From contig BRYA01001534.1 in NCBI GenBank assembly GCA_030267965.1, positions 1 to 64,000 of the forward strand: a stretch of 64,000 bases of DNA, in the 5' to 3' direction. Origin of the DNA: Triparma columacea. Lineage: Eukaryota > Sar > Bolidophyceae > Parmales > Triparmaceae. This document shows positions 1 through 64,000 of the stretch, one piece after another; position 1 is the stretch's first letter; every line of letters starts with the position of its first letter. The translations under genes were made by a program, and so were the position numbers. The notes beneath the pieces are model-generated. The model saw only the letters and a list, made by a program, of their open reading frames with translations. It was not told where the DNA came from and ran no database searches.

Positions 1-101
1 TGCTCGCTGTCTTCGGAAACATGGTCGGAGAGGCTGCCACCGGCCAGACCCTCGCTGAGTCCTGGGCCGACGGAGCCATCCTTGGCATCTCCATGTCCTA
101 A
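1..101 (+). CDS. C-terminus of a probable light-harvesting (chlorophyll-binding) protein, partial
   Basis: The window opens inside a plus-strand reading frame that ends at TAA 99-101. The visible C-terminus reads LAVFGNMVGEAATGQ and then TLAESWADGAILGISMS. The pattern of a hydrophobic helix followed by E-x3-TGQ resembles the last transmembrane helix of fucoxanthin-chlorophyll and LHC proteins (NGRLAM-x-G-x-E-x-TGQ). These bind chlorophyll in the thylakoid membrane. Only about 32 residues are seen, so the family call is tentative. The gene converges on the VPS13 gene with 56 bp between the two stop codons. Confidence 0.4.
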   Translation, partial: LAVFGNMVGEAATGQTLAESWADGAILGISMS

Positions 102-157
102 GCACCCAGGAAGTTGCTACTCTTAGTTAATCACATTTTCACATCATAATACATCCT

Positions 158-3100
158 CTATTTTACAATGTCTATCTTCTTAACATTCTCATCCTCGTCA
201 ATTTCAATTTTAACATCATCGATGTCTTCGCTTGTACCATTTGACACCATGCTCTCATCCTCCTCGATTGCTTTACTTGAATCACCCAATGCCTCGTCCT
301 CTCCCTTCTCGCCCCTCTCTACAATCGAATGGAATCGATCCTCATCAATGTCTGGCGTCTCGCAAACCTCGTTTCCTTGGTCTGTGGCGTCGTCTTTTGT
401 CGCCTCCTCATCCTCTCGCGCTTCTATGTAAATCTCCTGCTCATTTTCGACAGCTTTCACATTTTCTTCTCCCTCACTCTGAATCTCGATCCTGTTCTCC
501 TCTGCCTGCACCATTTCCTCCTGCATCACGACAGCGTTGGTCGTCCCAGCTTTGCCCATACAACAAAACATCCTCTTCCACCATCCCAATCTCTTCCTCT
601 TTTTCTCTTTCGTTTGTTCCCTCTCAGTATTTTCTTCGCTTGTCCTCTCACTAGCCTTAACAGAGGCGACTTTCCTCGGTACATCGAGAGCTTCTACATC
701 GTCTCTATCCTCCAGTCCGAATCTTTCCGAGCGTTGTTGCTGGATATGTTGGTGTTGATGCGTCAAAATCCTGATCTGTTCAAGAAGTGCCTCTACTTGT
801 CCCGCACTCTCGTCTTCCACAGTTCTCCCCTCAGCTCCTGTCTGCATCGTTTCCTTTGTATCCAAGAGCTTCTGAATCATGCCCTCGACCTTATCTAATC
901 TGTCTGTCAATACACTAGCGGTGCTCTCAAAGCTACTTCCACTCACATGGCTAATGGGACTGGCAAAGTCCTCTGCGATGGCAGGAGCTGGACTCGTAAT
1001 CCCGGCAACAGTGAATACCTCTCCCTCCAAAGTAGCCCTTGTTTTCTGCTTCGTATTATCTACCTCCAATCTTCGAGTGTCGTCGATGATGTCTTCCTCG
1101 TCGTCCTCCGCATCCTCCTCTTGGCTTTTCTCCTCTTTGTCCTCGTCTTCCCCTTCAGCTAATTCCTGGATGAAATTGTTCACACTCGTGTCTTCTTCCT
1201 CCTCGGCCATTTCTTGGATCAGCATGTTGGTACGTTCGTCCTCCCTCGCTTCCTCCATCTCCACCTGGAATTGATTTCTTCTGAGAGCAACGTGGTGCTC
1301 CAACATATTCTCGACTTCCCTTATTGAGTATAACCCAGTAAATAGCCCGTACTTCATATTCTGCACTTGCTCGTCGTTCCCGATATCAACGTCAGATGGG
1401 AGAGCTGGAAACGCAGGGGCCACGTACATGGCATCCCGGTGTGCTTTGATCATCCATTCGGCTCCCCCGTCGGCTCTTGAGGTGGCTGTTTCGTCTGCTT
1501 TCATTACAGATCCGTCTCCAGTTCTCCCCCAAGTTGCCAACTTCAAAATTTTGCAAAGTTCCTCACTCTCCTGATCGTCATCCTCCCCAGTGCTGTCCTT
1601 TATTTTCCCTTCCCCTCCTCCAGGATGAAACTCCCACTCTCCAAACTTGTACACCCCCTCCAAGCTCTCCTCCTCTCCTAGACCGCTTTCTTCAACGTTA
1701 ACGTTTTCCCACTCCTCCATCAAACAACATATCACATTGTTCATTCTCACCAAGGCTTGCCGGTGTTGGAATTCGGCCTGAATGCAGAAAATGCTGACTC
1801 CTAATGTCTTTCCCACGTTCTTTTTTCCTCCCCCTCCCCCCTCCCCCTCGATCCAAGAGAAGGCGCCGAGCTTTCCGGCCTTAGATCCGTCTTCCTCCTT
1901 GCCGCCGAATATATTATTCACCCTTCCATCGAGTCCCCAAAGGTGAGGTTGGTCCTGTCCAACACCGCGCGCTTTGCCTTCTCCGTCCTCCCGGAATGCA
2001 GCCATAGCCGAGATATTCCCTTCCATTAGATACATCGCAACTCCGTTGTGTCCGGCGTTCTCAATGGTGACCTCAATACAACGCGCTCTCCCTAAGCCTC
2101 TCTGTGCAATGAAAGAGGTACTAGAGGAAGCGTCTTGTAAAGAGCATTCCCATTTTAGCTCCGACCCGAGTTCTCCATGTGAGTCCTTCTTCACCTCGAT
2201 ACAAATCACCCTGAAAGTTGTCGCCATGACGTAAATTTCTGTTCCCCCTCCCATCTTCAAGCACTCGCTCCAAACTATGCACTCTTTTTTGGTCAGAGAG
2301 CTTCGATCCTCCAGCGTCAGGCCAGTTCTAAGCAAGCTCAGGCATCGCGCATCTGTGTAGATGTAAGACAGGAGTCTACCATCTAACCCGAAGACATATG
2401 GGAGCCTCCTCCTCTTCACCTTTTCCAGTCTTCTCTCAAGCAAATTAATTCCTGTGGCAACGTCCCTGAAAGCCATGCTTGCGTGTGTGAATGCATCTGC
2501 AAGGCCAACTAGCGGCTTCGCAGGAATCCCAAGGACTCCCACGAAGACTCCAAGGACCAAACCTCGTGCACCTTTCTTTTGGAACCCCTTGTACGGCTCA
2601 ACAAAGATGCCCCTCACCCCCTCCCCAACACCAATTAAAATATCGGCCATGGGCCTCACGGCAACAAATAGAACGTCCCTCTTGCGATTGAATTTGCGAG
2701 CTTCCGTGTCTTCCTGTGACCTTGCATGCCTCCGCTTGAATTCGTCGTCTAGACTGAGCATTGCAACGCCCGATCCGACTTGGGAACTAATCTTCGAGGT
2801 GAAACTGAAAACTCCACTTGTCGTGTGACTCACCAAACTGAGAGTGCCCTTGGCCAACCCTAAACCCAAGGCTTGGGGGCTCTTCACGATGCCAAGCGCA
2901 GGCTCGTAAAAGAAGTCCCTCACACCAGTCCCTAAGCTGCTCAGAAGTTGGTTTGGATTACCAATAATCTCGAGACTTCCGATAACCTTGTAGATCTGCT
3001 TGAGCCCCTCGTTCACGTAGAATTCCTTGAGGCTATTCGCGATGTGGAACCCATTCTCGAAAACATTGTTGAGCTCTTTACCGTTCAGTCGGATAGCTGC

Positions 3101-6100
3101 GTCCGACAAACTAGGAATTACAGCGCTGATGACGGTCGGAAAGTCACTAAGGCCCTCGCTTTCGTCGTCTTCGATCCTTCCTCCATTAATTGCCTCCCTC
3201 TTTGCCTCCCTAGCCAGTCTTCTATTCTTTTCGATCCTAGTCTGGATAGAGTCGTGCTTTCCGATCTTGAATTTCTTCGAGCCAGCATTCGGTCCATCGC
3301 CCTCGGCATTGGCACTTGATCCTCCCCTTGATCCCTTGATGTATGAAACGTTAATTTTCACGCTTCCAAGGCTCAGTTCTTCTATGTAGATTTTTTGACT
3401 GAGGAATTTCCCGACAATGCCATCACCGCCAACATATTCAGCTCCTCCGTCGTCTTCCTCCGCGCTCTTATAGGTCCTCTCTCCGGCCTTCCGCTTCTTT
3501 TCTTCTTCTGCTTCCTCTGCTGTAACAAAGATATTAGCAAACATTCCCTTCTTGCCTCCAATCTTATTTCCGCTTGCGAAACTCTCTCTCTTCTTACGAC
3601 GTTTGAAAATCCCCTGAACAAATATATACAGCGCCTTGACAATGTCCTCTTCGACCTTCAAGTCTAGCTCCTGAACCAAAACTCCGCAGTAAATGAAAGA
3701 ATTGAGTTTGTCGGAACTCCTCAAGTTGTCTTTGAGTACGCTTAGTTGCAAAGTAGGCTGGACGCTCGCCACGGGAGTCGGGGCGACCATTATTGGGGCG
3801 TAAGTATTGTCGAGCTGGTGATCTATTTGAAACCAGCCAATCGTGGCACCAATCTTCGTTGTTCTCTTGGTATCGGCATACCTAAGATCGAAATCGCACA
3901 CACTGAGCGTCAACAACTCTCTCGTCATGTTACTGTCGATAATTGAAGCTGATATGCTCCCTAGACTCAATATGGCATACTTCTTTATCGTGTCCTTCTC
4001 CTGAATGGCTTTGTCGCTCTTCCCCTCGCTTTCCTTCTCGCCCTCCAAGGGCTCCCAAGAGAGCCTCAACTTGATGCAGGAGGTGTAAAAGTCGTCAAAA
4101 TCTCTGTCGGATACTTTTTCGCTCTCGAGCGGCTTCAAGCTCAGCCCATCATCGCCATCCAGGGCTACGCTATCATTTGGGCTTCGAAGAGGGAACCACC
4201 TTGTGTATGAGCCCTCGCCTACGCAGTCGAGAGCGCCACTTAGTGGTATCTGGAGGACTCCGAGTTCTGCGTCGGTCTCGACGACCTTTTCTCCGAGAAC
4301 AGACAAGTCGATTGTCCCACTGGTCTTCAAACTCTCGACAAAAATCTTTATCTCATGTTGGTCACCTCCGTCGCTCTTTTCGGTCATCTTTTCTTCACTT
4401 TCGATCTCGTCTTCCCACTTCGGTGCGACTCTTGCGTCGGCCTTGGCTGAAACTAGTGTCTCGTTGTTGAATTTCACTCGTACATAAACATTTTTGCTCT
4501 TGCTGCCCTCGGGTAAGTTTAGTGCAGTAATTGGCTTGATGGTAAGCCAACCTCCCGTCATGAGTGAATTCCTCAGGCTCCTTTTTGCCGCATTTTTGAA
4601 CATGCTCCTGTTTCCACTTAGCTTCGACGCCCTCTTCAAGGCAAGCAGCTTCGCGTGAACAGGGAACGGGTGGGCAAGCCTGTTCTTGACGACGCTCTGC
4701 TGGAGCTCATTTTCGTCATGTTCGTCTTCGTTGATTTCTGCAAATGCCGTGTCCTCCTCCGAAAGAAGATTGTCCTGCTCCTTGGCACCATCCTCTTGCT
4801 CCAGGTCTTTGAGATTACCATGGATAGGATCTTCATCTTTGTACTCCTCCTTGCAGGGTGGAAAGTTGACCCAAACCTGTGCGTCCGTCAATGTTTTGAA
4901 ACCGCTCAGATCTGGATAGCCTGTTTTCTTAACAGCGGCCCACCTGCCCCCCGCTGCGCCCTCAATCTTGTGTTTCTGGTGAAACATGAGAATGTTTCCG
5001 TGGATGAGTTTCTTTTCCTTCATCGTGTCGAAAGCATTTCTGTACAACAGCGCCTCCTCGATGTCCTCTTGGGACATATTATCGCTGCTGAAACGTCCAT
5101 CTCCGATACTAAGGAATCCGCTGTCTCTACTCCCGGAGGCAAGTGCACCCCCAGCGCTCAGCGTGAGGTAGTTCAAACCATCGCTATCGACGTGTGAAGT
5201 GGTGCTCTTTTTACCGAGTGGCAATGCAAAAACAGGCTCCTCTTCGTAATCGGAGAGGTATTCATCTTCTTCTCCCTGGCTACCGAACGTGTCCTGAACT
5301 TTGTTATTTACCATTCCCAGCATCTCTCCACTTAGGTGTGCCTCCTTGCCTTCAGCGCCGCTCCCCGTGCTGCGGAAAAGTTCGTCTCCATCGCCACTTT
5401 GGCTACTATGCGCACTATGGGGCGTACTTCTGGGTCCACTGCCGTCTAAGATCGACTCTTTGGGGCTGAAAACTTCTCCCTCAACCAGCACCTCCTCGCG
5501 GTCCTTGCCTTCCTCCTTGTCCCTTTCAGTATTCCTTCTCTTCTTCTTCAACGCACTCTTGTTCTTTTTGCCTTGAATCTTATTGGAGAAAAAAACAGCG
5601 TCCGAGACTGATTGCATCCTCAATCCTTTTTTCAAGAGGGCCTCATTCTTTTCTTTCTTTTCTCCCTTGGTCATGCCCCTCTTCCGTCCGTCCTTCTTGA
5701 AACCCCTCCCTACGAAATGTACGCCATCGCCAACCCCGTCGACAACGCCCTTTCCAATGCCAGCCACGCCCTCTCCGACCTTTTTGAAGCCACCACCGAT
5801 GTTCCTAACCCCTCCAATGACCTCCTTTTCCGCTCCATCGATTATCTTCTTCACCCCTCTTCCGAGACCGCCGATCCCATTGCCGATGCCATTCCCTATC
5901 CCGGCAAGGTTGCTATTCCTCCTTGACATTTTGCTATCAATTGAAGGTCTCGTCGAAGATATTTTCCTTCCCTCCCTCCCATTTCTCCCTCCCTTCTTCT
6001 TGGCTTTGGGTCCTCCGGGCACCCTTCTTAGATTCTGAGCCCGTCTCTCAGCAATTATCTTCATGTGCACCTTTGCCTGTACCAGCAGTGTCTCGAGCTT

Positions 6101-9100
6101 CTCCTTCCTGGCTTTCATGGTGAACGTCCTGTACTCGAGAAGGTTCGGAACCTTCTGAATCCATTGCAACCTCAGCTTCACACTCCCACTAACTTTTTCG
6201 TTGCTACTCCTCTGGAAGACCTTGCCAGTTCTAGCCGTGAGTGGATACCAACCGCAAACTTCGTTCTGTGAGGCGAGGGAATTGAGCGTCACGTCACACT
6301 GACCAAGGAACTCGCTAGATCCGAAGAGGGCGAAGTCCTTCACATTCACGCGCAGGCTGTAGCCTCTTGTCATTTTGACAGCTTCCTCTGGCACGTTCAA
6401 AACAAATATCTGGTTGCTCCACTTTGGATGGACGGTTTTTTCGATGAAGTATGTCTTCTCCCTCTTCTGCTTGAAGACTCTCCTCGTTTTCAAGTGATTC
6501 TTCAAGTACACTTCAGCGTACGGGTCGCTCAAACCCCCCAAGCTACTTGCCTTCAGTCCGCAGCATTCGATTACCTCTACCAGGAGCTGGTTGCATTTCA
6601 CGATTGTAGTTCCATCGTCAACGCAGCAGTCGTCATGGTAGAGCTCCTCGGTGACTTGCTTCAGGGCGTTCTTGTCGTGCTTTGGGGTACTCCGAGTCTT
6701 CTCGCTACTTAGCGTGTCGCCTTCATCGGAGGGGCTGCCCCAGCTTGGTCTCTTGAAGGAGAATGACCCCTTTGCATTTGGCATTTGATTCGAAGAAAGT
6801 ATGTCAACATTACCGAAAGGCTCCTCCTTCTCCGTATCCGTACTGACCCTGTAAGACCCTCTGGGACCAGTAGTCAAAACACTCGACCTAACGCTAGTGT
6901 TCAGAATCCTTGTTAGCCTCTTCATGCCGACCAGACTTTCATCAATCTTAGACAATTCCTTCCTCAAGGTAGAGATGTAGCCCTCCAGCATTTCTTTTTC
7001 TTCCTTCGGGTCCTCCTTATCAGAGACTTTGAGGGTTTTTGTGCCCCCCTCTGCGTCGATTTTGCACCACAAGGAATTACTCTTGTTCTCGTCTTTCGTT
7101 CCCACCAGAGGAATGAGCTCGGTGAACCCAATTTCGTCCAGCTTGATAGTCTTGGCGCTCCCATACGCGCCTCCCTTGTCGTACTCGTTTTCAACTCCAA
7201 TAAATAGCTTGCTCTTCTTGCTCTTCTTGCCCTTCTTGCGAGGCGCCTCGTTATTATCCATTATCCTCTCTAAGGTCCCCATCTCTCTAATTCTCAACGC
7301 GAGCTTCCTCTGCTTCATCGGTTCCTCCCACATGTAAACGCAGCTCTCACCAGGCTTCAAATAGGTCCACGGGTGGCCATCACAAAAGCGCTGCCTGAAA
7401 CTGATGATACTCCTTGAGCTCGTATTGACGACCCTGTAAGGAATACCCTTAGTCTCGCTCGGATGTACATAGAGAAAGAGGGAGTTTCCTACCGTAGACA
7501 TTTCGACACATACACTGTTGGTCCAGTCGTCTTCGGTTTTGTCACTTATTGAGTCTGAAATTTCGTCCTCATAGACCCCAGCGTACTTTCTGGCGATCTC
7601 GTCGTATGCTGATAAGTCCCCGTCTTCAGGTCCTTTTTCCTCCCCCTCCCCCTCAACCCCGCCCACCCCAATTTCGAACCCGTCCTTCTTCAACTCTGTC
7701 TCCAGGGCATTGGCGAATTCCTTGCTTCCAAGCTGTAGCTCTGGCTTCTCGCTAGAGCTGCTAAACTTTCTCCTATGAACGTGGAGGGCCTTCTTTCGGA
7801 CTTTCTTCATCTTCTCCTCAAGTGTCATGAACGTTAGGACCATTTGATTCCCGCTCCCCCAGCTTCCCTCAGATCCCACACTCCTCACGTCCCCGTCATC
7901 TCTCTGCTCGATATCAATCTTTTTACCGAGTTCTTCGATTTCCTTAAGTCTGTCTTTCATCTTAGCCATGACGTCGTCGAAACTCATCTTTGCTATATCC
8001 CTTCCATCTATGCTGGTCAAAATATCGCCCGCGCGGATATCGGTGTGATTGAATGCGAACTTTCCCCTTTTGCAACCCTTGACGACAACTCCCCGATGGT
8101 CCCAGTCAGTTTCGAACCAAACTCCGAGCTCTCCGCTCCACCCGAGCTTATTCTCCAAATCGTTAGGCGGCAGTTTTACTTCGTAGTTAGCTGCCCCTCT
8201 TGTCGTTACGTGCGTCAAATTCCTGGGGTCTTTCGGCATCGTTAGCTTGAGCGTGTACACGCCTGGGCTATCAGCCGGGAAACTCGAAGTGCAATTATAT
8301 TGTGAGCCAAGGTCGAGGCGAAGACATCGATCGGACCTCGTGTCCGGTAGAAAGAAAGGTGCAAATCCATTGGGCTGGATATCAGGGACGACCACGTATC
8401 CCGTGCGACTCGCAGCTTCGGTGTTGTAGTAACTACGGCGGTTGGCCCTCCGAGAGGTTCGACTAGGGGTCACCCCGCTCCTCCTCACAATGGCTTTTCC
8501 AACATCAATAATATCATCCCTCTTCCTCACTTTTTTCGTCTGCCCTAGGTTGTGCTGGATCCCAAAGAGGATGCTCTTCTCCTTTCGGTGTGAGCCCTTA
8601 GTGCGACCCTCCTTGCCAAGTTCCTTCACGCTATCCTTGTTATCCCTCCCAAAGAGGACTTCAAGAGCGGTCTTCCCATATTTTTTCCTGCCAAAGCCAC
8701 TGCTTTCTCTTCCTATATCCCGCCACCTCCCGGAATTCGATGAGGCAAAATTATTGTGCAACAAACTGGAGTCCTGCCAGAGCTTCACGCTGACCGGAAG
8801 CTTGTTGATCAACACGTAGCGTGGTGAAAACCTCACAATCTTGGTATACTGTCCAAGTCTCCCTGGGGCGACGCTAATGCTGACGCTCAACTCAAGGCAG
8901 CGCCCATCGTTAACGTGCATAGAGAGAATTTGAGTAACTCCTACAGTGTCGAGACTGTACCCCTGGCTCCAGTCGCTGTATAAACCTTTCATTGTGTCTC
9001 CAAGCATGACGCACAGCTTCTGCTGACCCATAGAGAGAACATTTTGATCGTTAAAGTTGAACATGAAGGCGAACTTCATTAGTCTTGAAAGCGGAAGATC

Positions 9101-12100
9101 TTTCTGCCTCGTTATCTCAAACTCCCTATCAGTGAACTTGCCGTCTCTGTCTTGCCTGTAAAGGGCCCCAGGCTTCCCGCTGAAAATCGTTTCATCATAA
9201 ACCTCGGCATCCTCGGGGCTTTCGGTGAAGTTCTCCTTGAACTCTTTCTCCCCCTCGTTTACTGGACTACTGAGCGACTTGGCAGTTTCAGCTTGATGAA
9301 ACTGGGTATCGGAGAGCCGCAGTCTCCCCTTCTTCTTCCTAGGCTTTTTCGACACCTTGGGGCTGTCAACGGATAGTGCGAGTGTCTTCCCAGGGCCTTT
9401 TTTCACGCCGCTGACAACATTCTTAGGCGGAATCCCCTTGCCCGGGCTGAGGTTGAAGTCGTCTAACAAGTTCCTCTTGCCTTTCCCCTCCTTGACCTTA
9501 TCCGTCAAAGTGCGATTTCCCGCCTCACCGACCTTTGTGTGTTTCTTGTTCCTCGCGCTTCCGTCGACGGACCTACTCCCGTCCTTGCCGTCAGAAACCG
9601 TGCCTGATACGAACGCCGTTTTTCCCTCTTGTTTATACTTGAGCGCATGTTCTGTGGTATTGACGATCCAAAATGGGCAATATATGGCAACCTTCCTCTG
9701 ACCACCTCCACCTAAAACATTATCTATCCTCAAAACTAGCTTCTGCCCCTCCGAGTCGACAACGGCCATTTCAGTAGCAATTCCTTCAGAGCCAAAACCG
9801 ATATTCGTCATGATTTTGTCTATCTCGCTCTTAATTATGTTGTCCTTGGTCGCATTGGCGGAATCTTTGCCTGGGACGGATGTTGTGCGACGTTACAAGG
9901 GGGTTAGGGAGAGCAAGTTTCCGAACGTGAAGGGTTGAAGGTTGCGATGGTCATAGCTGAATGCAATTGAAAGAATGAATAAGGGAATGCAACGAAAGCA
10001 TAGTGCAACTCACGGTTCTCCTGGAATCGTCTATGAACGCTGTTTCGTCTTTGGTGGACCTGCCCCAGCCTCTTCTTTCCCCTATCGGCGTCACTTTTTG
10101 GGAAGTCGGAGCGCATCATCTCCCTCAAGACGGAAACCTTCTCTCTCGTGGTGCGAATGATCCAAGAGGGGTAAAATTTGTGCCGACGATTGCGGCTGTA
10201 TTCGTGTGCTGGGTGCGACGTGAAATTAATGAGAGGGAACGAGCGGGATGAATGAATTGAGCGGAGCGCAGTCGAATGAAATCTGATTAAGCGGTGAAGG
10301 TAGGGGAGTATGGAGATTGGAGCAGCAGGGGGGTCGAACGAGCGTGAAAATGAATGAATGGGGCTAGAAGTGGCAGCGGAGAAGAACCGATAACCGGTAG
10401 AAAGAAATGCAATGTAATGCAGAGAGATGCCCATGACTTTTCCAAGCTCACCTTTCGATTTTCCGTCTTCGATAATCCCGTCATGAATAAGAGCTCCCTC
10501 TCCGTGTGGGGTACGGCAGAATCCGAGGTTCACGAGTAAAAGCAAGGGCGCGTCCAGCCCCACGGTGTGAACCGGAACGCTCTCCCCTGGCTGCAGCTCT
10601 CCCCACCATACGACAACCCTCCTAGTTGCGTGCATCAGCTCGAAAGTTCCCGCCTCGGGGAGCAAGTTCTCGACTATGATAGGCGGGTGTATCACAAGCG
10701 TGTAGCTTACTGGGTTGTGCTTGACTTCTGCGCCAAAAAGAGCTCTCTTTCTCAGAATTCTGCTAGCTTTTCTGCTTTTGACTGGTTCTTCTCCTCTCGC
10801 ATATTTCAAAGTTTTGTTGTCCTTCTCGCTTCCTCCATGTCCTAATACACCCTTCACTCCGTCAGTCAGCGTGGCTCTCCTAGATTTTTTAACTAGCCTT
10901 GTCCTCCCAACGTTTGCAGCCTCGGCAAAAATAGATTCTGCCTGTTTGCGCTTGCTATTTTGGTCATCTATCGACTCTTCACATTTCAGAATATTGCTCC
11001 TCTTCACCTCGAGGCAGAAACAGAATGGGGCCACGCTCACCCCCTTTTGCGAGTGATAGACGGGACATGATATTTGTACTCCAGTCCCTGCGCTCTTGCT
11101 GTCGACACTCTCTTGGTCATTCTTGACGAACATCTCGTGAGATTCCTGAACTAACTTTGCAAGCTGGATGGGACGAGTGCTGAATCTTATCGCACATGTT
11201 TCACTAGAGATTGTGGCTCCTCCTGGCGAAATCAGCGAGTTAAATAGCTCTTCTGAGTTTCCGTCTTCGTCCTTGTCTGGCCTAAACCAAATACTACCCA
11301 TATGATTGCCCTTGAGAGAGAGCGCATTCTCCAGAAGTAGGAACGGGACGTTGTAGCTCTCCCCTGGTTCCACTTTTTCGAACTCCGTCTCGGCGTCCGT
11401 TGGCCTTTCCCTCTTGCTCCTAATTTCTTCTTCTCTTCCCCCTTTTCTTCCCCTTCTCCTTTCCCCGCCCTTCCTACTAGTTTCCTTTTGGACTGTCTTG
11501 TAATGGCCTATAGGGAAATAAGGCTTGTGCTGAGAGTCCGGGTTGATAGACATGAGCAGAGGGTGCCCCGTCTTGTTCTGTATCTGGAAAACGCTTCTGA
11601 TAGTCAACTGCCTTCCTCCATTGAACGGCGCGACCTCGGTCATCAGTCTGATCGCGTTCTCTAATCTCCAGTCCTTCGTTATCTTCTCCAAGATGTTCGG
11701 GTTTCTCGGAGTTATGCGTTCAAACCTACTTCCTAGTGCGTCTGAGGCCAAGTTTGTCATCCACTCAAAGCCTGCTACCTGGACGTTGATTCCGTGAGCG
11801 CCAATCTTCATCCCTTGAGCGCCAGTTACAGCTCCCCCGAGAGGCGCTGTGTTGAAATCGTAGCTGTTTGTGCTGCCCCACGCGTTCTTTGCCCTAGAGT
11901 CGCCACCACTTAACATGACTAAGGCGCTACTTCTCTTCCGCATGGTACTCTTTGCGCTACTCTCTTTCCTCGTATTGTACTGTTGGACGTCGAAGGGGAC
12001 CTCCATGATGTGCTTGTTTCGGATAACATTGGTGCTAGCCGCGAATTGCAGTCTTGCCCTCCCTTTGTGCTTCAGGTACTTAAGGTTTGCCACATCGACG

Positions 12101-15100
12101 CTAAAATCGCTAGTGTCCTGGTGAAAGCGAACACGCTGGCCAGAGAGGTTAACGAAAGAGAAAGCAACTCGTTCTTCAGGTGAGAGGTTCGGCGGAAGAT
12201 CGTGGGTAACGGTAACGGCTCTTCCATAAGCCTGAATCTCCTCGTCTCTCAATACTATCGGTCCTTCCTTGGCTTCCAGGGACACTGGAAGACTGGGCTT
12301 CTTCAGAACGCCCTTCATTTCTTGCGAAAGTGCCTTCCTGGAATCTTTCTTGCTCGAAGCTTCGGTAGCCGCAGAGAATGTCTGTAGAGCGTCCTCAATC
12401 GTATCGATAAGGGCCCCGCTGATGTTGACGTGTAGGGGGCAGTCTGTTCTCAATGTAAAACCACGGCCTCTCTCCTCGCAGACCTCGTACAGGACAAAAC
12501 AGCTGTAAGGTTCAATGAGTGGCTCCCAGCAATTCAAAGTATTGTTGAAATAATCTGCCCACACGTGCAGATTGGCACCGACTTGAAGGGCGCTCTGCTG
12601 CACGGACGCGCCGCCGAGAGATTCGTAAGCAGAATAATCGGAGCTTTCCGATGTATCGCCTCTCCCTCTTTGCACGCCAAGAACATTCTCTAAAGACTCC
12701 GATCTATCCTTGCCCTTTTTCGCCTTTTTCTTCTCCTTTGCCTTTTGTTTCTTCGCGTCCAGCCGAAACAATTCGTCGAGCTCTGAAATTGTTACGTTAA
12801 CACTGGGGATGCAAGCTTTTGCGATTGGGAGGTGCATTCCAAGAACTGGGTCGACGAGAATGAACTTGATCCCGCTGATGCTTGTCGAAATCGAGTATGT
12901 TGGTTTCGCTTCCTGTCCATAAGTTGATGACGATGTGCTAGATTCAGTCTGGGAAACATCTGAAAGAGATAGAGATGTGTCCCTCTTTACTAATTCAGGT
13001 GAAGCCTTCGGCTCTTCGTCAGGAACTGGCCCCGTGAATCCTCCCAGTACCTCAGTCAATGTCTTTATTTCGTCGTAACTGACGACGACGTCACAAATGT
13101 AAAGCCCAAGGTGGCGGCTCGGGACGATAATCGGGGACACAGCTTTGGGCTCAGGAACGTGAAAGCTCCTCGGTGAAATCTCCGGCGATTCGATCCCAGT
13201 CATTCTCTCTGCATCGAAGAAGTCGGTGTGCAATACTGGGATCGTGACACACATGTCGTTATGATTGCTCGAGAAGTTGCTGTTTTGTACAAAGGATACC
13301 GACAGACCCTCGATGAGCGTCGAAACGTTTTTCCCAGTGCCAGACATTCCCCTGATCCCCCTCGACTCAATAGGAGACATGTACGACTTCATCGCGACAA
13401 CGGTGAGATCTTTCGCGCACACTTCTTGGTTCCAGAGGTCGTACCCGAGGGTTTTGTAACGGTAGAAAAGCCCAGCTTCGCTTTCGAGGAGTATACAAGC
13501 TCCGTCGATGTCCAGAGGGTCATGAGGGAGGACTAGATGAGGGCGGTTCATCCAAAGCCGGACGTCCAAGTTTTGGCACTCTTCCTCGCTATCTCTTAGC
13601 AGCTTGTTAAGGTAATTTCCAAACACTTCCGTCTTGGTCTGGCTGATGACACTTCTTTCAATCTTCATAGCTATATTCCTAGCGGTCTCTGACTTAAAGT
13701 AAGGCAGTCCGAACTCCGCTTTCTGGAAGTAGCAGCCGAAGAAATCGAGGGCCATCCAGATGGGACCAAGGTCCTTCGTTGCACCGTCAACATGGTCGAG
13801 ACCGACATTAACGTGGCAAAAACAATCAGGCGTCATGAATACGGTGAGGTTGAAAGGTTGGGGCAGTTTGTTGAGCAACGTGTGTCGTCCGCAGCGCAAG
13901 CCCCAGGTCTTGTCGATGTAAGAGCCGAATGACTGGGAATAGCTAGTTTCGCCCGCAAGTGATTCGTTCGCCCCGTCAACCTCAGGAAGGACCGTTGACG
14001 TGACAGCCGAGCCGCCATCATTTTTCGGGCCCGCGGACTTGCTAATCGACCCCCAGGATGTTGAGGAGGATGAAGGGTTGCTCTTATGACTACGCTTCTG
14101 CAAAATTTCCTCTTCACTTAATGAACTATTGCTGCAGCGGAATGCAGTTTTGTTGAAAGATCGTTCTGGGTTGCGCTCATCTTTGAGTTCGAATGTCTTT
14201 GCGCCTACTGAAACCCTCAGCAAACCCTCTGGGTCGCCATCGACAAAGACGAGCAAGTCTTCGAGTCGCAGCTCGATGGCGCTGAGGAGATTCTCTGCGT
14301 CTTCCTTCTCTTTTGGATCGACGAACTCCACGCCTTTGGCCTTCTTTTTCTCCCCCTTGCACATGAAAAGGCAGTCGGCAGACGCCTGGAAGTAGCTTTC
14401 GTTGAAGGAGCAATTGAGAGATATATCCTTGAAGCGAATGAGGAACTCAAAATTCAACTCAGTGATATCTCTCGACACGTGATTGATCCAGGTCTCAGTT
14501 CCGTACTCTGGCCAATTCTTCGGGACTTCGGGGAGGAAGCTATACTCCTGAAGCTCCTTCTCCGTAAAAGGGAACATAACAGGAAGCTCTTGCATATTGG
14601 AATACCAGATGGATAGTAGCATATAGAACTGGGCTTGAGAAACGGATAGCGCAAATGGCGGCGGACCAGCTTTCGCAGGATTGGGCGCTGAAGACGATGA
14701 GGTTGCCTTGGTAATGAAGTCTGAGACCATGAACCTCTTGTGGGGAGCATAGTCTATGATTACCTCAAGCTCCAAAGGATCGTTTTTCGGGGTGATTTCG
14801 CTCCACTTGTAATTACTGAAGTTTTCCTCTACGAGAGCATCAGTCCCCTCCGTAGTGTACGTGGACCCGCCGTCTTTTATGGGATTCATCGTTGCGGAAG
14901 AAAGACAGTAAGCTAGATCCGCGAGGGTGGATTCTCCTTCTTCCAGAGTTTTGCCGAGAGACGTCAACATCCTCAGGCCCTTCGCCTGTATCGTCATCCT
15001 ATCTACTAGAGAGTTGACATGGAATGAAGACACTGTTTCTGAAGCTTCTTTGGTTGACTCGAGTGAGTCTATGGAGGAATCTCCATGGTTGAAATAGGCC

Positions 15101-18100
15101 GTAGCGAACGACGCCTCTTCGAACCTATTCTCTTCATCGGCGTCTTCAAAGTCGCTGTAAGTCGAAGATTCGTCTTCAGAGAGATCGAGAGGATCTTCAT
15201 GCGAAGTGTCAAGGAAGATGTCCCCATCGGCGTCACTCCCGATGCTGCTTGACACACTTGAGGCCCGGCAAAGACGCGTAGGGAGGTTCGGGTGGTGGCG
15301 AATTTTGCGCGGAGAAATATGCTTAAAAACTGTCTCGTCGGCCCCAATTCTCTCCTCAGCAGAAAAGGATGAGCCACGACGGCGGACCGGTAATTTGCTC
15401 AATCTAATGTCCTCCTCATTCATGGCTTTCTTTGCATTCTTCTCTTCATCCTCGTTGCGCTTGGTTGGCACCTTGAAACTTTCCCATTCGTAACTCTTGA
15501 AGATGTAAAGATCTTCAGCGCTCAAGGCAACGAGGTCCTTGCTGCAGGAATTCCTAGGCAAGATAATTGTCGAGGATTTCATCAGAACGCTCCAAAGCAT
15601 CGGTGGAGGCGGGTTCCCGTACGCATCGACTATCTCGGGGAAGTAATTAGCGAGGAAACGGCCCATGAGGATCTCAGGATTGATCATGTATTGCATAATC
15701 TCGTTGACCCAACGGTAGAGAATAATGGCTTTAACTCTCGAAAATTTGATGTTGAGGCGCGTCGGGAATTTCCACCAATCCGCGAATTGGTACATTTCGA
15801 GAAAGAAGGGGATAGACTTGTCGGAATCCAGATTAGATTCAGATTCGTCGAAGGGGTCACGAGGAAGAGAGGTGATGACCTCCTGGTAGCTCTGGCCCTC
15901 TGGAGAAAGGTTGTAACACGAGAATCCCTCGCTCATGATCCTCGTGCGTGCTGCAATATCAGCGTGATCTGGAGAATGTTGTTCCATGGTAACCTTGGCG
16001 AGGTCAAATTTGGTGAATGGTCCCATCTCATTGGAAACTAGAGTGATAGAAACGGCAAGCATGCTAGCGGTTGTCGTTGCGGATGATGCGGGCGGATTGG
16101 ACGCAGGGGATGGGGGAGCATTGGGAGATTGCGTTGAAGGCGTGGGTGAATCCTCATCGCAACCCTCCTCGGAGGGAGTTGAAACCGCAGTTAGTGCATT
16201 GATGGTAGTAAGAAGATCGTCGTAAGCATTCGGACAAACCACAATGTCCAAAGCATTCACAGCAATGATATCGTGCGTTTCCCTCTTGCGTGTTGATGCG
16301 GCTCGACGGGCTGAAGTATCTGTATTGAGGCACGAAATGTCACAACCTCCGGTGGAGAACCCACTGTGGCGGTCCTGATATAGTCTCGTGAACTTGATGG
16401 CGTGGGAGCGTTCGTTCATATGCATATTGTGGACCTCGTTTAGAACCTTCTCCTTCGTAGCGTTGGCGGACGCGGTGTCTTTTTCTCTCGTGCGCCTCTC
16501 AGCTCGGGGACTTCCGGGTGGTGACCTTTGAGAGGAAAGAGAGCTTGTCGATCCGGGGGGGGTGGGAGGGTTCTGCAGCTCCTCCTCTTCAGCCCTAATC
16601 CGCTCCACTGATTCGTTGGTGCAATATAAATCGACAGAAGTTTTGTCCCCGTCCCTGAGCCGTAAAAAGTACAACCCACTGCCATTCCTCGCACTAATAG
16701 ATTTTGCAGCGAATTTGATCCTTTCGTCGTAAACTAGCTTGAGAAAAGAAACCTGGGGCTGCTGCACTTCCAAAACGAACAATTCGCGCTGGAGTTTGAA
16801 GGATTTCGTGGCAATTTCCTTTTCGATTGCAGGGAGAATATTCTCGAGGTAATAACCCACAGTCGTTGCAATGGAACTGAAAGTGACTCTTTCCGTGGCT
16901 GCAAAGTCGTCGCTATTTGAGCCTTCGCCTGATAACTCAGAATCGGAGTCGGAATGATGTCCTGGATTGCCGCCATCTTCTGCGATGAGCGAAGCGACGA
17001 CCAAAGCGACGACCAAAGCGATGATTGAAGGGTTCTGTAAGTAATTTGAATTGCCGTGATACAACTTCTCGTCCATTCTTACCTGAAGACACAGATGCTG
17101 AATCCACGGAAGGGAGCGAGGCCTCTTCCATGTCAATGTACGCCCCTTTTTGGTTGAAATTGGATAAAATAGAAGCAGTTGTTGAAGCTGCGATGGGCAA
17201 AGCAAAGCGCAAATTGGGTTTAGGACGGTTGTGTTGTGTCGTGAAGTATTTTTATTTCTCGCCCATTCTCACCTTGCTGCGCGGCTGTTGAATCTCTTCT
17301 CACGTTTTGCTGGTAGAATGTAGAGCGCTTTTTCTTCAACTTTGACGCGACACTCTCTCGCCGCCCAGTCTCGCTAATGGGAGCCATTTCCTGAAGATCG
17401 TCGTCTGACAAGTCCTCGTCGTTTTCATCCACGTTTAATTCCGTCTCTTGGAATATTTCCACGTTTTCGTAAAACTTTGCCTCCACCTCATCCACCCGCT
17501 TACGAGCTGATCTCAAGCTCAGACCCATGCCGCACATTTTGTCAATAAAAATATGGCGAGACGTGGCCAAATTCATATTCGTCTTGCCGTTAAATTTGAG
17601 GTGTGTTGAACATTGAGATAGAAAGTCGTGCAAGCTCTCCTCAAGTAACACCTCCCTGGCCTTCATACCTATGTTAGGCTCGTCCGCAAGGATTGACATA
17701 TTGAGGGAAGAAAACTCTACATCGATCTTTCGCTCGATGTGACTCACGAGCTGCGATATTCGTGGAGGAAGGGAGAAAGGTGCTGAAGTATCCCGTTTAT
17801 CCCCTTCCGCCTCCTTCGATAAACGGGATGAGACGTTCGACACGAACAACTGCACTCCCAAAATGCTCTCTAGGCGCGCTTTTGAAACATTTATTTGCAC
17901 CGGCGAGGTAAAGAAGCCAACTCGTTGTGTTGGCTGATGGTTGATTCCAGGGATGATGCAGTCGGAGACGAGGGCCTTCCCGTTAATTGGAGAACTAATT
18001 AAGGAGAGCTCGGGGATCGGAATCCCTTGCATGTCGAGAAAACCGGACTTGACCTTAGAGAAGCTTGCGTGCGTGTGCTGGAAGTGTTCAGCAGGGACGA

Positions 18101-19459
18101 GCGCGTTTCTCAGTGCGTGTATTTTTCGCTCTTGCTCATTTGCCCACTCGACGGGGTTTGCGTGCTCAGCTTCTAACTCATCGTACTCTTGAAGTGGTCG
18201 GAATGCATGCCTCGGGGAGCTGGAGGGACTCGAGGAGACGTCACCAGAAGAGCCAAATCGGTTTAAGTTCTGCGACAAGCGCGAGTGGGGGTTTGTGTTA
18301 TTTTTTGTCGAAAGTGATCCACTTCTTTCGGGACTATCCTCACCTTGACATTCTTCAAAGCATTTTTCCACAATTGCTTCCCTTTCGTATCAATTTCCGC
18401 GAGAACGAATTTCCCTGATCTCACAGTGGCCGAGTTGACAGAAAAAAACATGAAAGGTATCGAAGACTCCGCCTTGCCTCGGGAGGATGGTGAGACAGAA
18501 GAGAAGGTGGGGACGAGAACTTCGAATCCTCCAAAGTCGAATTTTAAAGAGATGATAGTACGATTGTTGAGAATTCGCTGGATCGAGTGCTACGACAATG
18601 AACGGGGGAGAGAGCAATGCGACGACCGAATGGTTGCGTTAGTGAATACGCCGTTGCGATGTTGCTTTGCTTTTTCCCCTTTCTCACCTTCTTCTTGCTG
18701 TCTTTGATGAGATTGTTGAGACGGCGGAGTCCATCAAACTGACTAGGAGGAATGATCGCCTTCGGGAAAGATGCCGTTCCGGCGTCATTCACGAAGTTGC
18801 TTATGTGGATGATCGCTGGGACGGGGGAGGAGCGAAGCGGGAGGAACGATGCGTTAGGCATATCGTCGTGATGCTGCTTTGCTTCTCACCCATTCTCACC
18901 TGCATCGTTTGGTGTTACCACGAACTTCGCCAAATTGCACATTACAGATATCGCTTTCGGTGGGTTGGTGAAGGGCTGGGATAATACTACCGACATAGAC
19001 AACTTTACCACCGGTGGCGCAGTGGGGGAGACGGCAGGCGCTGCCGTGTGCGTCATATCGTACGCGGATTTGTTGCCCATCGAGAAAAGATGGGCCTGTT
19101 TGTTGGCCTTGTCTTTTCCAGTCACGAGGAGGTGGTGTACCGAAAGTTGCAACACGTTTGGGTTGCGAGTCGGGGGACGGTCCACGGACAAATTGACCCG
19201 CGAGAGAGATAAGCTGAGGACCACATCGTGAGGTACGTCTCTGATTACTAGATCGGCATCCGGAAATGAGGATAAGGACGAATTTCTGTGTCGCTGATTG
19301 TTGAAGTAGCTTGAAGAATCGTTAGAGGAATCTGAGTCGTAGTCTAAGGCGTCGTCCGAAATTAAAAGGGGGGTCGCCAGTTTTAAGGATATAGATTTCA
19401 GGAAGGTTTCGAAGCTGAAGGATAGGTTCAATTCCGATGAGGAAGAAGAGGAAGAGGAG

Positions 19460-19490
<31 letters not shown>

Positions 19491-22108
19491 TGGAGGACGA
19501 ACTGAGGGTGGGGGAAGTGGGGAGAATGGGGTAAGGGGTAGGGTGATAGCGACGCTTCGATATCCGTCCAAACTCACTTTTGCATGGACATCATCTGTGA
19601 ACGGATCTCGTCTGCTAGCTGGTTAAAGTGCGCCTTGTCCTTTGCAAGGGACTTCGACGGCGATATCCTAGAATCTAGAGATGATTTAAAACTCAAGTCT
19701 AAGACGAGCCAAGCAATTGCGATGTCAAGCGAAGCGGGTCGTGGAAAGGGTCGTGTTAGTGTTTTAATGTCGTAAGGACTGAAACAGTGTCTGCTGTTGA
19801 CCTTCACACTTTCACCTCCCCCTTCTCACCTGCCCCCTTCGCCGACATTGGCGACATGTGCTCTTGGTATTTGTGCTTCATCTTCTGCACAGCCCCCATC
19901 GCCGCCTTCGCGACCACGAAGTTCCTGTAGTGCGACGGCGACTTCAGGGAGTCGGAGGTGAAGGCGGAGAGGGGGGAGAAGGCGGAGGAAGACATGGAGG
20001 AGGGAGAGTCGTGGGGTCGGTTGGAGGCGATCTGCTGGATCTTGGCGCGAGTAAGGGAGCGGAAGATTAGGATCTGCTCGATGGAGAGCTTGTCCTCGAT
20101 CGAATCCATCTGCTCCTGAGCGTCGGGGGGTAGGGGAGGCGACGTCAGGTGGGCCTTGTAGAGGAGGTTGTACGAAGCCCTGAGTTTCTCAATTTGATGG
20201 AAGCCAAGCGGAGGCTTCTCCTTCCTGATCTCAACCACCACGCAATGGTAAAGGTACTTCCACCATGCCCTTATGGACGGGCGCGGCTTGTACTCAGGTT
20301 TTGGGGGGGAGGAGAAGGATACGGGGGATGTTGATGTCGAAGAGGCGGTTGGGGGGGGGGGGTTACCCTTTAGCTGGAGGAAGCGCGAGTGCCTGGGGTC
20401 GATGCGGTCTAATATTGGGGAATGGTTGGGGCGGCCATTCTGAACCTGTATGGAGGTCACGAGGAAGGAATTTAGAGTGTGGTACTGAGAAGTTGTAAGA
20501 ACAACTTGGATAGGGTCCACGAGAAGTTTAACGACGGTGTGCTGATTAGACGAGGGGGGAAGTGAGGGGATTGTTTGCTCAGAGTTTGCCGTGTTGGACT
20601 TAGCGGTGGTAGTGTCGGCTTCGCCGGTAATGGAGGATGAGCGTAGAGATATCAGCGAATCAATGTTGTGCGGCCTGATTACGTAGGATTCGATCTCGTC
20701 GATCGACGGGTAGAACGCTGAGTACTGATCTTCGAAGGCGGAGGAGGGTATAGACGAGGGCATCTTGTCTTCGTAAAGATCTGTGGCATCGGTCTTCTTA
20801 ATGAAGAAACCTAAACCCGTTATTTTTGTCCTCTTCGTAATGTCTAGAGTGGCATCCCCGGACTGAGGGAGGGTGGGTGGGAGGGAGGATGTGTGGGAGG
20901 GAGGAGCGCAGGATAGAATTAGTGGATAGAGTTCACAATCCTGCTTTCCTCTTCGCCCCTTCTCACCTTGCTCTGCCCCCCCCTATCCTCCTTTGACTCT
21001 TCGTCTTCCTCGGAACCCCCGTCTTCCTCAGAATCTCCGTCTTCCTTAGAACCTCCGTCTTCTTCTATACCCCCCTTTCCCCGCTTCGCTTGGTGCTCCC
21101 TCTCGTCACCAGTGGGGTCAGATAACCCGACGGTGAATCCGTTTGCGTCGTTGGAAACCTCGAAGTCTTCAATCGTCATTCCAACGGACACGTTGTCCTG
21201 AACGACCATGATGTTGACGTTGCTGATGGACACGTTGATGTTTGAGATTAGCCGAGTTACCATGGTTGAGGCTATGGAGGACGCAAAGCGGGAGGAGAAG
21301 GACTGCTTGGTGGAGGCGGCGGCCTGGTTGGCGAGGTTTGACAACTGGGAGGGGGAGGGTGGGGAGAAGGAGGAGCGAAGGGAAGAGAAGAGGGAAGAGA
21401 AGGGAGGAGGTAAGCGGCGACCGGGGAGATTTAGTTGTGCTCTGGGTACTTATATAGCGGACATTAAGTCCTCGCCCACCCTCACCTTCTCAATCTCCGC
21501 GGTTGAAGTAGTGCGAGAGAGGTCCTCCCTCTGGTTCTCCTCCTTCACTTCGTGGCCGTCGGCTCTGCGGGCCATGAACTTCTCAGCCTCCATCAGGGTG
21601 GCCTGCTTCTTCTCCCTCTTCTTCCTCTTCTCGTCGTCGTGGTCGAGGCTCTTGGGGGCGAGGATCACGGTTATGTCAGAGACGGAGATGGTGGCCTGGG
21701 ATATCATTAGGGTGCGCCAGGGGATATTGGCCTTCAGGTGACCTATCGTCGCGGATACTACAGTGAAATCGGGGAGGTCAATTATCTGAGGGGGGGGGAG
21801 GGGAGTTAGCGGGAGGGAGAATGGTGGAAGGGGAGAGGGAGATGTGGGGGGGCTTACCTCGTCTCTCACGGCGACATTGTGCAATTCCATCTGACCGGCC
21901 CAGAATTGCACCTCCAACTCATTTGGGTCGAAGCGGAAAAATTCCTTCAGCTGGAGATGGAGAAGGGGGGAGGAGAGGAAGGGGTTAGGTGTGGTGGTGC
22001 AATGGCACTGATAACGACAGCACAACAACAACAATATAACAACGACATAACAACAACGCAACGACAACAACACACCTTCTCAGTGACCCTGGCGCTCGGG
22101 TTATACAT
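158..22108 (-). CDS. VPS13: Giant VPS13-family bridge-like lipid transfer protein, 14 exons, about 6801 aa
   Basis: Exons by phase-checked joins: 22108-22076, 21950-21858, 21785-21486, 21344-20967, 20862-19830, 19698-19578, 19501-18900, 18815-18688, 18589-18344, 18269-17273, 17187-17083, 16979-10452, 10142-10014, 9870-158. The total is 20,406 nt. VPS13 proteins carry lipids along a hydrophobic groove at membrane contact sites. The N-terminus matches chorein (FDPNELEVQFWAG, then IPWRTLMISQ). The extended chorein region follows, then the SHR/VAB-type block (YCPFWIVNTTEHALKYKQEG, near residue 3628). A PDZ-like block (GDILTSIDGRDIAKMSF) lies near 4180 and a C2 domain (LSDPYAEVYLK, HPKWSNQ) near 4660-4770. 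A second C2-like segment lies near 5340-5440. The VPS13 C-terminal/ATG_C region (FFYEPALGIVKSPQALGLG, GIFVEPYKGFQKKGARG) is near 5870-6050. An acidic, coiled-coil tail of about 700 residues ends the protein. It is about twice the length of yeast VPS13. A poly-Ser run is encoded at 19441-19490. Splice sites were placed by eye; gene identity is secure. Confidence 0.93.
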
Positions 22109-22455
22109 TGTCTTGGTTTAGAATCTGACAGTGTCAATGGTGATAACCTTGGATAAAAGCTGCTCTAGTGTACGCAGATGTAACCCTAACCCTGAGTCTT
22201 TATTTGTTAATATGTATCCTTAGAATCACTTTTGAAGTTATCACTGCGGTGAGGACCTAGGGGGGAGAAGGAAATAGGTTGCCAAATGGGTATATGCGTT
22301 TAAGAGGCACTTATTTGTGCTAATGAATATAGTATGTGTGTGTAGGAGGATGATCGTGGTGGTATCGTAAGGGTTTTGGTGGAGAATGGGTAGATTTGGT
22401 AGATGAAGGCATCCTGATTCCTGATTCCTTCCCATTTCTGGATCCTTCAAATAAG
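22109..22455. promoter_or_regulatory. Divergent intergenic region between VPS13 and the sorting nexin
   Basis: These 347 bp separate two start codons pointing apart, so the stretch should hold both promoters. It contains a telobox-like ACCCTAACCCT at about 22187, a motif found in promoters of plant growth genes. I see no clear TATA box. The frame upstream of the sorting-nexin ATG is open for about 37 codons (EWVDLVDEGILIPDSFPF) but contains no ATG, so a longer N-terminus joined to an unseen exon cannot be ruled out. Confidence 0.45.
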
Positions 22456-24177
22456 ATGGCATTAGTCGTTACTGTGAGTATTTCAAACCTCTGTGTGTTG
22501 TATTTATATATATATTTGAGTCGTTCATCCCTCAATGTCTTTCAATGCACTCTGTAGCAACAAATGCAGGAGTTCTCCGTTCCGGCCAAACCTTCCTGTC
22601 TCCAAATTTTCCGCTCTTCAGTCCTTATCCTTACCGTTCGTCACACTACTAACACTATTCGTTATCAATATAGGTCACCGACCCTGCCCAGCAGAATGAA
22701 GGGATGAACAAGTTCACAAGTTACAAGGTCAACACCCAGGTCAACGCAACCCACCCCAACTTCCCCTTCCAGTCCTCAGCCGTGGTCCGCCGCTACAGCG
22801 ACTTCGTGTGGCTGGTGGATCAGCTGATGAAGGAGTACGCGGGTGCCGTGGTACCACCCATACCAGAGAAGCAGGCGGTTTCTAGGTTCAGCCCAGAGTT
22901 TGTTGAGGGGCGCCGGAAGATGCTGGAGCAGGTGAGGGCGACGAGGGGAGTGGGCAGGCGAGCTATCGGGTGGTAGTAGATGGGACGATTCGAGGAAGTT
23001 GAGGAAGTGATGCAAGGATGTGGAGCAAAGACGTTAAGGGACCAGTTTTCCCCCCCTCTTCCCCCCCCCCCTTACCCCAACCCTTCCCCCTTTCCCTACG
23101 TTCGTCGCAGTTCCTCGTCAGGGTGTGTGCCCACCCCGAGCTCGTGAACGCCCGCTGCCTCTCATCCTTCCTCTCTGCCGACGACCTCGCGTTTGGCGTT
23201 GCCAAGAGCAAGAAGAGCGGCGATGGGGAGGCCCAGAAGGGGGGGGGCATGATGAAGTGGTTCCAGGAGACCAAGACCAGCCTCAGCAAGGACCTGGTCA
23301 AGTGCGACGACGACGAGGAGTTCGCGCAGATTAACCAGTATATGGATTCCCTAGAGTCCCAGATGAAGGTCGTCGTCAAACACACCCAGAGCCTCGTGAA
23401 GAAGGGCCGCGAGACCGCCACCGGCCTCTTTGAGTTCGGGCTCGCCTTCACGCTCCTCGGTCAGTCTGAGGACGACTCCCTCGGTGGAGCCCTCACCCAG
23501 GTCGGTCACACTGCAGACAGCCTCTCGGTCCTCTCCACCACCCAGGCGGAGATGGAGTGCAAGCAGTTTGAGAGCCCGCTGGTGGACTACATCAGGCTCA
23601 TCGGGAGCGTCAAGGCGGCGCTCAAGCAGAGAGAGAATAAACTAGTGTCATTCAGCGCCGCCACGGCCGACGTTGCGAGCAAGAAGGTGAGGATGGTTTA
23701 AGGGGAGGGAAGAGGGGATGGTTCAACTTCTCAAACTTCTCAACTTCTAACCCCTCCTCGCTTTTACCTCTCGCCAAGGCCTCCCTTGCCAAGGTTCAGG
23801 GCGTCGCCGGGAAGGAGGACAAGGTCGTGGCCGCCGAAGCCGCCCTCGCGGCATCCGAGGAGGCCCTCACAGCCTCCTCCAACGAGTTCAAGGAATGCAG
23901 TTCCCGGTGCCTCAGGGAAGTCGCGCGCTTCAAGGAGGAGAAGGCCGTGGACATGAGGAAGACGGTCCTCGACTACATCAACCTGCAGATCGAATACAAC
24001 AAGAAGATGGAGGAGACGTGGACGAGCCTGGTGCCGCAGCTCGAGGGGGTCAACGTTAGCAGCAAGGGGAATGGATTTGTGGGGGCGGGGAACGACCAGG
24101 ACAGAGTTAGGAGCACCAGCGAACTCAAGGGGGGCGCCCCGGCACCGGGAGGGGATGATGGACTGGTCGGAGTCTAA
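22456..24177 (+). CDS. PX-BAR sorting nexin (SNX1/SNX2/Vps5-like), 416 aa, 4 exons
   Basis: Exons are 22456-22473, 22674-22931, 23111-23686 and 23779-24177, all phase 0. The first exon codes only MALVVT. The PX domain, which binds phosphoinositides on endosomes, spans residues 7 to about 120. Its key parts are VTDPAQQNEGMNKFTSYKV, RRYSDFVWLVDQL, the PPIPEK loop, and RRKMLEQ-FLVRVCAHPEL. A BAR-like helical region follows (about 140-380), with the typical GLFEFGLAFTLLG and later DYINLQIEYNKKMEETW. SNX1/2/Vps5 proteins form the membrane-bending half of retromer. Length fits, but the unstructured N-terminal extension of animal SNX1 is absent. The gene lies head-to-head with VPS13, another endosomal protein. 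Confidence 0.88.
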
Positions 24178-24310
24178 GGAGGGACGAAGGGGGGTGGCAG
24201 GGGACAGTAGAAAAAATGCTTTATTATGGAATTCTGTTTTGTGTTACTTAATTCCACTTAAAACTCCTAATCAGCAGTACTCACACATCCCAACCCGACA
24301 CAGGTTTTCC

Positions 24311-26699
24311 TCAATCCACCTTGATGCTTGCAAAGATGGTCTGGGTGAACCAGGAGCAACTGAGGAAACCAATGGTACCACAGACGATAAATATCGCAAG
24401 GGAAATGAGGAAGTTGTACCCAAAGTAAAGGAGGTACGTGATCGCCAGGTTTGAGGGCTCGAGCAGGTTGAACCACATGACGGAGTAGGCGAAGACGTAG
24501 AACGCCGTGGATCCGCACGTGAAGAATGAGCGCCAGTGCCACCGGTGGTCCTCGGCGCAGAGCTGGAAGTAGCAGAAGAGGATGGACAGCTCTCCGCAAG
24601 TCACGGCCAGGATGATGCAGACGAGGAAAGCGATCCCGAAGACGTAGTAGAACTGCTCCATCCAGATAGAGGAGAGGATGAAGAAGAGCTCGACATAGGC
24701 GGCTCCGAATGGCAAAACTCCTGAGCGGGGAGGAGAGTGGAGAGGAGCGAAGCGAAGACGGAAGAGTTGCGTTAGTACTCAGAATTTGCGTATTTCCCTC
24801 TTCTTGTCCATTCTCTCACCTCCCATCAAGACAACGGAATGGGTCTGGAGGTACCAAGGGAGAGGGCGGACCTCCCTAGGAATACTGCTCGTCACGCAAG
24901 GGTACTCCCAAACCGGTTTCTTGTATCCAAAGAAGGCCCCGAAGAACACGAGGGGGATTGAGACACAGCACCAGAGAGCCATGACGGAGAGGATCTGGAG
25001 GAAAGGGGTCGCGGCCGCAGAATGGTAGATGGACAGGACAATGTTGGTGAGGACAAAGAAGGCGAAGATGGATCCGGGGAACGCGACGGCGGTGAGGATG
25101 GTGCAGCGCTACACGGGAGGGGTGGGGGGGGGGGCAAGTGTGGCGAGCCGCAAAGAGGATTATGTTAGTGAATAGTTGAGGTGGTTCCGACGCCACTGTT
25201 TTTATTTTCGCCATTTCTCACCTGCCACTCACGCCCGCGGAAGCTCTTGTACAAGCGGGAGGAGACGTNNNNNNNNNNNNNNGGGGGGGGCTGCGTTGGT
25301 GGACAAGATGCGGCACTCTTCTCCCCTCCTCCATTTTCTCACCTCCTCAGCCTTCTCCTCGTCGGTTAGAACACTATTGTACTGGGAGATGTCGCGCTTG
25401 AGGTTCTTGATGAGGATCATTCCTACGAGTGCGGACAAGAAGAAGATAATCAGAAGCGAGTTGATGATAGAGAACCAGTGGATGCGGGCGGGGACGCGGT
25501 TGTCCATGGAAAGGTAAATGTCCCATCGGGAGGCCCACTTGGTTTCCGACTCGGTCCAGATGACGTCGTAGGTGTAAAGGATGGACTGCGGAGGATTAAG
25601 TTAGTGTTTAGAATTGTTATACTTTGCTATTGTCAATTCTCACCTCGTTCTCGGCCACAACCTGCAACTCTGAGACCTGATCGGTAGATAGCCAGTTGCT
25701 GTTGGAGCATGTCTGCAGAGGACGCGAACGTCCCTCCACACTAATTCCGTCCCATTCCCAGCCATCGACGTAGCGGTGCTTTACAGAGATGGGCTCCACA
25801 TAGAAGCCAACGATACGGTATCCCTGCTCTCCGGGGATCGACTCGACCTGGTGGTGCTCAATAATCAGCTTGACGTGGTTGAAAACGTAGTGCTTCTTGT
25901 CGACGCCCGTGAAACCGATAGGCCACCCCCCGGCAAACTCAGTGTACATCAAATTCTCGTTGTTGACCACCATGGCACTGGGCAGGTTGTCAATGATCCA
26001 GTGGTTATGATACTCGTGCTCAATGGCTGCGGTGGCGACGAGCGGCGGAAAAAAAGATTTGCAGAGGGCCAAGAGAGGAAAAGTAAGATTAGTGGCACGA
26101 GAAGCAAAAATATATAGCATCCCCCTAATGCAGAGCTAACCTGACCGCCCCACTCAACACAATCCACCTCACCTTTCTTGAGGGTCTTCGCCTGCGCCGC
26201 AGTCAACGTCTTCTGGCAAAGTACCGAACAGAAGTTCTCCAACAACATGTACAAATGGTAGGGGGAGCTCTGAATCTTGTTGCCCGTGATAAACTCGCCA
26301 AGGTTCTCGCTGGCTTTCTTAGGCCCTCCGTCGGGCTCGCAGAATGGCATTGAATAGTAATCTAGCGGCAATTGTGTGTGCATGGAAGTAATGGTGTTGA
26401 CCTTCATTTCAACCGGGGCATTTTCTGCAAAAGTCTTCGGATCGACGCCAGGCTGTTTACGGGGAGGTTAGTAATGTGTGACTTTCCGATACAAGCATTA
26501 CGCAACGGAGTTTAAAACGGAGTTAGGGGAACAAAAAGGCAAGCCCGGGCCAACGAACTTTGGAGCCCGTGGTTGAATTGAGAGTCATTGGGGATAATTA
26601 GCCGCATTTCTGTCGTTTCCATACATATCAACGATTACTCACTAGATAGAAGGCATCCCCTAGTGCCAAAATACAAGAAAGGGCGCCCAAAATTCTCAT
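24311..26699 (-). CDS. Transmembrane 9 superfamily (TM9SF/EMP70 nonaspanin), interrupted by an assembly gap
   Basis: Exons are 26699-26643, 26452-26173, 26026-25644, 25585-25343, an exon from about 25290 through the gap to 25223, then 25108-24820 and 24720-24311. Exon 1 codes a signal peptide (MRILGALSCILALGDAFYL). The luminal domain shows DYYSMPFCEPDGG and EYHNHWIIDNLPSA. The first transmembrane helix is SIINSLLIIFFLSALVGMIL. The multi-span region includes CAEDHRWHWRSF and the family-typical end FASIKVD. TM9SF proteins sit in Golgi and endosome membranes and sort membrane proteins with glycine-rich helices. About 569 residues are visible against roughly 590-660 in the family. The segment after EEKAEE (normally GWKLVHGDVFR and the next two helices) is missing at the N-run, so it is lost in the assembly rather than in the gene. 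Confidence 0.92.
25269..25282. other. Assembly gap (14 N) inside a TM9SF exon
   Basis: The N-run is flanked by an eight-base G homopolymer on the right. Family comparison shows that roughly 90-100 codons of the TM9SF protein are absent here, so the true gap should be a few hundred bases, not 14. Confidence 0.9.
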
Positions 26700-27174
26700 C
26701 CTCAAAGAAAATGGCTTTTTTCAGAATCTGAGCTGAGAGCGGAAACCTGGCGAATTTCCATTTTCTGCCCATTTGTGACCTGCTGCCCAATATGTAAGTT
26801 CCCGACCGTATTGGGAAGATTGATTGGTATCTGGACGACCGTGACGTGTGTAGCTCCCGTATAGCTCCAAAGTTAGCCCGGTTTAGCTTCCAGGGGAGAA
26901 AAAATCTTGGCTGGGCGGAGCACTGGTGCCGTGGTGGGGACTCATTTTCTGCACCATTTCAACTCCTATGGGGATATCTCCCCTGCTTTACCTCTACAAT
27001 TCACTATTTTGCACCAGATTATGGGGTTTGGGCCCGAAATAAGGATTTTTTAGATGGTTTTTAAGGGGCTGAAACCATCTTTCCCCGGCCATTCACACTC
27101 TGCCCCTCATTCTCACCCATCCCCCTGATTCCCAACCCCTTCCCATCAATTCCTCTCCTCTTTTACCGTTTCAG
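26700..27174. promoter_or_regulatory. Divergent intergenic region TM9SF / NOP56 with a probable 5'UTR intron
   Basis: The NOP56 ATG at 27175 directly follows a pyrimidine-rich stretch ending in TTTCAG, a strong splice acceptor. A good donor (TAT|GTAAGT) lies at 26794. A 5'UTR intron 26794-27174 is therefore likely. No other coding signal was seen. Confidence 0.5.
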
Positions 27175-28954
27175 ATGACCTCGCTCGATACTTTCACTCT
27201 ATACGAGTGTGCTGCTGGTTATGCTCTGTTTGAGGTGACCTCCTTTGAGTCGATTGGGGAGGAGATCAAGACTGCCCAGGAGGCCGTCACTGAATACGAC
27301 CGTTTCTGTCGCTCCGTGAAACTCAAGGCGTGGCACCCCTTCGAGAACGCCGAGTCTACCTCATTCGAAATTGGCGCTATCTCTGAGCACAGGTGAGAAT
27401 GGAGGATAGATGAGGGGTCAATAAGAACAAAGGTTGTAAGGGATATGCTCTCGCGCTCACGCAAAATCTAACCCCTTTTGCGCCCCTTTCGCGACTCGCT
27501 TGGCTCGTTGCAGCTGCTCTGACCTCCTCGCTGATTTCCTCGAGGCTAACCTTCCCAAGGCTGGGAAAAATGCCAAGTGGCAGCTCGGCGTCGTGGAGAG
27601 CAATCTCGCCACCGCAATCGGAGACCACCGTAAATTTGAGAAGCAGAAGATCAAGCTCATCTCTAGCGATACTGTCCGCGAGATTGTGAGGGGCGTCCGC
27701 GTTCACCTTACGAAGTTGATCCCCAGGATGAGCAAGGAGAAGGAGATCCAGACCCACACTGCGGCCGGACACGCCTACTCCCGTACCAAGATCAAATTCA
27801 ACCCCGCTAGGTCCGACAACATGGTCATCCAGACCATTGCCCTCCTCGACCAGCTCGACAAGGACCTCAACACCTTCTCCATGAGGGTGCGCGAGTGGTA
27901 CAGTTGGCACTTCCCCGAGTTGAAGAAGATTGTCGCCGACTCGTACATGTACGCCCGTGCTGCCGCTCTTATCCAAGACCGCGCCAGTCTCTTCTCCGAG
28001 GGGAGCGAAGACAAACTTGTCAAGTTGCGCGAGGTGAGAATAGAGGAAAATTATTGCAAAGAGTAATTCGGCAGTAGCACTAACGCAGCCGTTCGCCTTC
28101 TCTTTTCCCCCCCCTCCCCCCTCACCCAGATCACCGGCGACGAGGACCAGGTGAAGGCCATCGTTGCCGCCGCCAAGACCTCCATGGGAATGGAGTGCTC
28201 CCCCCTAGACATGTTCAACGTAACCAATTTCACCCAGCGTCTCGTCGCCCTCGGCGCGTACCGCAAGCAGCTCGCCACCTACCTCTCCGACAAAATGTCC
28301 ATTGTCGCACCGAACCTCTCGACGCTCATCGGCGACACTGTCGCTGCTCGCCTCATCTCCAAGGCGGGCTCCCTCCAGAGCCTCGCCAAGGCGCCCGCTT
28401 CTACCGTCCAGATCCTCGGTGCCGAGAAGGCTCTCTTCCGCGCCCTAAAGACCAAGGGAAACACCCCCAAGTACGGCCTCATTTATGCTAGTTCCTTCAT
28501 CTCCCGTGCCGAGACCAAGCACAAGGGCCGCATCAGCCGTTACCTCGCCAACAAGTGCAGCATCGCCAGTCGTGTCGATTGCTTCTCCGACGAGCCCGTA
28601 AACGCCTACGGAAAGGTGCTTGCCGAGCAGGTCGAGGAGAGGCTCGCGTTTTACGAGTCCGGAAAGGCACCCAGGAAGAACATCGATGTGATGGAGAGGG
28701 TCGCCGCCAGTCTCAGGGGTGGGGACGACGATGCCATGGATGTGGAAGTTAGCGAGGAGAAGAAGCTCAAGAAGAAGAAGAAGGAAAAGAAGGCCAAGAA
28801 GGAGAAGGCCGCTGCCGAGGCAGCCGAGGCCGAGACCACCCCCAAGAAGGAGAAGAAGGAGAAGAAGGAAAAGTCAGAGAAGAAGAAGAAGAAGAAGCGC
28901 GACTCGGAGGGAGGGGAGGCAACTAAGAGCAAGAAGGCCAAGACCGGGGAGTAA
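27175..28954 (+). CDS. NOP56: NOP56, box C/D snoRNP core protein, 520 aa, 3 exons
   Basis: Exons are 27175-27392, 27514-28033 and 28130-28954; phases agree. NOP56 joins fibrillarin, NOP58 and SNU13 in box C/D snoRNPs, which 2'-O-methylate rRNA in the nucleolus. The N-terminal NOP5NT domain begins [17 protein letters not shown] coiled-coil region follows ([18 protein letters not shown]). The Nop domain carries [39 protein letters not shown] and [29 protein letters not shown] separates NOP56 from NOP58. The C-terminus is a Lys-rich KKE/KKK tail, as usual for the family. The gene converges on the next gene with 108 bp between stop codons. Confidence 0.97.
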
Positions 28955-29062
28955 ATTGAGCAACTGAGGGGGGGGGAGAACAGTGCCTGCATGTGTAGTT
29001 TTGAAGAGAATGTGAAAATAGGGAAAAACCGTTTACCAAAAATCATTTTGTCGTTTTTGTGT

Positions 29063-29786
29063 TTAATTCCTCCACCGCCTGCTCTCCCAAAAGGAGGTTT
29101 GCACCCCGAACTTTGGCTTGTCTTTCTTCTTCACCGGGGAGGCATCATCCCCAATCTTTTCAGGTATTTTGTAAAGGTCCTCAATCAGCTTGTGATTACC
29201 AGAAACAAAGCCACAGGCTGCGGGAGAGGAGGGATGGTATTTGGTATTATTATTAGACCAGTGCACAAATAGAAAATATATCCTGTTTTGCTTTTTCTTT
29301 CTCACCTTGCCGATGAATCGTGAGCTCCCATCGAAAGTGAAATGCTTTCTTCCGAAGCGTCTCATAAGCCTCAAGTTTCTCCTCCGTAGCTTCACCCTCA
29401 AGTATCTCCGCCCTCATAACCTCGCACTCACGAATTGCATTCGCAACCTTTGTGCTGCTTTTCCCCAAAGCTGCAGCCACCGTCTCCTGCAACTCTTCCT
29501 CTATAGACTTGACATGTGACTCAGGGTTCGTTATCGTCCTCATCGCGTCCATGTACGCGGACGCCGTGGGTTCCTGATCCACAGAAGTTACATGGTTCTT
29601 CTGTAGTTTTGGAACACCCTGATCAGGACCCTTCTTGGGAGGGGGTAGGTCATTCACGCTTACTTTTCGGGCCATCCGCCCCCATGCTTTGTCTGACGTT
29701 CCAACTTGCCGTTTCTGGACATCAACTTGCCATCTCTGACATATCGACTGTGCACTTCTTCGAGAAAAAACTCCCCCCCTTAGCAT
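29063..29786 (-). CDS. Small protein of unknown function, 211 aa, 2 exons
   Basis: Exons are 29786-29306 and 29217-29063, joined at phase 1. I do not recognise the family. The first about 40 residues are basic and lack acids (MLRGGVFSRRSAQSICQRW), which fits an organelle presequence. A second ATG begins MARKVSVNDLPPPKKGP and could be the start of the mature part or the true start. The middle is helical and charged (RECEVMRAEILEGEATEEKL). The end (CGFVSGNHKLIEDLYKIPEK) looks conserved. The intron has the local GTGAGAAAG donor and ends CCGCAG. Confidence 0.6.
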
Positions 29787-30954
29787 TTAACTCGCCAAAC
29801 CACAGTAATTAGGTACTTGAAGAATAAATGCGAAATATGCGGTGACGATTATTAGCGCAATATTGCGTTAATACTTGTAAAATCACGACCAAAATCTGTG
29901 AAAATTTTATTTCCCGAACATGGTATCATTCTTCATCTTCAATCCTTTTTTAATATACATAATTGATACAACCAAATTAATTTGGAATTAAATATAGCAA
30001 ATTGATTTTGGAAAGAATTATCAAATCTTCAAATTTTACCGTTATAATCTTATCAACTTAATTTATTTTTATGATTATTTTGATCAAAATTTAATATTAA
30101 TTATGAACAATAGACAATAAAAACAAGACAGAAAATTTTCGAATATCTTGTGATCTGTTTCATTCCTTAAAAGGTTTTATAAATTGTACTTGATGTGATA
30201 AGATCTCATACAATTTTCATAAGTTATTGCGAGAATCTAATCAAGTTAGTCAAAAACAGGCGTTGCGTTCGAAAAAACGTCACTTGAGGCTAAAGGCGCA
30301 AAGGAATGGTGAAGCGCGGCGGAAACGTTTGGGTTCAAAACCTATGAGTCAACAATTTGATGTGATTGAAAATAAAAATAAATGACTGAAAGAAAGAGAC
30401 ACTGACAATTAGTGTACCAACAATACCTTATGCCACTAACCGCAATCCGAAGTGCAACCGACGGGCGGTTAGCCTACACCACGCTAGTCATACCACGGGT
30501 TCGGACTTCAAACTATGCGCTCGGCATCTTACTGCTGAAAAGGCGAGATTACAGCGAGATCAGAGGAGAAGAACGCTCGACTGATAGGAGGCGGCGATGA
30601 GCGCACTTGGTGAATTTTAGTCATAGCGCGAATTCATTACGTTAGTTTTAGCGCAAAATCAATTAAAAACGCACCCAAACATTTTCAGTGTCTTCTAGGA
30701 CTCAATTTATCTGTAGAAACCACAATCGCTCTTTAAAAGCTCTTCCACCCCCCCTCCTCCCCCTCAACCCCCCCAGCTGTGCTCACACTCCTCCACTACC
30801 AACCTAGTCAACCCGCAATCACCTTCCATACAATTTCCTCTAGAGTAAGGTCGGAAGTTACGAGACAAAAGATCTCCACTTCTCTAGTAGACCCTAAATC
30901 GGCCACCATACGCCCCAAAACACACAATATCCCCCAATCTCTCTCCGCCCTACG
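29787..30954. other. AT-rich intergenic island and promoter region of the PP2C gene
   Basis: About 29820-30240 is strongly AT-rich, unlike the roughly 50% GC of the surroundings. It holds no ATG-initiated ORF of note. An exon-like basic ORF follows at 30194-30385 (separate entry). From 30400 to 30954 I see only short ORFs and C-rich stretches that probably serve as PP2C promoter and 5'UTR. Confidence 0.5.
30194..30385 (+). pseudogene. Exon-like ORF for a small basic protein, possibly bS21-like, without start codon
   Basis: The frame is open for 63 codons after a TGA and ends at TGA 30383-30385. It encodes a very basic segment (QALRSKKRHLRLKAQ, RNGEARRKRLGSKP). The arrangement KRH-x7-RN-x2-ARRKRL recalls the C-terminus of ribosomal protein bS21. 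There is no ATG before codon 50, so it would need an upstream exon or is a relic. It follows an AT-rich block, so an organelle-derived insertion is also possible. Evidence is weak. Confidence 0.25.
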
Positions 30955-33900
30955 ATGTCGTCTTTCACCACGGCCCCCCCTGTCCAATTTATGGCGGTGG
31001 GTCAGAATTCCTTTGCAGGACCCCTCATCCTGCTCAACCAGGAGCCGCACGTTAGTGTAGATGGCATGCTCACGCACGATTCCTTCATCTTGCTCCCTAG
31101 AAATTCGCGGGCTTCCTCGAACACCCCACCTCAGCCCCTCCTTCAGGTCCCCCTTACCTCAATTTCAACTGTGAGGTCCACCCCCTCGTGTCCGAACTCC
31201 TTCTCCGTCACTCTAGATTCCGCCCAATCGTGCCACCTCCAGAGTCCGTCGAAGAAAGAGATGAATAGGTGGCTGTTTGAGTTTCAGCGTTCCCTGTCTC
31301 ACTTGCTCAAGAAGGTGAGAATTTGCTTGGTCGAATGAAATGCTGATATCCGCTCATACTACTACTACTACTGTAGCTCTTGCGCACTAACAGCACAACC
31401 CTGTCTTTTTCTTTTGGCTCGCTTCACTCGCCGCACTTGCTTCGCTCGCCGCAGCGCCTTTCTGATGTCAGGTCAACTACAGCGACGGCCACGGCTTCTC
31501 CTAGGCCCTATTTTCGTCGCTCTCCTCCAACCACGCCGACTCCCTCCTTCCAAGCGTCGAATATTTCAACCGGAATCGACGCGGCCCCCGTATCTCAGTC
31601 CTTGCAGGCTGACTCCGGGTTTGCCGTCTTTCGGCAGCGGCAGCAGCAGACAGCACGTTCCCCTGCCAAGAGCGTCGATGGTATGAGCGCCGACCTTGGG
31701 TTAACAGCCTTTGCGCAGTCCCCCACGTCTACACTATCCTCCTCTGCGCTCTCTCATGGTCACGGCAGGCACTTCCGCGGGAGGCGAAGGGTGAGAGGAC
31801 TATTTAGGAATTATTCTTTCATATTCTACGTTCGTTTGCAGTATTACGCAGTTCTGAGCTAACCCCCCCCCCCCCTCCATACACCCCCCCCTTCGCAGTC
31901 CGGTGGCGGTGGCACCTACTCCAATTCTCAGACCCCGACTCGTCCGCAACCCTCCTCATCTTACGTTACCTCCCCCTTCCCATCCCCCCAACCTTCCTCC
32001 TCTTTCCGAGATGCCGAGTCTCCCCCGTTTGTTGAGCGAAGCACGTCAATGTTCAACCCTTCTGTGAATATTCCCCCGCCTCCCTTTTCCTCCTCTCCTA
32101 CTGACGCCGACTCTTCGCCGAGTAACGCAATTTTTGAGATGAGGTGAGAATGGGCGGGTCTTTCTTCTGCAAAACTATTCCCAACGCCCTCCCCTCCCCT
32201 CTCCCCCCTCACGCAGTATGGACGAGCTAGACATGGAATTCCTCCCCAAGCCCATGTTGCAAACGACAAATTCGAATCCATCGACGCCTTCCGTACCTTC
32301 GACATTCACAATGTCACATCAAGATAACGGGACCTTATTACAATTCCATCACCCTCAGCACGCCACTTCATCCTCCCCTATGCCTCCTCCTTCTCCCGAG
32401 CCCCCATCAAACATTGGGAGCACAAGTAACCAAGGCGTGAGGAGCAGGTGAGTACGGTGGATATGGAACAAGACAGGCATTGTGACGACGGAAGACTCCG
32501 CTGACGCAGCCCACATTCGCAGCCAAGAGGACCGTCATGTGGTGATCAATTTCACTTCTGCATCCGGAGCCGATATTACTCTCTGTGGCATTTTTGACGG
32601 CCACTGTGGCGACCAGGCAAGCGAATTTTGTGTCACTAACCTCTTCAGGGTCTTTAATAGCTGCCTAGAAGTTCAGTCTACTTTGGTGAACGTGGTCAAG
32701 GCAACCTTCACTCAGCTGGACCACGAGTTTTGCACCATAGCTAAGGAGAATGGCTGGGAGTCTGGAACAACAGGGATAATAGTTGTCATGCACGGCGACA
32801 AACTCATATGCGGTAACGTCGGGGATTGTCGGGCTGTTGTGGGTAGAGGTGAGAGTGGAGGGGAAGAATCAGGGGGAGCGAGGAGGAGCGCAGCACAAAA
32901 TTCACTTTATAACTATATCTGCTCACCCACTTCCCTTCCCTTCCCTTCCCTTCGCTCTTTCCTGGCTCTTCTCCACAGTTTATGATCTCACCTCTGAAGA
33001 TAAATGGACCCACATCACAGTAAATCCACCACAGCATCCCCCTCCCCAGCCTTCATCCTTCACGGCAATTTCTCCCCCCCCCATAAACTACTCCTTTATT
33101 GATGTGGCACCCATACACAAGGCTTCCATGCCAGAGGAGGAGGTGAGGTGCCACCGCTGGCGAGGGATAAGGCACGAGAGTGCCACTTTTGCACACCTCT
33201 CCTCATACTCTGCCATAATTTATTTATCTCACCAATTTTCCAACCCATTTCGCTCGCTCTTCGCAGAAGCGAATACTGAACTCGAACGGTTGGGTAACGC
33301 GAGAGAGTGACATAAGCATAGGGCACCTCAACAGGTTGGACCTGAATGACCCTGATGTCATCCACATTATTGAGAGGAACCTGGCACAGCAAACCTCAGG
33401 GAACAACAACAACCCTGGACGCCTTGTTGAGATTGATAGGTGAGAGTGGGCAAGAAGCGAAGCAATATGATGAATTTAAGCACTAACTCAACCTTTTTGT
33501 CGTCGCTTGCCCCCCCTCCCCTCTTCTCCCCCCCACTGCAGGGTCTGTGGGGAGCTCGCAGTCTCGAGGTCCCTTGGCGACCTTGACTTCAAGGGTGCTT
33601 ATCAAGACAAGGATTCAGAGGGCTGGTGGGTGGGTCCCAACTTCCTCCCCTACGCCCAAGATCATAGCGGGAAGTTTAGGGGAGATCTCGTCACGAGGTG
33701 AGATTACAAGAAAATAAAATGCAAGCTTCATGACAATTCAATACACTAACATAACCCCTTTGGCAACTTGCTTCCCTCACTACAGCGAGGCTGACGTAAC
33801 AGAGTGCACCATCAGGCCACACGACTACATTGCGCTTTGCTGCGACGGAATAACAGACGTGATGGAGCTTGAGGACGTTGCAAGGATCACCTCAAACCTC

Positions 33901-34020
33901 CTTTACCAGCAGAGCGCCACTGCGCAAACCGTCTCGGGGAGGTTGGTGGAACTCGCCCTTCAGCTCGGGTCCAGCGACAACTGCACAGTCATAGTCGTCA
34001 AAGTCGAGAGTGAACGATAA
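30955..34020 (+). CDS. PP2C-type Ser/Thr protein phosphatase with PH-like N-terminus, 741 aa, 9 exons
   Basis: Exons: 30955-31314, 31455-31790, 31899-32143, 32217-32447, 32523-32848, 32979-33142, 33267-33439, 33542-33697, 33786-34020; all phases agree. PP2C (PPM) enzymes are metal-dependent phosphatases. The catalytic motifs are SQEDRHVV, GIFDGHCGD (metal-binding Asp and Gly), SGTTGIIVVMHGDKLICGNV, CGELAVSRSLGD, LCCDGITDVM and GSSDNCTVIVVKV. Residues 1-120 look like a PH domain ending in the usual Trp helix (MNRWLFEFQRSLSHLL). They are followed by about 200 Ser/Pro/Thr-rich residues. The acceptor of intron 1 was set at 31454, downstream of a CACTAAC branch point. An upstream in-frame AG at about 31376 is possible. 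The HCGD variant replaces the common HGG. Confidence 0.88.
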
Positions 34021-34075
34021 AACAACCTCTTTGGCAAAATCATAATGAATTAATTCTCCATACTTTTTTGGGCCC

Positions 34076-35508
34076 ATGCTAGGACTCTCCCCATCCCTGA
34101 AATCGTCAATTCCAATCAGTAACCTCCACTTCAGCTTACTATCCGAATCACCCAAAGTGCCTCCACCGCCCTCATTGCAGCTCGATGGCATAAATTACCT
34201 CACAGTCTGGTCGAGGTGAGAAGTTTTGATGCATGTAATAGGCATTTGAGCCATTCATCTTCACATTTTAGTCTAAATCCTGACGGAGAGGTATAAGCAT
34301 ACAGTAAACATAGACTATTTCACCTCAGCACTAACTAAGTACCTGTAAAATCACAAAAACTCACATCCTCCCTCCAACCCCGCCTCAGGAATGGGAATAA
34401 AATCAAAACGATACCAGTTTTCAATGTAGAACTCAGCGGAATCGTCGTTTATGTCAAGGTAAATTAGGATGTTTGTCTTCTTTGTCATCTAATGACTTTG
34501 AAAACTCTCCTCACCTCCCCCCTCTCTTCCCTCTCCCCCCAACCCCAGCGCGTGGGGAAACGGCTGACGTTCGCGATCGATGACTCCAGCAGCCCGACCC
34601 TAGACTACACATCCTCCCCCACCACCGTAGACTGTTCGTTGTGGTGTGTGGACCATTCTGAAATCCCTATTTCCTTCTTTGACGGTGCTGGGGATGAGGC
34701 GGACAACAACATGGGGATAAAGAAAGGGGACAGGGTGCTCGTCAGGGGCAAGGTTAGAATATTAAATGAAAATAGCGGCAGGGAGGTGGATGTGCAGCAG
34801 GTGCAGACCATAACCGAGGAGCAAGAGGCGTACTTTTGGAGCGACATGGTGAGAATCCATGAAATGATTGTGAACGATCCTTGGGAGGAGGAGGCCGAAG
34901 AGCTCGCAAAGGTTGCCAACGACGAGGAGGAAAAGTTGCGGCAGCGCTTCAATAGTTTTGAAGGAGGGATAAATGACGCAGATTTGATGGCACTGGATGT
35001 GGACGCAGCTGCTGCGAATGCCGAGAATACCACAAATAGAGGGAATACTGGAAATACTGCTGTTACCACCACCCCCCTCACGGCGAGGTCAGGGAAGAAG
35101 CGCCCCGCTCCCCAAATTCCGGTTCTCCCCGAATCCTGCAGCTGTCCCCCGAAACCTCCGACTGCCCTCATCTCGATTTTGAAACTTCAAAGCAATACCT
35201 TCCCAAGCTCTTATTGCCACTGCAAGTGCTCCAAACTCAATCCTCCCACGCTCGACTCTGATTTCACCCTCCGGGACTCTATACTGTTCCTCATTCACAG
35301 CAACACTTCTGCAGTCCACACTTTCGACACCCTAAAGTCTGACGGGTGGCTTGGAACCGTGGCAAAAGATGTGATCGGGGACGACAGCACAACGAAGAGG
35401 GATTACTTGATGCGGGAAGTTCTTCGCGTGTGCGTTTTGGACGGGATTTTATTTGACGCTGGAGCCGGGCAGTACAAAATCAACCCAGCCTGGGGGACCG
35501 ACGGCTAA
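34076..35508 (+). CDS. STN1/RPA32-like OB-fold protein, 389 aa, 3 exons
   Basis: Exons are 34076-34215, 34389-34458 and 34549-35508, with matching phases. The OB-fold runs from GIVVYVK across the intron into RVGKRLTFAIDDSS, then LWCVD, KKGDRVLVRGKVRI and EEQEAYFWSDMV. This order matches STN1 (OBFC1), the telomere-capping CST subunit, and the related RPA32. The C-terminal part (DYLMREVLRVCVLDGILF) resembles a winged-helix domain. STN1 would bind telomeric single strands with TEN1 and assist C-strand fill-in. The ATG lies only 55 bp after the PP2C stop, so the promoter overlaps the 3' end of the neighbour. RPA32 remains an alternative. Confidence 0.65.
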
Positions 35509-35557
35509 AATAACTCTTTTGTTTCTATGCGACCGCTCAGTTTACTCAAATTGTTAT

Positions 35558-35662
35558 TGTTCCCTCTTCCCTCTTCCCTCTTCCCTCTTCCCTCTTCCCT
35601 CTTCCCTCTTCCCTCTTCCCTCTTCCCTCTTCCCTCTTCCCTCTTCCCTCTTCCCCCTTCCC
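35558..35662. repeat. Heptamer tandem repeat (CCCTCTT)n
   Basis: About 13 uninterrupted copies of a 7-base unit lie between the convergent STN1-like and PEX11 genes. The G-rich strand (AAGAGGG) is not the usual TTAGGG telomere repeat. Confidence 0.9.
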
Positions 35663-35714
35663 TTAAAACGCAATCGGACCGCTACCATCAACGCCACCTA
35701 AACCCCGCAGCTCC

Positions 35715-36581
35715 TCATGAAATTTTGGGATAGTTCTTCCAAATTACCGTGCTCGCCGACCCCAACCCGGCAAGACTGACGATGGCCTCGGAAAGTTTCT
35801 TGCCCCTCTTTTTCTTCCAGAGATCGACCCCAGGATTGTTGCTGAAGACAGTAATGTCACAGCAAGCCTTGAAGAGGGAGACGTACATCTCGAAGCCCTT
35901 AAGCTGGAGTTTCTTGAGCTCCGAGTCCTCCACGTTCTCAAGCTGGGCCTTTTCGAGTGCCTTCCAGTGCCTCCTCACATTCTCAATGCCCTCCAGGAAG
36001 TGGCAGATCGCGCCAAAGAAGTACAACCTAGAAGCGAAGTGATGTGCGCGAGTTCCTAGCGTCATCCTCTTGTCCTTGTCGTCGTGGTGGAGGAAGTTGA
36101 CGCCCTTGGTCAGGAAGACGACGTTGTCCCCGCACCAGAAACCTGCCAAACCAATCATTTTCCCAATCATCCCGACCTTCCTGTACAAGGGCAAGGCGTT
36201 AGCCTGTTGTGGGCTCTCCTTTGTTTCATCGCCAACCCTTTCGACCTCAGAAAGTGTCGGCCTTGCCAAACAATTCCTGATTTTGTGAACCTCATTCACA
36301 ACCTTGCCCATCCTGAAGGGCTTCCTAGCCATCTGAACGGTGTTCTTAAGGGCAGTGAACTTCGCAGCGGCATCCGGAAGGAGCAACACAGACTTGTAGT
36401 ACCAAGCCAGAAGACGGCTCAGGTATGCAATGATCTTGGTGATCTTGTCCCTACCATCTAAACTGCTGGACAACTTCACCCAGGATGCCAACGTCAGAGG
36501 CGACACCGTGGCAGAAACAGTCGAGTATAACGAGGGCAGCGGCTTCCTCTTCGGCGCCGACGTACTGTTTGGACTGGCCAT
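35715..36581 (-). CDS. PEX11: PEX11 family peroxisomal membrane protein, 288 aa, single exon
   Basis: PEX11 proteins elongate peroxisomes before fission. The N-terminal part has the family pattern (GRDKITKIIAYLSRLLAWYY, then ARKPFRMGKVVNEV). The middle has LYRKVGMIGKMIGLAGFWCGDNVVFLTKG and the C-terminal helix GLGSASTVIWKNYPKIS. Length is close to the usual 230-290 aa. The first ATG in frame is at 36581 (MASPNSTS); the open frame upstream has no ATG. No introns are present, unlike most neighbours. Confidence 0.85.
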   Translation of the reverse strand: MASPNSTSAPKRKPLPSLYSTVSATVSPLTLASWVKLSSSLDGRDKITKIIAYLSRLLAWYYKSVLLLPDAAAKFTALKNTVQMARKPFRMGKVVNEVHKIRNCLARPTLSEVERVGDETKESPQQANALPLYRKVGMIGKMIGLAGFWCGDNVVFLTKGVNFLHHDDKDKRMTLGTRAHHFASRLYFFGAICHFLEGIENVRRHWKALEKAQLENVEDSELKKLQLKGFEMYVSLFKACCDITVFSNNPGVDLWKKKRGKKLSEAIVSLAGLGSASTVIWKNYPKIS

Positions 36582-36972
36582 TGTATTTGGAGGTGTCGGC
36601 GGTAATTGCAAGGTGAAGAAAATCCTCGTTAATGCGTCCAAAAGCCCTTAAAAATTATCAAGGGTGTCACTAGTATACGTGGCAATAATATTACACTACA
36701 AATAAGAGTATATTATATCGTTCTTGTGACCTTTTTGCCAATATTGATTATATTGACGCCTCCACTTTTTCGCCCTTCCCTTTGTGTATTTGCAGAATTC
36801 AAGAATGTGAGTACGCGCGAATTTGAATACCACAAAGGGGTCATCAACCATATAACAGCCCTTCAACTCCTATATTCACGGCCGTTTAATCCTTTCCCAC
36901 ATTCCCCCCCCCCCGTCCCCTGAAAATCGAAAACGCTAACTAACTCTGAATTTCCCTCCCTGCCAGACCAAG
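36582..36972. promoter_or_regulatory. Divergent promoter region with a 5'UTR intron for the next plus-strand gene
   Basis: A donor at 36807 (AAGAAT|GTGAGT) and an acceptor at 36966 (CCTGCCAG), with a GCTAACTAAC branch point, flank a likely 5'UTR intron 36807-36966 just before the ATG at 36973. No ATG occurs on the plus strand just upstream of the donor. Confidence 0.6.
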
Positions 36973-39337
36973 ATGGAAAACTCTTGTCAGTTAGCGCTCA
37001 CGTCGCTTTCGAAACCCCTACCACCGCCTCTATCGTCCCTATCTCCGTCCCTAGCCTCGGCATGGATGGATTTTTTGACAGATTACAGCGAAAGGAGGTC
37101 CACAGAGGTGAATTACAGGTTCAAGAAGTGCTTTTCGATGTGGATCAGGATAGTTTGCGGGGACTTTGGTAGAGTAAGATGGTGTACTGACGAGTACTTC
37201 GAGCTTTACCCGGTTCTTCCCTGCCTAATGTCTTCCGCCACTGCCAACTCCGTCTCCTCCTCCTCTCCTCTGTCTCCGACGTCTTCGTCGAACGTGACGC
37301 CGACGAATCCCCTCCTTTCCCCCCTCCCTGGCGGGAAGGCGCCCAAGAACAAGGCCCCACCTACGCCGAGGGATTTGTTGTTGTCTCTTTTGTCTCCCAC
37401 TTCACCTTCTTTATTGACGATAGCGACGACTGGGGTCTGCGGTCCCATCTCCGTGCCCCTCGTGCACCCCCCTCAGTCGTCTGTGACTGGCCAGAACGTT
37501 ATCCGTCTGCCCTTTTGCCACTCCACAGTTGCGATCCTCACCGACCCCTCCCTCGTGGTTATGATCCACAACGCTCCAACCACTGAGAACCCCAACATTC
37601 ACGTCAACGACTTCACTAGGGAGCTCTTCGGATTCGAGGTCACCCAGGGCAGCCCTCGCTCGGGGGTTGGTTTCACGTATTCCCCCTGGAAGAGCATGAT
37701 GGAGGGCAAGGAGGGCTACGAGAACATTATGCGCAAGGTGAGAGTTTGGTTATTTTGGGCGCGAGGGGGCTTGAACTTGGCGCAGCAGCATCCCCCAGAA
37801 TATTAAGACCAACCCTCCCTCCTCGTCCCCCCTCCCCGTCCCCCCTCTACTCTCTCTGCAGTTCAACAGCCTCCCCCCAACTTCTCCTACCACCCATAAC
37901 GCCCAAACCCCCTCCGACAATGCGGCCGCTTTCACGACCCCTCACATGGTCATGTCTGGTTGGGAGCTCCTCATGGTAAGAGTGATTGGTTACGCCTCCA
38001 ATGGCGCCATGGAGAGGAATGTGGCGGAGGACGTTGGAGGGTTCGACTTCAGCCTCTCGAACGTCAAGAACACGCTGTCCCAGCAAAAGCACCTGTCGGG
38101 CGACGAAGAGATCTTCAGCATCATTGTCAAGTACTATCTCCAAGGCCTCGAGCCCCAAAGGGGGGAATTCGTTGGCCGCCTTCTCTCAGAGATTCTTTTC
38201 AACCAATACTGCCTCCGGCCTTCTGGAGACTACGAGTGGTCTCACTTCCGCTCCCTCCACAACCGCCACGAGGGACCCCCTGTCCCCCCTCCTCCCATCA
38301 CCCGCGGTGACCAAGGCTATGTCATCAAGTCGCGCTGGTGCAGGCACCTTTGGAACACCCCTCTCTCCGACCTTTTCCAGCAGGGCTTCTATAGCACATG
38401 CATCTATGTCATGGGGTGCAAGTCCCTTTCGACAAAGTCCCTTGGATTCAACACCCGAGCTGTGCGCGTCTGCAAGGTTAACGAGTGGGTGGAGTGGGGA
38501 GAGACGTGGCTAGAATTTTACAACCTCACGATCCGCAACAAGGGGGTTCAAGCGCTGCTTGATCACTATCACACCGTCATCGATGTCCTCCTCACTGTGC
38601 TCGCGCGGGCTCCGACCCTCGACCCCAACTGCGAACCCGGTCTGACTGTGGTCGAGAAGATGCTAAGGGTGGCAGTCGAGGTGAAGCAAGGCCACCTCAT
38701 GGAAGCAGAGAGAATCGTAGACGAGCATTTCGAGAGGCAGGCCAACGCCAACATTAACGACGGTTACACCAGGCACTGCAGGTACCTCAACGGCTACCGC
38801 CCCTACTTCCACCATAAATTGGGCGGCATAGACATCGTCGAGAACATCTCCGAGCTCAGCTGGCAGGTGGGCCGCTTCTCAAGTTGGAGGGGCAGGGTCG
38901 ACGCTCTACTGAGGAGGGGTTGGGGCGAGGGGCTGAGATCCAAGAAGGAAGGGGGGATGGTCAAGAGAATAGTCGAACGAACAAAGGAGGGTCTGCTCAG
39001 TGTCAGGGGCAGGGAGGCCATCCTTTCCGGGACCGTGAAATGCGACGCTGCCGAAGTCCCTTTTGTTGGCGACTACTTGGAAAAGCCCGTGGGAGACTGG
39101 GAGATTCGGTTCCTCGTTGACATCATGGTCAAGCTCACCAGACTCACGAACGAGTCGCTCGGCCTCGCCGACCCCCCCCTCCCTCCTCCCGCGAACGGGG
39201 GCGAGTGGGAGAGGAAGCTCAAGGGCAAACAGACCCAGGGATTGCAAGTCAACCTAAGGCCACTGGCGGACATGAGAAATCTCTTCTGGGGCATGGCCCT
39301 AGGCTACCTGGCCCTCGCCATAAAAAACTTGTTCTGA
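36973..39337 (+). CDS. Large protein of unknown function with a C-terminal hydrophobic segment, 746 aa, 2 exons
   Basis: Exons are 36973-37737 and 37862-39337 (phase 0). I do not recognise the family with confidence. The protein has an N-terminal domain (WMDFLTDYSERRSTEVNYRF, CTDEYFELYPVLPCL) and a Ser/Pro/Thr-rich stretch at about 85-150. A long helical region follows (WVEWGETWLEFYNLTIRNKG, ALLDHYHTVIDVLLTVLARA). The C-terminal segment is hydrophobic (LFWGMALGYLALAIKNLF). The order of helical body, WEIRFLVDIMVKLTRLTNES and terminal membrane anchor faintly recalls neutral sphingomyelinase 3 (SMPD4), but similarity by eye is weak. It converges on the GPCR gene with 63 bp between stop codons. 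Confidence 0.6.
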
Positions 39338-39400
39338 TCATCACTGGATTGCAACACAGGGCGGAAGGAAACAAATACAATCGTTTTCGCTAAAGCAATG

Positions 39401-40693
39401 TTACTTTGACAACAGTGATTTCTTCATGTCATTCTCATGACCCCCGCCTCTATCTCCATTGTCGTCGTGCCCCCCTTCATCAAATATCCCAGCCTCCTCA
39501 TCCTCATCCCCGTCGCTACTACCCTCTTCAGTCGTCCCGCTCTCCCCCTTCTCTTTCAAACAGCCGGCCATGAGCGTCGCCCACTCCCCCATGACGTGAT
39601 TGTTTAGTCCGTAAACGATTGCGTTCAGTACCCCCTGTAGACTTCTGGTGCTGACCTGGAAAAGGTACAGGTTGTATATAGGTTTGTCCGGGTATATGAC
39701 GTTTTGGATCCTATTTACTGTCGCTCCCATCCAGCAAAAGACAAGGATGAGAGGGTACATACGAAGCCTCCGTATCATTTTGAGGTACTTTGGGCGTGTC
39801 TCTGACGCCTGGGTTCGCGCCACCCTCGCCAACGTGTTGGTCACGACTATGTAGACGACGGAGTTGAAGGCGATTGCGATCCACAGGGGAAGGTAAAAGA
39901 GAAGGATTCGCCACATGGTTCCCTCGTTGAGTAAAGCTTTGGTCATTGACGCATCATCATCTTCATCTTCGTTCTCTTGGGGGGTCTCAATCCAGCACCA
40001 AGCCCCGGTGTCACCGTATGAGTTGGTGAAGAGGGGGAGGAACATGCATATGAAGGGAAGTCCGAAGCAATATAGCAAGAATTTCGGCATGAGGTGTGAC
40101 GACGTCTTCTGCATGACGATCAGCCGGAACAGGGTCAGCGCAATCACAGTCGTCCAAAGAACGCTACTAAGTTCGAAGAGGCTGCGAGGGGGGAGACGGA
40201 GAGATACGGAGTTACGGAGTCAGTCACGGAGTTACGGAGTCAGTCACGGAGTTACGGAGTCAGTCACGGAGTTACGGAGTCAGTCACGGAGTTACGGAGT
40301 CAGTCAGCATGTTCGCTGCCTCGCCTACCCCTCTCAAGACGCTCACCTCATGATCATTGCCTGTCCTGTGCAAAGCCAGCCCACCTTCGGATCACCGAGG
40401 AAATAACTTATGCAGTTCCCGAGATCGCTCACAGACAGCCAGAATACAAGCCGCAGGGAGAACTTTCGTAGTTTCCGGAAGCTCAAGTATGACATGATGA
40501 TGATTAGCGAGCCTGTGAAGGACAGGGAACTCTCAATTATAGTGATAAACATTAGAGTTCGGTTCTGTTTTTCAGTTAAACCAAGGATACTACCATCACC
40601 ATAGTCGTCTTCTTCATCGCCGATTCCCGGCGAGGAGGCACTGAGGGAGTTTGTCAAGGAGTCTGGACCTGCGGAGAGAAGAGAATTCACCAT
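39401..40693 (-). CDS. cAMP-receptor-like (Dictyostelium cAR type) G-protein-coupled receptor, 375 aa, 2 exons
   Basis: Exons are 40693-40347 and 40181-39401 (phase 2). Seven hydrophobic helices are visible. The first is LMFITIIESSLSFTGSLIII. The second is LRLVFWLSVSDLGNCISYFL. The third crosses the splice junction into LFELSSVLWTTVIALTLFRL. Later ones include FLLYCFGLPFICMFLP, ILLFYLPLWIAIAFNSVVYI, MYPLILVFCWMGATVNRIQN and SLQGVLNAIVYGLNN. SSVLWT and LQGVLNAIVYG are typical of the Dicty_CAR family. Such receptors signal from the plasma membrane through heterotrimeric G proteins. The tail is acidic and Gly-rich. The start codon lies 181 bp from that of the divergent coiled-coil gene. Confidence 0.85.
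40197..40309. repeat. 20-bp tandem repeat inside the GPCR intron
   Basis: About five near-perfect copies of CGGAGTTACGGAGTCAGTCA fill much of the 165-nt intron 40182-40346. Confidence 0.95.
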
Positions 40694-40874
40694 CTCCAAA
40701 ACTCACAGGGGACGAGGAAAGGGGGGAGCGGAGGAGTGGTGGAGGGGAGAAGATTGCAATCGGGCAGCTATGTCGGGGTTAGTTTCGACGTTTCGCGTGG
40801 GATCCAGATTTTGAAGCAGAACAGTTAATGTTGTTGCTCTTTTCTTCGACTCCAATTTTTGGACTTGGCTTAGA

Positions 40875-43800
40875 ATGAGCGACACTAGCGACGACTACGC
40901 GGACTCGTCGTCCGTCTCGTCGTCTTTCTCGTACCAGTCTAACCCCCGACAGCGACTGGCTTCCATGGCCTCCATCACAAGCATGTCAAATACTGTGCAA
41001 TTAAAGGGTGACGCTGTGGGCATGGACTCCCTGCTTGACCAGAAGCAGGGGCAGATCGAGAGACTAGAGGGATTGCTGTCCACACAGACGGACGACCACC
41101 TTGAACAAATGAGCAGACTCAGGAGCGAGTCAGAGACCAGGGAGAAGAAGTTGGGCAAGAAGATGGAGTCGAAGGTTAAGAAGGGGCAGGAAAGGCTACT
41201 GAAGAAGATAGAGAAACTCACGAGGAAGGAGAACGACGCGTCGAACAGGGCTATGGAGGCCGAGAAGAGGAGCGTGATGGTTGCGAAGCGCCTGTCTGCC
41301 AGCCAGTCTGAGCTGCACATGGCCAAGTTGAGGGTTTCAGAGCTTGAGCAAGAGGTGAGAAGAGAGGAGAGGATAAATAGGACCAACTGTGTGTACGTGT
41401 GTAGCACGTATTTTGAGCTCACCCCAAACCCCGGCGAATAGATAAAGACGGCAAAGGATCTCAACCTCAGCACCCTCGAACAACAGCACAAGCTGACTAG
41501 CTTGGAAACGAACAACAACTCCCAGCTTACGAGTCAGCGGGACCAAAACTCCCTTCTCGCTAGTGAAATCAGAAATCTGAGGCAGCAACTGATTGAGAGC
41601 AAAGAGACTTGCGACAAGGAGAGGAGCAGGGCGGACAGACTGGAGAAGGAGGTGGAGGCAAGGAGTTCAAGACTCCTGAACATGCAAGAGAACATAACGG
41701 CGTCGACGGAAGAGAACACTAGGCTGTCAAGGTCGATAGAGGCTGACAGATTGGTGGCGTCAGATTTGAAGAAGGCGAATTTAGATATGAAGGGCAGGCT
41801 TGAAGAGGAAACGAAGAAGTGCGAGCAAGCCGTTGCCGAAAAGAGCCTCATGATTTCCGAGAAGGACGCAGCCAACACAGAACTGAGGGAAGAAGTTAAG
41901 AGGATGAAGAAAAACATGAGCCTCAACATAATGAAGAACATGCTCAAGATGAACGAAATAAAAAAGGCGACGAAAATTCTCTCAGCAATGAAACAAAGAG
42001 TCGACGCCAAGAAGAAGGCAGAGGCGGAGCTTATCCTGGAGAAGATCAAAGGGGAGTACCTGGACGTGACCAGAAAGCTAAGTGAAGCTGGGGAGACCAT
42101 TGAGAGCCTCGAGAAGGGGAGGGACAGTTTAAAAGAGAAAATCAGGGAACTTGAGGTGAAAGAGGAGGACATGAAGAAGTCCGAGGAGGAAATGAAGAGG
42201 TCCGAGGAGGACTTGAAGGAGGAGTTGAAGGAGGCCCAGGGAAAAATTGTTGAGCCCGTGGAGGTGAATGAGAGCTTCACGCAAATGAGTCCCCGGCACG
42301 CCGTCGTCATGGAGACACAGACCAGCCCAAGTAAGGGGGGCGGGGGCGAGTTTTGGGATGGGAAGGAGGAAAAGGAGGAGGAGGAGGAGGAGGAGGAAGA
42401 GGAGGTCGATTCGTACGGGGAAGACGAGGACTTTGAGCAAGAGGCGGAAGGAGAAGGGGGAACAGTTGAAAAAGAGAAAGAGGAGGCGGCGGAGGAGAAA
42501 GAGGAGGCGGCGGAGGAGAAAGAGGAGGCGGCGGAGGATAAAGAGGATAAAGCACCTAGATCACCGAACACCTCTGCCGACTTCTCAAGAACCGTACAAC
42601 ACGACCCAAGAACCGTACCTATCCCAGTGACCCAATCAGATATCATCAACTCGACCGTAATTTCACTTAGATCCACCCTACAGCAACAGGACGAGGACAT
42701 GGAGGCAATGAAAGAGGAGCTTGACGCGCTGCGAACCGAGAAAAGGATAGCCATTGAACAAGCCGGGGTCGCAAAGTTGGAGGCCCTGGAGCTTGCAGCA
42801 AAATTCGAAGTCCAGCAGACGGTCGAAAAAATGGACAAGACTATCGATCAGTCGTTCGAGCACTCCGCAAGGGAGACCCTCCAGCAACTTAACAGTCCAG
42901 GAGGCAGCATCACAGGCAGTGCCTACGCCCAGTTCAGGGCCAGGGATGAGTTCTTGGGGACCCAGCTTACAGAGAGTGCCAGGAACAACGATGTAGCCGA
43001 AGATGTGAGTCATCAGGCCACTGAAGTAGCTGGGAGACTGTACGAGGTTTACAGGGGAGTCAAGGGGGGCGAAGCTAGTAGCACTACAGTCGCCGTGGAC
43101 ATTGCGAGGGGAGAGAAGGAGAGGGAGAGTGTGGGGTTTTCAAGCGGTGGTGCCCTGAGCCCAGAGTCGCAATTGCTCGGGGGGGGGCAGGAGAACATAC
43201 TGAGCAGTAGTACTGGTAGCAGAGTAAGGTAAGGCGGCGAGCGAAGCGAGCCGCAGGAAGGATGGGCAAAATTGTGTGAGAGAGGGGGCGACGAGCGAAG
43301 CGAGTCGCGGAAGGGGTTTGTTTACTTGGCTTTTGATGGGAAGTTTGGAGTGTGGTGGGAGGGGGAAACACAAAAGCTCGTATCCAAGCCCCCCTTGAAG
43401 CTCGTATCCAAGCCCCCCTTGAAGCTCGTATCCAAGCCCCCCTTGAAGCTCGTATCCAAGCCCCCCTTGAAGCTCGTATCCAAGCCCCCCTTGAAGCTCG
43501 TATCCAAGCCCCCCTTTCGCTAACTCCTTCGCTCCCCCCCCATCATAGGTTCGAAACACCAAAACTTGACCCCCCCCCTCCTCCTGGCAACAACAACGCC
43601 GAGGAGATGTTCGGGACGCCGACCGGCCTGAGCCCCGGTGCCAAGGAGATTGAAAACATGATGCAAGAAATGGGCCCCTCCGCGCCTTTCGGGGGAGGGA
43701 TCGGGGGCTCTGCAACCAACACCAACAACAAGTACCCGCAGTACTCGGAGCTCGGGAACAACAACCTCCCCAGGCTCATGCACGACCTCAGGAAGAGGGT

Positions 43801-45232
43801 GGCGGACGAGATCTACAACGTTGGAGAGATGCTCTTCGATGTTGTGGACAGCGACTTCAGGGAGAACATGCGCGGAGGCAGGGTCAGGAACAACGCCCCC
43901 GTGACGGACATTGAGAGGCACCAGTTCAAGAAGGTCCTGCAAAAGGCGAGCAGGGGAACGCTGAGGTGGCTGCTGCTGATTTACTTGAGGACTTACGACA
44001 GCCTGCACGATATGTTGGAGCAGAAGAGGAGGGAGGGGGTGAAACAGAGGCAGCCGGGGCAGTTTCACTACAGCCCTAGGAGCAGCAGGGGGGAGGAGGA
44101 GGGGGAGGGGGAGGAGGAGGAGGAGGGGTGGGGCGGAAAGAGCCCCCTTTACAGGGAGGAGATGGACGTGATGGAGGAACCAGGAGATATATTGCGGAGC
44201 AGGATGCACGGCCTATTGGCGGACGTGAAGGGTAGCTGGGAGAACGAAAGGAGAGACCCGAGCAAGGCAGGCCCAGGGAGCTTGTTGAGGGAGGAGTATG
44301 AGGAGGCGGGAATGTTCTTCGACGGCAGCGGGAGGGGGAGGACAGGGGGGAGGAAGACGAAAAGTACGACGCTTCCATTTCACAGGACGCAGACGAGGAT
44401 GGCAAACTCAATGGAGAGCAGGATGAGGGGGGAGGCCGAGGAGAGGGACAGCAACAGGAGGAACAAGCTCAACTTCCTAGACAGCGGGGCGGGGCCTAGG
44501 GAATTTTGGAGCACAGTAAGCCCGAGCATTAGCTACCACGAGGAGCAGGGGGGAGAAGTCAGCGAGGGGGAGGTGGAGCAGCATATGTGGAGGTTGGTGC
44601 TGCTAGTAAGGTGCCAGGATAGGGGGAGAGGCTTGAGACTGCAGAGGCACGAGAGCCAGAGGAAGCTGCTGGATTTGAGGTTGTACGAGCTCATCTTGAT
44701 GACCATGAGGATCGTCTTCTTGAAGGAGAAGGTGGTGAGCGTGGACACAGTGAGGGGGGGGGGGAGGTTGAAGCTAAAGTTTATGGACGTGGGGAAGTGG
44801 AGCGGGAGGGGGGACAGCGTCGGGAGGGGGGCCGGGGTCGGGCTGCAGGGCATGAGCAGGAGCCTCGGGGTCGGGGGCTTGATGGGCTTGATGGGAGGGG
44901 TGGAAGGGCTTGGGGTGGGGGGGGGGATCGCCAGGGAAGGGATTGAGGGGGGGGTGGATAAGAGGACCTTTGCGAGGATTAGCAGGGAGTTCCAGAAGCT
45001 GAAACAGGATAGGGAGATGGGGAGGCTGGCAGAAAGTGAGGGGATGGGGGGGAAGGGGGACTTGCTGAGGAAGACGATGGATGGGGGGGTAGGGGGGGGG
45101 GCAATGGTCTTCAGCAATGGGCATAGCAAGCAGCTGAGGGGGGGAGATAAGAGGGAGAAGGGGAAGAAGGGGTGGAGGGGGGGGGGAGCGGGGATGCTGG
45201 GGAGGCACAGTGACAGGAGGGATTTCTTTTGA
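40875..45232 (+). CDS. Long coiled-coil protein of unknown function, 1316 aa, 3 exons
   Basis: Exons are 40875-41354, 41442-43228 and 43549-45232; phases agree. Residues about 50-480 are heptad-rich coiled coil (QGQIERLEGLLSTQTDDHLE, SRADRLEKEVEARSSRL). An acidic Glu-rich block follows, holding three EEAAEEK repeats (18-bp DNA repeats near 42480-42540). A second coiled coil then runs from about 600 (STLQQQDEDMEAMKEELDAL). The third exon codes a separate helical domain (NLPRLMHDLRKRVADEIYNV, RGTLRWLLLIYLRTYDSLHD). Its tail is Gly/Arg-rich and low in complexity. The make-up suggests a cytoskeletal or centrosomal scaffold, but no family is recognised. The last exon is very G-rich on the coding strand. 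Confidence 0.7.
43373..43515. repeat. 24-bp tandem repeat inside an intron of the coiled-coil gene
   Basis: About six copies of a 24-bp unit (AAGCTCGTATCCAAGCCCCC plus CTTG) lie in the 320-nt intron 43229-43548. Because the unit is a multiple of three, the array is open in several frames on both strands. The intron also contains CGAGCGAAGCGAG twice near its 5' end and a GCTAACTCC branch point. Confidence 0.95.
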
Positions 45233-45322
45233 TGGGGGGGGGGGGTAGGTTGTAAGATAGGAATTAGGAATTAAGGGTTCAGATTACATTGTAGGTTGTT
45301 TTGCAAAAAACAGCATACATGA

Positions 45323-46436
45323 TTATTCAGAAGAAGACAACATTTCGCGAATTGCTGCAGCAGGGAGATTGGAGAGGCCCGGAGAACCGTCGGACCAGCC
45401 GCCTATGAACTCCGAGTTGATGAAGACAGCAGGCACCGACGTCCTATCGTAGCGAGAGGCAAGCTCCAATCGAAGGGCCTGACCGCCTTGAAGCTCTTCA
45501 AGTATTACGTCATTGTAAGGGATAGAGTTGGTTTCAAGATAATTTCTGTTAGGGTTAGAGGGAGAGTTGAGGTGGGGGAGAAAGAGAGGAAGTGTGTGAG
45601 AGAGGAGGTGATATCGATCAGGGAGGCACGACTGGTATAGGCACGACTGGTATAGGCACGACTGGTATAGGCACGACTGGTATCTCACCTGGCTTTAACA
45701 CAGAATGGACAAGTTTTGAATGTGAGCATGTTGACACCTGGTGAATTGACGATATCATCAAAGTCTCCCTTTACTTTCTTCTTATCGTAGGGTCCTACTT
45801 GCGATTTGATGAGACCAAGTTTGAGCTTTGTGATCAAGGATCGAGCAGCGAGGGATGTTGATGAGCAGCTGGGTAAATCGAAAGATTGGAATATTAGAAT
45901 CAAAGTACTCACCCGAATGGTACACTTCAAGTCTTCCGCTGGGCAACGTTCGGAAGCCAAAGTTGCTCACCATGTCCCAAGCCTTGTACCCCATGAAGAG
46001 ATCCTTGAATCGCTCACGCTTGTTGAACCAATCAGTCTGACCATTATCGTTCTCATCTTCTGAAAAAACCATCGAAACCAGCATTTCACCGGGGAAACCA
46101 GTGGTATGGACAGTACCCTCATCGTCAAACTCGCCTCCTCTCATCATCAGCGTACCAACGAAGGGAAGAACACAGAATAGCTCCATGAAGTTCTCTCCCC
46201 CGTAGAACCCCGCAAGGTCATCAGGGTCAACGTTCACGACAAACCTGTGCTCATAGAACTTCTCTGTACGGCCAGTCGTCTATGGGGTACGGAGGAGTGT
46301 GGTGGGTGTGAGGTAGGGAGGAGTGTGGTGGGGGTGTGCCGAAATTTGATCCATGACTCCTCACCTTGAGGATAATTCCTAAGCCGAGCAAGGCCGTCGC
46401 ACTAGTCCAGAGGGGCTTCACCTCTGCGCACCGCAT
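45323..46436 (-). CDS. Membrane-anchored protein with C-terminal glutaredoxin domain, 256 aa, 4 exons
   Basis: Exons are 46436-46365, 46279-45913, 45797-45689 and 45545-45323; total length is a whole number of codons. The first exon codes a hydrophobic segment (WTSATALLGLGIILK). The second codes a domain I do not recognise (VDPDDLAGFYGGENFMELF, FPGEMLVSMVFSEDEND). The last two form a glutaredoxin: active site TCPFCVKA, the cis-Pro loop TSVPAVFINSEFIGG, and GWSDG. Glutaredoxins reduce disulfides with glutathione. The dithiol CPFC centre is intact. The acceptor of exon 3 (CGCAAG|TA) was chosen on phase and is less certain. The start codon overlaps the ATG of the antisense LRR pseudogene within CATG. 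Confidence 0.75.
45637..45685. repeat. 15-bp tandem repeat inside the glutaredoxin-gene intron
   Basis: About four copies of GGCACGACTGGTATA lie in the 143-nt intron 45546-45688. This is the third intron in the window that carries a minisatellite. Confidence 0.9.
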
Positions 46437-47170
46437 GAGGCAATCGTGCTGTTCATGCGTTTCAAGCTCGTGCTGTTCAGGCGTTTCAAGCTCATATGAA
46501 GCCTTCTCGGGATGCTCCTCTCTCACGGCCGTCACAATCCCGGATGGAGTGACGATGATAGCCAACAGGGCCTTTCAAGGATGCTCCTCCCTCACGGCCA
46601 TCACACTCCCAGACTTAGTGACGTGGATTAGCGCATACACCTTCTGGGAATGCTCCTCCCTTGCGGCCATCACAATCCCGGACGGAGGGACGATGATTGG
46701 CCGTTACGCCTTCAGGGGATGCTCCTCCCTCGCAGCCATAAAAATCCCGGACGGAGTGACAACGATTGGCGAACAGACCTTCCACGGATGCTCCTCCCTC
46801 GCAGCCATCACAATCCCGGACTCAGTGACTACGATTGGCAACAACGCCTTCAACGGATGCTCTGCCCTGACGAGACTCAGTTTTACCTCCTGCCGTCTCC
46901 ATTGGTATCGACTGCTTCTCAGACTGCACCACACTAATCACTGCCGCTGCCGATCAGAATATGTCGACTGTCGAGGACCTCCTCCATTCTAGGTGGCACC
47001 GCATACTTGAACGCGTCACCGTTCTGTCCTGCCTCAAGACACTCTTGGAGGACCAGAAAAAGAGGAAGCGAGAAGACGGAGGTGAAGCGCAAACACTTGG
47101 GGTTACCGCGGTACGCAAGAGGCTCCCGAAGGTTATGTGGAGAGTTATTCTGGAATTTCTGCAACTCTAA
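46435..47170 (+). pseudogene. BspA-type leucine-rich-repeat pseudogene (truncated, frameshifted paralogue)
   Basis: It carries about six 23-residue BspA/LRR_5 repeats (GCSSLTAVTIPDGVTMIANR and similar). The intact paralogue at 47614-49167 has 17. It lacks the MPKSVVYSGKERFFEDRELT start of that paralogue. After CSALTRL a one-base insertion near 46880 shifts the frame. The paralogous C-terminus continues in another frame (DLLHSRWHRILERV, LPKVMWRVILEFL) to TAA 47168-47170. The two copies share long stretches of near-identical DNA, so the duplication is fairly recent. Confidence 0.85.
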
Positions 47171-47613
47171 AATCAATGTTGAACAATGTAGGCAAGAAAA
47201 GTGTCGTAGTCTTTAGCTCTTTTTGGAAGCGACATGCTCATGCTGCTCCCTGAGCTATTTTAGAGTAGCTCAAGTAGAGGAAAAATGAGGGGAAAATGAG
47301 GGAAAACATGAGGGAAAAGAGGCTTGGTGGGAGATTTGGGCAGAATTTTGCAAGAAAACTGTATTATAAACTTTAGCTACTCATCACAACCAACCTAACT
47401 CTTCACAATACCAACAACAATACTACTACCTACACAATAACCAAACATATTACAGGCTTTGGCTAAATTTGGTCCCCAACAAAACAACATCGCCCAAATC
47501 CCCAACTTTCAATCCCCTCCTCTCCATCTAAACATTCATCCCATACCTTAGCTCAAGCGCTGCCAGGACTTTTTCTTTCATCCTTCCCAAATTCTTCTCA
47601 AATCCTTCCCAAA
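47171..47613. promoter_or_regulatory. Upstream region of the intact LRR gene
   Basis: Non-coding, moderately AT-rich and with simple direct repeats (GAGGGAAAA-type at about 47278-47320). The last 150 bp before the ATG are purine-poor and rich in CCAAC-type runs. No gene was seen. Confidence 0.4.
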
Positions 47614-49167
47614 ATGCCCAAATCAGTAGTATACTCTGGCAAAGAGAGATTCTTTGAGGATCGTGAACTCACAGAGGTGACTTTTGCAAAGGGAGTGACG
47701 TCGATTGGCAATCACGCCTTCATGGGATGCTCCTCCCTCACGGCCATCACCATCCCGGACGGAGTGGCGACGATTGGCAATTACGCCTTCGGTGGATGCT
47801 CCTCCCTCACGGCCATCACCATCCCGGACGGAGTGACTTCGATTGGCAATCGTGCCTTCCAAGGATGCTCCTCCCTCACGGCCATCACAATCCCGGACGG
47901 AGTGACAACAATTGGCGAGGGCGCCTTCTTTGGATGCTCCTCCCTCACGGCCATCACCATCCCAGACGGAGTGACAACGATTGGTGTATATGCCTTCTAC
48001 GGATGCTCCTCCCTCGCGGTCATCACAATCCCGGATGGAGTGACAACGATTGGCAAGGGCGCCTTCAGAGGATGCTCCTCCCTCACGGCCATCACCATCC
48101 CAGATGGAGTGACAATGATTGGTAATTACGCCTTCATGGTATGCTCCTCCGTCACGGGCATCACCATCCCGGACGGAGTGACAACAATTGGCGAGGGCGC
48201 CTTCTACGAATGCTCCTCCCTCACGGCCATCACCATCCCAGACGGAGTAACGATGATTTGCGAAGGCGCCTTCATAAGATGCTCCTTCCTCACAGCCATC
48301 ACTATCCCGGACTCAGTGACGATGATTGGCGAATACGCCTTCTCCGAATGCTCCTCCCTCACGGCCATCACCATCCCGGACGGAGTGACGGAGATTGGCG
48401 ATTACGCTTTCTACAGATGCTCCTCTCTCACTGCCTTCACCATCCCGGATGGAGTGACGGTGATTGGCAATGGTGCCTTTGAAGGATGCTCCTCCCTCAC
48501 GGCCATCACGATCCCAGATGGAGTGACGATGATAGTCTATCGTGCCTTCTTTGGATGCTCCTCCCTCACGGCCATCACCATCCCGGATGGAGTGAGGATG
48601 ATTGGCAGTAGTGCCTTCAATGGATGCTCCTCTCTCACGGCCATCACAATCCCGGACGGAGTGACAAGGATTTACAATCGCGCCTTCAGAGATTGCTCCT
48701 CCCTCACAGCCATCACCATCCCGGACGGAGTGACAAGGATTGGTCTTCAAGCCTTCCAAGAATGCTCCTCCCTCACGGCCATCACCATCCCGGACTCAGT
48801 GACTACGATTGGCAACAACGCCTTCAACGGATGCTCTGCCCTGACGAGACTCCTTCTATCTTCTGCCATTTCCATCGGTGAAGACTGCTTCTTGAACTGC
48901 ACTGCCCTAATCGCTGCCGCTGCCGATCAAAAAAAGCCGACTGTCCTGGACCTTCTCCATTATAGGTGGCACCGCAATGTCGCTGTGGTCGAACGCGTCA
49001 ACGCTCTGCTGTGCCTCAAGGGAACCTGGGATCACGTGGAGAATCACACCATTGGACAGGATAGTTTGATGCAAATGGACGGAGTTGAAGCCCCAAAGCT
49101 AAGGGTAACTGAGGCACGTGAGAAGATTCCGAAAGTTTTGTGGAGAGTAATTCTGGAGTTTCTGTAA
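47614..49167 (+). CDS. BspA-like leucine-rich-repeat protein, 517 aa, single exon
   Basis: After a short N-terminal part (MPKSVVYSGKERFFEDRELT) there are 17 tandem repeats of 23 residues (consensus GVTTIGxxAFxGCSSLTAITIPD), each a 69-bp DNA repeat. These are LRR_5/BspA repeats, which form a solenoid used in protein binding. A distinct C-terminal domain follows (LLHYRWHRNVAVVERVNALL, KIPKVLWRVILEFL). It is shared with the neighbouring pseudogene and defines the subfamily. No signal peptide or membrane helix is seen, so the protein is probably intracellular. Most third-position differences are scattered among repeats, a sign of ongoing repeat conversion or expansion. Confidence 0.9.
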   Translation: MPKSVVYSGKERFFEDRELTEVTFAKGVTSIGNHAFMGCSSLTAITIPDGVATIGNYAFGGCSSLTAITIPDGVTSIGNRAFQGCSSLTAITIPDGVTTIGEGAFFGCSSLTAITIPDGVTTIGVYAFYGCSSLAVITIPDGVTTIGKGAFRGCSSLTAITIPDGVTMIGNYAFMVCSSVTGITIPDGVTTIGEGAFYECSSLTAITIPDGVTMICEGAFIRCSFLTAITIPDSVTMIGEYAFSECSSLTAITIPDGVTEIGDYAFYRCSSLTAFTIPDGVTVIGNGAFEGCSSLTAITIPDGVTMIVYRAFFGCSSLTAITIPDGVRMIGSSAFNGCSSLTAITIPDGVTRIYNRAFRDCSSLTAITIPDGVTRIGLQAFQECSSLTAITIPDSVTTIGNNAFNGCSALTRLLLSSAISIGEDCFLNCTALIAAAADQKKPTVLDLLHYRWHRNVAVVERVNALLCLKGTWDHVENHTIGQDSLMQMDGVEAPKLRVTEAREKIPKVLWRVILEFL

Positions 49168-49526
49168 CTCGCAATCGGGTCATAATACTGGATGGTTACA
49201 CGTTTGAAATTGTTGTTGAAGAAGGAGGGAGGTGCGGTTGCTAAAATGATGGACGTCTAAGTGGAACGCTTGCTTTATTATTATTTTAGGGCGTTTGGCC
49301 TTTGGGGGGGGGGGGGGGTAAAAATAGGACACAAGATTGTCGATAGAACATTCCGTCTTCTCCCATACGATAGAATATTACATAACTAGCAGGAGCGTAA
49401 AAATACCAGAGCTACGGACGGACGTCAACATGAGCTATGATTTTATTACAATTTCCTAGGACAATTGAAATCGACCCTTGGTCCAGCTATTCGATATTAT
49501 TTCAAAACTATAAGTAGGGGCGCGGG
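49168..49526. other. Intergenic region without recognised gene
   Basis: Contains the LRR gene 3' end and a G homopolymer near 49303-49318. No continuation of the LtrA-like frame on the minus strand was found here, which matters for judging the next feature. Confidence 0.4.
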
Positions 49527-49928
49527 CTACGGCGGCAGCACCTGCGCCCAGCCTTCGGCGGGGCAGAGTCGCTCCATCTGCGCAATGCTCGCGACAGTGA
49601 CAAGGTCAAAGAAAAGTTCGTCCCAAGTCGCAGAGACCTCGAGCTCGCCTTGAATTTCCTTTTCATTCCACGTCTGCCTGATCTCCGAGTGCTGCCAGAA
49701 GCAATAGGGCTTGTCGTAGATGATCTCTACCTCCACCGAGCATGTTGGAGAGAGTTGAACGAACCTCTTTCCATGGTGTGAGCTTACGAGCTCCTGGGTT
49801 GCTGCAAAGTAAGAGCGGTTGTCATGAGGCGACGGCTCCGTCGTCGTCAACGGACGGGTCAAGCTGTCCCTGTCCTTGTTGATGGAATCAGACATCCTGG
49901 TGGGAGGGTGCAGCCAAGACCACGACAA
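49527..49928 (-). pseudogene. N-terminal fragment of an LtrA (low temperature requirement A) family membrane protein
   Basis: The frame ends EVSATWDELFFDLVTVASIA-QMERL and then a stop. W-x-ELFFDLV-x-VA is the signature of the first membrane helix of LtrA proteins, which normally continue through several more helices. Here nothing follows except a possible donor (GCGCAG|GTGCTG) with no downstream exon before the LRR gene. The fragment is therefore probably a truncated gene. The start could be the ATG at 49895 (MSDSINKDRDSL). Confidence 0.5.
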
Positions 49929-51015
49929 CTAAAGCTGATGACGGGTTTGGGTCGGGCTTTGGTGACGCTGGTTGGTAAGAATTTCAGTGAGTACAGTTAT
50001 ATGAGGTTTACGATCGAAACACTAGCCTTTTGTTCATGAGATGGCATGTTGTTGGTTCCATTTTGCCTGTTTTGAAAGACGGCTAAGCGGCCACCCGAAA
50101 AACCCCGGAATCTCCCTACCTACTTTGTACCCATTCCTCATCCTCCCAAGCAAACACTCCGCTAATCCGTCATATTCGAACATATCCCCATCCCCACTTC
50201 GTTGTCACCACAATGAACTATGTGCCACATCAAAAAAAATTGAGAGGTCGGATCTGTCAGCCTTAGGTGCCGTTGATATGGCAAGCACGTGACATCCCGG
50301 TGACTGTCCTCCCACCGATACCCCCCCGCGCTAACCTCGTTACGACCAGCATCGCCTGCGCCGCCTTCGGGAAGAGGACGCAGGTGAAGGAGAAGTAGAC
50401 GGCGTTGAAGAATCTTAGAAAGCCTCTAAGGCTTGTAACAAAGGCATTAGGAGATGCATGTTGTTGGAAGTGTGCGTGCGTGTGTGTGTGTGTGTTGGTT
50501 GTGTATGTGTGCGTGTATGTTTGTGTGGAAAGTGTTGTGAAATTGGAAGAGATCGAGAGAGAGACAATGTGACAAACACTCTATACACTCATGCAATCTT
50601 GTACAATCTTGTACAATCGGCATCAAACTTCTTCTGAAATGATGTACAAGCACGAAAATATGATACTATGGGATGGGTTAACAAAAGAAGGGATGGCAAA
50701 AAAGGGGTGGCTGCAGAGAGTCTAGACCAAGAGCAAATAATACAGCTTTGAAGTAGGTAAGAAGGACAACAATGACAATGATAACACTATTGAAGGCTTT
50801 TTCCAGTTGTATTGTGTCGTGTTGTTGATTTTCATCTCATATTCACGTCAAGGAACCAAGTTATTCCCCCTTCGATCAAGGCCGATCGACTAAGGTTCAG
50901 TGGGTTTGAATTTTTCGTCTCATAGACTCGATAATACTACTTTCGATCCTATTTCCGATACTATTGGCATCATATTTGGGTTACTATTGGGCAGAGAACC
51001 TCTATTGACACCGTA
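49929..51015. other. Gene-poor region with one exon-like minus-strand fragment
   Basis: On the minus strand about 50433-50343 encodes a hydrophobic stretch (RFFNAVYFSFTCVLFPKAAQ then AMLVVTR). It lies between a possible acceptor (TTACAAG) and donor (ACGAG|GTTAGC). It may be a leftover exon of a membrane protein. A (GT)n tract lies near 50474-50520. The rest is AT-richer promoter-like DNA before the zinc-finger gene at 51016. Confidence 0.35.
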
Positions 51016-52694
51016 ATGACCCAATTTGAGGGGTCTCACCATCCCTCTCACTTGTTCTTTGTCAATCACACCACACTAACCCTCCTGAATCCCGTCAACA
51101 ATGTAGAAAAGATCCTCTCCATCCCCACAATGAGTGAATACATCTCTGAATATGATCTAAGGGAAGGAGATCCTGCCATAGACACAAAAGGAGCCAAGTG
51201 CATGGACTCTGCGCCACTCAAGCAGGCTTTTACAAAGGGCGGCCCCAGTTCCACCTTCGCTTTCGACAAAGATTCGCCGAAATTGCTCCGACGACAAAAT
51301 GAGGCCGATGAGAAACGGAAGAGGATGAATGAGGAGGGGAAGAGGAAGAAAGAGGAGAGGAAGAGGATGAAAGAGGAGAGGGAGAAGGAGAATGAGGAGA
51401 AGGAGAAGGAGAATGAGGAGAAGAAGAGGATGAAGACGGGGAAGAAGAGGAGGGCGAGGAAGACGGGGGAGCAGGGGGAGGCGAGGAAGCTGAGGAAGAA
51501 GAAGAGGAAGGAGGAGGAGAGGGCATCTCGCATAGCGAGTGAGTCTGAGGATTCCGACGATGACTTTGTCAAGCCCAAGAAGAAGGCCGCGAAGAACTCG
51601 GGTAACTACAATAGCAGCGGCAGGGGTAACGACAATAGCAGCGGTGGTGGTAACTACAATAGCAGCGGTGGTGGAGGCAACTACAATAGCAGCGGTGGTG
51701 GAGGCAACTACGACGACATGGATTCCGCCCCTCCCAGCGGCCCATGGTCTTGCCAGATTTGCACCTTCCGTAACTCTTCCAATCGCCTCGACTGCGAAAT
51801 TTGCGGAGGGAGCAAAGTGTCCATCACCGAGGTTATCGACTTGACGGAGGACAATGACGTGACCGAGGTCGTCTTGTGTCTTGATGGTGAGGACGACGGA
51901 GCCCCCTGCCTCACAGGCTGTGCATGCACCACGCACACCTGCAAGGACCTGTTCCTACCACATCCGAGGACCCTGAGAGAGAAGATCGGGGGTGTTGGAT
52001 CATCAGGACCCATGGGAGGGTCAGGGGGAGGGGGAGGTTTCGGAGGATACGACAACGGAGGGTACGGTGGGAACTCGAGGTCGGGGGGGGGGTACGGTAA
52101 CGGTGGAATCGGAGGAGGGGGGGGAGGAGGGTACGGGAACGACAGGGACTCGGGCTACGGGAACGGAGGAGGCTTCGGAGGAAGCGGGGGGGGAGGATCC
52201 GGGGGAGGAAACTACGGGAACTCAAACAACTCGAGGGGGAGGTACTCGGACGCGGAACCTAGCCAGACGATGCAGACGGTAGTGACGAAGAAAAAGGAAC
52301 CAGCCATGTTTGACGTTGTCAACCAGGCAACCGATGGGAAGATCAAGGTGAGCTTTTGGGATTCAAGGGTCATCCAACGATATGACGTAACATCATTGCC
52401 CGCATTCTCACCCCCGCCACTCCTTACCTCTTCACACCGCCCTTACAGGTGAAGCTCCCCAACTCCAAGAAGTCCAGCAGGGCCGCGGCCGCCCCTGCCC
52501 CCGCTCCCCCTGCTCCTCCCCGGAAGGACGACATCTTTGCCCGTGCCAACTCTGACCTTGACGCGTTCGTGGAAGGGGGGGGATTCCAACAGGCCCCCCC
52601 AGCGGCTGCCCCGACCCAGCAACAGGGGCTAGGGGGACAGGGAGGATTCGACGCCTTCGGCAACGGGGGGGGAGGGATGGCTTTAGCGCAACAA

Positions 52695-52726
<32 letters not shown>

Positions 52727-54348
52727 GCAGCCTGCTGCTTTAGGAGACCGTAGCGCCACCGTCTCTTCAGGTTGCAAGTTGAGCCCAGGCCACTCATTTC
52801 AGTTTTCGGCTGGGTTACCTAAAGAGACGGTGGCGGACAAGGACCTCTCGAAGACAGTGACCGACCTCATAGACGGGACCACCGCAAAGAGCTTGCTCGG
52901 AGAGGTGAGATATTGGATGCCACTGGACGATACAAACAGAATCCCTTCTCACATCACAACATCGCTCTTCACATCGTTGCCAGCTTAAGCACCTTACACG
53001 CAGTGAAAAGATTGCTTGTTTGCGGACGTACTTCGTCAGAAATGACCTAGGAACGATAGATAACGCCCTCGTTCCGCACCCGTGTCCACGGAGCCCACTA
53101 GGAATTATGATTTTGGCGGTAATGGGCGCGCTTCCACAGGACAAGTTTACCTACGAAATGCTTGTTGAAATCCGCGGGATCTTCCATAAAAAATTCAAAC
53201 GTGTCAATACCATCAGTGGCACCTTTGTTGACGACAAAGTAAGATTTCTCGAGGCTGCCTATGCAGTTGCTGGAGCCTTAGGAACGGACTTGATGCGTAC
53301 ACGTGAAGAGTTGCTGGAGGACCTTGCCGACTACATGGAGCTCCCTAACCACGTTAAGGAAAACTTGAAATGGGTGTTAGAGCAGACCCCGCGACCACAG
53401 CTTGTCACCTTTACCCTTCAGCTTCTCGACGAGGGCGTGTTCGATCAAGCGGTGACTGACAAGCTCCGGGTCCTCTTGAAAGGTTACCCGACCGGAGACC
53501 TCCGTACGACGATGGAAATGGTTGCGAAAATTACGAACCATGAGGTGAGTGTTCAAGTTGTCTATCACATACGCAATCCCTTCTCTTACTAACTCCACAC
53601 GTCGTTCCCGCACCGTCAGGAGTGGAGTAAGCTACAAGGTCCCGTGAAACGCCTCGTCTCCTACATGAGGTTGCACCAGTGCGACCTCTGCGACTACGAG
53701 ACGACCAGACCTGACAACCTCAATAGGCACCATGCCGATATTCACGACATTGACGTAGCATGGTACACATGCCCGCAAGAGGGGTGTGAATATAAGGCGA
53801 AGCGTAGAAGCAGCATCAAGAAGCACCTAGCTAATATTCACGGTGTTGGCGTAAGGTGGCATTCATGCCCGATAGAAGGGTGTGATTATAAGTCGAAGGA
53901 TAGAGGCAGTGTCGAGACCCACCTAGCTTTCATTCACGATATTGGCGTAAAATGGCATACATGCCCGCAAGAAGGGTGTGAATATAAGACGAAGAAGAGA
54001 GACGGTATCAAGATCCACCTTGCCAATTTTCACGATATTGGCGTAACCTGGCTTCCATGCCCACAAGAAGGGTGTGATTATAAGGCGAAGCAGAGATGCC
54101 ATATCAAAACCCACCTTGCAGATATTCACGATATTGGCGTGACGTGGTATCCATGCCCGCAAGAGGGGTGTCAATATAAGGCGAAGAAGAAAAGCAATAC
54201 CAAGGCCCACCTTGCTCATATTCACGACATTGGCGTAACCTGGCATTCATGCCCGCAAGAGGGGTGTGATTTTCAGACGAAGAAGAAACCCAATCTCAAC
54301 AGGCATCTTGCTAAGGTTCACAACATCAAGAAATCTGTCGGTAAATAG
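51016..54348 (+). CDS. RanBP2-type zinc finger, Gly-rich, and C2H2 array fusion protein, about 1023 aa, 4 exons
   Basis: Exons are 51016-52347, 52449-52904, 52990-53544 and 53620-54348, all phase 0. A later start at 51130 (MSEYISEYDLREGD) is also plausible. Domains in order: a Lys/Glu-rich charged helix (about 95-190); a RanBP2-type zinc finger (WSCQICTFRNSSNRLDCEIC, near 240-265); a Gly/Asn/Ser-rich low-complexity region; an Ala/Pro and poly-Gln stretch; a helical domain of about 190 aa (DKFTYEMLVEIRGIFHKKFK, GTDLMRTREELLEDLADYM); and seven C2H2 fingers. The first finger is C-x2-C, and the other six are C-x4-C-x12-H-x4-H with the linker HDIGVTWxxCPQEGC. The join at 52990 uses the acceptor CTTAAG. 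The stronger acceptor 17 nt downstream (CACGCAG|TGA) would end the protein at once. The gene may thus be two products or alternatively spliced. RNA or nucleic-acid binding is likely. Confidence 0.65.
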
Positions 54349-54579
54349 AAGAGAAAGTGGTAATAGTAGATCAACGTGGGTTGAGGGGGTGGGGTGTCGA
54401 GGAAAGATTATTCCATGAGGACAAAGCCAGAGTTGACACCCAGCTGCAACTCAGAGCACGGCAAATCCAAACATCGAATTCTTCGACGGTTGTAATTTCA
54501 AAAGGGGGGGAAGGGGGGGATCAAAGGGAAAGGGGGGAAATAAAAAAAAAACAAAACAAAAAGGGAAATCAAAGACTTA
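54349..54579. other. Spacer between convergent genes
   Basis: Purine-rich with poly-A and poly-G tracts (54500-54570). No gene was seen. Confidence 0.4.
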
Positions 54580-56418
54580 TTACTTATGTATAACAATAAA
54601 CCATTGTACGGAACCACCTCGCTCCCACAACAACATACCTTGCATCTTTAGAATGTTTGACGGGTACTTCTTCTTCGTGGTAGCGGAGGAGCTCAGGGCG
54701 TGGATGCTTTGGTGGTCGCACCTCACCACCTTCCCCCCATTTTTCTTCAACCCCAACATGAGCTTCTCGAATATCCCCCCCAAAAAAGTACCCGGCATGA
54801 TAACGCTCGTACCTTCGAACCCCTTGTACCCAGGAATTACTCTCTCGAAGTTATCCTGAATGCCCTGATAGAAGTACATCCCGGAGCTCATGAACATTTC
54901 CTTCTTGGGGAAGGTCTTTGTCTCGCTCCCCCCCAGCGGACCAACCGTGACAGCAGGTACGATAATCTCTCCCTGCCGGGGAAGAGAGGGGGTAGGCGAG
55001 GTGAGTTTCGTTAGTTTAATTTTTGCAGCGAGCAGTTGTATAAATGCAGTTAGTGTCGTCGCTTCGTATTTTTGTTGTTTCTTCAGTTCTTCTCCCTCAC
55101 TCACCTCCTCCAAGCTTTTCTCTCCCGCTCCACAGACGGTCTCCATGGTGAAGAATTTCAGCTCGGGCCTGGGAACAGCTTGCTGTACGATCGTCCTAAC
55201 GACCTGCATGTCGTAGTGGTGTTCCTTATCGGGGCTGCGAACGAGGAGGATGGTGGGGAAGAAGAGGGTGAGAAGGCGAACGTGCGAAGAAGTTATAGCA
55301 TAAGTCGACAGACTGGAAAACTTAAAAATCTCGCTAAAACAAAACCCGCTGCCCCTCCTCACCTCTTCTTGAAGAGATCCTGTACACCAATAAGCTCCGG
55401 GAAGACCGCGAAGATAACCATATCGCAGTCCGCGCTTGCTTGCTCAATAGCCGGTACCATGAACAGGTCCTCCACCAGAGTCTTCGCCGAGTTCGCAGAG
55501 AATACCAGGAGCCTGTCCATCCCCTTCGCCACCGTTTTGTGGAGGGTTAAGAACTTGGAGAGTATGCTCTTCTAGTCTTTGCTGTTAAACCTGAGGTCCT
55601 CCGGGAAGGCGATAGGTACGACAGCTGACGCTCCGTTAACGTCGAACGCCCCACCCGGGAACGTGTGCCTGAGTGCGTCCGCCTTCTTGGTAGCGTCGGT
55701 CTGAGTAAAAAGGTGAGCGTCGATGGCGGCGAATTTCAGATTTGTTTGAGCTTCCTTTGTGAAGCATACGTATGCCTCCCCTTTCCTGCAGGCGTTTATG
55801 GGACGCACGGGGTTGACCTCAATGTGCTCGGGCTCGTCGACAAGCTCGGTTCGGAGCCACTCCTTCAATGTCTTACGATCAATCTCGGCAAGGTGAGTGT
55901 GTTTGTCGTCAAAGATTTCCTTGAAAGTGCCGGAGACCTTGTCCTCCTGCTCGCTCCCGATCCCAACGGCGATCTCCGACTCGTTCTTCCCGAGCGCCGT
56001 CACATGGTGATTCCAAGACTTATCCTCAAAAACCTTCCTAGCATGCAGGAAGAGCATGTCCCTCATCCCCGCAGCCTCGTGCGCAGGGTAAACACGCTTG
56101 TTGCACTCTAGCATCTCGGCAAGGATGAGGTTACCGTCTGTCTGTAGGTAGTCGTCAGAGCGGATAAAGCGGGGCTTGTACGTGCCTAGTGATTTTAGGA
56201 ACATGCTCTGGAAAGCCACCACCGCAGCCAGAAGCCCGACCTCGGAGCAAAGCATGGAAGACTTGCAGGAGGTGGTGGAGGGGAGGAGGATGAACAATTC
56301 TACTTTCTTACCGGCTAGAGTTGTGAAGGTTAGGAGCTCGTTCCAGAGGGAACGAGCCTCGGGAAGGAGTTCGTTTGTCCCACATGTGTTGAAGGGGGTC
56401 AGCAGCTGCGGTTGGGGG
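54580..56418 (-). pseudogene. 5'-truncated multi-exon gene of unknown function with an in-frame TAG
   Basis: Visible coding blocks on the minus strand: 56418-55363 (preceded by an acceptor CAACCGCAG), then an exon starting SPDKEHHYDMQVVRTIVQQ and ending GAGEKSLEE before a donor, then GEIIVPAVTVGPLGGSET to the stop at 54580. The local GTGAG donors and a CACTAAC branch point are intact. No first exon or start codon is found. Only about 60 bp separate the first acceptor from the neighbouring gene. The frame is broken by TAG at 55572-55574 (RFNSKD, stop, KSILSKFLTLHKTVAKGMDR), with coding-like sequence on both sides. Segments such as DRLLVFSANSAKTLVEDLFM suggest a Rossmann-like fold, possibly dehydrogenase or dehalogenase-like. 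I do not recognise the family. Removal of a 48-nt in-frame stretch (GTACCT...GACTAG) could bypass the stop but would be unusually short here. Confidence 0.6.
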
Positions 56419-56481
56419 GGGTGGGGTGGGGGGGGGGGGAGGTCGAAGCTCCTGAGACTACCAGGCCGCCACTAGTTGTTA

Positions 56482-58205
56482 TTAATCCTCCTGCTGCTCC
56501 TCCTCTTGTTCTTCCTCCTGCGCCTCCCCCAAGGCTCCCCCCTCCTTCTCCATCTCATCTATTTCCATCTCCACCCCTTCAACCCCTTCCCCTTCTTCCC
56601 TTCCCCCCTCATCATCGGGATCGTCGGGATCGTCAATATCCCCTTCCTCATCGGCACATATTTTGACATTGTCGTCATCGTCCTTGTCCTCATCCTCATC
56701 CTCATCCTCATCCTCATCCTTGTCCTCATCCTCATCCTTGTGCTTGCGTAGCGGATTTCGATCGATCAACTGGATCTCAACCTTCGCATCGTCTGCCTCT
56801 CCTTCGCCTCCCTCTCTGACCAACCCTTCTCTCTCTCTCCACAACCTCCCCAGGAGCTCCAGGCAACGTTTCAACCCGTAATCCCGCTCAAGCCAAAAGT
56901 ATGAAAGGAAGGAGACAACTTTCAAAGCCGTAGTAGCTACGGTAGATGTGGGAAAAAGGGTTACACACAACACTATAACCCCTCCGACTAAGAAACCGAA
57001 GATAATTAGTTTGGCGCTGTAGCCAATTGCCTCCAATACAGTCGACCTCGTTTCGATTTCATGTATAAGCCATCTTCTCTTCTCCTCTTCGTCTGACGAG
57101 GCTTCATAAATGTCTGAGGCTTCCTTGCGCAAGCTAATCATCTTCACGATGTTGTCCTCGCGACAGATTTCATCGAAGATTCTGTCCGGGCTGCTTTCAT
57201 TCGTGGAACCGAAGGAATGGTTCAAATTTGGCTCTTTCAGAAAGGTAATGCTTCCTTTGAACGGGCTCAGGTAAATACCACTTAAGTGTGAATACCACTT
57301 CTGATTTCAAAACCTTCTTAAACCTTCTTAACGCCACATTACGACGTTATTACTAAGGGGAGAGCGAAGCTTGTTTGTCTGATCGACGTTCGTGAGTTCC
57401 CAGGATCGCACGTCCGCGAACTGAAAGTCCCCACCAGAGCATTCCCCGAGGGAGAAGGGAACAAGGGGATGAAAAGCCCCCATAATCCCCCTGCCCCCAA
57501 TCCCGCCCCCAATCCCGCCCCCAATCCCGCCCCCAACCCCGCCCCCAACCCCGCCCCCAGGCCCAAACCCCCCTCTCCCGTGAGTTACGCTCCCCTCTCC
57601 CGTGAGGTACGCTCCCCGCCCGAGGTGAGAAGGGAACAAGGGGATGAAAAGCGGACATTTCGATCTTTAAACGTTCTTGTCTCTCTTCCTAATTGTCCCG
57701 CTCCTCGTTGCTCACTCACCCCCCCCCCTTCCCCCATAATCCCCCTGCCTTACTCAATCTTCCTTGGTCAGGCTCATGGTGTGATTTCCTGACAATTTTA
57801 GGGTGAGCAAAACGGTTCGTAAGTAGAATTCTTGCGTACATCAGTCCTATGAACAACATTGCAATGGTAGGGAGCGTAAAAATCGCCGTAAAAACAGCCG
57901 TTTTGGTGACAAATCAAATTATTGAGATCAGGTTTTATATGAAGGTGTACGTAATTTTATATATTTTTTCGATAATTCCGTATCATACGTATAATAATAC
58001 CGCTGCGCGAAATTTAACCTGAAACACAATCTATCTCATCTGGACCAAATCATAAGTGGTATTCACACTTAAGTGGTATTTACCTTAGCCCTCCTTTGAA
58101 CAATTTAACTATTGTTGAGAACATAAAGACAAACCACAGGGCACAGAAGGCACTTACGAGTACCTCGTGCTTCTCCTCAGCGTCCCAACTTTCAATTGAG
58201 AGCAT
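56482..58205 (-). CDS. Small membrane protein with acidic tail, 301 aa, gene interrupted by a transposon-like intron
   Basis: Exons are 58205-58084 and 57265-56482, joined at phase 2 by removing the 818-nt intron 57266-58083. The protein starts MLSIESWDAEEKHEVLV. It has a membrane helix (AFCALWFVFMFSTIVKLF), a soluble loop, two further helices (LIIFGFLVGGVIVLCVTLF and ATTALKVVSFLSYFWL), and a highly acidic C-terminal tail. The tail has Asp-Glu repeats encoded by GAGGAT-type hexamers near 56680-56740. I do not recognise the family. Without the element the two flanks read straight on (VKLFKG then SITFLKEPN), which shows the insertion hit an existing coding exon. With splicing at the element's own sites the protein gains seven residues (GLSPFKG) and stays in frame. 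Confidence 0.72.
57253..57262. repeat. Target-site duplication, left copy
   Basis: TCCTTTGAAC, identical to 58092-58101, directly flanks the inverted-repeat element. Confidence 0.93.
57263..58091. mobile_element. 829-bp element with terminal inverted repeats acting as a probable introner
   Basis: The ends are inverted repeats: 57263-57307 and 58047-58091 match over 45 bp with two mismatches (GGGCTCAGGTAAATACC against GGGCTAAGGTAAATACC). They are bounded by a 10-bp duplication TCCTTTGAAC. Terminal GGG, long inverted repeats and a 10-bp duplication fit a non-autonomous Mutator-like (MULE) MITE. Each end contains AG|GTAAAT, a splice donor. Its complement on the other end gives CTGAG| or CTTAG|, an acceptor. 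On the host coding (minus) strand, splicing runs from CTAAG|GTAAAT to ACCTGAG|CCC. The inverted repeats contain a direct subrepeat ATACCACTT. The interior holds no transposase-like ORF. It has a C-rich 12-bp repeat and an AT-rich end near 57930-58020. Confidence 0.88.
57486..57560. repeat. 12-bp C-rich tandem repeat inside the element (possible G-quadruplex former)
   Basis: Copies of AATCCCGCCCCC and AACCCCGCCCCC lie in tandem. The complementary strand has closely spaced G-runs that could fold into a G-quadruplex. Confidence 0.85.
58092..58101. repeat. Target-site duplication, right copy
   Basis: TCCTTTGAAC, identical to 57253-57262. Confidence 0.93.
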
Positions 58206-58317
58206 GGTCAAGCCGAAACTTTGTTGGGACGTACAAGTTAGTATGACGGCTTTCATTTGATAAGAATGCGCTCCTGTCTTATTCCCCTCATTTCACACCC
58301 GCTTGCCTCACCTTGTC

Positions 58318-58554
58318 ATGTCCATCTACGAGTCCGACACCGCTGCCTCGATCAACGCGGCCATCGTCGCCAACGGCATCACGTACGTCGTGGAAGCCGA
58401 CACCTTCACGACTTCGACCCCCGCCTCCAGCACCCTCACGATTCTGTGGGCGCAGCAGGGGGAGCAGGCGGAAGTGCCGGTGCCGTCCGTCCCCGAGGAG
58501 GGCGCGATTGACTGCACCGTGTTCATCGGCGAGGACTCCTCCACCATGTTCTAG
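58318..58554 (+). CDS. Short acidic ORF of unknown function, 78 aa
   Basis: ATG at 58318 opens a frame (MSIYESDTAASINAAIVANG) that ends at TAG 58552-58554. The composition is Ala/Thr/Glu-rich with no membrane helix, and the region is more GC-rich than its surroundings. Overlapping frames are also open, as expected in GC-rich DNA, so coding status is uncertain. It is divergent from the membrane-protein gene (start 58205). Confidence 0.4.
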   Translation: MSIYESDTAASINAAIVANGITYVVEADTFTTSTPASSTLTILWAQQGEQAEVPVPSVPEEGAIDCTVFIGEDSSTMF

Positions 58555-58770
58555 CGTCTCTCGTGCTGTAGTGTAGGGGGACCACGAGGAAGGGAGAAGG
58601 TGTGTCGGGCACCGCGCACGGAGGGGGGGTCACCGCAGCGGCTGTCGAGGCTTCAATTGCAAAGTGAGCCTCATTCGTATGATGCTCGGGGAACAGGGGG
58701 GAACGGACCAATTCATTACATGAAACAGGATTCATGTTTTTGATTAAAAAAAAAGAGACTGTTCTACAGC

Positions 58771-59597
58771 TTACAGCTTGAATTTGACCCTATCGTCCTT
58801 GTCAATGGCCTCGTATATGTTCCTCATGACCTGTTCGTTCTCAACGTCAACATCGAAGCTGACGCTCGTCCACTTGCCTTTGTTGTTCCTTCCCACATTT
58901 TCCACTTGCACGTCCTCGACCCCCTTGACCGCCTGAGTTATGTCAGAGACGAAGCCGTCGTCGTTAGGTCCCACGACCTTGATCTTCATCCTCGATGGGA
59001 ACTTCAGGAGGCCCGCCAGAGGGCCTTCGTCCCCCCATCCCCCCCCCCCCCCGCCCCCCCCCGAAACCCCCCCCCTCAACTCCCCTAGCCCCTCCAACCT
59101 CTTTATCAAAGTCTCAAACCCTTGGTCATCAACAGCCGTGAATACGCATCTGAACCACCCCCCCCCCTTCATTCCCATGCTTTCCCCCGGTGTCATCATG
59201 ACCCCATGTTCCACCAGCCTCCCGTTGAGTTCCTCTTCCGTCTCCCCCTCCCTCATGATCCCCCTACAGTCCATCCATATGAACATCCCCGCCTTCGCCT
59301 CAACCCACCTCACCCCCGTCCCCCTTAGTGCTTCCTTGACCCTATCGTACCTATCCTTAACCCTCCTCCCCTGTTCCTCCTTAAACTCCTTAACCCAAAC
59401 CTCGTCCTTAAGCATCTCCTCCACCAGCACCTGGGTGTGAGAGCTAACCTGGCACATGTCGTTTACCTTCGCCGTCCCCTTCCGAGTGTCCGACCCCCCA
59501 ACAACACCCACACCAACCCTTAGTCCGCTCATGGCAAAGTCCTTGCTAAGGGATGTTATGATGAATGATGATGTTGATATGAGTCCATTGAGTAGAA
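58771..59597 (-). pseudogene. C-terminal half of a class I/II aminotransferase fused to a DUF493 (YbeD-like) domain, 5'-truncated
   Basis: The coding block starts after an acceptor (CATTGTAG, exon from 59597). It contains the PLP-lysine motif SLSKDFAMSGLRVG, as in ACC-synthase-like aminotransferases. GMFIWMDCRG and WFRCVFTAVDDQGFETLIKR follow, then a Gly-rich linker. The C-terminal domain (MKIKVVGPNDDGFVSDITQA, GKWTSVSFDVDVENEQVMRN, IYEAIDKDDRVKFKL) fits DUF493. The large N-terminal aminotransferase part (about 230 residues) is not found upstream. There the opposite-strand SNARE-like gene begins within 75-120 bp. Unless the first exons lie far away, the gene is a truncated remnant, though the remaining frame is intact. 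Confidence 0.7.
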
Positions 59598-59668
59598 CTA
59601 CAATGATTAATACGGTATATAGCATAATCTTGTGTGTAAAAACAAGATTTTGATGTTCGGAGAAAGAA

Positions 59669-60401
59669 ATGACAAAATGCAATAATTCTTGGGGCACTTC
59701 CCCTCCCCTACTAATGAGCTACGGAGCAGGAAACTCCTATAATCGTGGATATGAGAATGTTGATGATAAAGGCGCTGATTTTGATTACCAATCATATCAA
59801 AATGGCTTCGTAAATGGTGCATCAACCAATGCTGACGAGAATGGAAGGGGAGGAAGTAGACTTTTTGGAGGATTTGTTGACGCTGTACCATCACTATTTA
59901 GAGTTAGGAGAAACTCAAGACACAAGGAGGTAGCTGACATAAACGATGTCCTAAAAGACACAATAGCCACAAACTACGGAGCAGAGGGGACTGCCAATCA
60001 AACTCTCGACACAATGGTTAAGCAGAGGGAGCAGGTAAGCAAGGGAGCATGGGATTCGGGGCAAGCGCGTGGGGATGCTAATGGAGGGGCTCAATATCGT
60101 ACTGGATTGAAGAGGTATAGTCGGTTTAGGGGTCACAGGAGGGACAAAGTTCAAGGTGCCCTCTTCATTCTCTTACCACCCCCCCCTCCCCCCCCCCCCC
60201 CTCCAACAGCTGAAAGCGGCCCACAGGGACGGTCGGGAGGTGGTATCCATGACGAAGCTCGCAAAGGTCCAGCTCATGGAGCTCAGGGCCAAGGCTAGGA
60301 AGAAGGTTGCCAAGCTCTGGACCATCATCATCATTCTAGGACTGCTCAACGCGTTCCTCATTTGGAGGATGTTCAACTGTAGAGGCACGTTTTTTTGCTG
60401 A
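59669..60401 (+). CDS. Q-SNARE-like tail-anchored protein, 170-185 aa, 2 exons
   Basis: Exons are 59669-60034 and 60210-60401 (phase 0). The ATG at 59714 (MSYGAGNSYNRGYENV) is an equally good start and avoids the odd N-terminus MTKCNNSW. The C-terminal half has a SNARE-like heptad helix (ANQTLDTMVKQREQ-LKAAHR) with Gln at a plausible central layer. A basic stretch (MELRAKARKKVAKLW), a single membrane helix (TIIIILGLLNAFLIW) and a short luminal end follow. This is the layout of Qb-type SNAREs such as Vti1 and NPSN, which mediate vesicle fusion. The N-terminal three-helix domain of Vti1 is not evident, so the subclass is uncertain. Confidence 0.6.
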
Positions 60402-61116
60402 AGCTCGGGGGGAGGAACGAAGGGAGAAGGGGTAGGCGATGAGAGAGGTGAGTCGAGAGAAGGCAGAGTGTGTCTGTGTGTGTGGGGGGTTCAGACGCGA
60501 CTTAGTTCACTTTGCCGGTGAAGAGATTATTAAACTGTGTTATTGTCCTGAAATGTCACTGACGATGTAGAGGACTAACAAACGCGAGGCAAACGACAAC
60601 GATGTGGGAAGATAGAGGGAGTTGAGGGACAAGCCAAAACGCTAAAACACACATTAACACCACGCGCTCGCTGCAATGGATTGAAATGCACTCACAGGGT
60701 TAAGAGGATGGGTAGGTGGAACGAGATAGGACGAAAGACCCTGCGACTCGGGGCTTCGGGAGGGAGCGGAGGGAGAGGGGAGAGTGGAACTTAATGCTGT
60801 ATGTTGTAGTACTCAAATATCTATAGGTTCGTTTAATTCTTGAACTGAAACGCCCCAAAGCAGACGGCAACACCGTACACCGTAGGCAAAAAAAGTAAAA
60901 TCCGATTTCGATGTTGAGGAAAGGCTTCAAATTGTGGAATCAACAAAAGATCAGATAACAAAATTGGTTATAGTCCCAATAGAGAACCAAATCGTCTAAG
61001 ATTTGCCCCCTCGCCCTTCCACACAACCGAACCTACTTTTACGCCTGATTTATGCACCTGACTGCTCTCATTGTCTTTCTCACTTGCATTGTTGATGACT
61101 CGACATTGAAGAAGCC
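60402..61116. other. Intergenic region upstream of the photolyase gene
   Basis: Holds the SNARE-like gene 3' end, a short (GT)n tract near 60475 and otherwise unremarkable sequence. I looked on the minus strand for the missing aminotransferase N-terminus and did not find it. Confidence 0.4.
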
Positions 61117-63081
61117 ATGATAAATGTAGTATGGCTAAAGCGAGACGTACGCATCCACGACCACGGTCCACTCAACCACGCTTCAACGTCAGAAATACCA
61201 TTCATTGTCCTTTACGTGTATGAAAAATGCCAGCTCCTGCAACCTTCCGTCCATGGTTCTCACATCCATGTCATCAATGAGGGACTCGCCGACTTAGACT
61301 CGCGTCTAAGCGACAGCTCTCACCCCCTCATTGACAAGCCCCTCCGCACCCTGACCGTCTGCTATTCGACGGTTCTTGAAGTGTTAAAGTCAATCCATTC
61401 CAAGTTCACAATTCGGGAGCTCCTCGCGCATGAGGAAACGGGACACTACGCAAGTTATCAGCGGGATAGGAGGGTTCGGGCGTGGTGTAAGTCTGCGGGG
61501 GTTAAGATGAGGGAGTTCAATCAGACGGGAGTCACGAGGAGGTTGGGGGATAGGGACGACTTTTCCAAGTTGCTAAACGCCTTCATGACAAAGGTAAGAC
61601 GAGAATGAGGGTTGTGTAGTCTGTAGAACCATTCCTAACCCCACAACTCACTTTACGTTAAGCCCCAGCACCCCACTGCCGGGACTAACTTCAAAAACAA
61701 AATTATTGGGGTTGGGTTAGGCTTACCAGGGCAATGTAAATCTTTGCTCGAACCGAAGTCACTTGCCGAGATTCCTCTGGAAAACCGAGCGGACAGAGAT
61801 AGTCGGCAGGTCGGCGGCGAAACCGAAGCTCTTCGAATCCTTGAAACCTTTCTGCAATCAAGGGGCCGCAACTACTCCCGCGGCATATCCTCCCCAAACT
61901 CTTCCTGGGAGTCCTGCTCTCGTTTATCTATTTATCTATCGTGGGGTCACATCTCTGTTCGTTTCGTGGTTCAGGCATTGCGTCGTAAGCAAGCTGAGGT
62001 AAAGGCGCTTAAGAGTAGTGGTGTTCACATGGACGAATGCTGGGGCCGTTCACTAGGCGCTTTTCAGTCACGTCTCCACTGGCGTTCTCATTTCATGCAG
62101 AAACTCGAGTCCGAACCCCTCCTCGAAAAGAAGGATCTTTGTCCCGCTTACCAGCACTTAAGGAGGGGTAGCGGGGAATTTAACCTGCAGTATTACGAAG
62201 CATGGAAATCCGGGAGGACGGGTTACCCGTTCCTCGACGCATGTATGCGATGCCTGCAGATACACGGGTGGTTAAATTTCAGGATGCGCGCCATGGTCGT
62301 ATCATTTGCGACGTACAATTTGTGGTTAGATTGGAAGAAGATCGCGCCTCACTTGGCTCGCCTTTTCCTTGACTTCGAGCCTGGTATTCATTACCCGCAG
62401 TTGCAAATACAAAGTGGCACGACAGGCATCAACGCGATGCGCGTCTACAACGTGACCAAGCAGGGGAAGGACCAAGATCCGAGGGGCATCTTTATCAGGA
62501 AGTACGTAACAGAATTGAGGGACGTCAAGGACGAATTTGTTCACGAACCTTGGAAGATGACGAGGAAGGATATGGCTAGGTGCAATGTGCAGGTAGGGTC
62601 TTCTGACCGGGGGGCCTTGTTTAGAGGATTGGTTGAGGAGGACCAGGCGTCTGACACAATTCACGAGTGTTATCCCGCTCCAATTGTCAACGAACAGGAG
62701 TCAGCGAAGGACGCAAAGGACAAAATCGCTGCAGTGAGGAACATGACCAGCACAAAGAGGGAGGCCAGAGCGGTTTTTGAGAAGCACGGGAGCAGGAAGG
62801 GGACGAGTGATTTCAAGAAGATGAAGGGGGATGGGAAGGTGAAGAGGGACAAGAGCAAGGAGAAGGGCCAGGAGAGGGAGAAGGGGCAGAAATCCATTCA
62901 TTCATTCGCAGTGAAGAACAAGGAGAAGGGGCAAAAAGCAAGTATGGGTGTCTTCTCGACGAAGGAGAACGAGGGAGACAAGACATGGTCGTGCAGCACT
63001 TGCACGTTCAACAATACGAAACCTCAAGCCCCTGTTTGTGAGATTTGCGGCACTCTGAGAGAAAATAATTTGAACACGTAA
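61117..63081 (+). CDS. Photolyase/cryptochrome family protein with C-terminal RanBP2-type zinc finger, about 631 aa, 2 exons
   Basis: Exons are 61117-61593 and 61663-63081 (phase 0). An acceptor 6 nt further on (61669) would drop two residues. The N-terminal antenna domain begins MINVVWLKRDVRIHDHGPL. The FAD-binding domain shows GRNYSRGISSPNSSWESCSR, LSWGHISVRFVVQALRRKQ, WRSHFMQKLESEP, GRTGYPFLDACMRCLQIHGW, LNFRMRAMVVSFATYNL and HYPQLQIQSGTTGINAMRVY. These fit the group of bacterial-type photolyase-related proteins rather than plant cryptochromes. A Lys-rich linker follows (RDKSKEKGQEREKGQKSIHS), then a zinc finger (WSCSTCTFNNTKPQAPVCEI, CG). The last two domains together are unusual. The protein probably binds FAD and absorbs blue light, in repair or signalling. 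Confidence 0.85.
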
Positions 63082-63808
63082 CGTTGTTCTGGAAAGAAAT
63101 TACATTGGCTTTTATGGCGTTTTCAGCGCTATGGTGAACGAAGGTGAATGTCATTTTTCAACTTTGGAAAATAACCAAGCAAAGCGAAAACTTAGGTGAG
63201 GACGTATGGGGAGTGACCACTGTCTATTAATTGGCGCGTTTAATGCAAAAGAAACACATAATCGGCCGTGAATAGAAATATAACAAGGGCGCCACCTCCG
63301 ACCAGTATATGAGGTTCCACGGATTATTCATCTTCATGTGATGCCCGACGGAGATTTTAGCTACACTCCCGGGCTTACAGTACCCTACGCCCGGACTTAC
63401 TGAGGTTCTTTGACGAATATTATCACCCTTTATCCCTCACCACCTCCCCTCCTTTCCCCTTCCCGTCCTCAGCCAAAGTAAACCCAAAGAATTAGCCCCT
63501 GTAAAAGCTTCGTTGAAGGTAAGAATGTGCATGGAGACCGCTCATATGATAGGATCGAATCAATCGGAGAGAAAGAATCGGATCATAATACTATATGATT
63601 ATATGTTTAAGCTCAGCTCAAATCCACCTTGGTGCCTCGACCAGGACGGTGAGGTTGGTTGACTGCACTGGAGTCAATCGCCGTATACTAACTAGCGACA
63701 ACTGCTGTTGCCCCTCATTATCTCGCCGCGACCGATACCGTTTCAAAAAACACCTCACTTATCCCCAAACTACCCTTCCACCTTTCAGCCTTCCCTCCCC
63801 TCACGAGC
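63082..63808. promoter_or_regulatory. Intergenic region upstream of the right-edge gene
   Basis: No coding signal seen. It contains a short inverted pair near 63365-63405 (CCCGGGCTTACAG, CCCGGACTTACTG as direct near-repeats) and a pyrimidine-rich stretch at 63430-63470. Confidence 0.35.
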
Positions 63809-64000
63809 ATGAAAGTTAGCCCCAAGCAGGAGGACGAGCACGTCATTGCCGTAAACGACAACGAGAGGGGCCTTACTGACCAAGAAAATAATATTGACGT
63901 AGAGAGCGAAGTAAATGAGGAGATTGTTGGTGCTCCTGACGATATTATTGAGTTGATCAATGACAATGACATGGAGAAGGGACGCGTTACTCGCGTCGAC
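63809..64000 (+). CDS. N-terminus of an acidic protein of unknown function, running off the window
   Basis: ATG at 63809-63811 opens a frame with no stop to the window end (64 codons): MKVSPKQEDEHVIAVNDNER, rich in Asp, Glu and Asn. No domain can be recognised from this acidic, probably disordered start. Confidence 0.55.
   Translation, partial: MKVSPKQEDEHVIAVNDNERGLTDQENNIDVESEVNEEIVGAPDDIIELINDNDMEKGRVTRVD

What the first reader, a model, noticed from the sequence alone, without database searches (positions are those of the whole stretch)
57253..58101. A transposon-like introner: inverted-repeat element whose own termini supply splice sites and restore the reading frame
Seen: 45-bp terminal inverted repeats (two mismatches), a perfect 10-bp duplication TCCTTTGAAC on both sides, and an insertion in the middle of a coding exon. 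The uninterrupted host frame is VKLFKG-SITFLKEP. On the host strand the element begins GGGCTAAG|GTAAAT and ends ACCTGAG|CCC. Splicing there removes 818 nt and leaves 8 + 3 + 10 = 21 extra nt, exactly seven codons (GLSPFKG, of which FKG comes from the duplication). Because both inverted repeats carry AG|GTAAAT, the element could splice in either orientation. Known: introners with inverted repeats and target duplications are described in Micromonas and Aureococcus. Inference: this is an independent, Mutator-like introner family, and I know of no description with these ends.
Basis: partly seen in the sequence, partly recalled or inferred. Interest (0 to 1): 0.93.

Follow-up and report, generated by a model that had tools for sequence, protein, structure and literature searches.

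The report
Transposon insertion resembling a ready-made intron
In a small marine alga, a short jumping-gene relic has landed in the middle of a protein-coding gene and carries, at its very ends, signals that could let the cell cut it out of the RNA; whether the cell does so is not shown, and the searches of this genome found no second copy.

Summary
An 829-bp element (57263-58091) has 45-nt inverted ends (43/45 matching) and a perfect 10-bp duplication (TCCTTTGAAC). It interrupts an exon of a minus-strand gene. Six of six relatives that span the site (two paralogues here, three environmental proteins, one from Triparma retinervis) run through it without a gap. The source is a Parmales-type alga.

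The same genome holds a complete Mutator-like transposon and a deletion derivative, both with GGG-starting inverted ends and perfect 10-bp duplications. This supports a non-autonomous Mutator-like origin, though their end sequences are unrelated to this element's.

The edge donor AAG|GTAAAT is the best of 49 GT sites scored. About 0.08% of random termini match the joint pattern. The proposed acceptor, CCTGAG, is weak and is one of three that keep the frame with this donor. Unspliced, the protein stops after 41 residues.

The "introner family" claim fails its own test: no second copy was found in 37.85 Mb. Codon-adding introners carrying both splice sites are known in Aureococcus (PMC9860276). 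Splicing needs RNA data. Best reading: a single splice-ready Mutator-like insertion, about even odds of being spliced.

The parts
57263..58091 (-). Non-autonomous Mutator-like (MITE-like) element, 829 bp; no transposase seen in it
   Evidence: TIR plus TSD scan; sequence
57253..57262 (.). Target-site duplication copy 1, TCCTTTGAAC
58092..58101 (.). Target-site duplication copy 2, TCCTTTGAAC
57263..57307 (+). Left terminal inverted repeat, GGGCTCAGGTAAATACCAC..., holding the proposed 3' splice site for the host strand
   Evidence: alignment of the arms
58047..58091 (-). Right terminal inverted repeat, GGGCTAAGGTAAATACCAC..., holding the 5' splice site for the host strand
   Evidence: alignment of the arms
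58078..58086 (-). Predicted donor AAG|GTAAAT (intron starts at 58083), 8 of 9 matches to MAG|GTRAGT (consensus recalled)
   Evidence: best of 49 GT sites scored; splicing not shown
57266..57271 (-).
   Evidence: in frame; weak GAG acceptor; splicing not shown
57281..57286 (-). Alternative in-frame acceptor CTTAAG| (exon resumes at 57280); also a possible branch-point region for the edge acceptor
   Evidence: branch point is inference
57251..57258 (-). Alternative in-frame acceptor AAAGGAAG| just past the duplication (exon resumes at 57250); would add only GL
57266..58083 (-).
   Evidence: inference
58102..58205 (-). Host coding sequence upstream of the insertion (ATG at 58205)
   Evidence: relatives align across the insertion
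56482..57252 (-). Host coding sequence downstream of the insertion, open for 256 codons, then the stop
57750..58046 (+). 3'-end piece of a different dispersed repeat, with a roughly 30-nt internal deletion here, ending exactly at the inner edge of the right TIR

Best explanation
The element is a non-autonomous Mutator-like DNA transposon that inserted into a coding exon of a Parmales gene (a family with hydrophobic, probably membrane-spanning stretches) and duplicated 10 bp of target. Its terminal sequence GGGCTMAG|GTAAAT reads as a 5' splice site on one strand and, reversed, as ACCTKAG|CCC, a 3' splice site, so the ends can act as an intron boundary in either orientation. The spliceosome most likely removes it by the edge donor (intron from 58083) together with one of three in-frame acceptors (exon resuming at 57280, 57265 or 57250), leaving a slightly lengthened protein. 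Shown: TIR, duplication, insertion in a conserved coding exon, donor strength, frame arithmetic, and Mutator-like elements of the same build in this genome. Inferred: mobilisation by a Mutator-type transposase, recent insertion, and splicing. I put Mutator-like origin at about 0.85 and productive splicing with the edge donor at about 0.5.
For: TIR and perfect 10-bp TSD. Six of six relatives spanning the site are uninterrupted and gap-free there. A complete Mutator-like element at C62:89008-92834 has 52-nt TIRs starting GGG and a perfect 10-bp TSD; its transposase frame is 48% identical to a C676 fragment (query residues 15-130) that passes the Pfam MULE cut-off. A 748-bp derivative at C121:62692-63439 has a perfect 10-bp TSD. 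The edge donor scores 8/9, the best of 49 GT sites; donors that good occur in the first 20 nt of 0.9% of random termini, and the joint donor, acceptor and frame pattern in 0.08%. The C62 and C121 ends have no donor above 5/9 in their first 52 nt and no AG in their last 20 nt, so splice-ready ends are not a general trait of such elements here. Both halves of the host frame are intact, and unspliced RNA would stop after 41 aa. The photolyase gene in the same window has an intron with an AAG|GTAAGA donor and a TTAAG|CC acceptor, placed against a 95%-identical protein.
Against: No RNA evidence. The donor lacks the +5 G that both placed introns have. Those introns are 69 and 96 nt, against 818 here. 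The folded RNA pairs the donor and acceptor with each other in a 45-nt-arm hairpin, which may hide them. No second copy of the ends was found. A near-identical partial copy of the gene exists at C785 (67 of 69 residues in the compared stretch), so this copy could be dispensable. The other Mutator-like elements share only end style and duplication length, not end sequence, and represent one family. The 696-aa frame of C62 by itself scores below the Pfam MULE cut-off. The pattern was picked out after the fact from a large scan.
Confidence: 0.5

Rival explanations
1. An ordinary gene-breaking Mutator-like insertion. The splice-like letters at its ends are coincidence, the mRNA is not productively spliced, and the loss is tolerated because the gene is duplicated or dispensable, or because the insertion is very recent or polymorphic.
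For: Single copy of the ends; near-identical second gene copy at C785; weak GAG acceptor and competing frame-keeping pairs; occluding hairpin; the other Mutator-like elements here have no splice-site pair at their ends.
Against: Joint chance of the pattern about 8.5e-4 per random terminus, before allowing for after-the-fact selection; both host halves still open and in frame.
Confidence: 0.38
2. A true multi-copy introner family that is active in another Parmales species or strain and arrived here once, by horizontal transfer or as a last survivor.
For: Ends that fit the introner design seen in Aureococcus, with both splice sites carried and codons added (PMC9860276); no autonomous partner with these ends found in this assembly.
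Against: No relative of the ends found in the own genome or, as an exact 22-mer, in viral contigs; no other Parmales genome could be searched as DNA here.
Confidence: 0.1
3. Assembly chimera or collapsed paralogues producing a false insertion.
For: The C785 contig ends about 240 bp short of the duplication, at window 57013, after a stretch where the two gene copies are identical, so the assembler may have merged copies here.
Against: TIR, TSD and exact 10-bp symmetry are what transposition leaves, not what mis-assembly makes.
Confidence: 0.02

Closest known systems
Aureococcus introners that carry both splice sites (PMC9860276, Fig. 2F and 2G legend, read)
   Same: DNA-transposon-like insertion in an exon; both splice sites supplied by the element; retained element bases plus target duplication add whole codons (4 + 8 = 12 nt there, 11 + 10 = 21 nt here).
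   Different: There: a family of introners, an 8-bp duplication and an orthologue without the insertion. Here: one copy found, a 10-bp duplication, an 829-bp element and no expression data.
Mutator-like elements (MULEs), here the complete element at C62:89008-92834 and its derivative at C121
   Same: GGG...CCC termini, near-perfect TIRs of 45-52 nt, perfect 10-bp TSD.
   Different: End sequences unrelated; the C62 and C121 ends carry no donor/acceptor pair near the edge; no cognate transposase found for the window element.
Introner elements of Amoebophrya (PMC7789003, passages read)
   Same: Inverted repeats at intron ends, direct repeats at exon boundaries, predicted hairpin joining the ends.
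   Different: 8-20-nt inverted and 3-5-nt direct repeats, defined mainly among non-canonical introns, repeated in the genome.

Membership tests
Introner | Insertion creates the interruption inside a coding exon, with relatives lacking it | tested here: met
   six of six relatives spanning the site gap-free there
[quoted passage not shown]
   no second copy of the ends; the left half of the element matched nothing else, which skips simple repeats
Introner | Splice sites at or next to both element ends, frame kept | tested here: met
   sequence level only
Introner | Removed from mRNA by the spliceosome | not testable with these tools
   no transcript data for this strain
Mutator-like transposon (MULE) | Target duplication of 9-11 bp (length range recalled) | tested here: met
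   10 bp, perfect; the same length in the C62 and C121 elements
Mutator-like transposon (MULE) | Long terminal inverted repeats (recalled as typical) | tested here: met
   45 nt, 43/45
Mutator-like transposon (MULE) | MULE transposase, own or from a partner with the same ends | tested here: inconclusive
   MULE proteins are in the genome, but none was found with these ends; none seen inside the element

The most novel reading that the evidence does not exclude
A Mutator-type introner caught at its first copy: a non-autonomous Mutator-like element whose inverted ends encode donor and acceptor together (GGGCTMAG|GTAAAT), so that it can be spliced in either orientation, and whose 11 retained bases plus a 10-bp duplication add exactly seven codons. 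This would give a way to see an introner before it spreads.
Probability: 0.35. Interest if true: 0.65.

Novelty: new member of a known kind. Interest (0 to 1): 0.48.

Why it matters
Introners are a proposed main source of new introns, but they are usually recognised only after they have multiplied. A single splice-ready insertion in a conserved exon would show how a plain transposon becomes an intron, and whether splice competence comes before or after spread. It would add the Mutator-like type and the Parmales, the sister group of diatoms, to that picture. If it is not spliced, it is a useful caution against calling introners from splice-like letters alone.

Tried and rejected
A search for other copies by a 32-mer and two 19-mer terminal patterns with up to 3 mismatches, by the whole element and by the left 63 nt, found none above the reversed-pattern control where one was given. 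The seven CCGCTGATGTAAATACCAC hits belong to an unrelated repeat array, and the C105 and C186 hits look by eye like coding sequence of a gene family. A 22-mer of the ends gave no exact match in viral contigs. The same TIR/TSD scan over the loci held at that time (147,349 bases, many overlapping) found only this element; a looser scan of five further or larger stretches found the C62 element and nothing in the other four. So the C676-type MULE fragments gave no TIR/TSD pair. The host protein alone found no homologue at E 1e-3; only the three-sequence profile did. Two PDB searches with window pieces at 25620-26467 gave nothing. The first enumeration of splice pairs used a start codon two bases off, so its result is void; it was redone (one search replaced). 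My notebook checkpoint gives the ATG as 58207; the right value is 58205. The idea that the 57750-58046 repeat had interrupted a longer TIR was tested by aligning the continuation of the left arm with the reverse strand of 57501-57749: only 7-nt chance matches.

Full report
What is there. The window lies in contig C775 of a 37.85-Mb, 789-contig assembly. A photolyase gene in the window is 95% identical to an environmental protein and 71% to a Triparma retinervis protein, so the source is a Parmales-type alga; the species is not identified. The element is 829 bp (57263-58091) with 45-nt inverted ends at 43/45 and a perfect 10-bp duplication. A TIR-plus-TSD scan of the 64-kb window returned this element alone and nothing in three block-shuffled controls. 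The same scan of 147 kb of fetched, partly overlapping loci again returned only this element.

The host gene is real. On the minus strand it runs from an ATG at 58205 to a stop at 56482-56484; the empty-site protein has 294 aa. Alone it found no homologue. In its own genome it found two paralogues (C754, C282; 30-32% identity) and a near-identical partial copy at the end of contig C785 (67 of 69 residues). A profile of three sequences then found four proteins among 7,999 candidates: three environmental and one from T. retinervis. All six of these relatives run through the insertion point without a gap; the C785 partial copy does not reach the site. The element therefore sits inside a conserved coding exon, not in an older intron.

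What kind of element. No transposase was seen inside. The same genome has MULE-domain fragments over the Pfam cut-off at C676 and C707. It also has one complete element at C62:89008-92834: 3,827 bp, 52-nt TIRs at 98% starting GGG, a perfect 10-bp TSD and a 696-aa frame. That frame alone matches Pfam MULE only weakly (E 0.0072, below the cut-off). Its assignment rests on 48% identity over about 116 residues to the C676 fragment. A 748-bp derivative lies at C121:62692-63439 with its own perfect 10-bp TSD. The window element shares the GGG ends, long TIR and 10-bp duplication, but not the end sequence: only 5-nt chance matches. The reading 'Mutator-like' is therefore by anatomy, not by sequence.

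It appears alone. The 32-mer end with up to 3 mismatches matches only the two arms. The 19-mers give only chance-level extras (2 true plus 5 others, against 4 control hits; 2 true plus 11 others, against 12 control hits; seven of those 11 are one unrelated repeat). The left 63 nt match only the element's own two arms at E up to 10. Of the 38 matches, one is the element and two are its own arms. The other 35 fall in 57750-58051: nine are short pieces at 58015-58051, and 26 are pieces of a dispersed repeat whose common 3' end (CATCTGGnCC) stops exactly at the inner edge of the right arm. Long pieces reach 98% identity, so that repeat and this copy parted recently (inference). The search tools score only the best candidates and skip simple repeats, so absence is strong but not absolute.

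Splice signals. Among 49 GT sites from the ATG to near the element's end, the edge donor AAG|GTAAAT scores highest, 8 of 9. Sites that good occur about 0.4 per kb on each strand of the window, and fall in the first 20 nt of 0.9% of random termini. Requiring also an acceptor in the last 20 nt and a 10-bp duplication that keeps the frame leaves 0.08% (printed fraction 0.000845 of 200,000 draws). Six donor-acceptor pairs keep the downstream frame among 7 donors scoring at least 6 and 48 acceptors. Three use a 7/9 donor 66 nt upstream of the element and would delete part of the exon. Without splicing the protein ends after 41 residues. The ends of the C62 and C121 elements have no donor above 5/9 and no edge acceptor.

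Points against splicing. Two introns placed here by reading frames and relatives, in the photolyase gene (AAG|GTAAGA...TTAAG|CC, 69 nt) and in NOP56 (GAG|GTGAGA...CCCAG|AT, 96 nt), have +5 G donors and are about a tenth of the length. The arms fold into a hairpin that pairs donor with acceptor region, most pairs at probability above 0.85. This could hide the sites, or bring the ends together. The C785 copy offers redundancy. Its contig ends at window 57013, about 240 bp short of the duplication, so the assembly cannot tell whether that copy carries the element.

Compared with what is known. In the Gozashti 2022 paper (PMC9860276; outline and abstract, the Results section and the TSD/TIR methods read) introner families have 5 to more than 2,000 copies, 49 of 130 classifiable families show TSDs and 72 of 177 show TIRs. 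Aureococcus introners carry both splice sites and add 12 nt. A search of its main text for Triparma, Bolidophyceae, Parmales and Mutator found nothing; its supplements were not seen. Searches pairing introner, Mutator/MULE or transposon terms with splicing terms listed no Mutator-type introner by title or abstract start. The 2025 follow-up (PMC12130899), known here only from a reference list, is not held. It may well cover this type, so no claim of absence from print is made. Of PMC10328945, PMC12768974 and PMC7789003 only passages were seen.

Verdict. The element is best read as a single, probably recent, non-autonomous Mutator-like insertion with splice-ready ends in a conserved exon. Splicing is about an even bet and unshown. 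The claim of an introner family is not supported by this genome.

Noticed in passing
L037-L039, L044-L047 (contigs C6, C66, C133, C429, C485, C716): Arrays of roughly 300-bp units with a conserved core (GGCAGCC...TGGCG...CGCGTGTCTCCGAAATGCACG...GCATATCATA) and two short blocks that differ from unit to unit at fixed places, up to about 5 nt and about 9-20 nt; 28 distinct units extracted from six of the seven loci. Rfam gave only matches far below gathering scores in the two of these loci that were searched.
   Followed up: partly
L048:2008-5834 (C62:89008-92834): Complete Mutator-like element with 52-nt TIRs, a perfect 10-bp duplication and a 696-aa open frame, plus a 748-bp deletion derivative at C121:62692-63439.
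   Followed up: yes
window 57750-58046 and loci L002-L008: A dispersed repeat, 26 other matching pieces, some 5'-truncated, with a common 3' end CATCTGGnCC; kind not determined.
   Followed up: partly
L050 (C785:10001-12162): Near-identical 3' part of the host gene, ending at the contig end; no long match to the window beyond the gene's 3' end.
   Followed up: partly
L020, L021, L028, L031, L033, L049: Second MULE-like fragment family, pieces 83-98% alike at DNA level, scattered and partly at contig ends or beside gaps.
   Followed up: partly
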